DNA from: Heliorestis convoluta
GTDB lineage: Bacteria; Bacillota; Desulfitobacteriia; Heliobacteriales; Heliobacteriaceae
NCBI RefSeq assembly: GCF_009649955.1
Contig: NZ_CP045875.1
Coordinates: 124,001-188,000 of the forward strand
Direction of reading: 5' to 3'
Length of the DNA: 64,000 nt
The notes below the pieces were generated by a model. That model was not told where the DNA came from and did no database searches. It saw only the letters and a list, made by a program, of their open reading frames with translations. The number at the start of each line of letters is the position of its first letter. Positions within the stretch are counted from its first letter, which is position 1. Made by a program: the position numbers and the translations under genes. Shown here piece after piece: positions 1 through 64,000 of this stretch.

Positions 1-568
1 CTCCGACAATCACATATTGACAAAAAAACCCCAATATAAGAGAATGTTTAAGTATGCTCTCTATGCTATTAATATTCGCCTGATGAGGAACTGAAGAAGT
101 ACAAGATTACAAACGTCGTGATAAGCATCGGCCTATCTTAAGGCTTATTAAATCGATCAAAAAAAGCTCGTCAAAAAATGGCAGAACGGCATTTTGTGTA
201 AAAAATAACCATAGGAATTTATGAGGGAATGGTTGAAAAGAATTATGTACATTTGATAGAATAATTGCTAGATCCTGAATCACTCTAATTCTTTGCCTGC
301 GCAGACAGTATGGTGTGTCATTATGTTAGAATTAGGGGGACGAGCTTGTAATGATTTGACAGGATTTCAAGGTTCCAGTGGAGATAGAGGGGGACAATGT
401 GGTAGTCCCTGATCCGCTGTATTCCTTTCCAACGGGGGTTGGGGAAATTTCCTTTCCTCCCTTTTTTGTGCCTCTTTTCAAGACAGGCCATGCTTTTGTG
501 TTTTTAGCAAAGATGAGCGAAAGGATCTGACAAGTTGAGAAGTTTATTTCTGATTAAGTAAGAGAGGA
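1..568. other. Intergenic region upstream of nhaA
   Basis: No gene with a plausible start and ribosome binding site is visible. A short open stretch around 92-140 reads PDEELKKYKITNVV and then stops, which could be the tail of a decayed gene cut by the window edge. I see no convincing terminator, RNA gene or repeat. Confidence 0.5.
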
Positions 569-1927
569 GTGCTCGCTATTAACAAGCCCGTTTCCATTAC
601 TGAAAGATTAAAGCGTCCCTTCCAGCAGTTTTTTGAGTTAGAGGCATCAGGCGGGATCCTTCTACTCTTATGCACCGTCCTTGCGCTGATCTGGGCCAAC
701 TCACCTTTAGGCGAATCCTACATGACCCTTTGGCAAATACCTTTAACCGTTGGTTTTGGTGAATTTATTCTTCAAAAACCTTTGGTGCTATGGATTAACG
801 ATGGTCTTATGGCCATATTCTTCTTTCTTGTAGGTCTCGAAATTAAGCGAGAAGTTCTACATGGTGAACTAAAATCACCGAGACAATCGGCTTTCCCGAT
901 TGCCGCTGCTATCGGTGGTATGGTTGTACCTGCTAGTATCTATGCTGCTTTGAACTGGGGTACCGAAGGAATTACTGGTTGGGGTATCCCCATGGCGACA
1001 GATATTGCCTTTGCTCTCGGCGTACTAGCTCTTCTAGGCAAACGTGTACCACTTGCTTTAAAAGTATTTCTTGCCGCACTAGCTATAGTTGACGACCTCG
1101 GTGCTGTTCTTGTTATCGCTATTTTCTACACAGCCGATATATCTTGGATGGCCTTGGGCATCAGTGCCGGCTTCTTGGCTGTGCTGGCTCTAGCTAACTT
1201 TATTGGAGTACGTCATATCCTTGTTTATGTTGTCCTTGGTATTGGTCTCTGGTTTGCCTTCCTTCTCTCTGGTGTACACGCTACCATTGGTGGTGTCTTG
1301 CTAGCAATGACCATCCCTGCAAGCTCTAAGATCAACGCTGAAGAGTTTATGAACCGCACTCGCAGGTTGATCAAAGATTTCGAGAATGCTGGAAATGGTC
1401 GCAAAGGCGAAATCAACATGACAGAGCAACATCAAGTATGCGTACAAGCTTTAGAAACGAATTGTAACCAAGTGGACTCTCCCCTTCATCGTATGGAGCA
1501 TACACTCCATCCCTACGTTTCTTTCTTCGTTATGCCTGTCTTTGCCTTAGCCAATGCCGGCGTTGTCTTTGAAGGCGGCTTTGTAGAGTCCCTGACACAC
1601 CCTGTCAGCCTTGGTGTTATTCTAGGTCTCTTCTTCGGTAAACAGATTGGTGTAACTTTGTTCTCTTATATTGCCGTCAAGGCCGGCTGGGCTTCTTTGC
1701 CGAAAGGTGTTACCTGGACCCACGTATACGGTGTCAGCATGCTGTCTGGTATTGGTTTTACCATGTCTCTCTTTATTGCTGGCTTGGCCTTCGAAGATCA
1801 TGGTCTACTCACACTTTCTAAAGTGGGTATCTTGACAGCTTCCCTCCTTTCTGGTGTTATCGGTTACCTTGTTCTTCGCTATCAAGCTGCTAAAGATGAT
1901 GCTCGTAAAGCACTTTCTGCTTCCTAA
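569..1927 (+). CDS. nhaA: Na+/H+ antiporter NhaA
   Basis: Inner-membrane antiporter that exchanges sodium for protons. The 452-residue protein is hydrophobic throughout and carries the family hallmarks: ATDIAFALG (equivalent to the Asp133 region of the E. coli protein) and the paired aspartates in AIVDDLGAV that form the ion site. The hydrophilic loop around residues 255-315 is longer than in E. coli NhaA. The GTG at 569 lies inside the AGAGGAG ribosome binding site, so translation may really begin at the ATT at 578, eight bases after that site. It is followed by a bidirectional terminator shared with the convergent ATPase gene and appears monocistronic. Confidence 0.95.
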   Translation: MLAINKPVSITERLKRPFQQFFELEASGGILLLLCTVLALIWANSPLGESYMTLWQIPLTVGFGEFILQKPLVLWINDGLMAIFFFLVGLEIKREVLHGELKSPRQSAFPIAAAIGGMVVPASIYAALNWGTEGITGWGIPMATDIAFALGVLALLGKRVPLALKVFLAALAIVDDLGAVLVIAIFYTADISWMALGISAGFLAVLALANFIGVRHILVYVVLGIGLWFAFLLSGVHATIGGVLLAMTIPASSKINAEEFMNRTRRLIKDFENAGNGRKGEINMTEQHQVCVQALETNCNQVDSPLHRMEHTLHPYVSFFVMPVFALANAGVVFEGGFVESLTHPVSLGVILGLFFGKQIGVTLFSYIAVKAGWASLPKGVTWTHVYGVSMLSGIGFTMSLFIAGLAFEDHGLLTLSKVGILTASLLSGVIGYLVLRYQAAKDDARKALSAS

Positions 1928-1996
1928 ACGGACAAGATGGCAGGTAGCTTTACAGCTATAGTAAGACTTGATAACTGGCTACGTTTTTAGAAGCTG

Positions 1997-2038
1997 AAAA
2001 GGAGCTTGCTCTATTCCTATAGAGCAAGCTCCTTTTCT
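1997..2038. terminator. Bidirectional terminator between nhaA and the AAA ATPase gene
   Basis: A near-perfect 17-bp inverted repeat (AAAAGGAGCTTGCTCTA and its complement) with a 6-base centre and flanking A and T tracts lies between two convergent genes, so it can end transcription from both sides. Confidence 0.9.
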
Positions 2039-2040
2039 AA

Positions 2041-3693
2041 TTAAAGTGATTCCTCTCTTTCATCTACAGAAGGGACAACTTGTTGAAGAGCTTCTGTAAA
2101 ATCTGCGGTTGTTACACGAATGCGAGAGGAAATATCTTTATCTAATGCCGCAGGCCAACGATTCATATCTTGCCCAAGAGCTCGACTGACTGCGATCAAA
2201 GCTGCTTTGGCACATAAAGCGGCAATATCAGCGCCTGTATAGCCGGATGTTTTCTCTGCCAATTCTTGAATTTGGACATGCTCATCTAAGGGCATTTTTG
2301 TCGTATGTAGGCGTAGAATTTGCTCCCGGTCGGCTAGTTCTGGCAATCTTACACGGATTCGATAATCGAAGCGGCCAGGTCGAAGCAAGGCTCGATCGAG
2401 TATGTCTAAGCGATTTGTTGTTGCGATGACCACGACTTGTCCACGTCGATCGAAGCCATCCATCAGAGAAAGAAATTGTGCCACTAGGGTAGCTTCAAAA
2501 GTCGCAGTGGCTCGACTTCGATCAAAAGCAAAAGCATCGATTTCATCAAAAAAGATAATGGAAGGTGCTTTTTTTTCGGCTTGTGCAAAAAGCTGACGCA
2601 GCCTTTTTTCACTTTGACCGTGCATCGGTGAAAGAAACTCTGGCCCTTTTACAGAGAAAAAGGTAGCCTCTACTTCTTGCGCTACAGCTTGGGCTAACAA
2701 AGTTTTACCACAGCCCGGTGGTCCATAAAGCAAAACACCTTTTGGAGGTTTAATGCCTAAATCTTGTACCAACTCAGGATATCGTAAAGGAAGCTCTACA
2801 GCCTCGCGGAGTAAACGAATCTCTTCTTTTAAGCCCCCTACGTCTTGATAGGAGGTTTTTTTTGTCAATTTTACAGGTTCAATGATATCGTCAAGGTTTT
2901 CGCTTTTTGCCAGAGTAGCAGCACTTTCTTCTTGACCCGATCTTTCGCTAGGTCGATTTCTCGCTTCATCTGCTTTTCTACGAGCTACATCAGCATACTG
3001 TCCTGTAACACTCGTATCCATATCGGCTCGACCGCGTGCTGATACAGAAGGCTTCCGAGTTACCCCGACGATACGACCTTCACGAGTTAGATGAATCCAG
3101 TTCGAGTCTTGCTCTGCATCAATCGTATCAGGCAAGGAAAAAACTTGTCTTTCTACATCTTTCCACTCTAAAAGGGGACAGTAATAACATTTATTCTGGC
3201 GAGCCATCTGTTCCACTGTAGAGAGTATAGCGCTTTTATCAACATAAAAAATACCTTCACTGTCAACGGTACCAAAGCGATACCACCTCTGTCCTGAATC
3301 ATTGACAGCAAAGTCATCAAAAACGAGAAAGCGGCAGCCCGGTCGGAAATAGATGGCGCCATCATGCTCTCTATAATCACGTGTTTGACCATCACAATAG
3401 ATGGAGCGATCCGATGACTTCAGACATTGGCGTAAACATTCTACGATAAGATCAAAGGTATCTGCCCGTACTTCTTCGCCATCCGCAAGAATCGTACAAT
3501 TACGGTCAGACGATGCAACTTTCCATATTTCACAAAGAAAAACTAGATCCTCAGGACTTTTTCCCAGTTCAACCTGATAGCCTGCGCGTCCATTGTAGCT
3601 TTTTTTACGAAAGGTGCTATGTTTTCGGGCATGACGATAAATATTTAAGAAATTCTTGGAAAAAGAAGTGGTAAAATGTATACTAATTACCAT
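2041..3693 (-). CDS. Cdc48/PAN-like AAA+ ATPase with unknown N-terminal domain
   Basis: A 550-residue protein. Residues about 1-275 form an N-terminal region I do not recognise, followed by a charged linker. Residues about 280-540 are a single AAA module: Walker A GPPGCGKT at 324-331, Walker [11 protein letters not shown], the second region of homology in [20 protein letters not shown], and [11 protein letters not shown] in the lid. This is the pattern of Cdc48, proteasomal and FtsH-type unfoldases. There is no zinc protease motif, so it is not FtsH. It probably unfolds or remodels proteins as a hexamer in the cytoplasm; the substrate is unknown. It stands alone, converging on nhaA. Confidence 0.8.
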
Positions 3694-3963
3694 CGTTGAT
3701 CTCCTTTGTTTCTAAACATTAACACCCAACATCATACCACAGCTTTTTCAGTAGAAGGAAGGGAGCCTGTCACCGACTGAAGCTCAGAAAATGAAAGCAT
3801 GAGCAGGACAAATGAAGGGTTTCCAAGGATAGATGTGGAAAAAGAATAAAAGTTAGTCTATGAGTAGACAATTTTCAATAGTACTTTTCTGGATTCTTAC
3901 TTCGATGGATTGATATCAGCGATAGAAGGGAGGTTTTACTCGCTGAGGGAGGAAACAATTGGA

Positions 3964-5916
3964 ATGGTTGTAACTTCTGATATGATTCTTGTATTTATAA
4001 TTTTGGCTATTACGACAGTTCTTTTTATGGTAGATCGACTTCGTTCTGATCTTGTTGCGATGGGTGCTCTTCTCGCTTTGACTCTTAGTGGTATTTTAGA
4101 AACCCAAGAAGCTTTAGCTGGCTTTTCCAATCCCATTGTGTTAATGATCGCCGGACTCTTTGTTGTTGGTGGTGGTCTTTTTCGAACAGGTGTGGCAAGA
4201 GCGATAGGCAATCGCTTGTTGCGTACTGCCGGCAACAATGAAAACTATGTACTCGTTCTACTTATGGTTGTGGTAGCGGTTTTGAGTGCATTTATGAGCA
4301 ATACAGGAACTGTTGCTGTTTTCCTACCTATCGTCGTTAGCCTGGCTTTGGATGCTCGAATCCATCCGGGTCGATTGTTGATTCCGCTTGCTTTCGCAAG
4401 CAGCTTAGGTGGAGTAATGACCCTAATTGGAACTCCACCAAACTTAATTGTAAGTGAGATTTTAGAGCAATACGGTTATCAACGATTGGGCTTTTTTGAC
4501 TATACACCAGCAGGTGCTGTGGCCTTATTGCTAGGAATCCTTTTTATGTTAACGATAGGAAAAAAACTGTTGCCTGGCAAGGATCTTGATGAGCGCATGC
4601 AGAATCGATCTGCCAATCTATCACCGCAGGAACTGGCTGACTTTTATCACTTGTCAGACAATATTTTTCGCCTTCGTGTTCGACGTAGCTCTCCCATGGT
4701 CGATAAGCGCCTCTATGATCTTACTCTGCCTTCGAGGTTTAATATTTCAGTCTTGAAAATCATGCGCACAAGTGGACGGACTCCCATTCGAACGAGTACA
4801 TCTCAGGAGATGGCAGGGCCGGACAGTGTGATTAAAGAGCAGGACATTCTTTATGTGCAAGGCGTAGCAGAACAAGTTCACAAATTGGCTCTTCAATATA
4901 ACCTAGCAATTCAGCAAGGAGAGGTTTCGGAAGCAGATCATCCAGATAAGGAAGCATCTGCAGATGGCGAAGTAACAAAGCAGTCAAAACGCAAGGAAGC
5001 GGTAGAAGAATCGACAGCTGCATCAGCAGATCAACTGGTTGGCCGAGAGCTTGGCCTAGCTGAGGTGCTTCTAACACCTCATTCCAGTCTAATTGATCAT
5101 AATATTGAAGAATGGCGCTTTCGTGAAAAATATAAAGTGAACGTGCTTGCTATCAATCGCCGAGGAGATCAGTTACTGGAGAATATTCCTCACCAGCGCT
5201 TGCGTTTTGGTGATGCCCTGCTTGTACAAGGTCCCTGGGAAGAGATTGAGCTGCTCGCGAAAGATACACAAGATGTGGTTGTAGTAGGACAAACGAAGGA
5301 AGAAGCAAGTAAAGCAGCGACCAGTGGCAAGGCACCTATAGCCGTAGCAATCATGATTGCCATGTTGGCACTCATGACCTTCGAAGTTGTTCCTGCCGTT
5401 ATTGCTGTACTAATAGCAGCCATGCTTATGATTCTAACAGGGTGCTTGCGGAATGTTGAAGAAGCCTATAACTCCATCAACTGGGAAAGTGTGCTTTTAA
5501 TCGCGGCTATGTTGCCTATGGCAACGGCTTTGGAAAAAACAGGTGGCGTTCTCTTCGTTTCTGAAGGTCTTGTTACTTTACTGGGTCCCTATGGCCCCTT
5601 GGCGCTGATGGCAGGAATTTACTTATTGACTACTTTTTTTAGTCAATTTATTAGTAATACAGCGACAGCCCTCTTATTCGCACCGATTGCAATTGCTACG
5701 GCTGTTCAAGTTGGTGTGAGCCCTTATCCTTTTCTGATGACCGTAGCCGTAGCAGCAAGTATGGCTTTTGCTACACCTGTTGCATCGCCAACGAACGCGA
5801 TGGTAATGGCGCCTGCCAACTATAAGTTTCGTGACTTTGTCAAAGTAGGCGTACCTTTGCAATTTTTAATCGGGCTTGTCATGATGCTCGTGCTTCCTTT
5901 ACTATTTCCTTTTTGA
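3964..5916 (+). CDS. SLC13/DASS-type carrier with two TrkA_C domains
   Basis: Polytopic membrane carrier of the divalent anion:Na+ symporter (SLC13/CitMHS) type. Two blocks of membrane helices flank a cytoplasmic insert (about residues 210-450) with two TrkA_C-like regulatory domains (SRFNISVLKIMR and EWRFREKYKVNVLAINR regions) split by a charged linker. The motifs SNTGTVAVFLP and FISNTATALLFAP match the paired SNT signatures that bind sodium and substrate in this family. The substrate could be sulfate, a dicarboxylate or citrate; sequence does not decide. GAGGGAGG precedes the ATG at 3964; an in-frame ATT at 3958 sits nearer that site. An upstream TTG at 3910 is open but has no good ribosome site. 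Confidence 0.85.
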   Translation: MVVTSDMILVFIILAITTVLFMVDRLRSDLVAMGALLALTLSGILETQEALAGFSNPIVLMIAGLFVVGGGLFRTGVARAIGNRLLRTAGNNENYVLVLLMVVVAVLSAFMSNTGTVAVFLPIVVSLALDARIHPGRLLIPLAFASSLGGVMTLIGTPPNLIVSEILEQYGYQRLGFFDYTPAGAVALLLGILFMLTIGKKLLPGKDLDERMQNRSANLSPQELADFYHLSDNIFRLRVRRSSPMVDKRLYDLTLPSRFNISVLKIMRTSGRTPIRTSTSQEMAGPDSVIKEQDILYVQGVAEQVHKLALQYNLAIQQGEVSEADHPDKEASADGEVTKQSKRKEAVEESTAASADQLVGRELGLAEVLLTPHSSLIDHNIEEWRFREKYKVNVLAINRRGDQLLENIPHQRLRFGDALLVQGPWEEIELLAKDTQDVVVVGQTKEEASKAATSGKAPIAVAIMIAMLALMTFEVVPAVIAVLIAAMLMILTGCLRNVEEAYNSINWESVLLIAAMLPMATALEKTGGVLFVSEGLVTLLGPYGPLALMAGIYLLTTFFSQFISNTATALLFAPIAIATAVQVGVSPYPFLMTVAVAASMAFATPVASPTNAMVMAPANYKFRDFVKVGVPLQFLIGLVMMLVLPLLFPF

Positions 5917-6188
5917 AAATAATAGGAATAGTCACTTGTGTTGAGATGGGTATTTATGTAAAATAAGTATACAAAAATATCAAATACTACATGGAGTTGC
6001 TTCACAGAATCTGAATATCATAGATCCTTCATATGCTGTATTAAAAATACCTAACTATCGCTCTTAAAGTTGCTACTTACTTCAAAGCACTCTATTTTTC
6101 TATAGATTAGGAACAGAAAAGAAGCCTTTTGTTGATAGAGAGCAAAGATGAGTATTCAACGTCAGAAGGAAAGGTAGGTTTGTCATTA

Positions 6189-7010
6189 ATGAACGATAGA
6201 CTTCAATCTATCATTAATACAGCGCCCTTGATTCAAAAATTAGTACCTTTAGATTGTATGATTGGTATTTCAGATCGAGAAAAGTTTTTGCACTATTTAC
6301 CAGGTCGAGCTATCTCCATTGGTAGAGATATACGAGGAGAGCGATTATCTTCTGATGATGGTCTGTATCATGCTGTTCACTCAGGCAAAGAGCATATTGT
6401 CAAATTACCTCGTGAAGTCTTCGGGTTTCCATTTCGATCAGTGGCTGTTCCTATTCATGATGAGAAAGGCTATGTAATTGGAGCGATCGCTCTGGGAGTT
6501 AGTCTACAGACCCAGGAGAGTTTATTGTCAATTGCGCAGATGATTGTTACATCATCACAAGAAATCTCCGCAGCTACGAAAGAATTGGCTCAGTCAGCGG
6601 AAGAATTATCTTTACAGCAAGAGCTACTAAGTCGTTTGAGCAATGAGGTATTAGAACAGGTAAAAAAGACGGATCAGATCTTAAAATTTATTAATGATGT
6701 AGCCATGAAGTCTAATTTGCTTGGACTCAATGCTTCCATTGAAGCATCCCGAGCTGGTGAGCAAGGAAAGGGCTTTGCAGTGGTTGCCGAAGAGATTCGC
6801 AAGATGGCCGTAAACAGTGCTCAGTCAGTAAAAGAAATTCGAGAAATTTTGAACATAATCAAAGAACGCGTTACAATTATGAACAGTAAAATTACGCAAA
6901 CGACCGATATTGGTCATCAACAAGTAGCGGCTACAGAAGAGATACATGCCTCTGTACAGGAATTTGCTGATTCGGCGCAGAAAATTGAAGATGTTGCGAA
7001 GATTGTTTGA
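6189..7010 (+). CDS. Short soluble methyl-accepting chemotaxis-like protein
   Basis: About 273 residues, no membrane helices. The N-terminal half (LIQKLVPLDCMIGISDREKFLHYLPG to about residue 110) is a small sensor domain. The C-terminal half is a shortened methyl-accepting signalling domain whose hairpin tip is visible in LLGLNASIEASRAGEQGKGFAVVAEEIRKMA. It likely signals to CheA/CheW in the cytoplasm; the ligand is unknown. The ATG at 6189 is chosen because relatives begin near MNDxLQS; the frame is open back to a TTG at 6129. It converges with typA, whose extended reading frame overlaps its last 80 bases. Confidence 0.85.
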   Translation: MNDRLQSIINTAPLIQKLVPLDCMIGISDREKFLHYLPGRAISIGRDIRGERLSSDDGLYHAVHSGKEHIVKLPREVFGFPFRSVAVPIHDEKGYVIGAIALGVSLQTQESLLSIAQMIVTSSQEISAATKELAQSAEELSLQQELLSRLSNEVLEQVKKTDQILKFINDVAMKSNLLGLNASIEASRAGEQGKGFAVVAEEIRKMAVNSAQSVKEIREILNIIKERVTIMNSKITQTTDIGHQQVAATEEIHASVQEFADSAQKIEDVAKIV

Positions 7011-8895
7011 TACAAAAAAAGACTGCCAACAGTTCTCTGCTGGCAGTCTTTTTTACTTTCCTTTTTTTTGTAGCCATGCTCTTTTCTTTGTTCATTCTTG
7101 CCCTTACATGAGGATCTAGAATCTTTTTGCGTAGACGAATACTTTTTGGCGTAACCTCTACCAGTTCATCATCACCAATCCACTCTAGTGCATCTTCCAA
7201 AGAGAGACGTAAAGGTGTCTTAAGAGAGATTGCACCTTCAGAACCACTGTTTCGCATGTTCGTTAAGTGTTTTGTTTTTGTTACGTTAATCTCCATGTCT
7301 TGCTCGCGGGCGTTTTCGCCGACAATCATGCCTACATACACATCGGTACCTGGCTCAATGATAAAGTTCACCCGCTCTTGTAAGTAGCCCATGGCATAAA
7401 GAGTTGCTGTTCCTTGTTCGATAGCGACGGCAGCACCTTTGGAACGACCAGGGATATCACCACGATGAGCTTCATAACCACGGAATAGATGATGCATTAC
7501 GCCAAAGCCTTTGGTATCAGTTAAAAACTCTGTGCGATAACCGATAAGACCACGAGCGGGTATGGTAAATTCAATACGAACCTGGCCAGAGCCCGAGGGA
7601 TTCATGTTAGTCATCTCAGCTCGACGAGTGCCAAGCTTTTCCATAACAACGCCCATATATTCTTCGGGCACATCAATGATCAAATCTTCAATCGGTTCAA
7701 GTAGAGTGCCTGACTCATCTCTATGCATAATTACCTGGGGCTTTGAGACAGCCAACTCATAGCCTTCGCGGCGCATCGTTTCGATCAAAACAGACAAATG
7801 AAGCTCGCCACGACCAGAGACAAGGAAAACATCAGGATCTTCTGTATCGCTAACCCGTAGAGCTACGTTTTTCTCTAGTTCTTTATAAAGACGTGCCCGG
7901 AGATGCCGAGATGTAATATATTCGCCTTCTTTGCCGGCAAAAGGACTTGTGTTTGTTTGGAAGGTCATCTGTAAAGTAGGCTCATCAATTTTCATTACTG
8001 GCAAAGAGGTTGGATTTTCAGGATCAGAAATGGTTTCACCAATGTTAATATCGGTTAAGCCGGTAATGGCAATAATTTCGCCGACGGTGGCTATCTCCGC
8101 ATTGATACGACTTAATCCTTGGTACGTAAAGAGTTGCTGCGCTTTTCCTTTTGCTATAGTGCCATCCGCTTTACAGATCGATACTTGTTGACCTGATCGT
8201 ACTTGTCCTTGATGAACTCGACCGACAGCAATACGACCTACATAGTTATCGTAATCTAATGTTGTAACCATGCATTGTAGCGGACCTTCATCATCACCTT
8301 CTGGAGCTGGTACATGTTCTATAATCTTTTGGAAAAGTGGCTGCAGATCGACGCCTTTTTCATGGGACTCAAGACTACACCATCCATCCCGTCCTACGGC
8401 GTACAAGACGGGAAACTCTAGCTGCTCATCATCGGCACCAAGATCAATGAAGAGTTCTAGAATCTCATCAAGAACTTCAGCAGGTCTTGCGTCTTGACGA
8501 TCCATTTTGTTGATGACTACAATGGGACGCAGCCCTTTCTCTAAAGCTTTGCGTAGTACGTATTTCGTCTGTGCCATGACGCCTTCGGCGCTATCAACAA
8601 GTAAGATCGCGCCGTCAACCATCGAGAGAATGCGTTCTACTTCTCCAGAGAAGTCGGCGTGACCCGGCGTATCAACAATGTTGATCTTAATGCCGTTGTA
8701 AGAAACAGCCGTGTTTTTCGCTAAAATGGTAATACCGCGTTCACGCTCTAGGTCATTCGAGTCCATGACACAATTCTGTACTTCTTCGTTTTCGCGGAAG
8801 ATACCCGATTGTTTGAGTAGGCCATCAACCAAAGTGGTTTTGCCATGGTCAACGTGGGCAATAATGGCGATATTTCGCAGATCAGTCCGTTTCAC
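6931..8895 (-). CDS. typA: Ribosome-associated GTPase TypA/BipA, frame extended past its usual end
   Basis: Translational GTPase acting on the ribosome in stress and subunit assembly. G1 AHVDHGKTTL near residue 14, G2 RGITI, G3 DTPGHADF and G4 NKMD are all present, followed by the EF-G-like domains and the TypA-specific C-terminal domain. At about 654 residues it is some 40 longer than usual. The extra tail reads through the terminator at 7014-7054 and into the neighbouring gene in antisense. On the minus strand a run of eight A (7062-7069) precedes this; with seven A the frame would stop at 7053, right before the terminator, which gives a normal-length protein. A homopolymer indel is therefore likely. 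Confidence 0.95.
   Translation of the reverse strand: MKRTDLRNIAIIAHVDHGKTTLVDGLLKQSGIFRENEEVQNCVMDSNDLERERGITILAKNTAVSYNGIKINIVDTPGHADFSGEVERILSMVDGAILLVDSAEGVMAQTKYVLRKALEKGLRPIVVINKMDRQDARPAEVLDEILELFIDLGADDEQLEFPVLYAVGRDGWCSLESHEKGVDLQPLFQKIIEHVPAPEGDDEGPLQCMVTTLDYDNYVGRIAVGRVHQGQVRSGQQVSICKADGTIAKGKAQQLFTYQGLSRINAEIATVGEIIAITGLTDINIGETISDPENPTSLPVMKIDEPTLQMTFQTNTSPFAGKEGEYITSRHLRARLYKELEKNVALRVSDTEDPDVFLVSGRGELHLSVLIETMRREGYELAVSKPQVIMHRDESGTLLEPIEDLIIDVPEEYMGVVMEKLGTRRAEMTNMNPSGSGQVRIEFTIPARGLIGYRTEFLTDTKGFGVMHHLFRGYEAHRGDIPGRSKGAAVAIEQGTATLYAMGYLQERVNFIIEPGTDVYVGMIVGENAREQDMEINVTKTKHLTNMRNSGSEGAISLKTPLRLSLEDALEWIGDDELVEVTPKSIRLRKKILDPHVRARMNKEKSMATKKRKVKKTASRELLAVFFCIKQSSQHLQFSAPNQQIPVQRHVSLL
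7014..7054. terminator. Bidirectional terminator between chemoreceptor gene and typA
   Basis: AAAAAAAGACTGCCA pairs with TGGCAGTCTTTTTT around a 12-base loop between convergent genes. The reported typA frame runs through it, which suggests the typA stop has been lost. Confidence 0.9.
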
Positions 8896-9172
8896 AATAT
8901 TCTCTCCTTCAATTGATGAGCCCTTTCAATGTAGGTATAATCCTGATTGGGTATATCCCTGATCATCATACCTATAGATGAAGGCACTACCTTCGTTGTT
9001 TACATCCTTTCAATTATATGTTTTTCGAAAATTAAGAGTCAAGCAAGTTCTGTTAAACTATTATATAACTTTTTTCAAAAAAAGGCTTGCAAGCTTCGAC
9101 GAATTATGATAACATTCTATCTCGTTCGGGGGAAACAAAAACCCCTCAAAAAGAAATGGAATCAATTAACAC

Positions 9173-9202
9173 TTGTAAAAATATAAGAGCTTGTGTTAAG
9201 AT
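9173..9202 (+). promoter_or_regulatory. Candidate rRNA operon promoter
   Basis: TTGTAA at 9173 and TAAGAT at 9197 are 18 bp apart, about 350 bp before the 16S gene. A second upstream pair, TTGCAA near 9088 and TAACAT near 9111, is also possible, which would fit the usual tandem rRNA promoters. Confidence 0.5.
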
Positions 9203-9552
9203 GAGATTCTGGCGCTGAACGAGAGCTACACTTTCTAAAGCGCACCGGTCCTTGAAAATCAAACAGTTGTAAACAAGTCAAGCGTGCGAAACAAGAAATT
9301 GTGCGAATTGTTCGGGGGTCAGACTCCACAACAATTCGAAAACAATTCTGACAATTTGCTGAGTCGCTTAGGAGATAAAGTGCTACGGTGCGAAAACCTT
9401 CGTTCTCGCTCTACGCTGGTTCTCTTAAAAAGGCAAAGCAAAATGTACAAAATTAAGTCAATTAAGAGCTTTATCAGGCTCACCCATATATAAGGAATGC
9501 AAAGGAAGTTCACTGCTGACGCCATTTATGGCGCAGCGAACTCCAAAACATC
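9203..9552 (+). other. rRNA leader with processing-type hairpins
   Basis: Untranslated leader between the promoter and the 16S 5' end. It contains a hairpin at about 9305-9342 (GAATTGTT and AACAATTC arms) and a long stem at 9505-9545 (GTTC-CTGC-CGCC paired with GGCG-CAG-GAAC) just before the mature 5' end, suited to RNase III processing. No tRNA or protein gene is seen. Confidence 0.5.
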
Positions 9553-9880
<328 letters not shown>

Positions 9881-9920
9881 TCAAAGCTTGTTCAAAATCA
9901 ATTTCTTTCTCAAAGACCAT
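9881..9920 (-). pseudogene. hsdR: Type I restriction subunit hsdR, first 13 codons only
   Basis: Downstream of hsdS on the minus strand, a GTAGGAG ribosome site precedes an ATG at 9920 that reads MVFEKEIDFEQAL. This resembles the N-terminus of HsdR restriction subunits, which usually follow hsdM and hsdS. The frame is cut at 9881 by the joint with 16S rRNA. A HindIII-type AAGCTT (9883-9888) lies beside the joint. Thirteen codons are few, so the family call rests mostly on position. Confidence 0.6.
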
Positions 9921-9936
9921 TGCGTATTCACAACTC

Positions 9937-11166
9937 CTACACGAACATTTTTTCGAGCATGGATTTCTTGAAATTTTTTAACTTTTCTAACTCAAGCTGT
10001 TGAAGGGTGATAAGATTGTCGAGACGCTGAAAGAACAACGTAATCCTTTCTTGTTCAGGCAACGAAGGAAGAATTATCGTTCTTTTTTTCCAATCTTCAA
10101 CATCGAATACCAGCTTTTCTATATCAACTCCATATGAGCTGAGGAAAAACTTCCTATACATATTAGGCAGTTTCGATATTAAAGTCCAGTACTCGGTAGT
10201 GATGTTTTTGTTTCCAATGGATACTAAGTATTCATTGGAAACAATTGATTTATCAAGGCTTTCCGGCACTATTCCATTTGCTCCATGTACCACTTGTCTC
10301 TTTGAAATCAAATAATCTCCAGACCTGATTTCAAAATAGTTTTTGACTAAAATGTCTTTGCCCTTGAAATAGCCTCTGGATACGATTCCCTCATTACGAC
10401 GTTTCACCGTAATAAGCTGATACTCTTCATCATCTTCCATTTTAATAGGGCGTTGCTTTTCTGTTAGCACATCTCCAACCTTCTTCTGTTCCCAAGCATC
10501 GGTAAATCCGGCAAAGCGAATTTCCGGAACATTGGCTCCATCCTTCGGAAACATTTTTTCGAGCATGGATTTTTTGACGATAACCAGCTTGTCATATTTA
10601 CGCTGATGAAGGGTAATAAGGTTGTCGAGGTTTTTGAAAAAGGTGCCGATTTTGGTTTGTTCCCCATCTTTTGGGACATAAACGAGTTGCTCATCCAAAT
10701 CGCTTTTGTTAAGGTTTCCAATTGCACCATTTCCGCCAGATACAAAAATGCTTATAAATTTCTCATACCATGATGAACTCATAGAGGCATTTAAGAAATA
10801 TGGGTTCTTAGTCTTAGCAAGCAGCATAAATCCACCGTGCACCGCTTTTTTGTCCAATTTACACACTATTGCGTGCTTTCCAACCAATCTACTTGACCCA
10901 TTAGCGGAAGTGACAAGAATATCACCTTCATCTACATATTCAATATTTACTGCACTTTCATTAACAAAAACATCATCGTCTTTTTCCAAGTAAGTGTCTT
11001 CATTTATGTTGGAAGATCTAAGAACTCTAACACCATCCTCAACAATATCGCTTGGTTTATATGTCAATCCTCTTCGGGTTTCAGCTAATTCTTTATACTT
11101 ACGCTGTTCCCAAGCATCGGTAAATCCAATGAAGCGAATCTCTGGTTTTTTATCTTTTTCAGCCAT
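9937..11166 (-). CDS. hsdS: Type I restriction-modification specificity subunit HsdS
   Basis: DNA-recognition subunit of a type I restriction-modification complex. The 409-residue protein shows the expected internal duplication: two target recognition domains, each opened by an EIRF-GFTDAWEQ motif (about residues 9 and 211) and each closed by a conserved helix ending in KKSMLEKMF (about residues 200 and 405). Each domain reads half of a bipartite site, and the helices set the spacing. It starts at an ATG 16 bp after hsdM and forms an operon with it. hsdR, which would follow, is truncated at the 16S joint, so only modification is expected from this copy. Confidence 0.93.
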   Translation of the reverse strand: MAEKDKKPEIRFIGFTDAWEQRKYKELAETRRGLTYKPSDIVEDGVRVLRSSNINEDTYLEKDDDVFVNESAVNIEYVDEGDILVTSANGSSRLVGKHAIVCKLDKKAVHGGFMLLAKTKNPYFLNASMSSSWYEKFISIFVSGGNGAIGNLNKSDLDEQLVYVPKDGEQTKIGTFFKNLDNLITLHQRKYDKLVIVKKSMLEKMFPKDGANVPEIRFAGFTDAWEQKKVGDVLTEKQRPIKMEDDEEYQLITVKRRNEGIVSRGYFKGKDILVKNYFEIRSGDYLISKRQVVHGANGIVPESLDKSIVSNEYLVSIGNKNITTEYWTLISKLPNMYRKFFLSSYGVDIEKLVFDVEDWKKRTIILPSLPEQERITLFFQRLDNLITLQQLELEKLKNFKKSMLEKMFV

Positions 11167-11182
11167 TCAGAGACGCACTCTA

Positions 11183-13930
11183 TCATTCACCCTTTAGCAG
11201 CTTCTGGAACTCGCTGAGACCTTTCATATCATACTCGTTTCCGACGAGTTCATCAATGAGCGCCGAGAGTGTAGACTCCGTTTCCTGTATCTCCGATACG
11301 ACCGCAGAGTATGTGACAGCGTATTTTTCAGAAATGGCTTTGATTTTGTCTACCAAAACATGAGTTACCGCATTGGGAAGTTGCTTAATACTCTCAGTAA
11401 GCGGAAAAATCCATTTTTGCTCAAGCAGTTCAAGCGCCTGTTCGTCGGAAAGCGATTCAATGGTTGCCTTTGTTTTCATATGCAATGCTGCGGCATCCGC
11501 TTTTACCTGTGCTTTTACTTCCTTTTCTTCGGTCATCAACTTGCTTATTCTTACAATCTTTGCTTCAAAGGATTCTTCCGGGAATTCAAAAGCGGATTGA
11601 AGCTCTGCTAAATAAGCATTTACTGCTTTTTTACCATATGTGCCATCAGTATTCGCTTCCATATTCGACCATACTACATCGTTATGTGCGCTAATAAAGG
11701 TAAGTTTGTCGGCCTTCCTGGAAAGAGCGGCATAAGCGTTCAGAGTCCTTATTTCCTGGGTGTCCACATCAGCATTGATTTCTTTGAGTTTATCACCGAC
11801 TTCTTTTGCGACAAACGCATCGCTGGAATCGTTTGTCACGCTTGAATTCCTTTCTTCGTCGGAAAGTGAGTCGAGTATTTCATCATATTCAGAGAAGATT
11901 TCGGTAAGGCGACTCTCTTTTTTCTTAAGTGCTTCATATTCAGCCGAAAGTAATGTCCGATGAACAAGTTCAAATGGAATAATATGACCGATCCAACCAT
12001 CCTGTACCTCTTCCTCTTTGCCGTCCTTCTTCTTAATTACCATATTGGGATCAACTTTTTTAACAGCGTTGAAGCCCTCTGTCTGAATTATTTCGAGGTC
12101 AACAGATATTTTTGCCCACTCGTCAGCAAGCAATTGATATGCTTCGTATTTGTCAATAAGTGGAATGAAATCAAGGCGGGCAAAAATGTCAGCACTCAAA
12201 AAAACCTCTTCTTTTGAAATATTGAGGCTCGCAATATTCGTTATAAGCTCGCTTTTCAAAAAACTGTCGAAGTCTCTAAAAGCTCCCATGAAATTGGAAA
12301 CAAAAGCTTTTACGGCGGGGTGCTCATCGACACTCTGTTCAATATTGTTGACCGCCAACTCAGCATAAGGACCTACACCTTTTGAGAACAATGTCTCTTT
12401 TAATTCTGGGAAAGCACTCCAGTACTCGCTAAGTTCAGCAATTTCGCTCATGGGAATGCCGCCGAACATAGTAGCATAAATGTCCCATTTTTCTGCGCCT
12501 TCAGAGGAATCAACATACCTTGGAATATTCAAATTGTATTCATTTCGGCGGATTTCTTCACGGCTGGCCTTCCATGAGAATTTGTCAATATCGGCTCTGA
12601 TAGTTACGGTATCAACGATCTTTTTAATATCAGATGCTCTAAGCTTATTATTTTTGCCAACTTTAATAAAACCTTTGGATGCATCAACAATTAAAACATC
12701 GGTATTCTCACGTTTTTGCTTCAAAACCATTATGATTGTCGAAATGTTCGTGCCAAAGAAAATATTGGTAGGAAGCCCAATGATAGCATCAATGTGATTG
12801 CTTTCAATCAGATTTCTTCGAATCTCGCCCTCTTCACCGCCACGGTATAAAACACCATGCGGGAGAACTATCGTCATGATGCCATCCGGCTTAAGATGGA
12901 ACAAGTCGTGGAGTAGGAAAGCATAATCGGCTTTTGATTTCGGAGCGAGGCCAAAACGTGCGTAGCGAGGGTCTGCTTCCTTATTACTCGGGTCCCAATG
13001 CTGAGAGTACGGAGGATTGGAAACAACTGCATCCACATAAAGTGGATTGTACGTTTCAACTGGATTGACTTCATCAAAGTACGGCCAATCATCTTCCAAA
13101 GTGTCACCGTTGCGGGTTACGATATTATCCGGGAGGATGCCACGCATAACTAAATTCATACGAGTGAGGTTGTATGTATTCTGCTTCAGCTCCTGTGCAT
13201 AGTATTTGATGTTGTTTTCATCATCAATATGCTTTGCAATAGAACGACCGATGTTTATCAAGAGGGAGCCCGAACCGCTCGTCGGGTCATAAATAATGAT
13301 TTCCTTTTTGTCCTTCAAATGTTCTGCAACGATTTCGGACATAAGTAGAGATACTTCATGCGGCGTGTAAAACTCTCCTGCCTTTTTTCCAGCATTGGCT
13401 GCAAACATGCTAATCAGATACTCATATATGAAGCCAAGAACATCGTAGTCCTGCTTGCCATCCATAGGAATATTTTTAATCAGATGAATCAGATCGCTGA
13501 TAGCTTTTGTTCGAGATGCGGAGCTGTCACCGAGTTTGCTTAAACCGGTCTGCAAGGTATTAAATATACCCTCAAACACCTTCTTATGAGAGGGGTTAAT
13601 CAGACGGTTGAATGCTGACAAGGCATCCGTGACATTAGACACATCAAAATCTTTGCCCATTTTGAGCCAAGTTGAGAACAAGTCCTTGTAGGCAATAAAG
13701 TATCCGACATTTTCACGAACATACTTTACGGTTTCGGCATCGTCTTCAACAAGAGCCTCGATGTCTTCCTGGGTAAAGCTGTTTTCTTTCAGAAACTTTA
13801 ACTCCCTGTCCGAAAGGTACTTGTAAAATATGAAGCCTAAAATGTAATCTTTATATTCATTCGCCTCAATCTTGGAGCGCATTTTATTTGCTGAATCCCA
13901 GATTTTTGTGGCAAGTTGTTGCTTATTCAT
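11183..13930 (-). CDS. hsdM: Type I restriction-modification DNA methyltransferase HsdM (long form)
   Basis: Adenine-N6 DNA methyltransferase subunit. The N-terminal helical HsdM domain (about residues 1-150) is followed by the catalytic domain with SAM-binding DPTSGSGSLL near residue 215 and catalytic NPPY near 308. Residues beyond about 480 form a long C-terminal extension rich in charged helices, which makes the protein 915 residues against roughly 500-550 for classical HsdM; long forms like this are common in Firmicutes. It is the first gene of the minus-strand hsdM-hsdS pair. Confidence 0.93.
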   Translation of the reverse strand: MNKQQLATKIWDSANKMRSKIEANEYKDYILGFIFYKYLSDRELKFLKENSFTQEDIEALVEDDAETVKYVRENVGYFIAYKDLFSTWLKMGKDFDVSNVTDALSAFNRLINPSHKKVFEGIFNTLQTGLSKLGDSSASRTKAISDLIHLIKNIPMDGKQDYDVLGFIYEYLISMFAANAGKKAGEFYTPHEVSLLMSEIVAEHLKDKKEIIIYDPTSGSGSLLINIGRSIAKHIDDENNIKYYAQELKQNTYNLTRMNLVMRGILPDNIVTRNGDTLEDDWPYFDEVNPVETYNPLYVDAVVSNPPYSQHWDPSNKEADPRYARFGLAPKSKADYAFLLHDLFHLKPDGIMTIVLPHGVLYRGGEEGEIRRNLIESNHIDAIIGLPTNIFFGTNISTIIMVLKQKRENTDVLIVDASKGFIKVGKNNKLRASDIKKIVDTVTIRADIDKFSWKASREEIRRNEYNLNIPRYVDSSEGAEKWDIYATMFGGIPMSEIAELSEYWSAFPELKETLFSKGVGPYAELAVNNIEQSVDEHPAVKAFVSNFMGAFRDFDSFLKSELITNIASLNISKEEVFLSADIFARLDFIPLIDKYEAYQLLADEWAKISVDLEIIQTEGFNAVKKVDPNMVIKKKDGKEEEVQDGWIGHIIPFELVHRTLLSAEYEALKKKESRLTEIFSEYDEILDSLSDEERNSSVTNDSSDAFVAKEVGDKLKEINADVDTQEIRTLNAYAALSRKADKLTFISAHNDVVWSNMEANTDGTYGKKAVNAYLAELQSAFEFPEESFEAKIVRISKLMTEEKEVKAQVKADAAALHMKTKATIESLSDEQALELLEQKWIFPLTESIKQLPNAVTHVLVDKIKAISEKYAVTYSAVVSEIQETESTLSALIDELVGNEYDMKGLSEFQKLLKGE

Positions 13931-13998
13931 GATAATCCTCCTACAGTTTCATACCTTTGCGGTATTGTTTTAAAGTCGTTCATCATCATTCGGTAATG

Positions 13999-14155
13999 CT
14001 ACCCCTGCTTAAGCGTGTCAAAAATCAGCTTGAACACCTCTTTATACCGTGCAGTATCCGTGCAGTTGTCCGCATAGTGGAGACCATCATTGATTCCGAT
14101 AAACTGCGTAGTGATGTACGACGGCATAACATCATCGGTGCAAGAATTTAAAACT
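13999..14155 (-). pseudogene. C-terminal remnant of an unrecognised gene upstream of hsdM
   Basis: A minus-strand frame reads CTDDVMPSYITTQFIGINDG and continues LHYADNCTDTARYKEVFKL before a stop at 13999. It has the composition of real coding sequence, but I find no start codon or ribosome site, and upstream sequence is AT-rich and non-coding. It is probably the 3' end of a gene deleted when the restriction locus was acquired. I do not recognise the family. Confidence 0.4.
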
Positions 14156-14837
14156 TTAGAAAACTTAGAAAACGAAAATGAAAAACTTAAAAGCCTTCTT
14201 AGATTCTATGTTCTGTATCGTAATCTAATTAAAATATTGCAACAGATTTATTCCACAAAGTTACTTTAGATCCTTTTTTCTAAAATCATTTTCAATTTCC
14301 CTTTCTATCTCATTCCACACTCATTGCTAACGACTAACATAAAATAGAAGCTGTACAAAAGGGTCTTTTTTAGTCACATTCAAAATAAAAACGCGAAAAA
14401 ATACTCTATTTTGTGTATTTATAAAACCCCCTTATTGCCTAAAGAAGATTCAAAATATAGATAACTGAAACAGTGGTATAAGAACAGTAAGCTCTCAAGC
14501 ACCTATTGCTTGAGAGGCTTACTTGTTTTTCTTAAGAGGAATAAATATGGATAGATCAGAGTCGTCGCATACGCTAGAGAGAAAAATGTAAGAGCAATTT
14601 TAGATGCATTGAATTTCCAGAAAGTACAAATTTAAATAAGTTTGTTAACATGTCGAACTTCGAGGAAGTCAGATTTCTTCATCATCAATAGTTCTAGAGT
14701 TCGTTATTCATCCTTTAAAAATTTTTAATAGAACATAAAAAACTTATCAGAATAAAAATTCTAGATTTTGGAGCACGAGAACGTATCCTGGTATTCTCAA
14801 GTAAAGAACTAGTTATTGGAAGACATGTCTTTAGAAC
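14156..14837. other. AT-rich intergenic region with one terminator
   Basis: No gene is supported. A strong hairpin at 14486-14523 (AGTAAGC-TCTCAAGC paired with GCTTGAGA-GGCTTACT, followed by TTGTTTTTC) is a plausible plus-strand terminator with no recognisable gene before it. The rest is low-complexity AT-rich sequence, typical of a recombination scar. Confidence 0.5.
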
Positions 14838-15089
14838 TCAAATGGAGAATTTTAAAGGAGATAAGCCAATAGAAAAAATGTAGTTAATATATCCAAGCAA
14901 TGCTTTTTGACTAGGCAGTTGTACCCAATTTCCGAAGTGCATTCCTCGACAGTTGACAATAACACCGTGAACGTGAAAGAACACTGAGTTTTTCGTGATT
15001 GCTTGGTCGACAAAGGGAGCATCTTCTTTGTCTTTGTTTACGATGTTCTCCCAAAAGATGTAATTATTATAAGTGCTGACGGTTATCAC
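14838..15089 (-). CDS. Hypothetical protein, 83 residues
   Basis: Begins 12 bp after the stop of the PC4-like gene on the same strand, so the two could be co-transcribed. The composition (ITVSTYNNYIFWENIV, FFHVHGVIVNCRGM) looks like folded protein, with no signal peptide or membrane helix that I would trust. I do not recognise a family. The start has no strong ribosome site, so this could also be a remnant. Confidence 0.4.
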   Translation of the reverse strand: MITVSTYNNYIFWENIVNKDKEDAPFVDQAITKNSVFFHVHGVIVNCRGMHFGNWVQLPSQKALLGYINYIFSIGLSPLKFSI

Positions 15090-15101
15090 TCCTTGAGTAA
15101 C

Positions 15102-15323
15102 TTACAGATCCATCTTATTTAGCATATCCCGTAAAGCAATTAATTCTTCCTTCGTTAGTGTTACGCCTTTACCCATCTTTGCATGCTCAGGTGCCCAATC
15201 ACGAATATCGTACTTAGGGGCTTTGTCGTTCCAACTGATTAGGTTGACTTCCTTTTTCCAGCCTTTTGAGCCTTCGGAAAGAGTTCCGAAGTGTTGGGTG
15301 ATATTGTATTTGATTTCGGCCAT
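15102..15323 (-). CDS. PC4/YdbC-like single-stranded nucleic acid binding protein
   Basis: A 73-residue protein resembling the YdbC family of small PC4-fold proteins: ITQHFGTLSEGSKGWKKEVN, LISWNDKAPKYDIRDWAP and a C-terminal helix EELIALRDMLNKM. Family members bind single-stranded DNA or RNA as dimers through the curved PC4 sheet. GAAAGGAGCC before the ATG is a good ribosome site. It is often found singly in Firmicute genomes and on mobile elements; here it faces the first 0A-box promoter divergently, about 180 bp away. Confidence 0.8.
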   Translation of the reverse strand: MAEIKYNITQHFGTLSEGSKGWKKEVNLISWNDKAPKYDIRDWAPEHAKMGKGVTLTKEELIALRDMLNKMDL

Positions 15324-15504
15324 GCTGTTTGGCTCCTTTCAAGGTTTTGGGAGTTATTCGTTGATGTTTATCTACAAGGTTTGTTTTTTAGGATGATGGC
15401 ATACGTGTTATAGGGAAAGATTATAAAGCTGTAGATTGGATAGATCTTTTCCCTAGTCGTTTATCGTAGTTTTCTTAAATATTTTGTACGGTTCTTAAAC
15501 AAAA

Positions 15505-15538
15505 TTCGACAGGATTTTCGCAACGGAAGTGATATACT
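15505..15538 (+). promoter_or_regulatory. Promoter A: reversed 0A box, 22-bp spacer, -10
   Basis: TTCGACA at 15505-15511 (TGTCGAA, the Spo0A box, on the other strand) is followed after 22 bases by TATACT at 15533. The 15-base stretch ATTCGACAGGATTTT is identical in promoter C at 23368. In B. subtilis, sigma-A promoters switched on by Spo0A (spoIIG, spoIIE) have the same unusually long spacer. It leads directly into RNA element A. Spo0A control is inference. Confidence 0.55.
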
Positions 15539-15563
15539 TTTTATAACCTAACATTTCGTTCTG

Positions 15564-15606
15564 AAACCAGTCGGGGTTGTGCCAAGCAGCCTATGACTGG
15601 TTTTTG
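15564..15606 (+). ncRNA. Two-stem RNA element, copy A
   Basis: Outer stem AAACCAGTC (15564-15572) with GACTGGTTT (15595-15603); inner stem GGTTG (15575-15579) with CAGCC (15587-15591) around a 7-base loop TGCCAAG; a T run follows. It starts about 26 bases after the -10 of promoter A, so the transcript would begin just before it and could end at it. Copies B and C have the same fold with compensating base changes in both stems. Confidence 0.6.
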
Positions 15607-15753
15607 CTATTTTTACTTAGAGGTATTTCGGCAGCGCTTAACAAAAATATTCCTGAGTCTTTTCTGATAATTGGCAACACAAATAAAAATAAACCGATTG
15701 AGGAATTAATCAATTTTACAATTCCAGAGTGCTGTTATTCCGGTGGTGTGTGA
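15604..15753 (+). pseudogene. Short open frame after RNA element A, no normal start
   Basis: The frame reads RGISAALNKNIPESFLIIG and continues NTNKNKPIEELINFTIPECC to a stop at 15751. It looks like real protein, but the only canonical start is a TTG at 15604 inside the T run of RNA element A, without a ribosome site. AGAGG at 15619 is too close to the ATT at 15625. I read it as a remnant of a small gene once expressed from promoter A. Confidence 0.3.
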
Positions 15754-16059
15754 AGATTCTTTTTTCATGGAAAACAAAACCACTCTGTGTTAGATAATGC
15801 TTTTTTGTTGTATTTGCATCTGGATTTCTGGAATTATCACGTTTTCGGACAATTCCGCTAAGCTCTGTGACATAAGGGTTTGTGGACATTTTGGAAATTA
15901 AGATGCGTAGACTCTCTGAAATTTTCATTGGATTGCTCAATACTGAATTTCATGACGTTCACCCCGTAGGTGAGATTTTGATTCTTTCTTTAGAAGCATT
16001 TAACTCTTTTTTACGGGATTTTATGCGGATTTTAGAGGTTTTTCTTTAGTTTATTGCTG

Positions 16060-16317
16060 TGGATTCAAGAAGTTGACCCAAATAAACTTCGAACAATCGT
16101 ACTAAAAACTGTTGAGGAATTTGAGATAGAATGAGAGGATTGAGTCGAAACCTGAGCAAGTGACCATTACAATTTAGGGCGGGTATTACTCTTTCTATGG
16201 TAGAAGATTGTATGAGAGAGAAAAATATATCATTTGAAGATGCTATTAGTTATCTTATCAGCGTAGGTTGGAAGGCACATCGGCTATTTAATGAAGTCAT
16301 GGTCTCAAAAAAGTAAT
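16060..16317 (+). pseudogene. Decayed copy of the LexA-type DNA-binding protein
   Basis: Pieces in different frames match the gene at 23513: EVDPNKLRTIVLKTVEEFE (cf. VDPNKPRTIVLKTDEEFE), ESKPEQVTITI then TAG (cf. EPEPVTITIEG), and TLSMVEDCMREKNISFEDA through to NEVMVSKK (cf. TLSMVEDCMRKKNISFKDA). Stops and at least two frameshifts separate them, and the N-terminal winged helix is missing. It lies about 450 bp after promoter A and RNA element A, which repeats the promoter-RNA-lexA-like order of the intact copy at 23369-23917. Confidence 0.75.
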
Positions 16318-16391
16318 AGCTGAGGTGGTAGGACAAGCTTGAATTAATACAAAAAATTGTCAGAGATGCTTAAAAACTAAAAATATGTCTC

Positions 16392-17135
16392 ATGGAGGTT
16401 AAATTGATTAAAGAATATGATATTGCTTTTTCTTTTGCAGGTGAAGATAGGGACTTTGTAAGACCAATAGCTATTGAGCTAACCAGACATGGAGTTAAAG
16501 TATTTTATGATGAGTTGGAACAAGTAAATTTGTGGGGGAAAAATCTATATCAGCATTTGTCCCAAATATATTCTTTCAAAGCTGACTATTGCGCTATATT
16601 TATTTCAAAGTTTTATGTAGAGAAGTCCTGGGCTAAGCACGAGCTTCGTAGTGCACAGGAAAGGGCTTTTGCACAGGATGCAGAATATATATTGCCAATA
16701 AGGCTAGATAATACTAAAGTGCCTGGAATATCTGAAACAACTGGGTATATTGATGCTCGTAAGTTTTCTACCAAAGGGTTAATAGATATGTTTCTAAAAA
16801 AACTAAATTACCCATCTACTGCTCACAAAAAAGCTAAAAAGGAAAAGAATAATAGTGACCCAGAGCTTCTGTTTTTACAAATTAGAAGCATTATTAATTC
16901 CCTGGATCCAATTGACCTCTTTCCAGAAGCTCCCTCTGACGAGTATGACCCAGAAATAAGAGACATAATAACCATTTTACCTGAAATAAAGTCAATATCT
17001 GAGCTAACAATTAAAATTCATTCAATCTTTGTTAAATGGTTTGATAAAAAAATTGTAGGTAGTATATCTGATTATGAAAAGGTAGCTTATGAGATATGGT
17101 GTTTAACTCATGAAAAAATGGAAAGTGTATACTAG
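16392..17135 (+). CDS. TIR-domain protein with C-terminal DUF1871-like domain
   Basis: Residues about 5-135 are a TIR domain: YDIAFSFAGEDRDFV, VFYDELEQVNLWGKNL, and SWAKHELRSAQERA with the glutamate that catalyses NAD+ cleavage in enzymatic TIRs. Residues about 160-245 (SLDPIDLFPEAPSDEYDPEI then FVKWF) resemble DUF1871/YugE. Bacterial TIR proteins in defence islands usually degrade NAD+ or make a cyclic-ADP-ribose signal after phage sensing. No ThsA partner is adjacent; Gabija follows. The ATG at 16392 is part of ATGGAGG, a ribosome site, so the TTG at 16404 is the likelier start. The region is AT-rich. Confidence 0.8.
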   Translation: MEVKLIKEYDIAFSFAGEDRDFVRPIAIELTRHGVKVFYDELEQVNLWGKNLYQHLSQIYSFKADYCAIFISKFYVEKSWAKHELRSAQERAFAQDAEYILPIRLDNTKVPGISETTGYIDARKFSTKGLIDMFLKKLNYPSTAHKKAKKEKNNSDPELLFLQIRSIINSLDPIDLFPEAPSDEYDPEIRDIITILPEIKSISELTIKIHSIFVKWFDKKIVGSISDYEKVAYEIWCLTHEKMESVY

Positions 17136-17212
17136 TTCGCAAGCTCTACAGAAAAAACAAATAGGTTACTGTGGGGCTTTTTTTGAGAAGACTTGACATT
17201 TTTTTACTAAAC

Positions 17213-17246
17213 TTTGAGAAGCTGTTACGTTATAACATGATTTATA
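17213..17246 (+). promoter_or_regulatory. Weak promoter before RNA element B
   Basis: TTTGAGA at 17213 and TTTATA at 17241 repeat the 22-bp spacing of promoters A and C, with a box that matches TTCGACA at 5 of 7 positions. A TTGACA at 17193 and TATAAC at 17231 are alternatives with poorer spacing. This copy may have drifted. Confidence 0.25.
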
Positions 17247-17273
17247 AAAAATACAACCAATTGAAAGACATTG

Positions 17274-17317
17274 AAAACCAGCTTGGGCTGTGCAAAGCAG
17301 TCTGTTTAGCTGGTTTT
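17274..17317 (+). ncRNA. Two-stem RNA element, copy B
   Basis: Outer stem AAAACCAGCT (17274-17283) with AGCTGGTTTT (17308-17317); inner stem GGCTG (17286-17290) with CAGTC (17298-17302) around TGCAAAG. Compared with copies A and C, both strands of the outer stem have changed together (TC/GA, CT/AG, CC/GG). A small palindrome AGAGGTAATTTACCTCT follows at about 17329. It lies between the TIR gene and a 51-residue open frame. Confidence 0.6.
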
Positions 17318-17421
17318 ATTGTTTATAAGAGGTAATTTACCTCTGTAACGTGGTGTGGTGTAAAGGAGATAAAAAGAGGTATAGTACAAACGTTTTGTAA
17401 AAAATCTAGGAGAGTGAAACG

Positions 17422-17577
17422 GTGGAAGTTGATAACTTTATGCTTGGAAGGACTATGGGGGGAATCCTTCGGTTAGAGAATGCACAGGGTATTTGTGCAT
17501 ATAATGACGCGACAATATATGGATTGATTAATGGTATTGAACCATTTATTGATGAATTCTTTTCTATCGAACTATAA
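17422..17577 (+). CDS. Small hypothetical protein, 51 residues, before Gabija
   Basis: GTG start after AGGAGAG with good spacing; reads MEVDNFMLGRTMGGILRLEN and ends EPFIDEFFSIEL. It is acidic and soluble-looking. It follows RNA element B and precedes gajA by about 165 bp. I do not recognise it. It could be a small defence-associated protein or an antitoxin-like partner; neither is shown. The ribosome site and intact frame support it being real. Confidence 0.5.
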   Translation: MEVDNFMLGRTMGGILRLENAQGICAYNDATIYGLINGIEPFIDEFFSIEL

Positions 17578-17743
17578 CCGAAGCCAAATTGATGTTATTG
17601 CTAGGTAATCATTTTTATCATAAGCTATTTCATTAAAAAGTTCTCGGATAAAAGCTATGATCAAATAAAAAACACTACAAACAATTTAATTGACACAAGA
17701 CTTACAAATACAAGTCAATATGTAATAAAAAGGTGTGAGCTAA

Positions 17744-19879
17744 ATGTACATATCTCAAATAGAAATATTTAATTTTCGAAGCTTTCAACAGAACGTTATA
17801 GAATTTAATGAAGGTATGAATGTTATCATTGGACATAATAACGCGGGCAAAACTAACTTACTCAGTGCATTAGGACTTATATTTAACCAAAACCAACGGT
17901 ACCGTCCTGATGTGGAAGATTTCAATAAAAATATTCCTATATGCCACTATCTTACTAAAAATGAAAAAGGTATTTATATACCTCCTAAAATAACAATTAG
18001 TGTTTGGATTCAGGAGTCTTCCGAGTTTTCTAACGAATTATCTGATGATAATAACGTGATCTATGCGTGGAGAATTATAGTTGATAGACCATATTTGGCA
18101 AAGCTAACTTATGAGTTCTTTTTACCTGAGGGAGCAATATTTGCAAATTACCAGAAGGACATTCAAAAATTAGTAGATGAAAAAAAAGATATTGAAATTG
18201 ATTTTTGGGATTTGTTAAAAAGAAAATATATCAGAAAATACATTTCGAGAATTTATGGGGGAGATGAAAAATTAAGAAATAGAGCGAATTCAGAAGAATT
18301 AAGTAAATTTGATTATCAATTTTTAGATGCTATTAGAGATGTTGAAAAAAAACTATTAACAGGTAAAAATATTTTGCTTAAAGAAGTATTAACTTATTTC
18401 CTGGATTACCAGTTAGAAGGAGAGAATGATGCGGAATTACAAGATGAAAGAGAAAAAAGATATGAAAATTTTCGAGAAGAATCAGGAAAGCTTATTAAAA
18501 GTTTAAAGGAGCGAATCCATACCGAACCAATCTTAGATTATGCAAAAAATGTTGGAGCATCCATTGAAGGAATCCCTAATTTTGAAGGGCGAATTAATGA
18601 GGTCGAATTATTTTCTGCATTAAGCCTAATAATTGAAAAGGAGACCGGAATAAAGATACCTGTTACGCATAATGGATTAGGTTATAACAATCTGATTTAC
18701 ATGTCTATTTTACTAGCAAAAATGCAAATGCAGTGTACAGATTATGTAAATGAAGATGAACAAAAAGTATTTCCTATGTTACTTATAGAAGAACCCGAAG
18801 CTCATCTTCATCCTGCAATGCAATACAAATTTCTCAAATTTTTAAAACAAAAACTAAAAGAAAAAGACAAAGTTAGACAGATATTCATTACTACTCATTC
18901 CACTCATATTACTGCAGCAGTTGATTTAGACGAAATAATTATTTTGAATATTGCTCAACAGCAAAAGTTAAATGTATCTTACCCAGGAAAAGTTTTTGAT
19001 TTAGACTCAGAGGAAGATAAAAAGTCAAAAGCGTATGTTAAAAGGTTCTTAGATGCAACGAAATCGGATATGCTTTTTGCTAAAAGTATCATCATGGTTG
19101 AAGGGATTGCTGAACAACTATTGTTATCTTGTTTTGCAGATTATGTGAAAAAGGAAAAGCATATACCAGTCTCTTTAGAAGATAATCATGTTTGTGTCGT
19201 CAATATAAGTGGTAGGTACTTCAATCATTTTCTGAAGCTATTTTATTATGCAGAGCAGGATCCATTAAGAAAATCTGCAATTAATAAAAGGATATCTTGT
19301 ATTACAGATACAGATCCTACTAAAAGAAAAATAGAAAAGAAGGCAAAAAATACCAAGTGCTTCCCATTCGAATTACAATCCAACCCTAAAGAGTATACCT
19401 ATAAGGATGAATCAACCGTGCTTTTTGAATTAAAGCAAAAACAAAAAGATCATAATAATATTCGTATATTTTCTCAACTTAAGGGTAAAGGAAAGACATT
19501 TGAATATGAACTAGCCTATTGGAACCCAACTTGTCAACTACTGTTGACAGATTATGTGTCCAACAGGAATGAACTGGAGTCATTGATGTCATTATACTTG
19601 GATGGAAAAGACCTAGATGAAATGTTAACAAGAGTAAAATCAGAAAAACTGATTTCAAAAATTAAAGCAGCACCTCAAACCTGGGAAGAAAAAGAAAAGA
19701 AGAAAGCTCTCATTGCAGCAAGGTATTTGCAATCAGTTGAAAGCAACAAAGGTGAACATGCACTTGAATTAGCATATCAATTAAGAAAAAATCTCGAAAA
19801 GGGACAGCCAGTCAGTTTTAGAGTTCCACCATACATTGAAGAAGCAATACTCTGGGCTTGCGGTCAAGAGGAGGGATAG
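17744..19879 (+). CDS. gajA: Gabija nuclease GajA (OLD-family ATPase-TOPRIM)
   Basis: ABC-type ATPase joined to a TOPRIM nuclease. Walker A GHNNAGKTNL at residues 30-39, signature and Walker B region with LLIEEPEAHLHP near 348, and switch histidine TTHSTH. The TOPRIM part has MVEGIAEQL near 451 (catalytic glutamates) and the aspartate pair in ITDTDP near 520. Immediate pairing with a UvrD-type helicase marks a class 2 OLD, i.e. Gabija, in which GajA nicks phage DNA when nucleotides are depleted. At 711 residues it is longer than the B. cereus protein of about 580. The stop is one base from the gajB start. Confidence 0.9.
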   Translation: MYISQIEIFNFRSFQQNVIEFNEGMNVIIGHNNAGKTNLLSALGLIFNQNQRYRPDVEDFNKNIPICHYLTKNEKGIYIPPKITISVWIQESSEFSNELSDDNNVIYAWRIIVDRPYLAKLTYEFFLPEGAIFANYQKDIQKLVDEKKDIEIDFWDLLKRKYIRKYISRIYGGDEKLRNRANSEELSKFDYQFLDAIRDVEKKLLTGKNILLKEVLTYFLDYQLEGENDAELQDEREKRYENFREESGKLIKSLKERIHTEPILDYAKNVGASIEGIPNFEGRINEVELFSALSLIIEKETGIKIPVTHNGLGYNNLIYMSILLAKMQMQCTDYVNEDEQKVFPMLLIEEPEAHLHPAMQYKFLKFLKQKLKEKDKVRQIFITTHSTHITAAVDLDEIIILNIAQQQKLNVSYPGKVFDLDSEEDKKSKAYVKRFLDATKSDMLFAKSIIMVEGIAEQLLLSCFADYVKKEKHIPVSLEDNHVCVVNISGRYFNHFLKLFYYAEQDPLRKSAINKRISCITDTDPTKRKIEKKAKNTKCFPFELQSNPKEYTYKDESTVLFELKQKQKDHNNIRIFSQLKGKGKTFEYELAYWNPTCQLLLTDYVSNRNELESLMSLYLDGKDLDEMLTRVKSEKLISKIKAAPQTWEEKEKKKALIAARYLQSVESNKGEHALELAYQLRKNLEKGQPVSFRVPPYIEEAILWACGQEEG

Positions 19880-19880
19880 T

Positions 19881-21635
19881 ATGGAGGAAAAAATCGATTC
19901 AAATACTACTATTCATATTGAGCAGCATTTTAAGATTATTGCTGGGCCAGGTGCTGGTAAAACTCATTGGTTAACAAATCATGTAAAAAACGTTCTGCAA
20001 AACTCAACACGATTAGGCCGTACAGCTAAGATAGCTTGCATTACCTATACAAATGTGGCTTCGGAAGAAATACGTTTAAGATTAGGTGAGACTGTTGGAG
20101 AAAAAGTTGAAATAGGAACTATACATAACTTCTTATATAAATATATTGTTAAGCCCTATGGATTTTTACTTAAAGACGAAGAGGGGATTAATTTAATTAA
20201 TCTTGAAAAAATGGATGGTCATGATGAGCATATACCAAATATCTCAATAATAAAGAAATGGATCGATAGTGAATTAGGTCGTAGAAGATTTTATTTACTT
20301 AACGATGATCGCATTGAAAGGTTCCTACAGTGTCTAAAAAACTTTGATTGGATTTTAGAGCAAGATGATTGTCTAAATTTTCAATTGAGATCAGAATACA
20401 AGAAGACTGCAAGTAATATTCGACTTCCAAAATTGACTCAAAAACAACTCCTTACGTACAAGAAGTATTATTGGAATAAAGGTCAAATTCATCATGAAGA
20501 TGTCCTTTATCTTGCTTATAGGATACTAAAAGAGAAACCAAGTGTAATAAAATTTTTAAGTTATAAATTTCCTTATCTTTTCATTGATGAATTTCAAGAT
20601 ACCAATCCTATTCAAACTTCAATTGTAAGAAGATTAGCGGCTGAAAAAACTATCGTTGGTGTGATTGGTGATAGTACACAGTCAATATATAAGTTTCAAG
20701 GAGCTAAGAGAGAAGACTTTGAGGTTTTTGAACTTAATGAATTAAAAGAATACTACATGCCGGATAATCGACGTAGTACAAATAATATTGTGAAATTTCT
20801 ACAAAACATTCGTGACGATGAATTAGTTCAAAAAGCAAAAAAGAATAGAGAAGGTGCTAAAGTAACCGTATTAGTTGGCGATCAATCAAAAGCTCTACAA
20901 TATGTAAGCAAGATAGATCATAAAGCGTGTGTATTAGCAAGAAATAACGAAACCGTAAGACAATTGAAATACTCATCAACTCAGGAACTAGGGGATCTAT
21001 GGGTTCGTTCAAGAGTTATTGATAGTAACTTTCAACGACAAATGTTTATTTACTATGCTGTATTTGCTGTAGAATTAATAGAACAAAAAAAATATGAAGA
21101 AGCTTTGAGTCTAATGAAAAAAATATTCAATTATCATGCGAATGGCAGTAAAATTACCCAAAAGAAAAAAAGAAGCTTTGCTATTCAAACAATAGAGAGG
21201 CTTTATTCCTTAAGAAATCAAAACTATAAGAAAACACTATATGAATACCATAATGTTACATTAGAAGAGATCTTAGAGCGATTTGATGTTGAATCACCGA
21301 GTGCTAAAATCACAAAAAGAGGGAAAAAGTTTTTCGAATTTGCTAATCAATATACATATCAACATATGGTTCAGTCTTTACGTTTACAAGAAGATGAAAG
21401 TCTGATTAGGACCATCCATAAGGCCAAGGGATGTGAATTTAATACTGTCTTAGTGGTATTAGAGAAAAAGAATTTAAGATATTTATTTGAACCGAAAATT
21501 GATTCGATTGATGATGATACAAGAATTTTGTATGTAGGTTTTAGTAGGGCAAAGGAAAAATTGTATATAAATATTCCCTATTTAGCTGATGATAAACATT
21601 CAATATTATCAGAATGTGAAATTATTGATATTTAA
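19881..21635 (+). CDS. gajB: Gabija helicase GajB (UvrD/PcrA-like)
   Basis: Superfamily 1 helicase-like ATPase that partners GajA. Motif I AGPGAGKTHWL near residue 21, motif II LFIDEFQDTNP near 234, motif III GDSTQSIYKFQGA near 263, and C-terminal motifs TIHKAKGCEF near 510 and ILYVGFSRAKEKLY. The ATG at 19881 follows AGAGGAGGGA and is preferred to an upstream in-frame ATG at 19836 inside gajA; this gives 584 residues. The one-base gap to gajA implies coupled translation. The composition is strongly AT-rich compared with the chromosomal genes at the left, as expected of transferred defence genes. Confidence 0.9.
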   Translation: MEEKIDSNTTIHIEQHFKIIAGPGAGKTHWLTNHVKNVLQNSTRLGRTAKIACITYTNVASEEIRLRLGETVGEKVEIGTIHNFLYKYIVKPYGFLLKDEEGINLINLEKMDGHDEHIPNISIIKKWIDSELGRRRFYLLNDDRIERFLQCLKNFDWILEQDDCLNFQLRSEYKKTASNIRLPKLTQKQLLTYKKYYWNKGQIHHEDVLYLAYRILKEKPSVIKFLSYKFPYLFIDEFQDTNPIQTSIVRRLAAEKTIVGVIGDSTQSIYKFQGAKREDFEVFELNELKEYYMPDNRRSTNNIVKFLQNIRDDELVQKAKKNREGAKVTVLVGDQSKALQYVSKIDHKACVLARNNETVRQLKYSSTQELGDLWVRSRVIDSNFQRQMFIYYAVFAVELIEQKKYEEALSLMKKIFNYHANGSKITQKKKRSFAIQTIERLYSLRNQNYKKTLYEYHNVTLEEILERFDVESPSAKITKRGKKFFEFANQYTYQHMVQSLRLQEDESLIRTIHKAKGCEFNTVLVVLEKKNLRYLFEPKIDSIDDDTRILYVGFSRAKEKLYINIPYLADDKHSILSECEIIDI

Positions 21636-21713
21636 AAATTGAAACTTTTAAGTGAATATCAATGATTAAACATTGACGGTTAATCTTCATTTTATGTAAA
21701 ATTATCAATCTGT

Positions 21714-21822
21714 TTGATTACTGACGAATGTTGCCCTAGAGTATATAAGTTTAAGCATTAAAGACTTTTAGTTTTTTAAGTATTCTTTCACGAAAGCAAC
21801 CAAGTGGCTGGTTTGTGTGTTT
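21714..21822 (+). promoter_or_regulatory. Degraded copy of the promoter plus two-stem RNA cassette
   Basis: GCAACC (21796-21801), four bases, then GGCTGGTTTGTGT (21806 on) match the 3' half of RNA element C almost exactly, but the 5' arms are replaced by unrelated AT-rich sequence, so the fold is lost. Upstream, TTGATT at 21714 and TATATA at 21742 keep the 22-bp spacing. A TGACGAA (consensus 0A box) lies between them at 21722. Confidence 0.45.
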
Positions 21823-21921
21823 AGTAGAGGAAAAGGTTATCATTCGCTCATCGTCTGGGATTGGCATTACAATTTGGAGAGGTTTTAATGATTGTTGTGG
21901 ATTTTAGAAAGGGGTTATTTA

Positions 21922-21987
21922 ATGCAGGTATTTTACTTTATCCTTTTTATAATAGTTTTTATTGTGTTTTCTATTATTTTCAATTAA
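21922..21987 (+). CDS. 21-residue hydrophobic transmembrane peptide
   Basis: AAAGGGG followed by an ATG encodes a 21-residue peptide from MQVFYFIL to FSIIFN with no charged residue, long enough for one membrane helix. Size and composition resemble type I toxin peptides and other small membrane regulators. No antisense RNA is evident by eye. It follows the degraded promoter/RNA cassette, just as other small open frames follow the intact copies. Confidence 0.4.
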   Translation: MQVFYFILFIIVFIVFSIIFN

Positions 21988-22189
21988 CGTCATATAAAAA
22001 ATAGAGTTACTTCTTTTAATTACATTACTTATATATACGAAGACCAGAAGAGTATATATAAATGAAAGCCGTTATACATGTGAAATATAAATACATAGTA
22101 AGTGTTGATGGATTACAGAACCTAGAAGAAAAAATAAACTACAGAAGAATTGCAAGTAATAACAATACTTACATAAAGGTGGGGGTAAA

Positions 22190-23272
22190 ATGCAGATTGA
22201 CTTTCATCATGGTGTGATCTATGTACTTGCTCGATTGGCAGGTTTTGAAAAAAGAGATGCAGATATTATTGCTTACTGCTCACAATACGTAGATGATGCA
22301 ACTCTTAATGTTCCCATCCGATTTCTAGACGGTGCACTTTACAAGCCATTACAGTCGGCGCATAAAATGCTTGACTATCGAAACTTTAACGACTTAGCAT
22401 ATTCATTAGTTTGGATCCCTTTTCATTTTCTTCCTGGCAACGGCAATTTAACAGCCAGTGAAGGGAAAGAGCTTGACTATGTTAAAAGGATAATATGCAG
22501 AAAAAATAGTCCGTTAGCTCAAGATATGATACGAGATTGTATCGAAAAGAAAAGCGAAACAACGGGGCTCTATCGTTTTGGAATCGCATTGCATACTTAT
22601 GCGGATACTTGGGCACACCAAGGTTTTGCAGGAATTCAAAGTGAAGTAAATAAGGTTAAATACTTACGTAGAAATAAGATCGACGAGAAACTCATAGATA
22701 AGTTATCGACGTTTTTTGGCAGCAACTTTGATAAAGCTCAAGGTATATTCTTAAATGCAGCTCTTCCTTTAGGTCACGGAACAGTTCTGAGTTATCCAGA
22801 TCGACCTTATCTCACATGGAGTTACGAAGATCATCAAGGAAGCGAGATCCTCAAGAATAATCCCGAAATTTATATGGAAGCTGTTGACCATATTTATGAG
22901 GCCATGAAAAGATATCTAATAGATAATCCTTATGCAGACGTTGAGGGAGTGCCTTCTGAGGAGCGAAAGAAAATTGAGGATTACTTACGAACTATTGATT
23001 TTACAAGTGGTGAGGAACGCCATCGGGAATGGTTAAAATTAATACGGGAAGGCAAGTTTTCTTTTGGACCAGAATATGTAAGCTATGCAAGTGATGGAAG
23101 AGGTTCATGGGAGTTTGAAATTACAAATGGCTATGATGTTGAAACAGATATAATAAACTCTCACAAATTTTTTGAAACAAGTCATTGGAGATACTTCTAT
23201 GACGCTATTAGAGATCACTACTACTTCCTATTACGCAAACTCTTTCCGAAATATGGCTTGCTAATTGCCTAG
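22190..23272 (+). CDS. DUF6765 family protein
   Basis: A 360-residue soluble protein. MQIDFHHGVIYVLARLAGF at the start and ALHTYADTWAHQGFAG near residue 140 are typical of this uncharacterised family. The spaced histidines and aspartates (DFHH, HTYAD, H near 203) resemble the metal site of zinc-dependent phospholipase C folds, so a metal-dependent hydrolase is possible but unproven. AAAGGTGGGGG precedes the ATG. It stands alone between Gabija and the LexA-like gene. Confidence 0.75.
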   Translation: MQIDFHHGVIYVLARLAGFEKRDADIIAYCSQYVDDATLNVPIRFLDGALYKPLQSAHKMLDYRNFNDLAYSLVWIPFHFLPGNGNLTASEGKELDYVKRIICRKNSPLAQDMIRDCIEKKSETTGLYRFGIALHTYADTWAHQGFAGIQSEVNKVKYLRRNKIDEKLIDKLSTFFGSNFDKAQGIFLNAALPLGHGTVLSYPDRPYLTWSYEDHQGSEILKNNPEIYMEAVDHIYEAMKRYLIDNPYADVEGVPSEERKKIEDYLRTIDFTSGEERHREWLKLIREGKFSFGPEYVSYASDGRGSWEFEITNGYDVETDIINSHKFFETSHWRYFYDAIRDHYYFLLRKLFPKYGLLIA

Positions 23273-23368
23273 TTTAACAAACAAACATATCAAAAGAGTA
23301 TGAGGAAGTAATTCCGGGATACTAACCTATAAGAAATATCAGATATTAAAAATCAGAATCTTACAATA

Positions 23369-23402
23369 TTCGACAGGATTTTACCCTTTGATATGGTATA
23401 AT
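23369..23402 (+). promoter_or_regulatory. Promoter C: reversed 0A box, 22-bp spacer, -10
   Basis: TTCGACA at 23369 and consensus TATAAT at 23397 are separated by exactly 22 bases, as in promoter A. The shared block ATTCGACAGGATTTT shows common descent. It drives RNA element C and then the LexA-type gene at 23513. Confidence 0.6.
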
Positions 23403-23421
23403 TTTATTGTATTGATAAAGA

Positions 23422-23476
23422 AAAACCAGCCTGGTGGTTGTTCCTAGCAACCATATGGCTGGTTTGTGTTTTTTCC
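23422..23476 (+). ncRNA. Two-stem RNA element, copy C
   Basis: Outer stem AACCAGCC (23424-23431) with GGCTGGTT (23457-23464); inner stem GGTTG (23436-23440) with CAACC (23448-23452) around a 7-base loop TTCCTAG. GTGTTTTTTCC follows. The RNA begins about 20 bases after the -10 and ends about 40 bases before the LexA-type gene, so it could act as an attenuator of that gene or as a free small RNA of about 60-70 bases. Confidence 0.65.
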
Positions 23477-23512
23477 TAAAAAAGTCTTGCATAAAAAGCA
23501 GGAGTGATCTTT

Positions 23513-23917
23513 ATGGAATTAACCCGTCAAGAAAAAAATGTTTTGGCGTTCATACAGAAATACGTTTCAGAACATAGTTATCCGCCTTCAATTCGGGAAA
23601 TTTCTGATGCAGTAAATTTGAAGTCAACGTCTAGTATACATAGATATATTAAAATACTTGAAAGTAAAGGACATTTACATGTGGACCCTAATAAACCGCG
23701 AACTATTGTGCTCAAAACTGATGAAGAATTTGAGTTAGAACCAGAGATTGAACCAGAACCAGTGACCATTACCATTGAGGGTAATACGCTTTCTATGGTG
23801 GAAGATTGTATGAGGAAGAAAAATATTTCATTTAAAGATGCGACTTGTTATCTTATCAGTATAGGATGGAAAGCTGATCATTTGGTTAATGAAATTGTCC
23901 CAAAAAAGGATGAGTGA
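23513..23917 (+). CDS. Stand-alone LexA-type winged-helix DNA-binding protein
   Basis: Residues about 1-65 match the LexA N-terminal DNA-binding domain: LTRQEKNVLAFIQKYV, YPPSIREISDAVNLKS, SSIHRYIKILESKGHL. The S24 self-cleaving peptidase domain of LexA is absent; instead a Glu-Pro repeat (EFELEPEIEPEP) leads to a 50-residue C-terminal domain (TLSMVEDCMRKKNISFKDA to NEIVPKKDE). It may be a repressor without SOS-type cleavage, perhaps of its own 0A-box promoter. AGGAG sits 8 bases before the ATG at 23513, so the GTG at 23504 is rejected. A decayed paralogue lies at 16060. Confidence 0.8.
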   Translation: MELTRQEKNVLAFIQKYVSEHSYPPSIREISDAVNLKSTSSIHRYIKILESKGHLHVDPNKPRTIVLKTDEEFELEPEIEPEPVTITIEGNTLSMVEDCMRKKNISFKDATCYLISIGWKADHLVNEIVPKKDE

Positions 23918-24084
23918 GTTGGTTTAGAGCAGACAAGTTTTGAACTACTACGAGAAAAGCGGAGAGACCTCAAAGTGTATCAAATCTTTCTTGTCAAAAG
24001 TCTCTACTCAATCAAATTGAAGAGTGCAAAGCATTGCTAGTTTAAGAATAAATTAAATTTTTGGACTTAAAAGGATGTGAGACT

Positions 24085-25479
24085 ATGTTTGAGAAGGAAA
24101 AAAGCAAAATAAAATATGATCTTGATGAATTTATCATTTGTTTTGATAGTAATGTGTGGCTTGACATGTATAAACTTCCTCCAGCAATAATCGAAGACAT
24201 CATAATTGCTATTTCTAACAACGTCCAATATTTTTGGTTGCCAAATCAAGTATATATTGAGTTCACTCAGAACGTCATTAAAAATCGAGATTACACAATT
24301 AATCGTTACAAAAATATAATTGAAAATAGTTGCCAGCAACTAAATGATGCCAAAAATAAAATTAATCAAGAATTGAAAAACTTATACACAAGCAATATAT
24401 TAACCAACGATTATTTTAATCAAAAGTTTTTAAATGAAATTGACACTTTACGAAGTAATTTTAAGAGCGATTTATCAATCTTGGCATCTGAATATGAAAA
24501 AGATCTAAAAGTAATTTCTAATGATAATGATATTATTTCAGATTTAGTTGAAGAGCTTAATGAATTAAGAAGTGAAAAGCCTTTTTCCACAAAAGAACTC
24601 TTGTCTCTATACGTAGAAGGAGAAACTCGCTTTAAATATAAGCTTCCTCCTGGATACACAGATGAAAAGAAAGAGAAAAAGAATAATCAAGAAAATAGTA
24701 ACGATTATTTAGTAAAAAAATATGGAGACTTAATAATCTGGAAAGAAATCCTTCGATTAATGAAAAATAGCGAAAAAAACTTACTATTTGTACAAAATGA
24801 GAAGAAAACAGACTGGTGGGAATCCTATAAATCAAAAAAAATAAACAAGTTTTTAGTTCAAGAGTATTCTGAAGTAACCAATAATAAAAGTAAAATATAC
24901 ATGGTTGATTTCGTGGAATTTTTAAGTTTATGTGGTAAAGAATTTGGATTAGAGGCTGAAACTATTAATGACTTGGTTGCTAAAGCAAAACTAGAAAAAG
25001 ATGTTCTGGAATATATTGAATTTAACAAGCTAAATATTTTAGAAGAACAATTAGAAAATAAATATTTGAATGATAGCAATAAGCTGTATGATTTATTAAT
25101 TGATTTTAGTTTTTTCGGTGGTTCAGTTAGTGATGTAGAATGTACAGAATTATTAAATATAAATATGTTAAATAGTGAGATAGTATTTGATAAAGCTTGG
25201 GAAGAAAAATATATAAAATTCGAATTTGAAGTTGAATTTAATTCATATATTACATCTTATGTAAATAAGTATGTTTGTCATAGTGGACAAGCCATTACAA
25301 AGTTTAAGATAAATTCTAAAATAGATTTTACGATTAACTATATTCATTTAAAAGCGAATCCCTCTGCAGCATTTGAAATCATTGATTGTGAATTTTATGA
25401 TGAGGAATTGGTTGAATCTCATAGTAATGAGTATGAGATCGACGTAGATGTAGATGAAGACTTATTTAGAGACAGATAG
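24085..25479 (+). CDS. PIN-like domain nuclease (PIN_8 type)
   Basis: A 464-residue protein whose first 250 residues match PIN-like RNases of the PIN_8 type: FDSNVWLDMY near residue 19, YGDLIIWKEIL near 211 and FVQNEKKTDWW near 235. The first and second acidic sites and the terminal DWW are kept; the usual aspartate before KK is N-E here. A long coiled-coil insert (about 85-180) is typical. The remaining 200 residues are unrecognised. Such proteins are frequent in defence islands as presumed RNA-cleaving effectors. AAAGGATGTG precedes the ATG at 24085; the TTG at 24061 lies upstream of that site. Confidence 0.75.
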   Translation: MFEKEKSKIKYDLDEFIICFDSNVWLDMYKLPPAIIEDIIIAISNNVQYFWLPNQVYIEFTQNVIKNRDYTINRYKNIIENSCQQLNDAKNKINQELKNLYTSNILTNDYFNQKFLNEIDTLRSNFKSDLSILASEYEKDLKVISNDNDIISDLVEELNELRSEKPFSTKELLSLYVEGETRFKYKLPPGYTDEKKEKKNNQENSNDYLVKKYGDLIIWKEILRLMKNSEKNLLFVQNEKKTDWWESYKSKKINKFLVQEYSEVTNNKSKIYMVDFVEFLSLCGKEFGLEAETINDLVAKAKLEKDVLEYIEFNKLNILEEQLENKYLNDSNKLYDLLIDFSFFGGSVSDVECTELLNINMLNSEIVFDKAWEEKYIKFEFEVEFNSYITSYVNKYVCHSGQAITKFKINSKIDFTINYIHLKANPSAAFEIIDCEFYDEELVESHSNEYEIDVDVDEDLFRDR

Positions 25480-25715
25480 GATTTTATATTATGCCAAAAA
25501 AGAGCGACCAGCCAACATACAGAGGATATTTAAGAAAATTCTTGGGGCTGTCATACAGTTATATATGGTTTATCAGTAAGAAATAAGTTAGGAGACGCTC
25601 ATGGCAAGACCGAACATAGTCCTAAGCCTTCTCCAAGCCATACGGAATTAGTAGCTTAATCTGCAGGAGCTATGGCAGTTTTTTAGGATGTCTGAGTTGC
25701 TTAGGAGGGAGAAGC
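25480..25715. other. Intergenic region with small open frames
   Basis: A 31-codon frame at 25491-25586 begins MPKKSDQPTYRGYLRKF but has no clear ribosome site. Nothing else is supported. This and the broken genes to the right suggest a decaying stretch. Confidence 0.4.
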
Positions 25716-26699
25716 TTGAATTACTACGAAAAGTGTATCAACTCTTTCTTGTCCAATGTCTCTACGAAGATGTCTGCACTTTATCTTCCAGTTATGTTTC
25801 TTTCGTTGATTGAACTATTGGAAGATCACTACAAATTTGATGTTGTTTACGGAGATCATATTCAAGTGACAAACACTAGAGTAAAAATCTCCTATTCATT
25901 GATAACTTCCTACTTCTTATCCTATCTGCTACGAATTAGAAAAGAGATTCCCTCTATCAAAATGGCACCAACAAAAAATAAGACACATGATGAAGCCTTT
26001 ATCGAGGATCAGCAAGGCTTAAAGATCTTGCTTTAACAGGTCAGATTCTTTTTTCACCTCTCTTTGAGCAAAGAGGGAAGACCGTTCTTGGTCGGATGAG
26101 AAAGTCTGATAACGTTTTTCCCGTTTTTGAGAGACATTGTCCGATTTTAGCCTGTGAAAAGATTCATATAGAAATGGATATTGCAGCCGTTGATGCCATA
26201 ACAAGCAATTCTGTGCTGTACACTTCTATGGGTGAGTTAATTTGCTTTCAGTACCTTAGTAGGATCTCCTATAATTACGATTTGCGTGAGAAAATCGAGC
26301 AATACTTCATCCGAAGGTGATAGCCGTGTGGACTTTCCGAGCAAAGCAAAGTCTTATGTAATTGATTTTCAAGAGAACCGTTGTTATTACTGTGAACGAG
26401 TATTAGATGGTAGTTCCTCTAAAAGTCAACCAAGGGCAGATCACTTTATACCCTGGGTTTTTGTAAAGACATCAACTTTAGAAAATCTTATTTATGCTTG
26501 TAACGACTGCAATGGAACTAAGCTTCATCGATTGCCTAAATTGGTTTATTTCAATAAACTCTTGCAACGGAATGCTTCTAACGGAGATTTTATATTGAGT
26601 TATCCTGAGCAGATTCCTAACTGGACAGAACGTGTTGAGAGATGGGTTAAGAATTATCATCAGGCATCGGAACAGTTGAGTACGGGGTGGGGGCCATGA
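25716..26699 (+). pseudogene. HNH endonuclease gene broken by two frameshifts
   Basis: Three frames join into one protein. Frame one (25716-26036) starts at a TTG after AGGAGGGAG, NYYEKCINSFLSNVSTKMSA. Near 26012-26030 it shifts to a second frame reading LTGQILFSPLFEQRGKTVLG to about 26320. It then returns to the first frame, DSRVDFPSKAKSYVIDFQEN, with an HNH domain: CYYCERVL, ADHFIPW, NLIYACNDCN, where the two CxxC pairs hold zinc and the DH is catalytic. HNH proteins of this kind are restriction-like nucleases. The gene is either decayed or has two sequencing indels. Confidence 0.75.
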
Positions 26700-26908
26700 T
26701 AAAAGGCAATGGTAGTAACTGTATATTTTCAAAAAAATATTGCAATAAAAATTATTTAGAAAAGATTTGGAGGAAGAAGTTTAATGGACTTAAAAAAAAG
26801 ATGGCAAGCAGTCTTTATTTTCGCATGTCAAAAATTTGCCAAGCTAAAATGAGTGTAATTGATAAAAATTCAAACGAGAGTGCTCTAGTTTTTTATCCTG
26901 ATCTATAA

Positions 26909-27262
26909 AAAAACCATTTTAGTTATAAAAATCAAGTAGGGACCGTTCAATATATAGGTGCAAGTAAACGTAACCCATACGGAATAAAATCAGTAGAAGT
27001 GCGAATTTATCTTATTGCGATGGAAAAAGCAAATGCATTAGAAGACATGAAGCCTTTTATGAGCGCTTGGAGCTATAAAAGTAATAAAAACGATCCCTAT
27101 CTACATATTAACTTAGTTGATGAAGTAGATGTTCATAAGCATGTAACGCCTGTGCTAAATGCTTTTTCGAAAAAAATGAGTACTCAATTGGGTTAAGTTT
27201 ATGATGAAGTGCCTGTGCCTGTCGTACCAGAGAGTTTGAAAGAGCTCTCTAGGTATTCTTAA
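26909..27262 (+). pseudogene. Remnant of an unrecognised gene with in-frame stop
   Basis: One frame reads QVGTVQYIGASKRNPYGIKS, later AWSYKSNKNDPYLHINLVDE and HKHVTPVLNAFSKKM, then a TAA at 27194 and on in frame with VYDEVPVPVVPESLKELSRYS to 27260. The preceding open frame (26687-26908) may be its N-terminal part in another phase. The text is protein-like, but start and continuity are lost. Family unknown. Confidence 0.45.
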
Positions 27263-27423
27263 AGCTAGACTAAAAAATTTTGTAAAACAAGAAGAAATAG
27301 GCGAGGTGCCGGGACTTGCAACAACAAAAGAAATACATATGTCAGTTGGATTATGTAGTATTTTTATTAATACAAGCTTAATCTTGACTTATCATAGGAT
27401 TGAAAACCAAAGGAGTAATCTAA

Positions 27424-28506
27424 ATGAGTTATAAACCAAGAAAAATTAGCATAAGGAGTGAAAAAAATAAATATTATTGTAATTTGTATCATCAAAACTT
27501 GTATTCTATTAAGGTGTACTTTCAAGAAAAACAATTAACTCTAATGGATTTAGACACTTATTATATGGAACAAATAAATAATAAGTTTGACGGGAAAATA
27601 GGACATAAAATAGAGGTATTACCCTCTGTTTATTATATAAAGACAGCATTTTTAAATAAAAATACTTCTAGAAGAAACTATGATAGCAAACTAAAAACAT
27701 TATTAAATGTAATATATAACCACTTATATAGTAGGCAAATATTTAATATAACAGTAGATGTAAAAAATATCAGAGATAGATTTGAAATGGTTGATTCTAG
27801 TGAAGTTTTTGAAGAAAATGGTTATTATACAGATAGGAAGTATAGAACTGAAAATAAATTTCTAGACCCAAAATATTTGCCATATCCTGATACGCTGGGT
27901 AAAGGGCCAGGTAGATGTGTTATTTGGAGTATTTTTTCTGTTCTAGGATTGTTAGACCATGGTCATGAAGTGTATAGTATATTTAGTCATAGAAAAATGT
28001 TTGAAGTGACGAGTTATAGCGATAGATTATTAAATGCATGTCTTAATTCACAACATTGTGGCGAAATTATTAAAAAGATGCAAAAAGGTAAATATAAAGC
28101 AAAATTCGAAACCAAAGATGAAAATTTTGATGATGATATTCAAGTTAGTTATGAAAATGGAAGGTATATGCTATCAGAAGGTAAACATCGAGTTTGTATG
28201 GCTAAAAGATTTAATATTAATAGCATACCTGTTGAAGTTACCATAACAACAGTTGATGAGGAAAGTTACGTTAAATCGAATTTACTAATACCTCAGCGAT
28301 TCTATAAGAAATTTATAAATTGTGAAAATATCCTTACGGAATGTTACGACAGATATAAAAAACTCGGTTTAGATAGGGAGGATGTACGTACTTTAAATGA
28401 AACCGCATCTAATTCTAATTATGTAGATTATTTAGAAAAAATAACGAATAAAAATATTTTGCTTTTAGCAAAGGAGCAAAGGAAAAAAAAGATGATAAAT
28501 TTTTAG
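27424..28506 (+). CDS. Unrecognised protein with ParB/Srx-like motif
   Basis: A 360-residue, lysine-rich, very AT-rich protein preceded by AAAGGAGTAATCTAA. Near residue 255 it carries YMLSEGKHRVCMAKRFNINS followed by IPVEVT, which resembles the DGxHR-xxxA-xxxG-xxVPV core of ParB/Srx nucleotide-binding domains, though the usual DG is EG. No other domain is recognisable. A ParB-like CTPase or phosphotransfer role is possible but unsupported. It sits in the decayed part of the island before the recombinase. Confidence 0.5.
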   Translation: MSYKPRKISIRSEKNKYYCNLYHQNLYSIKVYFQEKQLTLMDLDTYYMEQINNKFDGKIGHKIEVLPSVYYIKTAFLNKNTSRRNYDSKLKTLLNVIYNHLYSRQIFNITVDVKNIRDRFEMVDSSEVFEENGYYTDRKYRTENKFLDPKYLPYPDTLGKGPGRCVIWSIFSVLGLLDHGHEVYSIFSHRKMFEVTSYSDRLLNACLNSQHCGEIIKKMQKGKYKAKFETKDENFDDDIQVSYENGRYMLSEGKHRVCMAKRFNINSIPVEVTITTVDEESYVKSNLLIPQRFYKKFINCENILTECYDRYKKLGLDREDVRTLNETASNSNYVDYLEKITNKNILLLAKEQRKKKMINF

Positions 28507-28614
28507 AGAAGTATATAACAGATAAAGTATAATGAATGTCTATTAATAATTTATTACAAGAAATAAGAAAGTTATGTTGTGAGTTGGGTTAATTTGTAAT
28601 AGATGTTATGGAGA

Positions 28615-28655
28615 AAAACTTCCTAGAACCATGCCTCTAGGAAGTTTTTCTTTTT
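28615..28655 (+). terminator. Terminator upstream of the recombinase gene
   Basis: AAAAACTTCCTAGA pairs with TCTAGGAAGTTTTT around 7 bases and is followed by CTTTTTTTT. Its 5' arm is also the first of three 17-bp repeats. Confidence 0.8.
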
Positions 28656-28719
28656 TTTATGCTGTGCAAAACTTCTTAGAACCCGTAAAATAAGTATAGA
28701 AAAACACTTCCTAGAACCC
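28615..28719 (+). repeat. Three direct 17-bp repeats before the tyrosine recombinase
   Basis: AAAACTTCCTAGAACCA (28615), AAAACTTCTTAGAACCC (28668) and AACACTTCCTAGAACCC (28703) are direct repeats just upstream of the recombinase start. Repeats this close to an integrase gene are usually its binding or crossover sites. The first also forms a terminator arm. Confidence 0.6.
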
Positions 28720-28742
28720 GGCGATAAAAGGAGCATTCAACT

Positions 28743-29606
28743 ATGTTCAATGAGTGGCTACAACAAGATGGAAAAAACATTAAAACGATTCAGTCCTACA
28801 ATCAATCTTTCACCGAACTTAAGAAATGGTTAGAAGGAAGATATGGACACTTTGCTCAAGACCAAGTGACACCGCTAGATCTACACGAGTGGATCAGTCA
28901 CATGCAGATCGTGCAAAAACTTGCCCCGGCAACGATTAAAAAGAGAATTGCAGCCGTCAAGGTTTACTGGTCATATTTGATAGATACAAAACAGACAACC
29001 TATGACCCAACAAGAAAAGTAAAAGCAAAGAGAGTAAGAGAATCAGAGGTAGCGCCTCGATGGCTGACCAGACATGAGCAAGCAAAACTTTTAATGACGA
29101 TTGAAAAAGAAAAAAGAGCCTTTAACCGGATACGAAACCTGGCCATCGTACAATGCATGCTTCAGGCAGGACTCCGTATATTTGAGGTCGTGGCTCTGGA
29201 TGTGAGCGATATAGACTTGCAGCGAAGAACTTTGGTTGTTCGACGAGGAAAAGGAAATAAGTATAGAGTTGTTCCTATTAATAAGGATCTTTATCGTTCA
29301 TTACTTGAATGGCAAGAAAATGCTCAAGTAGAAGATCCATTGTTTGTGTCACAACAAGGAAAGAGGATTACAGAGCGATCCGTTCAATATGCGTTACGTC
29401 ATTATTTTGATCAGATCGGGTTAGAAGATGCGACAGTTCATAGCTTGAGACATAGTTTTTGTAAAAACCTGATTGATGCAGGCCAACCTATACAGGTGGT
29501 GGCTCAGTTGGCCGGCCACTCTTCAATTGAAGAAACTCGAAGATATGTAACTGCAAGTGAACAGGAACTGCGGGATGCTGTTGAAAGGATTTCATGGGAA
29601 AGATAA
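28743..29606 (+). CDS. Tyrosine recombinase (XerC/D-like integrase)
   Basis: A 287-residue site-specific recombinase. The N-terminal SAM-like core-binding domain (about residues 1-90) is followed by the catalytic domain with the full set: Arg in GLRIFEV near 143, Lys in RRGKGNKYRVV, HSLRHSF near 233, GHSSIEE near 258 and the nucleophilic Tyr in RRYVTAS near 268. It resembles compact Xer-type and plasmid resolvase-type enzymes more than long phage integrases with an arm-binding domain. AAAGGAGC precedes the ATG. Three direct repeats upstream may be its sites. Confidence 0.9.
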   Translation: MFNEWLQQDGKNIKTIQSYNQSFTELKKWLEGRYGHFAQDQVTPLDLHEWISHMQIVQKLAPATIKKRIAAVKVYWSYLIDTKQTTYDPTRKVKAKRVRESEVAPRWLTRHEQAKLLMTIEKEKRAFNRIRNLAIVQCMLQAGLRIFEVVALDVSDIDLQRRTLVVRRGKGNKYRVVPINKDLYRSLLEWQENAQVEDPLFVSQQGKRITERSVQYALRHYFDQIGLEDATVHSLRHSFCKNLIDAGQPIQVVAQLAGHSSIEETRRYVTASEQELRDAVERISWER

Positions 29607-29701
29607 AAAAAGTCGAACGCAACAAAGATACACTCGGATTTGACGGGGTGAAAGTAGTCAAAACTCGAGACAATATCTGCATATCCGAAAAAACTTGGTG
29701 A
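29594..29701 (+). CDS. Small hypothetical protein overlapping the recombinase end
   Basis: ATG at 29594 overlaps the last codons of the recombinase in another frame and reads MGKIKKVERNKDTLGFDGVK to CISEKTW, 35 residues, basic at the N-terminus. AAAGGATTTC just upstream is a fair ribosome site, and the overlap suggests translational coupling. No family recognised. Confidence 0.35.
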   Translation: MGKIKKVERNKDTLGFDGVKVVKTRDNICISEKTW

Positions 29702-29938
29702 GCATTAGAGAACCAGTTATGAATAAAACTTATTAAGCCTTTAGTTTGAAAAGTAATATGAGGGTAGGAGTATGATACGTTAATTCATATGGGCATGGGG
29801 CTTATTGCTTCATGTGCAATCGCTATAATAAAAATTGACCACTAGAATAAAAAACGCTAGAAAAAAAGTTGACCACCCTGACCATCAAACCTGCTAAGCT
29901 GGAGTTGACGAGACAACAGCAAAGGCAGGTAGAAAAGG

Positions 29939-31465
29939 ATGATCAAGGTGGATACTTATAAGTATATCAAAGATCTTCACATTAAGAAACGTGAGTCGAT
30001 CCGACAAATTTCTAGGGATACTGGACTTTCCCGACAAACAATCCGCAAAATCCTATACGGTTCGGTAGAAGAAGTTACACAGTACAAAAGAAATGTACCG
30101 CCACCAGCACCACTTAAAGAACAATATGCCCCCATCATAAGAGATTGGATAGTCGAGAATCTAACAGCCCCACCGAAACAACGCTACACTGCGAGCCGCA
30201 TCTTTGAACGACTCCAAGAGGAGAAAGGTTTTATAGGCGGTGCATCAACAGTTAGGGGTTGGGTAAAGGAAATAAAGCATGAATTGAACATTGAACGTAT
30301 TGAGACCTATGTCCCTCTAGAACATGACCCCGTTGGTCGTGCTCAATGTGATTGGACCCCTGCTGTGGCAAGAATAAACGGTCAGGACATTAAGGGCGAT
30401 TTATTTTTAATGCGGTTTAGCAACAGTAGTGCTTTTTATATCCGGTTTTACCCACACCAGAGACAAGAAGCATTTTTTGATGCCCACGAGAAGACATTTG
30501 CATTCTTTAATGGCGTGCCACAAAGTATTCTCTACGATAACCTAAAAACTGCAGTTAAGCGCGTACTTGTAGGACGTAAACGAGAAGAACAGGATTCTTT
30601 TGTCAAGTTCCGTGCTCACCATGGCTTTGATAGTGAATTTTGTAATCGAGCCAAAGGAAACGAAAAAGGTAAAATTGAGTCTCTAGCTCGCTACGTTAAG
30701 TGGCACGTTTTCACGCCAGTACCCGAATTCCCTACTATCGAGGCCCTCAATAACTGGATAGAAGAACGTTGCCGCAAACTAAATGCCAAGCCAAGGGGAC
30801 GGAATCAACAAAGCTTTTGGGACGCCTTTGAGCTTGAAAGAGACAAGCTATTACCCATCTCCGTTCATACATTTGACTGTTGTACCAGAAAAGAAGCCAA
30901 AGTCAACCGTTTTAGCCTGGTGCAGTTTGACCGTAATCAGTACTCAGTACCCACCGAGTACACTGGTAAAATGGTCACCGTAAAAGGCTATGTGGATAAA
31001 ATAGAAATCTATTATCAAAAAACAAAAATAGCTACCCATGAACGCTGTTACGACTCAGGAAAGCAAAAGTTTCTATTAGAACATTATCTCAAGCTTTTAG
31101 AACGTAAACCTCGTGCTGTTGGACAAGCAAAACCGGTACGGCAAGCTAATCTTCCTAAACCCTTTGCCAAGTACCATGAAGTGGTTCAAAGTATGGACCC
31201 AGAAGAAGGAGACCGCCAGTTTGTAAAGGTACTGTTATTACTAAAACGCTTTCCTGTCCACATAGTAAGTGAAGCTCTAATCTCAGCTGTAAAACAAAAC
31301 AGACTTAGTCCAGTAGATGTAGAACAGATCGTCGACACAATTGATAAACCAAGTACGAAAACAGTAAGCAGCACCAATACAGAGGTTCTAAAACCAACTG
31401 GCCAAGTAGCTCCCACCCAATTGCAACGTTATGCGAGCTTGGTTAAAGGTGGTGTTGGGGCATGA
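29939..31465 (+). CDS. istA: IS21-family transposase IstA
   Basis: A 508-residue DDE transposase. The N-terminal helix-turn-helix (KKRESIRQISRDTGLSRQTI) binds the IS ends. The integrase-type catalytic core follows, with the first aspartate in RAQCDWTPA near residue 137, the second in SILYDNLKTAV near 200 and the glutamate in KGNEKGKIESLARYVKW. The C-terminal region includes the usual Mu-type beta-barrel (VNRFSLVQFDRNQYSVP). The frame is intact, so the element may still be active. Confidence 0.93.
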   Translation: MIKVDTYKYIKDLHIKKRESIRQISRDTGLSRQTIRKILYGSVEEVTQYKRNVPPPAPLKEQYAPIIRDWIVENLTAPPKQRYTASRIFERLQEEKGFIGGASTVRGWVKEIKHELNIERIETYVPLEHDPVGRAQCDWTPAVARINGQDIKGDLFLMRFSNSSAFYIRFYPHQRQEAFFDAHEKTFAFFNGVPQSILYDNLKTAVKRVLVGRKREEQDSFVKFRAHHGFDSEFCNRAKGNEKGKIESLARYVKWHVFTPVPEFPTIEALNNWIEERCRKLNAKPRGRNQQSFWDAFELERDKLLPISVHTFDCCTRKEAKVNRFSLVQFDRNQYSVPTEYTGKMVTVKGYVDKIEIYYQKTKIATHERCYDSGKQKFLLEHYLKLLERKPRAVGQAKPVRQANLPKPFAKYHEVVQSMDPEEGDRQFVKVLLLLKRFPVHIVSEALISAVKQNRLSPVDVEQIVDTIDKPSTKTVSSTNTEVLKPTGQVAPTQLQRYASLVKGGVGA

Positions 31466-32238
31466 ACCAAATGACGATTTCACATTACCTAAAGGAGTTA
31501 CGTCTACCGGCAGCAGCAAAAGCACTGCCCAACCTACTGCGGGAGGCACAAGATCGAGACTTTAACCATCTAGAGTTCTTAAGTGCTTTACTCCGCCAGG
31601 AGCTAGACCAGCGAGAGGAAAATACCGTTGCCAGAAGAATTAAACAAGCACGTTTTCCACAGATCAAAACTTTAGAAACCTTCGACTTCAGTCTAATATC
31701 CACAGTGAGTAAATCCCGTATCTTAGCTCTAGCCCAAGGTCAATACATAGACGAAAAGCGACATGTAATTTTTATGGGTAACTCTGGGACAGGAAAGTCC
31801 CACATAGCTAGTGCTCTCGGTCTTGCAGCCTGTCAACAGGGTCGTAAGGTCCGGTTTTACCAAACAGCCCGTTTGGTTGAAGAACTAGTCACGGCTCGAG
31901 AAGAACACCGCCTCTTAAAGCTTGAAAAGGAGTGGATGCGAGACGAGGTTGTAATACTTGATGAACTGGGCTATATCCCCTTTAGCAAAACTGGAGCAGA
32001 ATTACTATTTCAGTTTTGTTCTACAAGGCATGAACTTGGTAGCATCATCGTTACAACCAACCTAGACTTCGAAAAGTGGCCTGAAGTGTTTGGGGATGTA
32101 CGTTTGACGGAAGCCCTAGTTGATCGGTTGACCCATAGGGCCGACATCCATCTGATGAATGGAGAAAGCTACCGTTTTCGTGAGACCATCCAACAAAAGC
32201 CAACATCAAACTTACTCCAACAACCTAACGGAGATTAA
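31462..32238 (+). CDS. istB: IS21-family helper ATPase IstB
   Basis: AAA+ ATPase related to DnaC that helps IstA choose targets. Walker A GNSGTGKSHIASALG near residue 108, Walker B VVILDELGYIPFSK, sensor VTTNLDF. 258 residues is normal. The ATG overlaps the istA stop (ATGA), the standard arrangement for coupled translation in IS21. Confidence 0.95.
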   Translation: MNQMTISHYLKELRLPAAAKALPNLLREAQDRDFNHLEFLSALLRQELDQREENTVARRIKQARFPQIKTLETFDFSLISTVSKSRILALAQGQYIDEKRHVIFMGNSGTGKSHIASALGLAACQQGRKVRFYQTARLVEELVTAREEHRLLKLEKEWMRDEVVILDELGYIPFSKTGAELLFQFCSTRHELGSIIVTTNLDFEKWPEVFGDVRLTEALVDRLTHRADIHLMNGESYRFRETIQQKPTSNLLQQPNGD

Positions 32239-32457
32239 CGCTAGGGTTGAACTGTAGTCAGAATTATCTGTCAGTTTACCGTTGTATCAGGAGGCTGGTC
32301 AACTTTTGCTCTAGCATAGGTGGTCAACTTTTGTGTTGACGAAACCATTCATGCTTTTGTTTTTAAAATACTGGCCACAATTTGGAGGAAAAAGAAGGGA
32401 TGTATTGAAAAATAAATATGTGAATTTATACTATAAGATTGGTGGTGTAGAAGGAAT

Positions 32458-34380
32458 ATGGATAGTCTGTTGGTGAAAACTACGTTTGAGGAAGATTATT
32501 TGTACAGAACTTATTCGAAAGTAACGAGTAGTCCCGACATCGCTTTTACTGAGTTGATTGCAAATTCATGGGATAGTGGGGCTTTAACTGTTAAAATTAT
32601 CATTCCAGCAGAAGCCGGGGATTTAATTACAATTGAAGATAATGGTAATGGCATGACATACCAGCAATTTTTAAATAGATGGATGAAGCTCGCTTATAAT
32701 AGATTAAAGCACCAAGGTGCCGATGTTGAATTTCCAATAGACGTTCAAGCGACAAAAAGACGTGCTTATGGACGGAATGGTATAGGAAGACACGGGCTAT
32801 TATGCTTTAACAACATGTATGATATTGAAACTTGGAGAGATGGTTCTGGAAATAAATTTACTGTATCGACTGCATCGAATGAGCAACCAATAAAAATTAT
32901 TAAGCATGAACAGTTTGAGAGAAAAGGTCATGGTACTAAATTATCAGTGCTTGCTAGTAGAAACCTTCCCAATTCAGATGAAATGTTAGAGATATTATCT
33001 GCTAGATTCCTTTATGATCCACAGTTTGTAGTTTATATTAATGAGCAGAAGTTAGATTTGTCTGAAAACAAGAGCGCAACTAATGAGATCATACAGATAA
33101 ATGATGAGATTGAACTTAAAGTGACAATTGTAGACTCAAGTAAGTCTGCTCGTAATACTATGCAACATGGGGTAGCTTTTTGGGCAGGTGGTAGACTTAT
33201 TGGGGAGCCATCCTGGTCATATGGGAAATTTGTTTTTGCAGATGGTAGGCGAAAAATTGCCAAAAGATTCACATTTATTGTTGAGTCAGACGAATTATTT
33301 GATGAAATACTTCCAGACTGGACAGGCTTTAGGAATTCTTATCTAATGAATGAAGTTTATAGAAAACTGAATATCTATGTGTCTAACATATTTCAAAAAG
33401 CCTTTTCTGAAGATATTGAAGAAGTTCAAATGGCAGCATTAAAAGAGAATATTGAGGATTTAGAGGCGATTTCAAATTCTCCTATAGCTAAATATGAAGT
33501 TTCAAAATTTATTAATGACGTAACCAATAAAAAGCCAGATATACCTCAAGATGCACTTAATGTAGCTGTAGCGGCCATGTTAAACATTGAGAAAAGCCGT
33601 TCAGGAGTAGCTTTACTGAGTAAACTTTCAAAAATGTCCACAGAGGAAATTACGGCACTTAACTCATTGCTAGAGGAATGGACTGTAAGTGATGTTTTAT
33701 CGGTAATAAGTGAGATTGATGCAAGAATTACTACAATAGAAGCAATAACAAGACTGAGTGGGGATAAAACAGTCGATGAACTTAACACACTGCATCCAAT
33801 AGTATTGCAGTCTAGATGGCTTTTTGGACCTGAATATGACTCTATTAATTTTGTATCAAATGTCTCATTAAAAAAAGCTATAGAACAATTGTTTGGGCAG
33901 AAAGTGATTAAAGATGAATTTGTAAATGAAAGAAAGAGGCCAGATATAATTGTTCTTTCTAATTCTACAGTATTAGCAGTATGTATCGAGGATTACGATG
34001 ACGGTGCAAATTTAAATTTTATCGATAAAATACTAATTATAGAATTAAAACGAGGCGGGTTTAAGCTTGGGAGAGATGAAGTAACTCAAGCACAGTATTA
34101 TGTACAGGATTTACTTAATTGTAGTTTTGTGGCTAAAAATACGATTATACGTGCATATGTAGTTGGAGAAACAATTGAACCTAAAACAGAACGGGTATTA
34201 AAAATTGGCGAAAATGACAGAGGCAGAGTTGATGTTTGTACTTTTGCTCAGCTTATTGATACTGCTCAACGGAGATTATTTAATCTCAAGAAAATTTTGA
34301 GTGAGCATTATGAGAAAATTGATAATGATAATATAGTTGCTAAAGCACTTAAAAAGCCAAAGCAACAGACGATTCTATAA
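32458..34380 (+). CDS. GHKL ATPase fused to a PD-(D/E)XK-like nuclease domain
   Basis: A 640-residue protein. Residues 20-200 are a GHKL (Hsp90/MutL/MORC) ATPase: N-box ELIANSWD at 32-39, DNGNGM at 60-65, GRNGIGRHG near 105. Residues about 440-560 look like a restriction-type nuclease core: RPDIIVLSN near 494, then a beta-strand LIIELKRGG near 526 with the E-x-K pair, and a following TQAQYY helix. A nucleotide-gated nuclease acting on foreign DNA is a reasonable inference, since MORC-like ATPase-nuclease combinations are known in bacterial defence. It follows the IS21 element, and its upstream promoter may lie within or beyond the IS. Confidence 0.7.
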   Translation: MDSLLVKTTFEEDYLYRTYSKVTSSPDIAFTELIANSWDSGALTVKIIIPAEAGDLITIEDNGNGMTYQQFLNRWMKLAYNRLKHQGADVEFPIDVQATKRRAYGRNGIGRHGLLCFNNMYDIETWRDGSGNKFTVSTASNEQPIKIIKHEQFERKGHGTKLSVLASRNLPNSDEMLEILSARFLYDPQFVVYINEQKLDLSENKSATNEIIQINDEIELKVTIVDSSKSARNTMQHGVAFWAGGRLIGEPSWSYGKFVFADGRRKIAKRFTFIVESDELFDEILPDWTGFRNSYLMNEVYRKLNIYVSNIFQKAFSEDIEEVQMAALKENIEDLEAISNSPIAKYEVSKFINDVTNKKPDIPQDALNVAVAAMLNIEKSRSGVALLSKLSKMSTEEITALNSLLEEWTVSDVLSVISEIDARITTIEAITRLSGDKTVDELNTLHPIVLQSRWLFGPEYDSINFVSNVSLKKAIEQLFGQKVIKDEFVNERKRPDIIVLSNSTVLAVCIEDYDDGANLNFIDKILIIELKRGGFKLGRDEVTQAQYYVQDLLNCSFVAKNTIIRAYVVGETIEPKTERVLKIGENDRGRVDVCTFAQLIDTAQRRLFNLKKILSEHYEKIDNDNIVAKALKKPKQQTIL

Positions 34381-34411
34381 AAGGTAATGAAAGATATAAC
34401 CAAGGGACGGT

Positions 34412-34507
34412 ATGGAAGAAACAAGTAAAAACCTTGAAAAGTATCCTTGTCCGAAGTGTGGCAAGCATAGCTTATTTGAAACTGGAATGATGATGCATAG
34501 GGATTGA
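34412..34507 (+). CDS. Tiny zinc-ribbon protein or remnant
   Basis: ATG after AGGGACGG encodes 31 residues, EETSKNLEKYPCPKCGKHSL to MMMHRD, with one CPxCG zinc knuckle. A second CxxC is missing, so this may be the N-terminal stub of a zinc-ribbon gene cut by a stop. Confidence 0.4.
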   Translation: MEETSKNLEKYPCPKCGKHSLFETGMMMHRD

Positions 34508-34607
34508 CTTGACAGTGGTAGTCGTTTTCTCAAGATAAATAACAAGATATTACAAGTAGATTAGCTTTATTAAAGGGGCAACCTATTCCTGGAGGTGATG
34601 TGTCTTC

Positions 34608-34853
34608 ATCCAAGATTGGCTTGAGTCTAGACGACAGCGGAGAGAAGAAGAGGTAGAGCGTATTCGTGGTCACTTTAGAGAAAAGCAGGAGAAAAACAAG
34701 AATTTTGAGAAGGACCTTATATTTTTCTTAGAGCAAATTGAGGCTGCTGGAATTCAAGTTCCTGAAAGTGTAAAAGAACATCTAATCAAAAAGCTAGAGG
34801 GAACAAAAGAATCACACAAATGGCATGAAGATATTATTAAGAACCTCCACTAA
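34608..34853 (+). CDS. Charged helical protein with no ATG, GTG or TTG start
   Basis: The frame from the TGA at 34596 to the TAA at 34851 reads FIQDWLESRRQRREEEVERI, FLEQIEAAGIQVPESVKEHL and ends HKWHEDIIKNLH. It is highly charged and helical, clearly coding-like. No ATG, GTG or TTG occurs anywhere in frame. A strong GGAGGTG (34591) lies 10 bases before an ATC at 34608, so translation from AUC is the simplest reading; a lost start codon is the alternative. A terminator follows immediately, which supports it being a gene end. Function unknown. Confidence 0.5.
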   Translation: MQDWLESRRQRREEEVERIRGHFREKQEKNKNFEKDLIFFLEQIEAAGIQVPESVKEHLIKKLEGTKESHKWHEDIIKNLH

Positions 34854-34858
34854 ATTTA

Positions 34859-34893
34859 AACGTTCTCGCTAAACTTGGCGAGAACGTTATTGC
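34859..34893. terminator. Hairpin terminator after the charged helical protein
   Basis: AACGTTCTCGC (34859-34869) pairs with GCGAGAACGTT (34878-34888); the trailing T run is short (ATTGCGG), so efficiency is uncertain. Confidence 0.65.
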
Positions 34894-34960
34894 GGTCTAG
34901 TCTATGAGTTCAAAGCACTTTTTTACTGTATCAACCAAAATCATATGCAACATTACAAAA

Positions 34961-34994
34961 TTCGACAATATATTCTAGTTATTTATGGTACTAT
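34961..34994 (+). promoter_or_regulatory. Promoter D: reversed 0A box, 22-bp spacer, -10
   Basis: TTCGACA at 34961 followed after 22 bases by TACTAT at 34989, the same geometry as promoters A and C; upstream ATTACAAAATTCGACA also resembles them. It lies about 220 bp before the DUF2325-type gene at 35216. Confidence 0.5.
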
Positions 34995-35062
34995 ATACCT
35001 TGATGACACTTGGTAAAAACAAAGGATAGGTATCTATCCTTTAACTGGACAAATACTAATGA

Positions 35063-35188
35063 GTTGTATCATGGTGGAGCATCTTTGTTCGAACCCTAAA
35101 ATCTTTCTAAAAGAGATACAACGTTGCCAAAAAAAACAAAAAAGACAAAAGCAGTTGACATCTTAAAAGAAAGAGTCAACTGCTTTTT
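35063..35188 (+). promoter_or_regulatory. Leader with long hairpin and terminator before the DUF2325-type gene
   Basis: GTTGTATC (35063) pairs with GATACAAC (35115) around 44 bases; then AAAAGCAGTTGAC (35147-35159) pairs with GTCAACTGCTTTTT (35175-35188), a strong terminator 27 bases before the gene start. A terminator between promoter D and the gene implies attenuation or a separate short RNA. Confidence 0.55.
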
Positions 35189-35215
35189 GTTCTTAGAAAA
35201 AAAGGAGGCATCTTT

Positions 35216-36709
35216 GTGAATGATTCATTGCACATAAACATCTTACCATTTCTTGTAGAAACTGTTTCAGGCAATACAGAAATCTATCAAACGATTGATC
35301 GTATATACGAAAAGGATAAAAGCAAATTTCATCAATTAGCTCGGGAATCGGAGTTTTACAATCATGAGGCCGTTATTTCATCTTCTTTACAAAGAGAAAT
35401 TTATGGAAAAAAGGTACTCGGAATATTATTAGATGAATCAAATAACGAAAAGAACATACTTGAACTCGTTCGAAAAGGATGGAAAAGGATCTATGGTTGG
35501 GTAAAAGCAAATCAAAGAATAGATGCTGAATATCTAATGAAAGTGCTTTTCCGTGAAAAATCACAACAGGGCTCAGAGCCTTCAGATTGTGAAATAAATG
35601 GTTGGACAGCCATTATTATAGTGACAAGTAGGGCAATGGGTAAAGAAATCGTAGAGACAGATGGATACAATAAAATATTAAACATAATGAATGCTCGATT
35701 ATGGTTTTTAGAAGGCCATCAAAGGTACAGTTTTGAAAGATTGTCTCTCGACGAAAAGCAAAAAGTACAAAGAATCAAAAAAGAAGTCTATAAGTATGCA
35801 GGGGTAAGCTCTGATTATTATGAGATTCGAGAGGCAAAGAATCCTGAAATATTAAATTGGTATCAAGCTTACGCATTTCTCTTCGACGTTGAGAAGCTAT
35901 CTTCGTCAATTGTCGAAGAAGTGAATCTATCTGAGGAAGACATTAATTGTATCTTGGGAACTTATTACATACGTTTTCGGAATCAAAACAAAGATGAAGC
36001 ATCTAAATATTTTATGGGAGCCCATATTATTATGGGTTTATTAAAGGCTTACAAAAAGGCAAAGAAGGAGTATTGGAAAAATAATAATGAGACTAATTAT
36101 CTTGATATAGAAGCTCTTCACCAAGAACTTGACCAGTTACATGAAGAAAAAAGAAATCTCGAAAAGAGGCTATATCAAGTTGAAGAAAAAAATAGTCAAT
36201 TGGTCCGGAAGGTTGAGAGTGAATACAAAAGAGCTTATGGTGAGAGTAGGGACAAGCTACGAGAGCTTGAAAATGAAAATACAAAGCTTAAAAAACAGTT
36301 AACCACGGATCAACAAGAAGCTCATGAATTAAGAGAGTTATTCTTTCGATTAGATTCAAGTGAAGAAGATTTTATTACGAATGAGAGTACAGTTGACTTA
36401 TCTGCTGTGAGAGGTGTGATAGTAGGTGGCCACGAACGTTGGCAAACTAAAATGCGCGAAAAATTAAAGGAATGGCGCTTTGTAAGTACGGATGCGCTTA
36501 ATGTGGATGTTTCTATACTGAATCAGGCCGAGATAATTTTCTTCTTTACGGGATACTTAAACCATGCCATGTACGATAAGCTAATCACGGAAGCAAAGAA
36601 GTTAGATGTGCCTGTTGGGTATTTGTCGGCTGTTAATGAAGAAGCGTCATTGAAAGAGATATCAGAGCAAGTAGAAAGAAATAGCAAGAGGAGTCCGTAC
36701 TCGTATTAA
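35216..36709 (+). CDS. Coiled-coil protein with C-terminal DUF2325-like domain
   Basis: A 497-residue soluble protein. Residues about 1-300 are helical and unrecognised. Residues about 300-385 are a coiled coil (LHQELDQLHEEKRNLEKRLY). Residues about 400-490 resemble DUF2325, a Rossmann-like fold: AVRGVIVGGHERWQTKMREK, AEIIFFFTGYLNHAMYDKLI, AKKLDVPVGYLSAVN. The GTG follows AAAGGAGG. DUF2325 proteins are uncharacterised and common on mobile elements; the coil suggests oligomers. Expression appears to come from promoter D through a terminator, so it may be conditionally read. A weak hairpin at 36784-36826 follows the gene. Confidence 0.65.
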   Translation: MNDSLHINILPFLVETVSGNTEIYQTIDRIYEKDKSKFHQLARESEFYNHEAVISSSLQREIYGKKVLGILLDESNNEKNILELVRKGWKRIYGWVKANQRIDAEYLMKVLFREKSQQGSEPSDCEINGWTAIIIVTSRAMGKEIVETDGYNKILNIMNARLWFLEGHQRYSFERLSLDEKQKVQRIKKEVYKYAGVSSDYYEIREAKNPEILNWYQAYAFLFDVEKLSSSIVEEVNLSEEDINCILGTYYIRFRNQNKDEASKYFMGAHIIMGLLKAYKKAKKEYWKNNNETNYLDIEALHQELDQLHEEKRNLEKRLYQVEEKNSQLVRKVESEYKRAYGESRDKLRELENENTKLKKQLTTDQQEAHELRELFFRLDSSEEDFITNESTVDLSAVRGVIVGGHERWQTKMREKLKEWRFVSTDALNVDVSILNQAEIIFFFTGYLNHAMYDKLITEAKKLDVPVGYLSAVNEEASLKEISEQVERNSKRSPYSY

Positions 36710-36866
36710 TTTAAAAAGATAAATATAGACTTGCCCAATTTGAGAGCCATTTAAGGTTATTTGTACTTATACTTTAATCGAGGGAAGCCTTACTATTGGT
36801 AAGGAAACCATCAACAACAAGGCTTCTTGAGTGATTGCCTAGGTATGTGCAAGAATTTAAAAATTT

Positions 36867-36903
36867 AAAAGCGCCAGAACTTGATTATCTGGCGCTTTTA
36901 AAG
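36867..36903. terminator. Strong hairpin terminator
   Basis: AAAAGCGCCAGA (36867-36878) pairs perfectly with TCTGGCGCTTTT (36888-36899) around 9 bases. It can work in either direction and lies just before the GC-rich structured segment. Confidence 0.75.
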
Positions 36904-36904
36904 C

Positions 36905-36997
36905 GACAAGCTAATGGCCGGGCGGCGTATCCGGCATCTCTGTTGACTCACCTAAAGGCAAGCGCATGGGGAACCTTTCCCACCTCAAAAGCTTGTC
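36905..36997. ncRNA. GC-rich structured segment, candidate RNA
   Basis: A 93-base segment is closed by a perfect 8-bp stem, GACAAGCT (36905) with AGCTTGTC (36990). Inside are GCCGG (36917) with CCGGC (36931), CCT-AAAGG, and GGG-AACCTTT-CCC. GC content is far above the surroundings. It matches none of the riboswitch consensus sequences I know (c-di-GMP, c-di-AMP, cobalamin, THF). Strand is unclear. It could be a riboswitch, a mobile-element RNA or an attachment site. Confidence 0.35.
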
Positions 36998-37058
36998 AGT
37001 ATAAACGTATGTCGTTTAACTTAATTTTAGCACTGTAAAATTTACTTTACAAGAGGAA

Positions 37059-37478
37059 TTATTTGTAAGGAACTATCCTGCCTGTTCTCAATCTTTTCTG
37101 TATCTTATGTTCAGCATTGTCTAGATCGTAAAAAGAAGATAGATGCAGGTACCCTTTAGGTGATAGTTTAACCGCAACAAGCAAGGTTGGATTCAATCTT
37201 TTATAAAGCTCTATACTAGCAGGCTCTTTAGGATTTTTACCTATGTAATCAGGAGCTACGATAATTTCAGGTATAAAGAAGTAATGGGTTTCAAAAATAT
37301 CTGCATGCTTTTTCTTGATATGTTTAATAGCGCCTGGGTAGATATACACCGTAGCCTCAGGGAACTGCACACCTACAAGGCTCTTTACTTTTTCTAGATC
37401 AAGTTCACCGACTATTTGAATATCTCTCGATGATGGATCGAAAATTCTTTTTTTCATTGCTATAGCGTACCTTTCCAT
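37059..37478 (-). CDS. PBECR-like phage-type nuclease domain protein
   Basis: A 139-residue protein similar in pattern to the phage Barnase-EndoU-ColicinE5/D-RelE-like (PBECR) nucleases: VYIYPGAIKHIKKKHADIFE with the conserved histidine, EIIVAPDYIGKNPKEPASIE, VAVKLSPKGYLHLSSFYDLD. These small domains are predicted RNases found in prophages and toxins. It is transcribed against its neighbours with about 190 bp to the divergent DGQHR gene. ATGs at 37478 and 37457 are both possible. No partner antitoxin is adjacent. Confidence 0.6.
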   Translation of the reverse strand: MERYAIAMKKRIFDPSSRDIQIVGELDLEKVKSLVGVQFPEATVYIYPGAIKHIKKKHADIFETHYFFIPEIIVAPDYIGKNPKEPASIELYKRLNPTLLVAVKLSPKGYLHLSSFYDLDNAEHKIQKRLRTGRIVPYK

Positions 37479-37606
37479 AACTACTTAAATTAGTATACCA
37501 TAGCAACCATCTGTTAAGAGCCCAAAAATTTTTGTGTAGCTCCGTGACATGAAAACTTTAACAATACGAATTTATGTTTTTAGCTCCTTATTAAAACCTA
37601 AATTGC

Positions 37607-37654
37607 TTTACAAAGAAACATATAATCCGATAAAATGAAACAAATTATATGTTT
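37607..37654 (+). promoter_or_regulatory. Promoter with 11-bp perfect inverted repeat before the DGQHR gene
   Basis: TTTACA (37607) and TAAAAT (37631) are 18 bp apart. AAACATATAAT (37616-37626) and ATTATATGTTT (37644-37654) form a perfect inverted repeat that brackets the -10 and the start site and abuts the ATGGAGG ribosome site. It could be an operator or an mRNA hairpin controlling translation. Confidence 0.6.
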
Positions 37655-37666
37655 ATGGAGGTTATC

Positions 37667-38761
37667 ATGGACAACAACGCTATAAAATTTATTGCTCATA
37701 ATGTACTTACCCTTAACGACGATGGATACATATCGGTTATGAATGCAGAAAAACTTCGGGAGTATTGGGTGTCTGGAGTTATAAAATATAATCCAGAAAT
37801 TCAACGAGGAGAAAAAGTTGTAAAACGCCGAAATAAAAAAGAAGAAACTGTTCCCGTTTTCAGTAGAACCAACATTAATAAGATTGCCGAACGTATGAAG
37901 GCCGGAAAATACAAGCCCGACACCATCATTCTTAATATCATGAATGATGGTGCAGAGAAAATAGCAGTCGTAGACGGAACTCTCACCGTGGAATCCGGTA
38001 ACGTAGAGGTACTAGACGGTCAACATAGACTCCGTGCTTTAGAACGTGTTGGAGAGGCTGCCGAAAACATTGTTGAACCTTTCCCTGTTATGATATTGAA
38101 TCTTTCTAAAGAGAAGGCACAGGATGCTTTTTATCAGTTTACCCAGGGTTCAAAAATTAGCAAGACAAGAGCCGAATACCTTAACAACGATCAGGGTAAG
38201 TATGAAAATTTAATAGCAAAAGAGATTCTTTCATCCAGTGATCTAGGAAAATATGTTGAAGTGGTCAAAAACAACATTAGCAAAAATGATAAAAAGGCTG
38301 TTGTCACATTCAGTACAATTGTTGCCGCAATACAAAGTTCTTTAAGATACATGCAAATAAGCATTGATGGAAAAAATGAAGCAAAAGAAATAGCCAATTT
38401 CTTTGTACGTTATTGTGATGCATTGGTTTCAGTTATTGAAGAGATTCGAAACTCAGAAAAGCGTCTGGAAGGTAGAGATGAGTCATTAATTTGTGAAAAC
38501 TTTACTTTCTATGGTTATGTAGCGGTGGGAGCTTATCTATATCAGAATCATAGAAATGATTGGGAAAGCTTTGTTTCAAATCTGCTAGACATGGACTATA
38601 GAAAAGATTCTCCATTATGGGAAAGCAAGATCGTTCGAAAAGGGAAAGAAAAATACAGTATCGTAAACAGTAGTGACTCTAGAAATTATCTCATAGAAAC
38701 CTTTGTTAATGAATTTAATAAGATAACAAAACCGAATAGTCAAAATAAAGAATCTGCTTAA
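37667..38761 (+). CDS. DGQHR-domain protein (DndB-like)
   Basis: A 364-residue protein with the DGQHR signature in VEVLDGQHRLRALERV near residue 118 and FYQFTQGSKISKTRAEYLN soon after, the pattern of the DGQHR/DndB-like family. DndB regulates phosphorothioation genes; other DGQHR proteins are found alone on mobile elements with unknown roles, possibly tRNA- or DNA-linked. No other dnd genes are present, so a sulfur-modification role is not supported. The ATG at 37667 follows TATGGAGG; the upstream ATG at 37649 overlaps the inverted repeat. A long hairpin terminator follows. Confidence 0.75.
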   Translation: MDNNAIKFIAHNVLTLNDDGYISVMNAEKLREYWVSGVIKYNPEIQRGEKVVKRRNKKEETVPVFSRTNINKIAERMKAGKYKPDTIILNIMNDGAEKIAVVDGTLTVESGNVEVLDGQHRLRALERVGEAAENIVEPFPVMILNLSKEKAQDAFYQFTQGSKISKTRAEYLNNDQGKYENLIAKEILSSSDLGKYVEVVKNNISKNDKKAVVTFSTIVAAIQSSLRYMQISIDGKNEAKEIANFFVRYCDALVSVIEEIRNSEKRLEGRDESLICENFTFYGYVAVGAYLYQNHRNDWESFVSNLLDMDYRKDSPLWESKIVRKGKEKYSIVNSSDSRNYLIETFVNEFNKITKPNSQNKESA

Positions 38762-38790
38762 GAAAAGTAAAAGAAGGAATAATATTTCAT

Positions 38791-38842
38791 AGCAAAGAAA
38801 CACTCATCTTAACGTTAGAAGAGTGTTTCTTTGCTTGTTTGA
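38791..38842 (+). terminator. Terminator after the DGQHR gene
   Basis: AGCAAAGAAACACTC (38791-38805) pairs perfectly with GAGTGTTTCTTTGCT (38821-38835); inner bases TCT and AGA extend the stem. TTGTTTG follows. Confidence 0.8.
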
Positions 38843-38909
38843 ATTATTTTTAATATTGTTATTGTTGAAGATACAACGTAGAAAAGATATTTTAGGAAGG
38901 GAAATTTGA

Positions 38910-39134
38910 ATGAAGATTAAAGCAACCATTGATCGTTTTGAGGGATACTATGCTGTTTTATTAGTCGGTGAAGAAGAAGGTATTGTAGACTGGCCAAAAA
39001 ACATGCTCCCATCGGAAGCTAAAGAAGGCGAGATAATTACCATCAGCATGTCTATCGATAAAAATGAAACTCAGAGACGACGAAAACGAGTAGAAGGTCT
39101 ACTAGATAAGCTAAAAAATAAGAATCAAGGATAG
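38910..39134 (+). CDS. DUF3006 family protein
   Basis: 74 residues: KATIDRFEGYYAVLLVGEEE, a short beta-barrel-like N-terminal half, then a basic helix QRRRKRVEGLLDKLKNKNQ. This matches the small DUF3006 family. In other Firmicutes such genes tend to lie near secreted ComEC-like metallo-hydrolases, and one begins about 1.2 kb downstream at 40331. AGGAAGGGA precedes the ATG. Role unknown. Confidence 0.7.
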   Translation: MKIKATIDRFEGYYAVLLVGEEEGIVDWPKNMLPSEAKEGEIITISMSIDKNETQRRRKRVEGLLDKLKNKNQG

Positions 39135-39145
39135 TTGAGATAAAT

Positions 39146-39739
39146 ATGATATTGCCAAAAGTATGCCCTTATTGCGGTCAGTCATTCGGGTCTAAAAATC
39201 CTAAGCAAATCACTTGTGGTCAATTAGACTGCCAGAAAGCTAGAAACAAAGAAAAGCAAAAAGCATGGTGGAAAAAGAAAGTCAAAATAAATCAAAACAT
39301 AAAAGGTATCTGTCCTTACTGCGGTAAAGAATTTCTGCCTCATCCTCAGGGAAAAATAAAATATACTTGTGGAGACAAAGCTTGTGTCTACTCGTATCAA
39401 AAGGAATGGCGACGAAAAAAGTCCGAGGAAGGTATTTGTATCCGGTGCTTTCAAAGAGAAGCTGTACCAAAAAAAAGGTATTGCTCTGTATGTGCTAAAG
39501 CGGAGACGGAACGAGGAAAAGCTTTATTTCACGATCCGTCTTGTTATAGACGAAACCAGTTGAACGAATGGCATAAGAAAAGATACTGGGAGAGAGCCTC
39601 TGAAGGAGTTTGTGTCAAATGTGCTGCACCTAGACTTGCTAGCTTACGGCTGTGTTCGAAATGTTTAGGTCGCATGAATCGTTATTGGAAACGTATGGGT
39701 CGATTAAAACAGAGATACCCTAAAAATAAAGCTTTCTAA
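39146..39739 (+). CDS. Zinc-finger protein with four cysteine knuckles
   Basis: 197 residues, strongly basic, with repeated zinc-binding motifs: CPYCGQSFGSKNPKQITCGQ near residue 7, CPYCGKEFLPHPQGKIKYTC near 54, CIRCFQREAVPKKRYCSVC near 97 and CVKCAAPRLASLRLCSKC near 154. The first two resemble classic Cx2C-x12-C fingers; the others are rubredoxin-like ribbons. Likely a nucleic acid binding protein. It begins 11 bp after the DUF3006 gene, so the two are probably co-transcribed. Confidence 0.6.
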   Translation: MILPKVCPYCGQSFGSKNPKQITCGQLDCQKARNKEKQKAWWKKKVKINQNIKGICPYCGKEFLPHPQGKIKYTCGDKACVYSYQKEWRRKKSEEGICIRCFQREAVPKKRYCSVCAKAETERGKALFHDPSCYRRNQLNEWHKKRYWERASEGVCVKCAAPRLASLRLCSKCLGRMNRYWKRMGRLKQRYPKNKAF

Positions 39740-39808
39740 AGCTTAAAATATTAAAATAAGTCTATTGCGTACATAATCAATACACCCTTGAAACTAGAAG
39801 TAACTGTA

Positions 39809-39834
39809 CCTGCCTCTTGTAAGGCAGGATTTTT
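39809..39834 (+). terminator. Short hairpin before the 63-residue protein
   Basis: CCTGCCT (39809-39815) pairs with AGGCAGG (39822-39828) and is followed by ATTTTTC. It is placed between genes in the same way as the RNA elements of the island, but its sequence differs. It could be a terminator or attenuator. Confidence 0.6.
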
Positions 39835-39868
39835 CTTAAGAATTTTAATGTGATGGAGGAATCTTTGT

Positions 39869-40060
39869 ATGTCTAAGCTAGAGAAGGCTGAGTTAGAAAA
39901 GGCGATTCAAGAAACAGAGAAAGAAATCAATGGGTTGCAACAGGAATTTAAAGATGCTCCTTTGCATAAACAAAATAAGATTCAGAGAAAAATTAAAGAA
40001 CTGCAAATTAAACAGTTGTGGAATTTAGATCAGATTGATTTTTGGAATGATAAGAAATAG
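39869..40060 (+). CDS. Small coiled-coil protein, 63 residues
   Basis: ATG after TGGAGGAAT; residues 2-45 are an almost continuous charged helix (LEKAELEKAIQETEKEINGL, then QQEFKDAPLHKQNKI), ending LWNLDQIDFWNDKK. It probably forms a dimeric coil. No family is recognised. A terminator at 40122-40157 follows. Confidence 0.55.
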   Translation: MSKLEKAELEKAIQETEKEINGLQQEFKDAPLHKQNKIQRKIKELQIKQLWNLDQIDFWNDKK

Positions 40061-40121
40061 AATCTTTCTTGTTTGTAAGAAAGCTGTACAACAGAATGAA
40101 CTTGAGAAAAAGCGGTACGAT

Positions 40122-40157
40122 AAAGCACATCATAATTAATAACCATGTGCTTTTTTT
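40122..40157 (+). terminator. Terminator
   Basis: AAAGCACAT (40122-40130) pairs with ATGTGCTTT (40145-40153) and is followed by TTTTTC. It ends the small coiled-coil transcript. Confidence 0.8.
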
Positions 40158-40330
40158 CTTTCTAATGATGTTAGTCGAAATCCTATCAAACCAAGCATAA
40201 CACAATTTTAACTGCTAATATACTTTCCCTTAAGAGCTTGTGATAACTAGTTTCTTCCTAAGAAGGAAAAAGAGCTTTTATCTAGAATTGGTAGTCTATA
40301 GGCGAACCTTATCAAAGGAGGTAGTTTTTT

Positions 40331-41839
40331 GTGAGAAATTACAAATTGTTTTTGGTAGTGGTGTTGGCTGTCTTTCTATTTACTACGCCATCGATGGCAA
40401 ATGGTATTTCAGTTATAGTCAATGATAGTCAAGTTGACTTCGGAGATGTATCACCACAAATCGTTGATAACCGAACCCTGGTACCCTTAAGAGCTACTTT
40501 TGAAGCATTAGGAGCAAGTTTAGAGTGGATCGGGGAAGAACAGAAAGTAATTGCATTTCGAGGAAACAATCAAATCGAACTTGTAATAGGTGTAAGTACG
40601 GCGATTGTTAACGGTAATACAGTACAGTTAGATGTACCTGCAAAAATCATTAATGGCAGAACTTTGGTTCCTCTTCGTTTCATAGGGGAAGCTCTAGGTG
40701 ATGATGTGCGATGGGATGGACAAAAGCGAGCTGCGGTCATTACATCCAAAGCATTTAGTATAGAAGCTCCTTCTTCCAGTGAAAAAGATAAGCTAAAAGA
40801 TATGACCGTACACTTTATTGACGTTGGTCAAGGTGATAGCATTTTCGTTATCTCACCAAACGGAGCTACCATGCTAATCGATGCTGGTACTCAAACGGCT
40901 GGCCAAAAAATAGTTAGCTACCTGAAGAAAGCTGGAATAACGTCAATCGACAAGGTTGTTGCTACTCACCCACATGCTGATCATATCGGTGGAATGCAAG
41001 CCATATTTGATAACTTTAAAGTGAAAAAAGTCTACGATAGTGGGTTTCCCCATACTTCGCAGACCTATGAAAACTTCTTGATTACTGTTGATGAAAAGAA
41101 CATACCTTTTGAGATTGCTCATCGTGGAAACAAAATCAATCTCGATCCAGACTTAGATATAATGATACTTCACCCAGGCACCACGATGGGAGATGCAAAC
41201 AATAACTCTATTGTATTGAAGGTTACATATGGACAAGTATCGTACCTTTTCACTGGAGATGCAGAGAAAGAAGCAGAAGAAATGATGCTAGAGTACGTAG
41301 GGAGCCAATTGAACTCTACGGTGCTAAAGGTTGGTCATCATGGTTCTTCTACCTCGACGACAAAGCTTTTTTTAGATGCTGTTAAACCAAAAGTTGCAGT
41401 GATTCAAGTTGGTGAAGGAAACAGCTACGGCCACCCGACAAACGAAGTTTTGAATCGCTTGTACAACGCTTCAGTAAACGTGTTCAGAAATGATATACAC
41501 GGCACTGTTGTAATTTCTACGGATGGTCAAACCTATAGCGTCAAAACGGAGAAACAGATCACTCAACCAGTACTGCCTGTCCAAGCACCTATCGCTCAAC
41601 CGATTATGAATACGGATAGTGTCAATGCTCCTTCTACACAGGAAAGACTAATTAACATCAATACTGCGGACTATGAGCTGATACAAAAGATTACTGGAGT
41701 AGGTCCAGCTATTGCGAAAAATATTATTGACTATAGAGAGAAGCATGGAGCATTTACTTCGATTGAGCAAATTAAAAGGGTTAGCGGTATTGGTGATGCT
41801 CGGTTTGAGGCTATGAAACACCAAATAACGGTGAATTAA
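40331..41839 (+). CDS. Secreted ComEC-like metallo-beta-lactamase hydrolase with CuAO_N1 and HhH domains
   Basis: A three-domain exported protein of 502 residues. After a signal peptide (FLVVVLAVFLFTTPSMANG) come a copper amine oxidase N1-type domain (VDNRTLVPLRATFEALGA and INGRTLVPLRFIGEALGD), a metallo-beta-lactamase domain of the ComEC/Rec2 kind with THPHADHIGG near residue 213, and a C-terminal ComEA-like helix-hairpin-helix (LININTADYELIQKITGVGP). The last two are the nuclease and DNA-binding modules of natural competence, here joined in one secreted protein. It may process extracellular or transferring DNA. GTG start after AAAGGAGG. Confidence 0.85.
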   Translation: MRNYKLFLVVVLAVFLFTTPSMANGISVIVNDSQVDFGDVSPQIVDNRTLVPLRATFEALGASLEWIGEEQKVIAFRGNNQIELVIGVSTAIVNGNTVQLDVPAKIINGRTLVPLRFIGEALGDDVRWDGQKRAAVITSKAFSIEAPSSSEKDKLKDMTVHFIDVGQGDSIFVISPNGATMLIDAGTQTAGQKIVSYLKKAGITSIDKVVATHPHADHIGGMQAIFDNFKVKKVYDSGFPHTSQTYENFLITVDEKNIPFEIAHRGNKINLDPDLDIMILHPGTTMGDANNNSIVLKVTYGQVSYLFTGDAEKEAEEMMLEYVGSQLNSTVLKVGHHGSSTSTTKLFLDAVKPKVAVIQVGEGNSYGHPTNEVLNRLYNASVNVFRNDIHGTVVISTDGQTYSVKTEKQITQPVLPVQAPIAQPIMNTDSVNAPSTQERLININTADYELIQKITGVGPAIAKNIIDYREKHGAFTSIEQIKRVSGIGDARFEAMKHQITVN

Positions 41840-41873
41840 TCTTTTTCTTAAAAACAATTTACAAAACAAGCCG

Positions 41874-42692
41874 TCAATATTTAGATGGTTTGTTAATTAC
41901 TTGCTTAGTCATATGCGCAAATAATTCAATCAATCTACATAATTCCTTGCCACCTAGTCCTTGCTGGGTGGCTATTTTTATTGTTTCATTCCACTGCGCA
42001 TCATACTTTTCTTTTGTAACAAGCAGATTATTATAATCTTCTGATGATGGAGGCTTTTTCAGAAGCATTACAACTTGTCCGATTACTTTGTAATGTGGAC
42101 ATAGAGGAACATCTTTGTATTTCGGATGAGCAGCTCTAAGATAGGGTTGCTCATTTTCATTAATAAAAAACTTCAAAACAGCTTTTTTTTCTACAGCCCC
42201 AGTTATAACGGCAACAATAGAACCATGAGTAGGTTCGGGACACTGTTTCAGCAATGCAATATCACCTTCATGTATGCCAACCCAACTCATTGAATCACCT
42301 GTAATTTGAATTGCAAAATCAGCATCGATGCTTGACGAAATTTCTAATTTTTCTTCCAAGTTTGCTTGTTCTAAAACAGGAACATCAGGATCAATGGTCT
42401 TGAAGATTGGGATGTAACGTTTTTTTGAACCGTAAGTAGTATCGGGCTTTTCAGTAAAAACATAGGTTTCTGTGGGAGTGATAGTGCTTGTAGTAGAACG
42501 ACCAAAAACATAGTCCATAGAAACGTTATAAAAATTAGCAATCTTTAGCAAGGTAGCAGGATCAGGATTCCTGGTGCCTTTTTCATATCTATTATAAGTA
42601 TTTGGTTCAATACCTATTTTCAAAGCGGCTTCTTTTTGAAGCAATCCATGTTTTTCTCTAATTTCTATTAATTTTTCACTAAATGAAATCAA
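41874..42692 (-). CDS. CI/LexA-like repressor: XRE helix-turn-helix plus S24 peptidase
   Basis: Likely the master repressor of the element. The N-terminal XRE domain (LIEIREKHGLLQKEAALKIG) is followed by a linker and a C-terminal S24 domain with the catalytic serine in ITGDSMSW and the lysine in VEKKAVLKFF, so RecA-stimulated self-cleavage is expected, tying induction to DNA damage. The frame is open to 42776, but GAGGGAGGGG lies 7 bases before a TTG at 42692; this start gives 272 residues. It is divergent from a Cro-like gene across an operator array. Confidence 0.85.
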   Translation of the reverse strand: MISFSEKLIEIREKHGLLQKEAALKIGIEPNTYNRYEKGTRNPDPATLLKIANFYNVSMDYVFGRSTTSTITPTETYVFTEKPDTTYGSKKRYIPIFKTIDPDVPVLEQANLEEKLEISSSIDADFAIQITGDSMSWVGIHEGDIALLKQCPEPTHGSIVAVITGAVEKKAVLKFFINENEQPYLRAAHPKYKDVPLCPHYKVIGQVVMLLKKPPSSEDYNNLLVTKEKYDAQWNETIKIATQQGLGGKELCRLIELFAHMTKQVINKPSKY

Positions 42693-42716
42693 AAGTGTCC
42701 CCTCCCTCAAGAAGTA

Positions 42717-42822
42717 TACCATATTGGTAATCAGAATAAACACGCAGATACCGAAGAGGGAATACCGTATTGACATTCCCGCGATGGTAGCTTAAAATAA
42801 AATTAAATTACCACCACGGGAA
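42717..42822. promoter_or_regulatory. Operator array and divergent promoter between repressor and Cro-like gene
   Basis: Three copies of TACC-N5-GGGAA: TACCGAAGAGGGAA at 42749, its inverse TTCCCGCGATGGTA at 42776, and TACCACCACGGGAA at 42809; plus a symmetric TACC-ATATT-GGTA at 42717. Promoter TTGACA (42770) - 17 bp - TAAAAT (42793) carries one operator in its spacer and another over the ribosome site of the downstream gene. The left site lies over the repressor's own promoter region. Confidence 0.75.
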
Positions 42823-42836
42823 TAGAGGTGTTTAAG

Positions 42837-43067
42837 ATGATGAATATAGCAAGTAGGGTGCGAGATATCAGAATAAACAAAGGGATAAAACAAGCTGACA
42901 TCGCTGAGAAAATGGGTCTTCGACATGCAACCTATAATCGGCTTGAGACAGGGGCAAGGAGATTAAGGGCAGAGCATATTCCTTTAATTGCAGAAGCTTT
43001 AGGCGTAACTATGGCGCAATTATTTGGGGAAAACACAGTTGAAAGTGAGGATACAAATAAATCTTAA
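42837..43067 (+). CDS. Cro-like XRE regulator
   Basis: A 76-residue helix-turn-helix protein: RVRDIRINKGIKQADIAEKM, GLRHATYNRLETGARRL, a complete XRE domain with a short acidic tail. Divergent from the S24 repressor and overlapped at its start by an operator, it occupies the position of Cro in lambda-type switches. AGAGG lies 8 bases before the ATG at 42837, so the GTG at 42828 within that site is rejected. Confidence 0.85.
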   Translation: MMNIASRVRDIRINKGIKQADIAEKMGLRHATYNRLETGARRLRAEHIPLIAEALGVTMAQLFGENTVESEDTNKS

Positions 43068-43109
43068 TTTGGATTGGATTTTAATCGCATGAAAGGGGTG
43101 ATAGTTGCG

Positions 43110-43172
43110 TTATCTTATCTCCGTTAAGAGACAGCACATGGTAAGAGCTGTAGCTTAACGGGGATAAGATAA
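43110..43172. repeat. 63-base inverted repeat with 19-bp arms
   Basis: TTATCTTATCTCCGTTAAG (43110-43128) and CTTAACGGGGATAAGATAA (43154-43172) match at 18 of 19 positions; an inner ACAGC (43131) pairs with GCTGT. No T run follows, so it is not a standard terminator. It lies between the Cro-like and sigma-like genes. Candidate origin of transfer, replication origin hairpin or leader RNA structure. Confidence 0.7.
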
Positions 43173-43232
43173 GCATGGCAGAGGTGCAGTGGGAAGTGAC
43201 GAGAACTCTTAAACACTTTAGGCGGTGATTAT

Positions 43233-43823
43233 TTGAACAGCACAACATGGTTCGAAATGTACCAGGGTCTCAGAAAAGAAGAATCACGACTTCGCTCTAT
43301 TAAGTTACACAAAGAAAACGAGCGAGCCATGAAAGTGTACGAAACTGATGAATACGAAGACAACATAGCCCATCAGCAAATTCGGCAAATTAGTTTCCTG
43401 TTAAGCAATTCGAGATTACAGGCAGATAGTGTGAAACGTCATGTAATGACGGAAGAAGTATACATGCTAGATCTCTCATCACGACAAAGAAAAGTACTTA
43501 ACTGGAGGTTGAGTGGTGGTGATGTTGATACTGCAGAAAGTCACTTAGGAATGAGTAAAAGCGACATTCGAAAAGCATTTTGGGAAGCAATTCAAAAGAT
43601 AGAAGAGAATGTGGGACAGTTTAGGAAAGCTATTGATGAATATGGCTTAGAGTACGATGATGCGCTACTTTATATGAAATTATCGCAAAAGGAAAGAGAA
43701 GCATTTTTGCTGGACAAAAGGGGCTTAAAGAGTAGGGAGATAGCTGAAGCCTTGGGGATATCAGCAAGTAGAGTTAGAGATATCAAAAGTTCCATCCGCC
43801 AAAAAGCTCTCGTAACTTTGTAA
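43233..43823 (+). CDS. Sigma-70 region 4-like regulator
   Basis: 196 residues with a C-terminal helix-turn-helix of the sigma region 4 type: LSQKEREAFLLDKRGLKSRE, IAEALGISASRVRDIKSS. A second, weaker copy precedes it (LSSRQRKVLNWRLSGGDVDT, AESHLGMSKSDIRKAFW). No region 2 for -10 recognition is visible, so it is more like phage late-gene activators or positive control factors than a full sigma factor. TTG start after AGGCGGTGA. First gene of a regulatory run that continues into the NusG-like gene 13 bp later. Confidence 0.65.
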   Translation: MNSTTWFEMYQGLRKEESRLRSIKLHKENERAMKVYETDEYEDNIAHQQIRQISFLLSNSRLQADSVKRHVMTEEVYMLDLSSRQRKVLNWRLSGGDVDTAESHLGMSKSDIRKAFWEAIQKIEENVGQFRKAIDEYGLEYDDALLYMKLSQKEREAFLLDKRGLKSREIAEALGISASRVRDIKSSIRQKALVTL

Positions 43824-43836
43824 AGGAGGGCATCGG

Positions 43837-44397
43837 GTGCAACTACATCTTGTTAGTAGGGCTGGAAACAATGTAGACTGGTACGCCTGTCGAGTGATGA
43901 CGGGGCAGGAAAAAGCAGTGGCCTCCTTAATTGCAGAAATTGCAAAAGAGAATCAGGCTCTTGGAATTGTGACCGTCAACTCCATTTGCAAAAAAGCTCT
44001 CCAGACTGGTAGGCGCGCCCGTGTTGTGGTGGAGCCCATCATGCCAGGGTACATAATGATCTCTTTAGCTTCTACGACTGACCCTAATAATATTAATTCG
44101 TTTTTGAAGCACGTAAAAAAAATACCAGGCTTTATTCGAGTCAGCCCTGTACCTTTGCCAGAAAAGGATGTTTCTTTGTACTTGTGTTTATCACAAAAAG
44201 TGCATCATGAGTTCAAAGTCGAACGGAATACCATACCTCACATAGGGGACTGGATTTTTCTGACTGAAAAAGAAACAGGAATAGGAAAATTGAGAGGACA
44301 GGTGATCAAAATCCAAAAAGAAGTTTTGGAATTAACAGTATGGGTGGAAGTTCCTACAGCAATCGGTAAGATCGTCTTGCAGGGGCAGAGTGCTTAA
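43837..44397 (+). CDS. Specialised NusG paralogue (LoaP/ActX-like antiterminator)
   Basis: 186 residues with a NusG N-terminal domain that binds the polymerase clamp (NVDWYACRVMTGQEKAVASL, PIMPGYIMISLAS, KKIPGFIRVS) and a C-terminal KOW domain (IPHIGDWIFLTEKETGIGKL). It is not housekeeping NusG: it lies in a mobile element between a sigma-like gene and replication-type genes. Specialised NusG proteins (RfaH, LoaP, ActX) let polymerase read through long operons, and ActX does so for conjugative pilus operons. The likely target here is the 15-kb transfer operon starting near 48396. GTG after AAAGGAGGG. Confidence 0.85.
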   Translation: MQLHLVSRAGNNVDWYACRVMTGQEKAVASLIAEIAKENQALGIVTVNSICKKALQTGRRARVVVEPIMPGYIMISLASTTDPNNINSFLKHVKKIPGFIRVSPVPLPEKDVSLYLCLSQKVHHEFKVERNTIPHIGDWIFLTEKETGIGKLRGQVIKIQKEVLELTVWVEVPTAIGKIVLQGQSA

Positions 44398-44440
44398 GTA
44401 ATTACCCTGAGATAGCCAACTACATTAAGGGGCTACAACA

Positions 44441-45103
44441 ATGATAATTCGTAAAAAAAATACGTCCTTTACCCTAAACAGAGCAATACAGAACGTAAAT
44501 AAAGAAGAGGATAGGGTTAATGATTACGGATTTTCCCTGGTTCGCTTCAAAAGAAAAAATAAAGCTTTATTTAGTCAAATTATATCAGAAAATGTTCACT
44601 ATTTGTCAATAAATAATTATCTTTCATCTCCAGAGAGAGCATTTCTTTTTTTCCTTTCAAGTGTACTGGAGATGCACTCTAACGCTTTAATGATTCCAAT
44701 AGATAAGACTAAATATAAAAAAGAAGATAAGAATTCGCTTTTAGGCATGTATATGACAATCTCTGATATTTGCAGAATTTTCAAAATATCAAGAACTCAA
44801 GCTAGTAAAAATATAAATGCCTTGCTCAAAAAAGGTATCGTTTTGGAATATGTAAACTCAAGTATGAAAGAAAAGCATGGGCGTGTCGTAGGAGAACGCC
44901 CACTTTTTTTAAACCCTGAGATCATTTTTGCAGGCGACAGAAACAGGATAAACGCTATTTTGGCTAAGCTTGTAATGGAAGCGGATGTACTTGAGCGAGA
45001 GAGTATGAAGCTCCCTTGGAAAGTATGGCTATCTCCTCATGATGAGTACGCTAGGCTTGTTACTAGGAAGAAATACTTAGAGTACAAAAAAGTACAACCA
45101 TAA
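44441..45103 (+). CDS. Winged-helix RepL-like protein, paralogue 1
   Basis: 220 residues; a winged helix around MYMTISDICRIFKISRTQAS, KNINALLKKGIVLEYVN followed by RPLFLNPEIIFAGDRNRINA. The pattern recalls Firmicute RepL-type plasmid initiators, which end a winged helix with a conserved (I/L)NPxxI(F/Y) motif, but similarity is limited and a MarR-like regulator is possible. It shares domain layout and end (KMPxKVxxxxxxEYxxLVTRKxYxE) with the second copy at 45380, from which it is separated by iteron-like repeats. Confidence 0.55.
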   Translation: MIIRKKNTSFTLNRAIQNVNKEEDRVNDYGFSLVRFKRKNKALFSQIISENVHYLSINNYLSSPERAFLFFLSSVLEMHSNALMIPIDKTKYKKEDKNSLLGMYMTISDICRIFKISRTQASKNINALLKKGIVLEYVNSSMKEKHGRVVGERPLFLNPEIIFAGDRNRINAILAKLVMEADVLERESMKLPWKVWLSPHDEYARLVTRKKYLEYKKVQP

Positions 45104-45189
45104 AAAACAATCCAATAAAAGGGTGTTTGATGCAAAAAACACCTAAATTTTTTCTTGTAGCTCAGAAATTCTGCAGATCTGTCCTTTGG

Positions 45190-45253
45190 GTTGGACAAAA
45201 ATGTCCAACATGTGTATCAAAAATAAGATACATGTGAATCAAAAATGATACAC
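45190..45253. repeat. Iteron-like and inverted repeats between the RepL-like paralogues
   Basis: GTTGGACA-AAAA-TGTCCAAC (45190-45209) is a perfect inverted repeat. Next, CATGTGTATCAAAAATAAGA (45209) and CATGTGAATCAAAAATGATA (45231) are direct repeats, each also a partial palindrome (GTGTATC with GATAC-A). They could be initiator-binding iterons of an origin, or operators for the flanking winged-helix genes. Confidence 0.6.
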
Positions 45254-45379
45254 CTAAAAAGGGCCGCAAAGCCTTATATATCAAGGGTTTGAGCGATTTT
45301 GTCACTTCCCCTCTATTCTCACTCTTTAATATTAAAATCCAAATACATTTTTAACCAAAAAAACATAATGGAGTTTTAC

Positions 45380-45946
45380 ATGAAAATAACAAAGACAGTA
45401 ACAATGCTGGGAGGCTTGAACCAAGGAATTGTACAAGTATCGGCAAATATTAAATTTCTGATTGAATCAAATTATCTCTCAAGTAAGGACTGGGGGTATT
45501 GCATACAGCTCTGCCCCTATTTGAGCCCAAGTTCTAATCTCTTGGTTAGCGCCGAAGAGTACAGCCACGGTTACGGAATGATCTCGGCCTTATCTCTTAA
45601 CAAAATAGCTAACATTTACGGAAAGTCTAGAAGACAAGTTACCAGGGTAGTCAGTCAATTGATTAAAAAAGGTATTCTGCTAGAGAAGCTTGATTCCGCT
45701 GCAGAAGAAGAGAAAGAAAGACTAGGCAAAGTTGTTCGACAAAGAGAGATCTATATGAATCCAGAGCTGATTTATGCAGGTGACTTGCAGCAGATAAACA
45801 TGGGAACATGTTTATTACTAAAACGTAATGATGTAATTGAACAGCACAACATAAAGATGCCTCTAAAAGTAATTGTGAAGCAGGAAGAGGAATATGGCGT
45901 TCTTGTTACTAGAAAGCAGTATGAAGAATTAATGGGCATGCAGTAG
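45380..45946 (+). CDS. Winged-helix RepL-like protein, paralogue 2
   Basis: 188 residues, the same architecture as the gene at 44441: a winged helix (ALSLNKIANIYGKSRRQVTR, VVSQLIKKGILLEKLD), REIYMNPELIYAGDLQQIN and an end resembling the first copy. The ATG at 45380 follows ATGGAG by 8 bases; the upstream ATG at 45299 has no ribosome site. A duplicated pair around repeats suggests either two competing initiators or an initiator and its regulator. Confidence 0.55.
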   Translation: MKITKTVTMLGGLNQGIVQVSANIKFLIESNYLSSKDWGYCIQLCPYLSPSSNLLVSAEEYSHGYGMISALSLNKIANIYGKSRRQVTRVVSQLIKKGILLEKLDSAAEEEKERLGKVVRQREIYMNPELIYAGDLQQINMGTCLLLKRNDVIEQHNIKMPLKVIVKQEEEYGVLVTRKQYEELMGMQ

Positions 45947-46010
45947 TTGTTTTTCCAGTGAAAAGAAATTATTTGCCTTCATTATTCGCAAAAACGAAAA
46001 ATATTCGAAC

Positions 46011-48275
46011 TTGAAAGATATGTATTCTTTTCACCGGAAAAAAGATGAATTAGGAGTGGTAGGATTGTTTGCAGAACAAATAGAACAACAAACAAGTCAA
46101 GTTTCCACTGCGATTATAAAAGGAATTATCAAAAGAATTATTTTTCAAAAAGATGACTTTCACATACTGTCTTTCATGGCCGAAAAAACAAAAGAGCCAA
46201 TTACGATTGTTGGAGATTTTTTCAACGTAGCTCCTGAAGACGATCTTACCGTTTGGGGTGAGTGGGAGAGTCATCCCAAATTCGGACATCAGCTTAAAGT
46301 TTCAAAATGGGAAAGGCCATTGCCTTCAACGATGGAGCAGATTGAGAAGTACCTTGCTAGTGGTCATATAAAAGGCATTGGTCCTGTAAAAGCAGCCAGG
46401 ATCGTTCGTGAATTTGGTGAGCGTACATTGGATGTAATTCAAACTGGCCCCGATGTATTGGGCAATATTAAAGGCATTAATCGAGAACAAGCCCAACATA
46501 TTCATCAATCCATTGTGGAGCGCATGGAAGAACAACACCTTTTGCTTAATCTTTTACACTTAGGCTTTAGTGCTAGTATGGCTAAGAGAGCCTATAAGCA
46601 CTTCAAAAGTAAGACCGTAGATATCGTAAAAACAAACCCTTACAGACTTACAGAAGTAAACTTATTTGGTTTTCACAAAGCAGATCAGATAGCCTCCCAT
46701 TTAGGTTTACCGACTGATTCTTCAGAACGAATACAAGCAGCCATCTTACATGTAACAGAAGAAACAACTAAGTCTACTGGACACTGTTGGTTGACTCGTG
46801 ACGAAATTTTAGAAGAAGCATTAAAGCTACTCAACAAAAACAGCAATGTATCCTGGGAAAGTGCCGAAAAAGAATTAACTTATTTAAGTACATTGGATTC
46901 TCAACTGGTACAAATGGGAGAGCAAATATATCCCGGCAGACTCTTTCGGGCAGAGTCCATTGTTGCCAATCGTATTTCAAGCCTCACAAGCTCTGTGCAT
47001 ACCAACAGGCATTTTCCTCTTCACCGGATGATAGAGCTATACGAAAAGCGAAGCAAAATCAAACTGGCAAAAAATCAGAGAGAAGCAGTAGAAGCCATCT
47101 TTCAAACTAACCTGCTGATTCTAACAGGAGGTCCTGGTACAGGAAAAACTCAAACCACTCGTGCCATCATAGATATTTTTGAACAGGTCAATGCAAATGC
47201 AAAAATTGTCTTATCAGCTCCTACGGGAAGAGCTTCTAGGCGAATGTCTGAGGTGACAGGAAGAGAAGCCGGAACGATTCATAGTCTTTTGAAAATCAAC
47301 AAAAGCGGCAAGCCAACATACGACACAAACAATCCTTTACCTTGTGATTTGCTAGTGATCGATGAATCCTCAATGCTGGATATTTCTCTAGCGAGACGAG
47401 TTTTTGAGTCTATAAGCGACGATACAAAAATATTGCTTGTAGGAGACATCGATCAGTTACCATCGGTTGGACCGGGAAATGTATTAAATGATTTAATCAA
47501 TGCTGGAGTATCAACAGTACGCCTGAAAGAAATTTTTCGGCAGGGAAAAGAAAGTCAGATCGTAATCAATGCTCACAGGATAAACCAAGGGAAAAATATA
47601 GACATTGCTGTGAACAAAGATGACTTTTACTTCATAGCAAAAGAAGATCCAGAAGAGATTGCCCAACTGATTTTACGCTCTGTTAGACGATTGCTACAAA
47701 AGGGCATGACTGTGGAAGAAATACAGATCTTATGCCCTATGAAAAAAGGACCAGTTGGAACAACGAATTTGAATCGACTTATTCAGTCAATAGTAAATCC
47801 CAAAATGTATGGAGCAAGTGAACTCATGAGTGGAAACGAAGTCTTTCGCTCTGGTGATAAAGTTATTCAGACAAAAAATAACTATGGAAAACAAGTCTTT
47901 AACGGTGATGTTGGAATTGTACAGAATATAGGTTCCTTCTATGACGAAGATGAAGGTAGAGAAGTTATGAGTCTAACAGCTATCTTTAACGGCGAGACTG
48001 TTCGATATCAAGAAAACGAATTAGGGCAACTGTCTTTAGCTTACGCAGTAACGGTGCACAAAAGTCAAGGCTCAGAATATGAGGCCGTCATCATGCCTGT
48101 AACAACGCAACACTATGTTATGTTGGCGCGAAACTTACTTTACACAGCCGTAACACGAGCAAAGAAAATGGTCATTCTAGTTGGCACACAAAAAGCTTTG
48201 CATCTTGCCATACGTAATAATAAGATAAGTCAAAGAAACACAGGGTTAATTCATAAAATAGTAACAAAAGGTTGA
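46011..48275 (+). CDS. recD2: RecD2-type DNA helicase
   Basis: Superfamily 1B helicase moving 5' to 3', 754 residues, close to the usual RecD2 length. N-terminal OB-like region, then tandem helix-hairpin-helix segments (GHIKGIGPVKAARIVREFGE), Walker A TGGPGTGKTQTT near 372, Walker B LLVIDESSML, and C-terminal motif AVTVHKSQGSEY followed by YTAVTRAKK. RecD2 without RecBC acts in DNA repair and replication; on a mobile element it may help transfer or replication. TTG at 46011 and ATG at 46020 are both possible starts. No other recombination gene is beside it. Confidence 0.92.
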   Translation: MKDMYSFHRKKDELGVVGLFAEQIEQQTSQVSTAIIKGIIKRIIFQKDDFHILSFMAEKTKEPITIVGDFFNVAPEDDLTVWGEWESHPKFGHQLKVSKWERPLPSTMEQIEKYLASGHIKGIGPVKAARIVREFGERTLDVIQTGPDVLGNIKGINREQAQHIHQSIVERMEEQHLLLNLLHLGFSASMAKRAYKHFKSKTVDIVKTNPYRLTEVNLFGFHKADQIASHLGLPTDSSERIQAAILHVTEETTKSTGHCWLTRDEILEEALKLLNKNSNVSWESAEKELTYLSTLDSQLVQMGEQIYPGRLFRAESIVANRISSLTSSVHTNRHFPLHRMIELYEKRSKIKLAKNQREAVEAIFQTNLLILTGGPGTGKTQTTRAIIDIFEQVNANAKIVLSAPTGRASRRMSEVTGREAGTIHSLLKINKSGKPTYDTNNPLPCDLLVIDESSMLDISLARRVFESISDDTKILLVGDIDQLPSVGPGNVLNDLINAGVSTVRLKEIFRQGKESQIVINAHRINQGKNIDIAVNKDDFYFIAKEDPEEIAQLILRSVRRLLQKGMTVEEIQILCPMKKGPVGTTNLNRLIQSIVNPKMYGASELMSGNEVFRSGDKVIQTKNNYGKQVFNGDVGIVQNIGSFYDEDEGREVMSLTAIFNGETVRYQENELGQLSLAYAVTVHKSQGSEYEAVIMPVTTQHYVMLARNLLYTAVTRAKKMVILVGTQKALHLAIRNNKISQRNTGLIHKIVTKG

Positions 48276-48466
48276 CTTATCGCTTAATTATTAGTATGAT
48301 CTTTATAGGTTTAGAAAATATTCTTTAGATTAAAAAAGCGTCTTAAAAACAAGTAACGTTTTGACCCCCTAATAAAAGTCTGCCCTTTTTGAGAAAAAAC
48401 CCACCTTGTGATTTGCAAGGTGGGTTTTCTGCATTTAAAGGCATAGGGTAAGGGGGTGACATACCA
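48276..48466 (+). promoter_or_regulatory. Leader of the transfer operon with terminator-like hairpin
   Basis: AAAACCCACCTTG (48396-48408) pairs perfectly with CAAGGTGGGTTTT (48416-48428) around 7 bases. Only a short T run follows. It lies about 40 bases before the first secretion gene and could be a terminator for recD2 or the attenuator that the specialised NusG overrides. I see no strong promoter between recD2 and the hairpin. Confidence 0.55.
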
Positions 48467-48814
48467 ATCAAAAAAACAAAGGCTATGGCATTTGTTGGAG
48501 CTGCGATTTGTACTCTACTGATTGTTAGTACAGCTTTTGCAAATGCGCCAACAAGCATTACAGAAGGTCTTCAAGGTCAAAGTCTGAATGATGCAGGAAA
48601 CAAAATACTCAATGTAGTTAAATGGGTAATGGCAATCCTAACAATTGTTTGTGCTGTTGCCATGGCTGCTATCGGAGCTAAAATGGCTGCATTAGGTTCT
48701 AATCCTCAAAAAAGAGCAGACTTGATGACTGGTTTTCTTGTTGCCATGGGTGGTACAGCGATTTGCGGTGGAGCATGGTTCTTAACCAGTGTTGGACTTG
48801 GAATCTTTCAATAA
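48467..48814 (+). CDS. TrbC/VirB2-like conjugative pilin-type protein
   Basis: Small exported membrane protein, first of the transfer run. A signal peptide ending STAFA-NAP, then a mature part of about 90 residues with two hydrophobic helices (NVVKWVMAILTIVCAVAMAA and TGFLVAMGGTAICGGAWFLT) around a short polar loop, the VirB2 pattern. The ATG at 48485 would give a signal peptide without positive charge. An ATC at 48467, 8 bases after AGGGGGTG, adds KKTKAM and makes a proper n-region, so initiation at AUC is likely. Confidence 0.75.
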   Translation: MKKTKAMAFVGAAICTLLIVSTAFANAPTSITEGLQGQSLNDAGNKILNVVKWVMAILTIVCAVAMAAIGAKMAALGSNPQKRADLMTGFLVAMGGTAICGGAWFLTSVGLGIFQ

Positions 48815-48825
48815 GGGGGTGACCT

Positions 48826-49170
48826 ATGGGGGGGACCTATCATCTTCCTATGCAACCAGAGGGGGAAGATAAGATTATTGGCGGTATGCTTAGTCTTCGG
48901 CAGTTTGCTTTTTTGCTCGTTGGATTTGTACTAGGCGCATTGTTAGGAGTACTCCTATTAAAGCTCACCAAACTTATTTTTGTTGCGGTACTAATCTCAT
49001 TACTTCCGTCGATACTTGGAGCATACATGGCTTTTTGGCGAATCGAAAAGCATGATATGACAGCGGATCAATACTGGAGATTCCGATTGCTTTATCAATA
49101 TCGTGACAGAAAGTATCCCTATCGACAAGACAGGCTTGTCTCACTAATAGGTCATTCAAAAGGGGTCTGA
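48826..49170 (+). CDS. PrgI family protein (VirB3-like)
   Basis: 114 residues with two adjacent membrane helices (LRQFAFLLVGFVLGALLGVL and LIFVAVLISLLPSILGAYMA) and a basic cytoplasmic tail ending HSKGV. This is the PrgI/VirB3 inner-membrane component that typically sits between VirB2-like and VirB4 genes in Gram-positive type IV secretion systems. AGGGGGTGACC precedes the ATG; the gap to the previous gene is 11 bp. Confidence 0.8.
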   Translation: MGGTYHLPMQPEGEDKIIGGMLSLRQFAFLLVGFVLGALLGVLLLKLTKLIFVAVLISLLPSILGAYMAFWRIEKHDMTADQYWRFRLLYQYRDRKYPYRQDRLVSLIGHSKGV

Positions 49171-49188
49171 TTTTCACTGACTTATGTA

Positions 49189-49878
49189 TTGGGCTTACTT
49201 AGTTTGTTGGCCGCCGTCTTTGGCGGCTTTTTTTTCTACGAAAAACATAGGCAGAAAAAAGAGAAAGAAGAAACTTTGCCGAGTGCCCAAGAATTTTTAA
49301 GGGTTGAAGACATTCGGTATAACACAATCTGTTTGGGTGATGGAGAGTACAGGGCTGCCATCGAATGTGGTTCCATAAACTATTTTTTGCTCAGCATGAA
49401 TGAGCAGTATGCCATAGAGCAATCCTTTTCCCGCTATATAGCTGGCCTAACTAGAAATGTTCAGTTTCAAATTCAGACTCGTCAAGTAGATATGCGCTGG
49501 GCAATCACTCAGATCCGCGGGAATTCACAAAAACAAAACAATGCAGTCTTGCAGGGCTATGCCGATAATCTTGCAAAGTTTCTAGAAGACTGGTCAGCCC
49601 AAAGGTCTACTTTAATCCGAAAAAACTACATAGTTGTTTCGTCGAAAAACGAAAAGCCTGAAGAAGCTTATGGAGAGCTGAACAGGCTTGCTCAGACGAC
49701 CATAGACGCTCTTAGTCGAATGGGAGTCAAATGCAAGGTCTTGAATACACAAGAACTTTTGGATGTTTTATATGTATCTCAAAATAAGGAAAGAGCATCT
49801 TATGCGCCTGGTCCAAGTAAAGCCGAAGAACTGGGTTACATGAGCTTACTTGTTGAAGGTAACAACCAAAGTAGGTGA
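49189..49878 (+). CDS. Conjugation protein with N-terminal membrane anchor, VirB4-N-like
   Basis: 229 residues: a single N-terminal helix (GLLSLLAAVFGGFFFYEKH), a charged linker, then a domain (VEDIRYNTICLGDGEYRAAI, INYFLLSMNEQYAIEQSFSR) that resembles the N-terminal part of VirB4/TraC ATPases but lacks the ATPase. Such split forms lie next to virB4 in some Firmicute elements. The start is uncertain: TTG at 49189 or CTG at 49177, both following AAGGGGT. It overlaps or abuts virB4. Confidence 0.55.
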   Translation: MGLLSLLAAVFGGFFFYEKHRQKKEKEETLPSAQEFLRVEDIRYNTICLGDGEYRAAIECGSINYFLLSMNEQYAIEQSFSRYIAGLTRNVQFQIQTRQVDMRWAITQIRGNSQKQNNAVLQGYADNLAKFLEDWSAQRSTLIRKNYIVVSSKNEKPEEAYGELNRLAQTTIDALSRMGVKCKVLNTQELLDVLYVSQNKERASYAPGPSKAEELGYMSLLVEGNNQSR

Positions 49879-49886
49879 TAGCACAC

Positions 49887-51812
49887 ATGCTTGAGTGGTT
49901 CAGGAAAAAAGAAAAGAAACAAAACCAGGAAAGAAGTAAGCTTACAAAACCGAAAACGGAAGAGGAACTTCAGTTCTCGTTAGAAAGCGAAGAAGAAATA
50001 GTTTTCGGACAATCCCTTAAAGGCTCGGTACCGTCTATTAAGGATCTTGTTGCTCCTGATGGATACAAAGAAACAGAGAACTACATGCAAGTAGGCTCCA
50101 AAAGGTATTCTCGTGTCTTTGTAATCGCGCAATTACCTAGAATCGTACAGGTTGGATTTTTAGAAATTGTTTACGGCTTAGGTGATGTGGATGTATCCGT
50201 TCACCTGTATCCGGTAAACGGAAAAAGCGCGGTAGAGCAATTGACAAGGCAGATAACGCAGTTAGAATCACAAAGAATCATCGAAGAAAAACGTGGTGAT
50301 ATCTATAACCTATCATTGCTAACTGCCACTAGAGATGACCTTTGGCAACTTCGAGAAGCGATTCAAACAGGTAGAGAAAAACTATATCACACGACTATTT
50401 TGATCAATTTATCTGCTCATTCACCGGAAGACCTTGACCGAAAATCGCTAATTCTTGAAGAACGACTTGCTGGTAGAGGGATGGAACTACGCTCTATGTT
50501 TCTCAGGCAAGCAGAAGCTTATCGAAGTACCTTGCTTCTTGGTAGAAATGAAGTAATGGACATATATCGCACGCTGAACATGGGTGGAGCCTTATCACTT
50601 TTTCCTTTTCTAAATCCAGAACTAACACATGATTCGGGTATTTTCTTAGGACGAAATTTTCACACAGGAGCGCCGATCTTTTTTGATTCTTTCAAAGGAC
50701 AAAACTATTCCATGGTACTTATCGGCACGGCTGGCGCTGGAAAGTCAGTGACCGTGAAAGCAGTGATCAACCGAGGCGCCATTGAAGGAATACGCTCTTT
50801 AATCGTCGATGTAGAAGGCGAGTACAAAAACACAACTCTCATGATAGGCGGTGCTCATATTCCCTTGTATCCTGATAAACCTGCAATGTTGAACCCCTTA
50901 GAGATCGAAGTAGATATTGACGATGATACAGGTGAAGAAGAAGTTAGGGTAAGGGAAAAAGTTGTTCAGGTAGCTGACCTACTCACAATCATGTGTATGG
51001 GTACCCATGGTGAAGCTATCTCTGCTGAAGAAAGGGCTATCATAGAAGAAGCCGTTTTAGAAACTTATAGGGACGACTTTGGTATTAACGAAAAACCAGA
51101 TAGCCTTTACGAGGAAATTCCCATTGAGTCCAGTGAAGCAGAAGAGATCAATTTGGGATATCGACGAAAAGAGATGCCTACGATTTCTAACGTTTACAAT
51201 CGAATCGTTCAAAAAGAAGGGGCAATAAGGCTATCTAGGATTCTCAAACCTTTTTTACGAACAGGCACGATGGGAATGTTTGATGGCCCTTCTCAAATCG
51301 ACTTAAAAGATGTGCCTGTTATTTGTTTTAACTTAAAGCCTTTGGGTGAAAGTTTTTTAAGACCGCTTGCAATGTATATCGTATCTACCTGGGCATGGGA
51401 AACATGGATTAAAAGAAATCGTCATGTAAGAAAACGCTTTATAGCTGATGAAGCTTGGGTCATGATGGGATATGAAGAGATGGCTTCTTTTCTAGAGCTT
51501 CTTTCAAGGCGTGGTCGTAAATGGAACATTTCGCTCATGGTAGCCTCACAATCATTTGTGGAATTTGTTGAAAACCCAAAAGGAAAAGCAGTCTTAACCA
51601 ATGCCATGACAAGACTTCTGATGAAACAGTCACCGACAGACATAGATGCTGTATGCGAAGTCTTTAAGCTCACTGAAGGGGAGAGAGAATTTATTGCATC
51701 TTGTGGTCAAGGTGAAGGTCTTCTACAGTATGACAAAGAAAAATTGGCCGTAGAGGTGGTGTGTACGCCTGAAGAGTTGGAGTTCTTTAACACAACACCA
51801 CAAATTGCTTAG
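49887..51812 (+). CDS. VirB4/TraE-type conjugation ATPase
   Basis: Energy-supplying ATPase of the secretion channel. Walker A LIGTAGAGKSVTVKA near residue 281, the DVEGEYKN strand, Walker B RKRFIADEAWVMM near 517 and the following LLSRRGRKWNISLMVASQ segment are the VirB4 hallmarks. The N-terminal 200 residues are the membrane-facing domain. The ATG at 49887 follows AGGTGA; the in-frame GTG at 49875 overlaps the previous stop. Its absence of a transmembrane anchor and the HerA/FtsK-like core distinguish it from VirD4, which is not in the window. Confidence 0.92.
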   Translation: MLEWFRKKEKKQNQERSKLTKPKTEEELQFSLESEEEIVFGQSLKGSVPSIKDLVAPDGYKETENYMQVGSKRYSRVFVIAQLPRIVQVGFLEIVYGLGDVDVSVHLYPVNGKSAVEQLTRQITQLESQRIIEEKRGDIYNLSLLTATRDDLWQLREAIQTGREKLYHTTILINLSAHSPEDLDRKSLILEERLAGRGMELRSMFLRQAEAYRSTLLLGRNEVMDIYRTLNMGGALSLFPFLNPELTHDSGIFLGRNFHTGAPIFFDSFKGQNYSMVLIGTAGAGKSVTVKAVINRGAIEGIRSLIVDVEGEYKNTTLMIGGAHIPLYPDKPAMLNPLEIEVDIDDDTGEEEVRVREKVVQVADLLTIMCMGTHGEAISAEERAIIEEAVLETYRDDFGINEKPDSLYEEIPIESSEAEEINLGYRRKEMPTISNVYNRIVQKEGAIRLSRILKPFLRTGTMGMFDGPSQIDLKDVPVICFNLKPLGESFLRPLAMYIVSTWAWETWIKRNRHVRKRFIADEAWVMMGYEEMASFLELLSRRGRKWNISLMVASQSFVEFVENPKGKAVLTNAMTRLLMKQSPTDIDAVCEVFKLTEGEREFIASCGQGEGLLQYDKEKLAVEVVCTPEELEFFNTTPQIA

Positions 51813-53847
51813 TATCACCCTACTAACAGGTGCTTTTTTCTTTGTAATAACGCCAGCATGGGCAAATGGTCCAACAATGCTCGAAAAAATGCTTGCATGG
51901 GTAGTCGAGGCAGTGACGACACCACTTACATTAACTTGGTTTGGCTTCAAAACACTTGGTGATTTAGTGACAAATCCAGAATGGTTTCCAAGTGGTGTAA
52001 AAACAGTGGCTACGCCAGTTGTGACCACTCTTGCTGCATTGGCTACAGTAATCATTGCTTTATCTCTCGCAAACCAAGGACGCAAACTGGCAACATCAGC
52101 AACAAGTAACCCCCAAGAAAGAGCGACAATACAACAGGTGCTTCTTAATCACCTGTTAGCGATTGTTTTGCTTTTTCTTGGGGGTATTATTTTTGAAATC
52201 GTTCATGCTTTGGACCAATACCTTGTTGCTGTTTTTTTACAAAATGTAGGCTCAGATTCCATTAGCTATGCGGCTATGATGGGAGAAAACGCAGCAACGT
52301 TACAAGCGGAAAGCCCTCTTCTATATGCGTTAACCAATCTAGTACTAACTGTCTTTGGAATCATAATGAACTTCCTCTATTTTAATCGCGACTTAATGCT
52401 CTTTACCTTGTGGGTACTAGCTCCTCTAGCGGCCATCGGTTGGGCAGGAGAATCTCGACAAGGATTTATTGTTTGGCTTACAGAGCTATTAAGTTACGGT
52501 TTAATGAGTACGGGTCATGCAGCTGCTATCGCTATACTGGCGATGTACAGTAGCGCAAGCGGCTCTCCTTTCTGGCATGTTTTTATCGTGATTCCCTCTT
52601 TGCTTCTGATTACAGCATTTATGAGAACTTTTACAGTTGCCTTTTTGGAAGTGGCTGGTGTATTTCCTCGAAAAGGATTAGGAGCTGCAACAGGCCTTGC
52701 ATCGCTCATGGCAATTGGCGCAGGTGGACTAAGTGCCGTAGGTGCAATGGCAAGTGGTGGCTATGCTCGTTCTTACAGTCCCATAAGTCGATTTGGAATG
52801 GCTGGTACAAACACTTCTAGTTTCTCTCAAAATGGGAGTTCCTTAGATTCATCACGTGGGACTGAGTTTTCAGGAGCAGGAACAGGGGCTACTTTCGGAG
52901 GAAAAGTAGGTGGAATGGTTGGTGCAGGTGTAGGTTCCATCATAGGATTAGGTCTTGGTCCCATGGCAGGTGGGGTTGCAAGAACTTTCGGTGCTGCCGG
53001 TGCTCGTGTTGGCGGTGGTATCGGTGGAACTGTTGGTGCAACAGTTGGTGTAGCTAATCGTTTTCGTCAAAATGTATCGGGCAAAAGTTTAGAACTAGGT
53101 TCAAGTGATGGCTCACAAGGAACATTATTTCAAGATCCTAAGCCTACAACAGGAGAGGCTTTTAAGGATGCTCTTGGTCTTGATAGAAATGTAAGCGTTA
53201 CGCAGGCTACAACAAGGTTCCTTGGCACAGTGGCAGGCGCTGGTCTTGGTGGATTATCTAGCACAAGAGGGGCTGAATCGGGTGCCCAAATGGGTGGTCG
53301 ATTGGGTCAATGGACAGGAAGCGTTGCAGAAATTCCTGTTTCTAAGGCAATGGAAGTCGGTCAGAGAATTTTCTCGGGTAGTCAAAGTGGTGCTACACAA
53401 AACGATTCTTCCATGAGCGCGGTTCCAGATTTCAACACAAGAGCTGAAACGATAGGACAAGAGATCCAAGAGCTAAGGCAGTCTATGCCTTCACCGATAA
53501 ATCAAGATGAACTTTTTTCTAACAATATGGAAGCAAGGTTGCCTTCCTCTGTAACTTTTCATGGAGGCGGTAAAATTGAAAAGAAAAAGTATGAACCACC
53601 TACTCACAAAGTCGATAAGTCTAGATATATTCCTGCAAGCTCCCAATCAGTTACCTCTGTACCTCAAAAAACTGTGAACTCAAGCCATCAAAACCACCCA
53701 AAACCGCAACAAAGAACAGGACAGCAGAAACGACAAAACAACAAGGAGACAATCATAAAACAAGAAAGTAACTCCGGTGAAAGAGGAAGTGGCAACAGGC
53801 CTGTTCAGAATGCGCCCAATCTATTAGACGGATACCGTCATCGGTAG
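51805..53847 (+). CDS. TrbL/VirB6-like polytopic channel protein
   Basis: 680 residues. After a signal peptide (FFFVITPAWANGP) come at least six membrane helices to about residue 310, then a hydrophilic tail with glycine-zipper repeats (GGKVGGMVGAGVGSIIGLGL, GARVGGGIGGTVGATVG) and a Gln/Asn/Pro-rich C-terminus. This matches TrbL/VirB6 proteins that form the inner-membrane core of the DNA channel. The TTG start overlaps the virB4 stop by 8 bases, implying coupled translation. The long disordered tail is larger than in most relatives and may reach through the cell wall. Confidence 0.8.
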   Translation: MLSITLLTGAFFFVITPAWANGPTMLEKMLAWVVEAVTTPLTLTWFGFKTLGDLVTNPEWFPSGVKTVATPVVTTLAALATVIIALSLANQGRKLATSATSNPQERATIQQVLLNHLLAIVLLFLGGIIFEIVHALDQYLVAVFLQNVGSDSISYAAMMGENAATLQAESPLLYALTNLVLTVFGIIMNFLYFNRDLMLFTLWVLAPLAAIGWAGESRQGFIVWLTELLSYGLMSTGHAAAIAILAMYSSASGSPFWHVFIVIPSLLLITAFMRTFTVAFLEVAGVFPRKGLGAATGLASLMAIGAGGLSAVGAMASGGYARSYSPISRFGMAGTNTSSFSQNGSSLDSSRGTEFSGAGTGATFGGKVGGMVGAGVGSIIGLGLGPMAGGVARTFGAAGARVGGGIGGTVGATVGVANRFRQNVSGKSLELGSSDGSQGTLFQDPKPTTGEAFKDALGLDRNVSVTQATTRFLGTVAGAGLGGLSSTRGAESGAQMGGRLGQWTGSVAEIPVSKAMEVGQRIFSGSQSGATQNDSSMSAVPDFNTRAETIGQEIQELRQSMPSPINQDELFSNNMEARLPSSVTFHGGGKIEKKKYEPPTHKVDKSRYIPASSQSVTSVPQKTVNSSHQNHPKPQQRTGQQKRQNNKETIIKQESNSGERGSGNRPVQNAPNLLDGYRHR

Positions 53848-53858
53848 GTGGGAATACA

Positions 53859-55625
53859 GTGAAAGATGAACAACAAGCAGGTCAGGTTGCACAAGAACTA
53901 ATAAAATCAGGCTTATTAGTAGGAGGCAAAGTTGCGAATAAAGTAAGGATAGTCGCAACAAAAGCCCTATGGTTGGCTCTAAAAAAAGCATTATTGTGGC
54001 TGGTAGCTCTTCTTGGGTTACCAGCTATTTTAATGATGATGCTAATCTTTTTGCTTCTTGGTGTTTATGCTGTCGTTGCTTCAGGAGATTTAAATTACAG
54101 CAAGACTACACTTGGTGAAGATGATAAGGAAATCGCCAAACTTTACTTTGATGTGACAGACGAAATGAATAGGAATGCAGATAGGGATGGTTTCTTGAGA
54201 ACGAAGCCACCTATCTCACAAGGAAGTTTAGAAGAGTACTACTACCTTGACTGGGAAATCGTCTACTCTGCCGATCTTTACGAGATACAAATAAGCAATC
54301 AGGGATTCAATCAAAAAGCGTTACAAAAAGCAAAGGTGTTACGACCTTACTTTAGTTATGAAAAGTCTACAGTTGTTACTTGTTACCCCTGTGGAGATGA
54401 CGGAAGTACTTGCTGTGATATCGAAACGGTATATCTCCTAAAACGAGCAGATACCTATAAAGCTACATATACCCACTATTACGAACGAGTGAGCGAGACT
54501 GTCGGAGAGTACACGATCACCTATGATAAGCTGAATCGCATTGAAGAACTACCAGAGACGCGCTGGAAACGATTCGATGAAGCCTTGTCTTTATGGTACG
54601 GAGAAAGTGAGCAGGAGGCAAAAGAGGTCGCTAGAGAGCTAACTTTACAAGCTGCAGAAGGAGTTCGTATGCAGTCTCCTTGGCTAGATTGGCTTGCTAC
54701 GAAAGATCAATATGTACAAACAATTCGTGATACATGGATGGCAGAAATACCTCCTGTATATCTAGAGTGGTTTAAAGATGCGGCAATAAAGTACGCAAGC
54801 CATTTTAATGAACAGGGAGATCCCATAATAGATTGGGCCTTACTTGCTGCGATTGCAAAGATCGAAAGCAGTTTTAATCCTTTAGCAATAGGTTCACCTA
54901 ATTACACGGGGGAGCTCGCCCAAGGAATAATGCAATTTCTACCTTCGACGTGGAAGAAGTTTGGCGTAGACGCTGATGGTGACAGTGTAGCCAATCCTTT
55001 TAGTCCAAAAGATTCAATTTATGCTGCGTCCAATTACTTAAATTACGAGTTAGGGGGTGATGATGAAACTTCTTTGAGAAAAGCTCTTTTTGCCTACAAT
55101 CGTTCTAATCAATATGTCGATAAAGTTTTACAGATAGCAAATTCACTACGATGGCAAGAGAAGTTTGGCCATGGAAAATACACACATCCCGTAAAGGGAT
55201 GCTGGGTCGTTAGTAGTGGTTATGGGGAAACCAGATCAACGGGTAGTCATAGTGGTACAGATTTTGCAGGTGAAACAGGTACACCAATTGTGGCTGCAGT
55301 AGGTGGTGAAGTCATTCATACAGAAAGCGGCCATAGAAACTACGGAAGTATTAATCAAAATGTCTATGGTAACGTCGTTTGGGTTCGTGGGCATGACGGG
55401 AATATCTGGATCTATGCTCATTTAGACAGTCCAGGTCCAGTAGTTTCTGTGGGGATGAACGTAGCCATGGGACAAGTGATTGGTTATCTAGGTAATACAG
55501 GCTACTCTACAGGACCTCATTTGCATTTAGAAGTTCGCAATGGCACGGGTGTAGGTTTAAAAGATCCTGAGCAGCTTTTATTTGGTCATAGAGCGTATCG
55601 AGGCATGAAGGGATGTAATTCATAA
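53859..55625 (+). CDS. Bifunctional cell-wall hydrolase: SLT lysozyme-like plus M23 peptidase
   Basis: 588 residues, GTG start. One membrane helix near residues 40-70, a spacer with a CxxC-type cysteine pair (TCYPCGD), a lytic transglycosylase domain (LLAAIAKIESSFNPLAIGSP with catalytic Glu, ELAQGIMQFLPSTWKKFG) and a C-terminal M23 metallopeptidase (HSGTDFAG and HLHLEVRN zinc ligands). In Gram-positive conjugation this VirB1-like hydrolase opens peptidoglycan for the channel. Two hydrolytic activities in one protein are usual in such elements. Confidence 0.92.
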   Translation: MKDEQQAGQVAQELIKSGLLVGGKVANKVRIVATKALWLALKKALLWLVALLGLPAILMMMLIFLLLGVYAVVASGDLNYSKTTLGEDDKEIAKLYFDVTDEMNRNADRDGFLRTKPPISQGSLEEYYYLDWEIVYSADLYEIQISNQGFNQKALQKAKVLRPYFSYEKSTVVTCYPCGDDGSTCCDIETVYLLKRADTYKATYTHYYERVSETVGEYTITYDKLNRIEELPETRWKRFDEALSLWYGESEQEAKEVARELTLQAAEGVRMQSPWLDWLATKDQYVQTIRDTWMAEIPPVYLEWFKDAAIKYASHFNEQGDPIIDWALLAAIAKIESSFNPLAIGSPNYTGELAQGIMQFLPSTWKKFGVDADGDSVANPFSPKDSIYAASNYLNYELGGDDETSLRKALFAYNRSNQYVDKVLQIANSLRWQEKFGHGKYTHPVKGCWVVSSGYGETRSTGSHSGTDFAGETGTPIVAAVGGEVIHTESGHRNYGSINQNVYGNVVWVRGHDGNIWIYAHLDSPGPVVSVGMNVAMGQVIGYLGNTGYSTGPHLHLEVRNGTGVGLKDPEQLLFGHRAYRGMKGCNS

Positions 55626-55637
55626 CGATGAAAGGGG

Positions 55638-56069
55638 GTGAACGTTGTTCGGCATATCGGTTTTCTAAGACTCTTTTTATTTTTATTTTTATTTCAGTGC
55701 CTGCTTTTGCCAGCAAATGCTGAAACAAATGAAGTACAGACAAAGGTGGTAGATAACGTAACAACAACAGAGCAGATGTTACAAAAGGCTTCAGGCGGTC
55801 AATATAGACCTGTTAGCTTAGAAGAAGCTTTTAATGAGTTTTCGGATAAAGGTGGTACTTTAATCACTGGAATTACAGGCGTTACAGGAATCATTGCTGT
55901 ACTCGGGATACTTGGAGGTACTATATTAGCGGTCGTAGGAATGTTATTCGGTATCGATAAAGTAAAAGGCGCCGGAATCGGTGCTATTTTTATGGGCTTT
56001 TTGGCTTTGTTTTTAGCAGGCAGTTTATGGTATTGGGTTGGAGCTACAATGAGCGTTATTCCGAACTAA
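55638..56069 (+). CDS. Small exported membrane protein of the transfer operon
   Basis: A signal peptide rich in Leu and Phe (RLFLFLFLFQCLLLPANAE), a short polar region (about residues 35-75) and two helices (GVTGIIAVLGILGGTILAVV and IGAIFMGFLALFLAGSLWYW). The layout is like VirB2-type proteins, so it may be a second pilin-like or channel subunit. The GTG at 55638 lies at the end of the AAAGGGGGTG site, so the true start may be an ATC further in (55653). It precedes the Flp-like pilin by 27 bp. Confidence 0.6.
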   Translation: MNVVRHIGFLRLFLFLFLFQCLLLPANAETNEVQTKVVDNVTTTEQMLQKASGGQYRPVSLEEAFNEFSDKGGTLITGITGVTGIIAVLGILGGTILAVVGMLFGIDKVKGAGIGAIFMGFLALFLAGSLWYWVGATMSVIPN

Positions 56070-56096
56070 ACTTACATAATGGAGGATTTATTTTTA

Positions 56097-56297
56097 ATGA
56101 GTAATTTAAAAGCATGGTTCAAAGACAAAGTTGGAGGACCTTCGATTGAGACAGTTGCTATTATCGTATTTGTTGTTTTAGTGCTATTCGGTGGCTTGCG
56201 GTTTTTAGGTTCTACTTTGAGTGATACATTGCAGGGGACAGCAGAAGCGATTCAGGAGCATGCTGAGTCGGGACTTAGCGTAGGTTCAGACCTATAA
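56097..56297 (+). CDS. Flp-like type IVb pilin
   Basis: 66 residues: a short basic leader (SNLKAWFKDKVG) with a prepilin cleavage site G|GPSIE, giving Glu at mature position +5, then a single hydrophobic helix TVAIIVFVVLVLFGGLRFLG and a short polar tail. Size and design match Flp pilins, the major subunit of Tad pili. GGAGG lies 10 bases before the ATG at 56097; the ATG at 56079 is part of that site. A terminator follows, which would give excess pilin mRNA over the assembly genes. Confidence 0.75.
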   Translation: MSNLKAWFKDKVGGPSIETVAIIVFVVLVLFGGLRFLGSTLSDTLQGTAEAIQEHAESGLSVGSDL

Positions 56298-56347
56298 AGT
56301 GGATGCAGTCAAAATTAGTTTCAGTGTAGTTTCATAAGAATAAAGAG

Positions 56348-56393
56348 AAAAGGCCGTTTCGAGGTACCTATAACTCGAAACGGCCTTTTATTT
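56348..56393 (+). terminator. Terminator or attenuator between pilin and Tad assembly genes
   Basis: AAAAGGCCGTTTCGAG (56348-56363) pairs perfectly with CTCGAAACGGCCTTTT (56374-56389), then ATTTC. Strong and inside the operon, it suits high pilin expression with partial read-through. Confidence 0.9.
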
Positions 56394-56420
56394 CTAATAA
56401 AGAAAGGTAGGGAGCGGTAT

Positions 56421-57122
56421 TTGCAAAAACAAAAGGTCGTAAGGATAGTTCTTGCCACTGTGGTAGCTTTTGTAAGTTGGTATTTTGCTCTGACAGCAGA
56501 AGGTTTTAAAGACGTTGAAATTCGGCATTCTGTTGTCGTTGCAGTGAAACCTGTTCAGGCAGGAGCGGTGATCAATAATTCAATGGTTACAGTCATAGAT
56601 ATTCCTCAAAGTTTACGGGTAACCGATTCAGTGAAAAGTTTAGATCAGGTTGTTGGAAAGGTTAGTACAATCCCTATGGCTGCTAATGAAGTCGTAAGAG
56701 AATCACGACTAGAATCAGGACCCATCGTTTCATCAGAATACAGGATTATGCGACTTGGTGTTTCCATGATCACTTCAGGTACGACCATTAAGCCGGGAGA
56801 TGAAGTAGACATCTTAGCCGTTTCTGATAACGAAACAGAAGTTATTCTGCCTGGTGCAAAAATTCGATTCGTTTATGACAAAGATGGCAAGACACTTTAT
56901 AACCTTGATGGTACCAAAAGTAAGGAAGCAGCCACTATACCTTCGTTCATCGAAATCTATGTACCGAATGTTTACACTGCCTTGAAAATTCGTCAGGCGA
57001 TTAAAAATGGTTGGGATTTAAGCGTAGTTGGATATGGCATTTCAGCAATTGTCAATGATGAAAGAGAAGAGAATGAACAAGTCATGGATGCAGAAACAGA
57101 AATTGTCGAAAATCTAATTTAG
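56421..57122 (+). CDS. cpaB: Tad pilus protein CpaB/RcpC-like (SAF domain)
   Basis: 233 residues, TTG start after AGGTAGGGAG. One N-terminal helix (IVLATVVAFVSWYFALTAEG) anchors an extracytoplasmic SAF domain (VAVKPVQAGAVINNSMVTVI, VVGKVSTIPMAANEVVRESR) followed by a beta-rich domain (GTTIKPGDEVDILAVSDN). CpaB/RcpC contributes to Tad assembly. It opens the run cpaB-tadZ-tadA-tadB-tadC-prepilin peptidase, the normal Tad order. Confidence 0.8.
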   Translation: MQKQKVVRIVLATVVAFVSWYFALTAEGFKDVEIRHSVVVAVKPVQAGAVINNSMVTVIDIPQSLRVTDSVKSLDQVVGKVSTIPMAANEVVRESRLESGPIVSSEYRIMRLGVSMITSGTTIKPGDEVDILAVSDNETEVILPGAKIRFVYDKDGKTLYNLDGTKSKEAATIPSFIEIYVPNVYTALKIRQAIKNGWDLSVVGYGISAIVNDEREENEQVMDAETEIVENLI

Positions 57123-57133
57123 AAGGAGAGGCC

Positions 57134-58225
57134 ATGACCAATAAGATTGGATTAGCCATACCTTGGCTTGAAGAGTTTTCTCTAGTTTTTAAAGAAGCAC
57201 ACTTAGATTGGACAGCAGGAAGTCAGGATTCCTTAAGAAAGATCTTGTCTAGTGAAAAGAAAGATGATTGTGATATTTTATTGCTTTCAAGCAAGCTTCC
57301 AGGGATTTTGGGTGCTGATGAACTGTTTGAGTGGGCAATGCAAATTAACTGCGTGAAAAGAGTAGCCTTATTGGAGAGCGACGAAGATGAGCTTGCAAGC
57401 AAACTACATAAAACCGGGTGGGAAGTACTACAGAACGGCATCACACCAATAGAGAAAGTAACTTCTTTGCTCGGCTTACATTTCAAAGAATGCATAGGAA
57501 ACATTGTGAGTGTATTTACTCCTGCTGGTTCTCATACAGCAGTTATTTCGATGGAGCTGGCTTATCAACTGAATCGAAGAGGAAACCGAACGTTATTGGT
57601 GGATAGTGGTAGCGGTGCGGAAATATCCAGGCGCTTAAAATGGAGCGAAGGCAAAGGATTGGCTTATCTTATATCTGCCTATGAGGGGCAAGGAACCATT
57701 ACAGAACAAGATATTGAGCAATCTTTAATCAATTGGTCTGGGGGCGTACTCATTCCGGGGTACAGTAGTTTGAATGACTTTAATCGACTTACAGAAGATT
57801 TTGCTATCAAGTTCTTTAAAAAAGCTCAAGAAATGTTTTCGTCGATTGTGGTGGATACTTCGACAATAGCTCTCTTGCCGTTTACCTTTTCAGCACTTTG
57901 CTCATCTACTCATATTATTACACCTTATAGAGCGAAGTGGGTTTATGAAATCAACAATGAACAAGTAAAAGAGTTGAATCAGGTGAAGAAAGATATTGAG
58001 GAAAAAGTAATTCCTGTAGCTGTAAATATGGAAGCACTTTCGGCAAAGAGCGAAAGAGTTGTATTCGATATGGCCAGGTCAGATGAGCCGATAGAAAAGT
58101 GGACAGGATTTGGAGAGCCATTACTTAAAAGAATTACGGTTCAAGAAGGAGGTGCTAGTTTTGGCGCTGGTATCACTGAAGGAAAAAGTAAGCGTGGGTT
58201 ATTCTCAGTATTTAGATCTTTCTAG
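57134..58225 (+). CDS. TadZ/CpaE-like protein with altered Walker A
   Basis: 363 residues in the position of TadZ/CpaE, the MinD/ParA-type protein that places the Tad machine. An N-terminal receiver-like domain (CDILLLSSKLPGILGADELF) is followed by a ParA-like fold (VSVFTPAGSHTAVISMELAY, GNRTLLVDSGSG). The deviant Walker A KGGxGK(T/S) is replaced by PAGSHTAV, with both lysines lost, so nucleotide hydrolysis is doubtful and a structural role likely. AGGAGAGG precedes the ATG. The tadA gene overlaps its end. Confidence 0.75.
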   Translation: MTNKIGLAIPWLEEFSLVFKEAHLDWTAGSQDSLRKILSSEKKDDCDILLLSSKLPGILGADELFEWAMQINCVKRVALLESDEDELASKLHKTGWEVLQNGITPIEKVTSLLGLHFKECIGNIVSVFTPAGSHTAVISMELAYQLNRRGNRTLLVDSGSGAEISRRLKWSEGKGLAYLISAYEGQGTITEQDIEQSLINWSGGVLIPGYSSLNDFNRLTEDFAIKFFKKAQEMFSSIVVDTSTIALLPFTFSALCSSTHIITPYRAKWVYEINNEQVKELNQVKKDIEEKVIPVAVNMEALSAKSERVVFDMARSDEPIEKWTGFGEPLLKRITVQEGGASFGAGITEGKSKRGLFSVFRSF

Positions 58226-59474
58226 CTGGGGTCATCAGAGAGAAGAAATTGTCTCTCAAGTAGTAGCACGAGTTTCATCAGAACATAGTCGTATGTTCAA
58301 AGACATTTTTGCTGGAAATATTGAACCCAAAGCTGCTCTTCCCTTTGTTGAAAAAGCAATAAAAGACTTGTCAGTAAAAACCAACTTGCCTTTTTCGTAC
58401 GAAGTTATTCAGGCAGATGCCTATAAGCGTCTTTTTGGTTATGGTCCTGTCCATGATCTTCTTGAAGAAGTTAGTGTTACGGATATTTTTCTGAACAAGC
58501 CCAACGAGATAATAAAGCGTGTCCGCGGTCGAGATGATATTAAGACCAACATTACTTTTTCACCGAAAGAATATGAGAACTTTATACGGTCTGTTGTTAC
58601 CAGACTAGGTGGTAAAATTGATCCAGTTAACAACCTTCAAGACTTAAAAGATGGAGTCAATCGACTTCGCATTAGTGTAGGGTGGACTCCCTTAGCAGAA
58701 TATCCTTGGATGAGCATTCGTAAACACCCTGAAGAACACTTTAGCTTGAAGCAGTTAGAAGAATCAGCTATGTTTCCTGAAAAACTAGGTGAGATGCTTC
58801 GCATGTTTTTTAGCAATCCATTCAATATCCTTATTTCAGGGCCAACAGGATCAGGGAAAACAACGCTTTTTACAGCAGGCGTGAATGAATGCGTTCCCAA
58901 AAGTGAGCGAGTTATGATCTGCGAATCAGAACGAGAAGCAGGGATTAATAGAGAAAACTGCTTACAGCTACAAGAAAAACGTATTGTTGATGAAAACGGA
59001 AAGCCCTTACAGGGGCATACTGAAATCAGTGACTTAATTCGAACTGGAATGCGTTCTGCCGTAAAACGTATCTATTTAGGTGAGATGCGAGGAAAAGAAG
59101 CTTTAAGTCTTATTCGCGCTTTCGGGAGCGGTCACGATGGTGGAGCTGCTACGTTACATGCTCGGAACATTCAATCAGCTTTACACCAGGCGGCATTTAT
59201 GTCGTTGTATGCTCAAACGCCACTTACATATGATCAGATTCTATTAATGATTGTAGATACCGTAGATATAGCCATACATCTTGAAAATTTCAGAGTTATT
59301 GAAGTTGCTGAAATCGCAGGGCTTAAAGACCATGAGGTGTTGATTAACTATCTCTATAAGTTTGATATTAATGAAAAGACTGGTGAACCAATTCATCACT
59401 ATTTCGAACCTTCTTCGGAATTCGCTAGAAAGCTACGATTGAGGAAGTTTGTACGCAAAGGGGGAGAAGGGTGA
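58161..59474 (+). CDS. cpaF: Tad pilus assembly ATPase TadA/CpaF
   Basis: Secretion ATPase of the VirB11/GspE superfamily, 437 residues. N-terminal domain to about residue 170, then Walker A ISGPTGSGKTTLFTAG near 226, Asp box RVMICESERE, Walker B GMRSAVKRIYLGEMRGKEAL and the His box GHDGGAATLHARN. It powers pilus extension and retraction in Tad systems; in this setting it might also serve as the VirB11-like motor, which is otherwise missing. The TTG at 58161 follows AAGGAGGTG by 7 bases and overlaps tadZ by 65 bases; the ATG at 58110 lacks a site. Confidence 0.93.
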   Translation: MALVSLKEKVSVGYSQYLDLSSWGHQREEIVSQVVARVSSEHSRMFKDIFAGNIEPKAALPFVEKAIKDLSVKTNLPFSYEVIQADAYKRLFGYGPVHDLLEEVSVTDIFLNKPNEIIKRVRGRDDIKTNITFSPKEYENFIRSVVTRLGGKIDPVNNLQDLKDGVNRLRISVGWTPLAEYPWMSIRKHPEEHFSLKQLEESAMFPEKLGEMLRMFFSNPFNILISGPTGSGKTTLFTAGVNECVPKSERVMICESEREAGINRENCLQLQEKRIVDENGKPLQGHTEISDLIRTGMRSAVKRIYLGEMRGKEALSLIRAFGSGHDGGAATLHARNIQSALHQAAFMSLYAQTPLTYDQILLMIVDTVDIAIHLENFRVIEVAEIAGLKDHEVLINYLYKFDINEKTGEPIHHYFEPSSEFARKLRLRKFVRKGGEG

Positions 59475-60364
59475 GTGTTTATTTAACAGCTTATCTTGCT
59501 TCTTTTTCTACGGCTTACTTAATTTGGATATTTCTAGAGAAGCCAAGCACTGTATGGGTTCCGAAGGTAAAAGAGACCTCTAAGGTAATAAAGAGCTACG
59601 AAAACCTAGAGTTATTGTTAAAAAAGTCTCTTATATTGCGTTTCAATGGCCATCCGATTCCCGGATGGGCTTTTTTAGTTTTATGTTTTTTTATAGGTAC
59701 CATGGTAGGATGGCAATTTAAAGTTTGGCTTAATAACCCCATGGCAGGCGTTTTATTGGCAGGGCTTAGTGGATACATGGTTTTTCATGTTCTGAAAATA
59801 GAGTTGCGATGGAATAGAGAGCGTGTTGTGACTAGACTTCCAAGGCTTTTCTTAACACTTTTAAATCATCATCAAGCAACAGGCAATCCTGTACAATCGA
59901 TGGCTGAAGTTTCAGATTACATGGATGAGCCATTAAGAAGCCTCACAGCAAATATCGCTGGTATGATTCAGTCTGGTGTAAGTGTAAAAGAAGCGGTTCG
60001 GCTGACACAAGAAAGAGTTGAGAACAGGCTTTTCATAGAGTTTCTAAAAGACTATGGACACATTGTAGAGTTCGGTGGTGATATGGCTTCTTGTATTAAA
60101 GCTTATGTAGAAGAAGCAATTGCTCAAAGTAACCGAGCAGAAAGCTATAAGACCGAAATGAGTGCCAACATAATGCTAGGATGGATTTTCCTTGGCATTA
60201 CAATTGGTATGTTCTTTTACATGACCTCAACAAACCCTGAAATGATGAATTTACTAAGAACATCAAACCTGGGTAAATGGGCTGTTGTTGCTATTATCAT
60301 CGTTTCAACATTTTCCATGTATATGACCTATCGATATGCACGATGGGAAGGTGAAGCTCAATAA
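59471..60364 (+). CDS. tadB: Tad pilus inner-membrane platform protein TadB
   Basis: 297 residues of the type II secretion F-domain kind: two N-terminal helices (about 65-110), a cytoplasmic helical domain (VVTRLPRLFLTLLNHHQATG, MIQSGVSVKEAVRLTQERVE), and two C-terminal helices (IMLGWIFLGITIGMFFYMTS, WAVVAIIIVSTFSMYMTY). The GTG start overlaps the cpaF stop by 4 bases (GTGA). Works with TadC as the rotor-like platform for pilin insertion. Confidence 0.85.
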   Translation: MSVYLTAYLASFSTAYLIWIFLEKPSTVWVPKVKETSKVIKSYENLELLLKKSLILRFNGHPIPGWAFLVLCFFIGTMVGWQFKVWLNNPMAGVLLAGLSGYMVFHVLKIELRWNRERVVTRLPRLFLTLLNHHQATGNPVQSMAEVSDYMDEPLRSLTANIAGMIQSGVSVKEAVRLTQERVENRLFIEFLKDYGHIVEFGGDMASCIKAYVEEAIAQSNRAESYKTEMSANIMLGWIFLGITIGMFFYMTSTNPEMMNLLRTSNLGKWAVVAIIIVSTFSMYMTYRYARWEGEAQ

Positions 60365-61155
60365 TGAAGGAATTATTGCAACCCCTATCGGTCGGAATGT
60401 TTTCTATCTCAATGGGATACCTTGCCTATATGCTAGCTGAAAGAAATCCGTTGAAACAAAGAACTAACAAGAAGAGAAAGGTTGGTTACCGAAAAAGGTT
60501 AGAATTTAAGCTACAACAATCAGGCGTTTCGTGGTCAGTTAAGGACTTTCTAGTCTATCAGCTTGGAGCAGCTTTTTTATCAATCCTCAGTTTTTTTATT
60601 TTAGAAGGTCTATTAGGAATTGCTGTAGCGGCTCTTGGTACAATGTTTCCTTTTATTTATCTTCAGGGAGAACGGAAAAAACGCGTCGCAGAAATTAGGC
60701 CCCATATACCAACAATGCTACGAAGAGTTCAGCGTGGTGTTGAACAAGGTTTGGGTTGGCGTGAGATATTACTTTCTCTTCCTGATTCAGTTCCAGAAGG
60801 TGCTTTGCGAGATGAACTAACAATGCTTGCTTCTACTTATATTGCAACACCTGTACTGAAAGATCGGCTAGAAGAGTTTGCCCGAAGAATTAATATGAGC
60901 GAGATTGACAGCTTTGCGTTAACACTTGGTCAAAGTGAATCAACAGGTCGAGTTGTTTTAATGCTTCAAAAGCTTGAGGAACTGATCAATCGAGAGATGG
61001 AGCATGAAGAGACAAGGAAGATGAAGAAAAAAGCAGAGGTAGCACCTGTTTTTCCGACGATAATGGTGCTAAATATCGTCATATTAATAGGTATGCCATT
61101 GTTATTAGCTTTCATGGGCGTGGGTACTGTTTTTAGTGGAGACGTTATGCCGTGA
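60364..61155 (+). CDS. tadC: Tad pilus inner-membrane platform protein TadC
   Basis: 263 residues, the partner of TadB with the same F-domain plan: N-terminal helices near 60-95, a central region (RPHIPTMLRRVQRGVEQGLG, LTLGQSESTGRVVLMLQKLE) and a final hydrophobic helix (PTIMVLNIVILIGMPLLLAF). Start and stop codons overlap neighbours by 1 and 4 bases, so the tadBC-peptidase genes are translationally coupled. Confidence 0.85.
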   Translation: MKELLQPLSVGMFSISMGYLAYMLAERNPLKQRTNKKRKVGYRKRLEFKLQQSGVSWSVKDFLVYQLGAAFLSILSFFILEGLLGIAVAALGTMFPFIYLQGERKKRVAEIRPHIPTMLRRVQRGVEQGLGWREILLSLPDSVPEGALRDELTMLASTYIATPVLKDRLEEFARRINMSEIDSFALTLGQSESTGRVVLMLQKLEELINREMEHEETRKMKKKAEVAPVFPTIMVLNIVILIGMPLLLAFMGVGTVFSGDVMP

Positions 61156-61610
61156 TAACAATTAAGTTAGTTCTATTTTTTATTGGGCTTTCTGCGGCAG
61201 CATGGATAGATAGGAAGACATTTACAATACCCAATTGGCTCACTGCAAGTATGATTGCGGTGGGCCTCTTCTTTGGTTTTTTTCCAGATGGTTCATTTTT
61301 TGCAGAGGCAGGGTTGGTACGAATGATGGAGTCAGCGATCATATTCGTGTTAGTGCTTTTACCTTTTCTGCTGGGAAGGGCATGGTTACTACCGGGAGGT
61401 GACGGGAAGCTCTTTATTGCTATTACTGCTTTCACTGGTATATCTTTTGCTGTCTATGCAATTTTAGCTGGACTGATCGTGGCAGTTCTTGAAGCAGTGT
61501 TTATAGGTTGGAAAAGAAAGATGACAATTAAAGAACTAAGGCAATTGCAGATACCACTTGCCCCCTCAATTCTTATGGGTGTATTTTTTTCTATGGTTTT
61601 TCTCAAGTAG
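61152..61610 (+). CDS. Prepilin peptidase (A24, TadV/CpaA-like)
   Basis: 152 residues with about five membrane helices. Both catalytic aspartates of aspartic prepilin peptidases are present: AWIDRKTFTIPNW near residue 20 and LPGGDGKLFIAI near 80 (the GxGD motif). It lacks the N-methylase domain, as usual for TadV. It would cleave the Flp-like pilin after Gly. GTG start overlaps tadC. Confidence 0.9.
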   Translation: MITIKLVLFFIGLSAAAWIDRKTFTIPNWLTASMIAVGLFFGFFPDGSFFAEAGLVRMMESAIIFVLVLLPFLLGRAWLLPGGDGKLFIAITAFTGISFAVYAILAGLIVAVLEAVFIGWKRKMTIKELRQLQIPLAPSILMGVFFSMVFLK

Positions 61611-61657
61611 CATTAAACAACCTATCTGAAGATTTAATAATTGAGGAAGTGACAAAT

Positions 61658-62539
61658 ATGAATTTCCATAGGAGAATCATTACTGGCTTTCTTGTTGCAA
61701 CGCTATTAGGAGCTGCCATTCCTATTTCTAGTGTAGATGCTTGGCCAAATGAAGCTTCCAAGCAAGACGCTATAGAATCAGGGAAAAGACATGAGCAACT
61801 TGATTCACATTTATTATGGACACCAAAGTATAATCCTCCAAATGACGGTACTGAATGGGCCATATGGAGGTTAGGTGATTCAATTTTTGTATCTGACTCT
61901 ACCTACGTAGGCAATGAAGATGTTGCGGAAGCGATGCGTTCGGCAATGGATAGTCATGCTTCTAACTTTGGAAACTTTTATCCAGAGAGAGAACTGCTAG
62001 TTCTTAACGGAAAGCCATGGCGTACAGATGAGCAAAGGGTAAAAAAGGCTGTAGAAACAATTCGCGGTTTTAATAATGATCCAGAGCCATATCTAAATGG
62101 AGGGTGGCCTACTATTCCTCCTGAAGGAAAAAAGCAGCTAAATATGCATATTGGTCTTAGAGCTGTTGGAATTTGGACAAATAATAGTGCTAATGCGACT
62201 TATATGGATACTTCTCCTGCTAGAGTAGGTTCAGGCCTCTTTTTCCCTTCTACAGCACTGCGCCTGTTAGATGCAGATGTAAGTTGGAATGCACAAATAG
62301 GAGCTGTTGAAGTAAAAGCAAAAGGCAATGAATTTTTAATGGAGCCTGATAAAGTAGTCGCGTATGTAAACGGAAACCTGGTAAGTTTACCGAAGATGGT
62401 CATTCAAGATGGAAGAGCTTTGTTACCTGTTGAAATGTTGGAGTATATTGGATTTAGCTATCATTGGATGCACTATATTGATGATGTAGGAAAGGCAAGT
62501 AGACGTAATTATATTGAGCGAATTTCAATCGTCAATTAA
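61658..62539 (+). CDS. Secreted protein with C-terminal CuAO_N1-like domain
   Basis: 293 residues with a signal peptide (RRIITGFLVATLLGAAIPIS, cleaved near VDA). The middle (about 60-200) is unrecognised. The C-terminal 65 residues (VVAYVNGNLVSLPKMVIQDG, RALLPVEMLEYIGFSYHWM) match half of the copper amine oxidase N1-type domain also found in the hydrolase at 40331, which is thought to be a wall-associated stalk. GAGGAAG lies 10 bases before the ATG at 61658. Possibly a surface or pilus-tip component. Confidence 0.65.
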   Translation: MNFHRRIITGFLVATLLGAAIPISSVDAWPNEASKQDAIESGKRHEQLDSHLLWTPKYNPPNDGTEWAIWRLGDSIFVSDSTYVGNEDVAEAMRSAMDSHASNFGNFYPERELLVLNGKPWRTDEQRVKKAVETIRGFNNDPEPYLNGGWPTIPPEGKKQLNMHIGLRAVGIWTNNSANATYMDTSPARVGSGLFFPSTALRLLDADVSWNAQIGAVEVKAKGNEFLMEPDKVVAYVNGNLVSLPKMVIQDGRALLPVEMLEYIGFSYHWMHYIDDVGKASRRNYIERISIVN

Positions 62540-62547
62540 CAAGATTA

Positions 62548-62581
62548 AACCCCTCGATCTTAGCAAGGTCGAGGGGTTTTT
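62548..62581 (+). terminator. Terminator after the CuAO_N1-like gene
   Basis: CCCCTCGA (62550-62557) pairs with TCGAGGGG (62569-62576) and is followed by TTTTTG. Two tiny frames with good ribosome sites (near 62619 and 62653) lie between it and the next gene; they may be leader peptides or scars. Confidence 0.85.
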
Positions 62582-62684
62582 GATTTTAAATGAAAGCTTC
62601 AAAAGGAGGTGTTTGCCTTGATTGAACGCTAAGAATTTTTAGAAAGAGGTGATGAAAAGAACAGGAAAGAAGAGGTGACTTTAT

Positions 62685-64000
62685 TTGAACTATCTTACTC
62701 AAAAAAACAAAAGAATATCGATGCTGTTATTATTTACTTTTATCTTTACCACGATTATATCGTGGTTACCACCATCAGTTGCAGAGGCGGCTTTTCCTTC
62801 ATCATGGAAATATTCCAAACCTATAAACAAAGGTGGTTATTTCGTTTCAGATAACAATGGTTTGATCGTTACCGTACCCACGAATGGATTCCCAAGAGAT
62901 CCAGATATACATACAAGCTCCATTCAGATACCGGCAGGTAGATATGAAGTGTTTTGGGTTGACGGTGTACGAGTCGGAACTCAATCTTATCAGAACTCTG
63001 CAAGCTCACCATCTGTCTTAAATTTAAATCAAGTTGGAAGCCTCAAAGATGGCGGTTATCTCATTGTACCTTTCTCAGAACTCGATACGTGGGTGAATCG
63101 ATTCAAAGGTAATAGAGATTTTGTTCGACATCATGCAGAGCAACATTCTATTACCATAAATGGTTTACGAGTCATCAATCTATCATTAGTAGCTGCTCTA
63201 TGTGGAGCCATAGGAATTGACTCTGGTTACGACTGGACAAGTCCTTGGGGTAGATTTTCTATCACAAATCCACCTTCAGGTGGACTTAGAATTCTTAAAG
63301 GTAGCGCAACTATGAAGCCTGGAGAGGAGCTTGTCATCGGATTTGACGCACAAGCAAACAACGGGGGAGTAAAAAAAGGTTTTTACAACTTGAAGGTGAG
63401 CGCTAGTGCAAACTCATCAACAATGAATACCCTTAAAGAGGGTTGGTTTACAACGAGGATAAGTGATCAGACAGGTAATATTGGTGCTACTTTTACGCAA
63501 CCTGGAACCTACTGGGTTACGCTCTATGTAAAAGACGGTGTTGGAAGAAACTCTGCTGGAACTTCATCAGAGAATTGGATTAACTGGGGAAGTTGGCCTT
63601 GGCATAGAGTTGATGCTTATATTGCGGCTACGTTGAAAGTAACTGTAACAAATACTACTTTACCACCAAAAGCACCAGAGCCAGCACCGCCACCAGCGCC
63701 AAGACCTCCGGAACCAACAAAGCCAAGGCCGGGAAGCCCTGTAGCTATAGCCACTGTAAACGGAGGTAAGGAAGCAGAAATTTTCGTTGGCGATACCGTT
63801 AGGTTACGAGATGCTTCCTATCACCCTTTTGAACCAGATGCATGGATTCGTGAACGCATGTGGATGTCAAAAACGAATCGTCAAGTTATATTTCGTACAT
63901 GGAATGAACAAAATGCTCGATACACACCATTAAACATCACCTATGGCCCTAATAGTTACTATGACTCCGACATTCCCATGTACTTTGATGCTAAAAGCAT
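62685..64000 (+). CDS. Large secreted surface protein, cut by the window end
   Basis: TTG at 62685 follows AAGAGGTGAC and opens a frame that stays open to the last base, 438 codons. It begins with a basic stretch and signal peptide (RISMLLLFTFIFTTIISWLP, cleaved near VAEA). Beta-rich segments follow (IQIPAGRYEVFWVDGVRVGT, GWFTTRISDQTGNIGATFTQ, PGTYWVTLYVKDGVG), then a Pro-rich linker (about residues 325-350: PEPAPPPAPRPPEPTKPRPG) and another beta domain. The repeated Ig/CBM-like sheets and Pro linker suggest an adhesin or pilus-tip protein of the transfer apparatus. No enzymatic motif is seen. Confidence 0.7.
   Translation, partial: MNYLTQKNKRISMLLLFTFIFTTIISWLPPSVAEAAFPSSWKYSKPINKGGYFVSDNNGLIVTVPTNGFPRDPDIHTSSIQIPAGRYEVFWVDGVRVGTQSYQNSASSPSVLNLNQVGSLKDGGYLIVPFSELDTWVNRFKGNRDFVRHHAEQHSITINGLRVINLSLVAALCGAIGIDSGYDWTSPWGRFSITNPPSGGLRILKGSATMKPGEELVIGFDAQANNGGVKKGFYNLKVSASANSSTMNTLKEGWFTTRISDQTGNIGATFTQPGTYWVTLYVKDGVGRNSAGTSSENWINWGSWPWHRVDAYIAATLKVTVTNTTLPPKAPEPAPPPAPRPPEPTKPRPGSPVAIATVNGGKEAEIFVGDTVRLRDASYHPFEPDAWIRERMWMSKTNRQVIFRTWNEQNARYTPLNITYGPNSYYDSDIPMYFDAKS

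Follow-up and report, generated by a model that had tools for sequence, protein, structure and literature searches.

The window, by which we mean the whole stretch of 64,000 nucleotides of Heliorestis convoluta analysed here, carries three hairpins of similar fold on its + strand, at 15564-15603, 17275-17316 and 23423-23465, and the positions of these hairpins in the preliminary description were confirmed. In copy 1 the outer arms AAACCAGTC and GACTGGTTT enclose an inner stem, GGTTG/CAGCC, with the loop TGCCAAG; copy 2 has the loop TGCAAAG, and a clear 0A box is absent from it; in copy 3 the outer arms are AAACCAGCC and GGCTGGTTT, the inner stem TGGTTG/CAACCA, the loop TTCCTAG and the tail GTGTTTTTT. 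Fold energies of copies 1, 2 and 3 were -24.0, -24.9 and -27.1 kcal/mol (z = -3.85, -3.84 and -5.08, that is, -3.8 to -5.1), and none of the shuffles was equally stable. The RNA had been described as two-stemmed; an outer and an inner helix are present, as parts of a single hairpin with an internal loop between them. A fourth copy, said to keep only its 3' half, was located at 21795-21820 (+ strand), where it aligns with the 3' half of another genomic copy of the hairpin (L067:14640; 92.9% identity over 28 nt), and a significant fold was not found in it (z +0.52 against shuffles). Four occurrences of the pattern ACCAG-N18-40-CTGGT lie in the window, always on the + strand, against an expected 0.63, and one of 100 shuffles reached that number. 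The window belongs to a 3.22-Mb single-contig genome, and Heliorestis is photosynthetic and spore-forming.

Copy 3 is followed after 47 nt (44 nt in the sister species, Heliorestis acidaminivorans) by the start codon of a LexA-like winged-helix gene (23513-23917, + strand; LexA_DNA_bind, Pfam PF01726, E 1.7e-20), in which a protease domain was not found. Behind copy 1 lies a decayed relative of that gene, 3' part only (16072-16313, + strand), with 76.9% identity to the sister-species LexA-like gene, and the proposal that each copy precedes a different gene therefore fails. Since a LexA-like remnant follows the hairpin at 15564 and a LexA-like gene the one at 23423, the two cassettes are, judged by these genes, relatives of one module and not independent inventions. 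Copy 2 ends 105 nt before a 51-codon ORF, which is followed by gajA (Gabija).

Upstream of copy 1, a putative Spo0A-type element on the + strand (15495-15511) is made up of a weak half-box, TTAAACA (15495-15501), and a 0A box, TTCGACA (15505-15511), and is followed by an extended -10 element, TGA-TATACT (15530-15538, with TATACT at 15533-15538); the orthologous promoter is kept in the sister species. The corresponding element of copy 3 (23359-23375, + strand) has the upstream half-box TCTTACA (23359-23365) and a 0A box of the same sequence (23369-23375), and its extended -10, TGG-TATAAT (23394-23402, with TATAAT at 23397-23402), is kept across species while spacer and leader diverge. The promoter sequence TTCGACAGGATTTT is the same at 15505 and 23369 and, with TAT downstream, has just two occurrences in the genome. 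From the end of the -10 box to the hairpin there are 25 bases at 15564 and 20 at 23423.

Genome-wide and on both strands, the pattern AACCAG-N18-48-CTGGTTT was found 23 times, against 3 for the reversed control. A first covariance model, built from 8 copies, recovered about 13 convincing copies here and 8-9 in the sister species; a second, built from 19 copies, agreed with it in the copies found, and a local search added one weak sister-species copy (L077:18009). By these pattern and model searches, on which our copy counts are based, the family has about 13 members in H. convoluta and 9-10 in H. acidaminivorans. Convincing copies were not found in the 81 other genomes of the class (83 were searched, including the two Heliorestis genomes), where the matches obtained (E ~5e-5) were weak, generic hairpins, some adjoining Rpn-like genes. 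Exact matches to one hairpin type were confined, among named genomes, to H. acidaminivorans. As far as searched, then, the hairpin family is confined to the genus Heliorestis. The RNA had not been recognised at first reading, and Rfam, at gathering and at relaxed thresholds, likewise held no family matching near the hairpin copies. Kinship with the skipping-rope RNA of the window was rejected, that RNA being single copy and different in structure, and so was the idea that the cassette came from a phage or plasmid, as limited exact-pattern and short-query searches of viral contigs, phages and plasmids were negative.

Over 19 copies and 14 base pairs, 97.0% of cells were paired, in a covariation test that is limited by its restriction to two species. 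Changes on both sides were seen in 6 pairs (2.8 in shuffles), doubly changed cells numbered 16 (5.5 in shuffles), and the covariation score was higher than in any of 500 shuffles or any slid control, with the proviso that these controls ignore the kinship of the copies; the pairing signal was lost on sliding the partner strand. Between the matching loci L067:14640 and L074:10209, one inner-stem pair shows a compensating exchange of G-C for A-U. The covariation first seen in three copies is thus genuine and strengthens as copies are added, further copies with compensating changes having been found in the covariance-model searches. Weakened pairs were G-U in 18 cells versus A-C in 3, or, in a manual count of approximately independent events with kinship partly remaining, about 15 versus 3 (P 0.004). 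Because a DNA palindrome would give no such bias, the excess of G-U over A-C indicates a constraint on RNA in this orientation, pointing to selection of the hairpin as RNA.

TTCGACA-N21-TA..AT was found upstream of 11 of the 22 copies, with a spacing of 21 bp in all 11, against a background of 51 such box/-10 pairs in 38,198 windows (0.13%). The 0A box is exactly TTCGACA in 10 of these 11 copies and TTCGATA in one; the -10 variants are TATAAT, TATACT, TACAAT and TATTAT, and the TG of an extended -10 is present in 10 of 11. The box is preceded by CA in 11/11 copies and by ACA in 10/11, a register that corresponds to a weak second box at a distance of 10 bp, roughly one turn of the helix. In the whole genomes of the two species the exact promoter pattern has 7 and 5 sites (reversed control, 0), of which 5 of 12 are directly upstream of family hairpins; other sites of the same pattern precede genes without a hairpin, including, as judged by sequence reading, apparent sensor kinases and a response regulator. 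The idea that the hairpin is a general part of 0A-type promoters was consequently dropped. Read on the complementary strand, the 0A box core TGTCGAA (PMC3485338) becomes TTCGACA. The Spo0A gene is present in both Heliorestis genomes (PF08769, E 4e-45), and upstream of spoIIGA both species have TGTGACA-N21-TATAAT, likewise with 21 bp. A fixed long spacing to the sigma-A -10 box is known from spoIIG of B. subtilis. It is because of the 0A core, the encoded Spo0A and the similar spoIIGA geometry that we read the promoter as Spo0A-type, one that Spo0A would be expected to bind. A plain sigma-A promoter with a 16-17 bp spacer was rejected, since a consistent -10 box is missing on that reading and the 21-bp reading yields one every time; the near-identical promoter noted before two copies is accordingly retained, as one of Spo0A type and not plain sigma-A.

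Directly 3' of the hairpins is a U-rich tract, with 8-12 U per 15 nt from the closing UUU, so that a GC-containing hairpin is followed by U-rich sequence as in an intrinsic terminator. A simple terminator scan did not call the family hairpins, because its rule is one uninterrupted stem with a short loop. We take the hairpin to have the form of an intrinsic terminator, which would probably act as such in vivo. A start 7 nt past the -10 and an end in the U-rich tail predict a terminated RNA of about 69 nt for copy 1 (15545-15613, + strand), and promoter and U-rich tail together one of about 67 nt for copy 3 (23409-23475, + strand), in agreement with the starts of 15546 and 23409 in the preliminary description. 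The 7-nt loop is conserved, roughly as U-N-C-M-W-A-G. When leader and hairpin were folded together only the terminator appeared, and an alternative antiterminator fold was not seen in any leader examined. A leader peptide running through the hairpin was rejected by inspection, the leaders being without a common start codon or frame. As a description of the whole family, the cassette of promoter plus RNA is supported in part: 11 of the 22 copies are without a Spo0A-type promoter, and a few resemble ordinary or bidirectional terminators.

Sister-species orthologs exist for the copies at 15564 and 23423, namely L073:9814, with 88% identity within 1.2 kb, and L073:14847. Between the two cassettes, H. 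convoluta has TIR, Gabija and a DUF6765 gene as cargo and the sister species has a ParA-like gene and, by sequence reading, an apparent group II intron fragment. BLAST of the flanks limits the homology between unrelated loci to about -2 to +50 around the hairpin. At related loci box, -10, hairpin and T-tract are retained and spacer and leader have diverged, a pattern that is, on this two-species comparison, a phylogenetic footprint.

Elsewhere, the hairpin ends 30 nt before the start codon of a SIR2 gene, 47 nt before that of a GyrI-like gene and 76 nt before that of a DUF4209 gene matching the defence candidate PDC-S39; visual inspection of the shorter hairpin-to-gene gaps revealed no promoter. 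A 0A box stands directly in the leaders of the LexA-like and DUF4209 genes. It is missing at the hairpins closest to the SIR2 and GyrI-like genes, and for SIR2 a 0A-box cassette is found one hairpin further upstream (L070:10033). The position expected in a leader attenuator, after a promoter and ahead of a ribosome site, is thus occupied by the hairpin in several copies, not in all. Other neighbours are a type I methylase, a TIR protein, an EcoRII-type enzyme, a PLD-helicase, an HNH gene, a UvrD-TPR gene, a dynamin-like gene and Rpn-like genes (McrBC-like and Rpn-like assignments were made by sequence reading). Three copies follow or flank Rpn-like genes, and two copies flank an Rpn-like gene within direct repeats of about 250 bp. 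The L066 and L067:9512 copies have convergent genes on either side and resemble bidirectional terminators, and the promoter-bearing c1, L072 and L077 copies have no intact gene directly behind them.

The reading we favour, tentatively and with a probability of about 0.45, is that of a Heliorestis-specific RNA-hairpin family, about half of it Spo0A-driven, whose members would serve as cis-acting leaders that limit read-through. Activated Spo0A would recruit sigma-A polymerase to the promoter of 0A box, 21-bp spacer and extended -10, and transcription would start 13-43 nt upstream of the hairpin. As the hairpin is built like an intrinsic terminator, activated Spo0A would then give a short terminated RNA, hairpin and U-rich tail ending most transcripts at about 65-95 nt. 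Where the hairpin lies in a 5' leader it would act in cis, the downstream gene, in many cases one for defence or regulation, being reached by read-through only, and attenuation would be by position. Leader attenuators have the same order of promoter, short leader, terminator hairpin, ribosome site and gene, but for the Heliorestis leaders neither a competing antiterminator nor a ligand is known; as the leaders examined showed no antiterminator fold, any control would need a trans factor. The conserved 7-nt loop could be the site at which a protein or RNA acting in trans adjusts termination, and its conservation suggests that it is read by some such factor. Against the leader reading are the half of the family without a Spo0A-type promoter, the copies between convergent genes (at least 2) and beside Rpn-like genes (3), which fit plain termination, the promoter-bearing copies with no intact gene directly behind them, the missing 0A box at the hairpins closest to the SIR2 and GyrI-like genes, and some leader genes that are not defence-related (GyrI-like). 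It is quite possible that the family is mixed, with leaders, stand-alone RNAs and bare terminators.

A close rival of the leader reading, which we hold possible if somewhat doubtful, is that the cassettes encode Spo0A-controlled, multicopy, trans-acting small RNAs of csRNA type, whose loop or leader would pair with target mRNAs. The csRNAs of streptococci are similar intergenic RNAs of 51-202 nt, dependent on CiaR, some of them a terminator hairpin only, and they were found by just this arrangement of an intergenic promoter followed directly by a terminator (PMC3091779). The Heliorestis cassettes share with them a response-regulator promoter closely followed by a terminator hairpin (PMC3091779), and some have no intact gene behind; at two loci the RNA from -10 to tail is nearly the same across species, and a UUCCU loop could pair with Shine-Dalgarno sequences. 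However, the csRNA box is TTTAAG-N5-TTTAAG, a CiaR repeat not found in the Heliorestis promoters with their TTCGACA and 21-bp spacing, and, unlike in csRNAs, conservation is in the hairpin rather than the leader, and a number of copies are part of gene leaders. From locus to locus the leaders are unrelated, which leaves the 7-nt loop, in several variants, as the sole common single-stranded part, and several copies occupy the only room there is between a promoter and the gene's ribosome site. LhrC of Listeria, under LisRK (PMC4132741), is likewise a multicopy RNA induced via a two-component system, but its regulator is another one, no sequence link was seen, and target pairing in Heliorestis is hypothetical. 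The Spo0A-activated sigma-A promoters of spoIIG and spoIIE resemble the Heliorestis promoters in their 0A core and long spacer to the -10, but lead straight to protein genes where the cassettes meet a terminator hairpin first.

That the hairpin is a dispersed repeat and merely an efficient terminator that has travelled with defence and Rpn modules, its promoters left over from now-decayed genes and without regulation, seems to us unlikely. Such a repeat would explain the narrow homology of unrelated loci around the hairpin, the direct repeats about an Rpn-like gene, the L066 and L067:9512 placements and the frequency of gene remnants, but termination does not call for conservation of loop or stem sequence, a terminator serving for insulation alone would not be found 13-43 nt behind a response-regulator promoter in 11 copies, and box, -10 and hairpin outlive the sequence between them. 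A palindrome used as DNA, whether operator or recombination hairpin, is highly improbable: GGTTG-N7-CAACC does resemble an operator, and the cargo between hairpins is species-specific with its borders kept, but the 18 G-U against 3 A-C cells are not predicted by symmetric selection on DNA, and attC-like RYYYAAC/GTTRRRY ends were not found by inspection.

Little is known of how defence genes are silenced or of when they become active. In Heliorestis, where about a dozen copies of the hairpin are interspersed with phage-defence genes, starvation signalling may feed into short RNAs or gene leaders beside defence genes. The stronger proposal, a common module of Spo0A promoter and conserved-loop terminator placed before unrelated anti-phage and regulator genes, which would link starvation signalling to defence through regulated read-through, we regard as improbable on present evidence. 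Short RNAs under the sporulation master regulator Spo0A, often adjacent to defence genes or just ahead of them, would couple phage defence to the decision made on starvation and provide a read-through switch that is directly testable, and they would show that a response regulator beyond those of streptococci and Listeria can own a multicopy RNA family.

The Gabija pair occupies 17744-21635 on the forward strand of the window, where both genes are complete (GajA, E 8e-255; GajB, E 1e-184), and a TIR-domain protein, similar to the ThsB-type and PDC-S66 models and with a weak C-terminal match to DUF1871, is encoded at 16392-17135 on the same strand. A 5' fragment of 16S rRNA (9601-9924, forward strand; model positions 47-358) ends abruptly, adjoining the end of an apparent HsdS gene (9937-11166, reverse strand), and this junction looks as if an rRNA operon had been joined or interrupted by the defence island. 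The skipping-rope RNA, RF02924, is found at 36909-36993 on the reverse strand (63.8 bits) and is the only copy in the genome.

Outside the window, the terminator-like hairpin adjoins genes that, as read from sequence, are Rpn-like. At locus L065 (9409-10825) two hairpin copies lie one on either side of such a gene, the hairpins being within direct repeats of about 250 bp (89%), at locus L071 (10251) the hairpin is 3' of a truncated Rpn-like gene, and weak hits of the hairpin model in other genera likewise adjoin Rpn-like genes. The LexA-like protein has its C-terminal portion (23745-23956 of the window) in common with a 231-residue protein of unassigned family in related modules (L067:15469-15645).

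Further predicted Spo0A-type promoters, TTCGACA-N21-TATAAT, occur at loci L083, L087, L092, L093 and L105-L107, before apparent sensor-kinase genes, an apparent response-regulator gene and others, and also in a second heliobacterial genus. The genes behind these promoters may constitute a heliobacterial Spo0A regulon.

Follow-up and report, generated by a model that had tools for sequence, protein, structure and literature searches.

The window analysed here, a stretch of 64,000 nucleotides from the single-contig genome of Heliorestis convoluta (3,218,981 bases; G000), contains an 81-codon frame with the look of a coding sequence, and raises the question of where translation of this gene begins. 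The first-pass annotation had proposed an AUC codon as the initiator and had seen in it a sign of regular AUC and AUU starts in this organism. The elements of the locus are the following:

34608..34853, plus strand: 81-codon gene; product highly charged, predicted two-helix hairpin
34608..34610, plus strand: proposed start codon AUC, judged by the aligned codon in relatives
34591..34599, plus strand: extended Shine-Dalgarno site GGAGGTGAT, read from the sequence and able to pair with the 16S tail seen in L052
34859..34888, plus strand: inverted repeat AACGTTCTCGC ... GCGAGAACGTT; may be a terminator, T tail poor

The frame runs from TGGAGGTGATGTGTCTTC ATC CAA GAT TGG to a TAA stop codon at 34851-34853. 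An in-frame stop, TGA, lies upstream at 34596, and no ATG, GTG or TTG codon was found either in the 81-codon frame or between this TGA and ATC 34608. The claim that a frame devoid of these codons follows a strong ribosome site was thus confirmed, the site being the nine-base GGAGGTGAT, which forms a nine-base pairing with the 16S tail GGATCACCTCCTTTCT (L052, in which the rest of the 16S is N) and has a duplex score of -18.75 on a rough scale. The AUC had also been said to lie at the right spacing, and this held only in part: the site is present, but the distance from GGAGG to ATC 34608 is 12 nt, whereas the spacing of canonical starts in the H. convoluta genome peaks at 7-9 nt, with 12 nt in 23 of 510. 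The spacing of the 34608 start therefore belongs to the tail of the distribution and counts against an AUC start; it is matched by the spacings of 11-12 nt in ccpN, one of the conserved genes described below. A GATG...CATC hairpin bridging the ribosome site and the start was rejected, since its folding was no better than that of shuffles. On the other side of the gene, the inverted repeat at 34859..34888 was absent from the output of the terminator scan, and a comparable hairpin is found at the same place 3' of the gene in its relatives.

Homologues were searched for in 61 genomes, that of H. convoluta plus 60 others related to it; relatives of the 81-aa protein were found only in the sister species (G001), H. 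chlorum (G002) and H. mobile (G006); a profile derived from these relatives was run on fetched genome stretches. The subfamily to which the window's gene belongs (subfamily A) has ATC at the aligned start codon in all 13 intact members, from two genera, and the conserved motif WLxxRR directly follows the start codon in the family. In a tandem sister subfamily (B), the codon aligned with this ATC is TTG (5/5). The presence of TTG in subfamily B at the very place of AUC in subfamily A is the strongest local evidence for AUC as the initiator. Homologues with ATG at this place, which the first-pass annotation had named as evidence against its proposal, were not found among these members of the two subfamilies. 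In a more divergent member, L204, the ATC sits one codon upstream, and 2 of the 13 subfamily-A members (L202 and L206) retain little of the ribosome site, which is also weaker in L200. We consider it likely, from these comparisons, that AUC 34608 is where translation of the 81-codon gene begins, and that the gene exemplifies a practice which the heliobacterial family follows at low frequency.

Other explanations were weighed against this one. The frame could be a decayed or untranslated remnant, its coding look and leader being left over, in line with the truncation of the same-genus copy in G001 (which is uninformative about the start) and with a few broken copies in G002 and G006 (L016, L011). 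However, the 13 intact copies share the same leader and the lack of an in-frame ATG across two genera, and, near the start, most of the differences that separate the window copy from the others are synonymous or conservative, so a remnant appears very unlikely. Translation might instead begin at the out-of-frame ATG 34598 (ATG TGT CTT C) and enter the ATC CAA GAT TGG frame by a prfB-like +1 shift after CTT. This ATG recurs in 13/13 intact subfamily-A leaders, 12 times at the same place and once three bases upstream, and CTT-C could, from its predicted pairing, re-pair in the +1 frame; however, the ATG is only 2 nt from GGAGG, too close for a site of its own, neither a stop nor a slow codon follows CTT, and the sister subfamily has no such ATG, its TTG giving equal N-termini only if subfamily A starts at ATC. 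We regard such a frameshift as very unlikely. A start at GTC (34602) or TTC (34605) is judged highly improbable: although these codons lie 6 and 9 nt from the site, more usual distances than 12, and a GTC start has been proven for Streptomyces sigR (PMC5472188), it is with ATC, and with neither of them, that the sister subfamily's TTG aligns; in addition, two of the three positions of AUC match the initiator anticodon. A sequencing or assembly error concealing an ATG, a possibility raised by the first-pass annotation, has a negligible chance of being correct, as it is contradicted by the same codon in the independently sequenced records of H. chlorum and H. mobile.

The ATG at 34598 overlaps the ribosome site and opens a short frame, ATG TGT CTT CAT CCA AGA TTG GCT TGA (34598-34624), which recurs in the relatives and could be a short overlapping leader frame.

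Two other genes of the window, nhaA and a VirB2-like pilin gene, had been proposed to start at ATT and ATC, respectively, and two candidates for a CTG start are found in genes of the transfer region:

563..580, plus strand: nhaA: AGAGGAG (563-569) as ribosome site, ATT (578-580) as putative start; leader kept in the sister species
578..1927, plus strand: nhaA, Na+/H+ antiporter, read from ATT (Pfam PF06965, E 1e-156; NCBIfam NhaA)
48450..48469, plus strand: ribosome site AAGGGGGTGA of the VirB2-like pilin gene, with ATC (48467-48469) as putative start; no difference in the sister species
48467..48814, plus strand: VirB2-like pilin gene from ATC (Pfam T4SS_pilin, E 4e-6, just over the cut-off)
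49177..49878, plus strand: transfer-region gene, candidate CTG start after AAAAGGGGTCTGAT; same leader in the sister-species contig L157
51769..53847, plus strand: 692-codon transfer-region gene, candidate CTG start after GAGGTGGTG, from the sequence

The description given earlier for nhaA was found to be correct: from the in-frame stop down to ATT 578, the only canonical codon is GTG 569, which lies inside AGAGGAG-TG, and the ATT is well spaced, at 7 nt from the core of the ribosome site. The leader AAGAGAGGAGTGCTCGCT is kept in the sister species (G001), the NhaA of which is 86% identical to the window protein; ATT is there changed to ATA and the next codons differ, both putative starts being non-canonical. 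The search for homologues with ATG gave a divided answer for this gene, with none in the same genus, but with an ATG close to the position of the window's ATT in the more distant nhaA genes (G005, G006). The VirB2-like product read from ATC 48467 begins IKKTKAMAFVGAAI..., and the need for this codon was likewise borne out by the sequence, the first ATG (48485) being six codons past the ATC and lacking a ribosome site. Its copy in the sister species is identical and hence uninformative on the start, and in the G007 relatives a similar site is followed by an ATG start that lies at least two codons upstream of this position. In the gene at 51769, the first canonical codon lies 12 codons past the CTG and has no site.

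A set of conserved genes, compared across nine heliobacterial genomes, was picked for an odd heliobacterial codon and so serves to establish the practice and gives no rate. In ccpN, ATT or ATC occupies the aligned start codon in 9/9 heliobacteria, and the 12 genes read outside the family all have TTG (8) or ATG (4) there; in G005, G007 and G008, the frame is closed by a stop only 2-3 codons before this codon, and the interval contains no canonical codon. An aminotransferase gene has ATT (G000, G001, G002, G006 and G003) or ATC (G005, G007 and G008) in eight of the nine genomes and GTG in the ninth (G004). In G000 and G001 the interval from the in-frame stop to the ATT is free of canonical codons, and G003 has an additional ATG one codon before the ATT. 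For ruvC, the codon is CTG in six of the nine heliobacteria and TTG in the other three, and outside the family 11 loci were read, with ATG in 10 and TTG in 1. However, an in-frame GTG is present 3-4 codons upstream, inside the ribosome site, in 4 of the 6 ruvC genes with CTG and in 6 of the 9 ccpN genes, and these GTG codons count against the non-canonical reading. A penicillin-binding protein gene has CTG after a ribosome site in G000, G001 and G003 and ATG in G002. An SMC-like gene (1483 aa) has CTG in H. convoluta only, with ATG in four other matches, and a recent change from ATG to CTG is possible:

L104 10067 on that strand (G000:C1:2428585-2429934), minus strand: SMC-like gene, putative CTG start, from aligned matches

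The positive control, infC, had an ATC or ATT start in all 21 genomes read. Judged by the aligned leaders, AUU, AUC, CUG and, once, AUA take the place of ATG, GTG or TTG as putative start codons in a few genes, namely ruvC, ccpN, the aminotransferase, the penicillin-binding protein and nhaA. The initial proposal named AUC and AUU alone and attributed their use to this organism; CUG is equally involved (ruvC, penicillin-binding protein and SMC-like gene), and the practice appears instead to be common to the family and conserved.

The frequency of such starts in H. convoluta was addressed with a sample of 864 kb (27% of the genome), consisting of 40 evenly spaced stretches and the window. Of the 626 ORFs called, 578 possessed a canonical codon preceded by a ribosome site; the remaining 48 lacked one. 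Within these 48 ORFs, a strong site preceded 13 of 102 ATT, ATC, ATA or CTG codons near the coding start, as against 38 of 1073 other codons (Fisher p = 2e-4), and a stricter cut gave 8/102 vs 15/1073 (p = 4e-4). Ribosome sites followed by near-cognate codons were thus enriched in this subset of the sample, but over all ORFs ATT, ATC and ATA were not enriched after ribosome sites and CTG did only slightly better than other codons. An EM estimate of start-codon use was set aside, because codons that represent noise, TTT for example, reached scores equal to that of CTG. The near-cognate matches, counted by hand, fall in 11 of the 626 ORFs, which suggests that non-canonical starts account for about 1-2% of the genes of H. 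convoluta. A screen of orthologs, starting from canonical genes of G001 and G005, mapped 91 of 451 genes, 67 with a canonical codon at the aligned position and 24 otherwise; ruvC was the only clean case among these 24 when read by eye, the rest being explained by nearby canonical codons or wrong starts in the queries. The regular use of AUC and AUU that had been suggested therefore appears real, but rare (about 11/626 ORFs; 1 clean case in 91 orthologs).

No cases were found in the sample screened from Heliobacterium modesticaldum (G005). The comparison of H. convoluta with the controls (11/626 ORFs vs 2/600 in G005, G010 and G018 together; one-sided Fisher p = 0.013) is weak, as the lists were read by eye, and convincing cases also occur in G010 and G018; the data thus do not show that heliobacteria stand alone in this respect. 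Two genes, in two genomes outside the heliobacteria, were noted in passing: a glycosyltransferase gene with a putative ATC start (L145 12381, minus strand) and a gene of unassigned function with a putative ATT start (L143 2060, plus strand).

The initiation machinery has an ordinary appearance. The initiator tRNA has the C1-A72 mismatch, the three G-C stem pairs and a CAU anticodon, and no initiator-like tRNA with an Ile or other anticodon was found in the 11 loci scanned. The anti-Shine-Dalgarno tail is also ordinary (L052, with N for the rest of the 16S), and IF3 is complete and keeps residues that we take to be important. These features suggest that a general relaxation of initiation is not involved, and the simplest mechanism is consequently that shown in Staphylococcus aureus. 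In such a mechanism, GGAGGTGAT would hold the 30S subunit over the near-cognate AUC, which the ordinary initiator tRNA would read with a third-position mismatch. The extended Shine-Dalgarno site would compensate for the weak codon, and synthesis of the 81-aa protein would be expected to be low, IF3-sensitive and possibly regulated. More generally, initiation at AUC, AUU and CUG would yield proteins with an fMet N-terminus in low amounts, and control by IF3 would be expected by analogy with infC and sigR; the comparative data consist of the sequences, the putative ribosome sites and the exchange with canonical codons at aligned positions.

The heliobacterial genes resemble infC, with its AUU, AUC or AUA start, in having a near-cognate codon after a strong ribosome site. 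The infC gene is autoregulated by its own product, IF3, and we know of no such autoregulatory loop for the heliobacterial genes considered here. Unusual starts have reportedly been described by proteomics in Deinococcus deserti. This precedent was dropped, since PMC2669436 did not contain the unusual-start terms sought. The first-pass annotation held AUC and AUU starts to be known elsewhere only for genes such as infC, a view that is outdated. In S. aureus (PMC13009471), AUU (cvfC1) and AUA (ccpN and citZ) starts with extended Shine-Dalgarno sites were identified by Ribo-Ret and reporters, with roughly 10% of the activity of AUG. The two systems are alike in the combination of an extended Shine-Dalgarno site with an AUU or AUA start, small proteins included, and ccpN is non-canonical in both (AUA there, AUU or AUC here). 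They differ in that the heliobacterial set is comparative only and adds CUG, AUC and more genes. Streptomyces sigR is likewise a normal chromosomal gene with a non-canonical start overlooked by annotation; unlike the heliobacterial genes, it starts at GTC, and its repression by IF3 has been shown (PMC5472188).

The kind of start is thus already known, and what is new is the gene set, its conservation across the family and the regular share of CUG. Among 61,358 ancestral AUG starts, switches to CUG and AUU were counted twice and once, respectively (PMC5622118), and CUG makes up 0.024% of bacterial starts (PMC11497404). By these published figures such switches are very rare, and they are nevertheless retained throughout one family in three conserved genes. 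The published annotation of H. convoluta lists ATG, GTG and TTG starts at 63.5, 15.7 and 20.8 per cent (Table 1 of PMC7143216); these values sum to 100% and leave no room for AUU, AUC or CUG. Heliobacterial annotation restricted to ATG, GTG and TTG misses such genes or misplaces their N-termini, and the genes concerned appear to include some basic ones, with starts overlooked by ordinary gene finders. A literature search on heliobacteria combined with start codons, or on non-canonical starts with proteogenomics, found no paper on the subject among the titles listed. These genes form a natural set for asking whether weak start codons constitute a shared IF3-dependent control. A broader interpretation, which we put forward tentatively and with more doubt than conviction, is that AUU, AUC and CUG are standing start codons for a conserved, weakly translated regulon whose genes are tied together by the level of IF3; with the same reservation, this regulon might comprise about 1-2% of genes, including ruvC, ccpN, the aminotransferase and the penicillin-binding protein, along with small defence-island genes.

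The product of the 81-codon gene was assigned to no family in Pfam, NCBIfam or PADLOC and had no match in the plasmid and viral collections searched. Its AlphaFold2 model (mean pLDDT 86.9), with helices at residues 2-47 and 53-79, is a plain helical hairpin as predicted. Both H. chlorum and H. mobile possess many copies of the family (noted at L195, L196, L197, L199, L200, L201, L202 and L205), frequently arranged in tandem as A-B pairs of an AUC-type and a TTG-type gene. Several of the copies are situated only a few kilobases from a defence gene that differs from copy to copy; the eight neighbours scanned include Dsr2, LmuB, a GmrSD/HEC-06-like gene, type I restriction and a TIR-WD40 protein. 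The family may be a shared companion of defence genes or mark a cassette boundary. In the window, the 81-codon gene comes after an HATPase gene with a weak restriction-enzyme match, just upstream of which are two adjacent frames (29939-32238) with a resemblance to those of an IS21-like element, namely its transposase and its helper ATPase. The gene at 16392-17135, the start of which we take to resemble a TIR-type domain (KEYDIAFSFAGEDRDF...), is located in the same window as the HATPase gene, and this is possibly a defence region.
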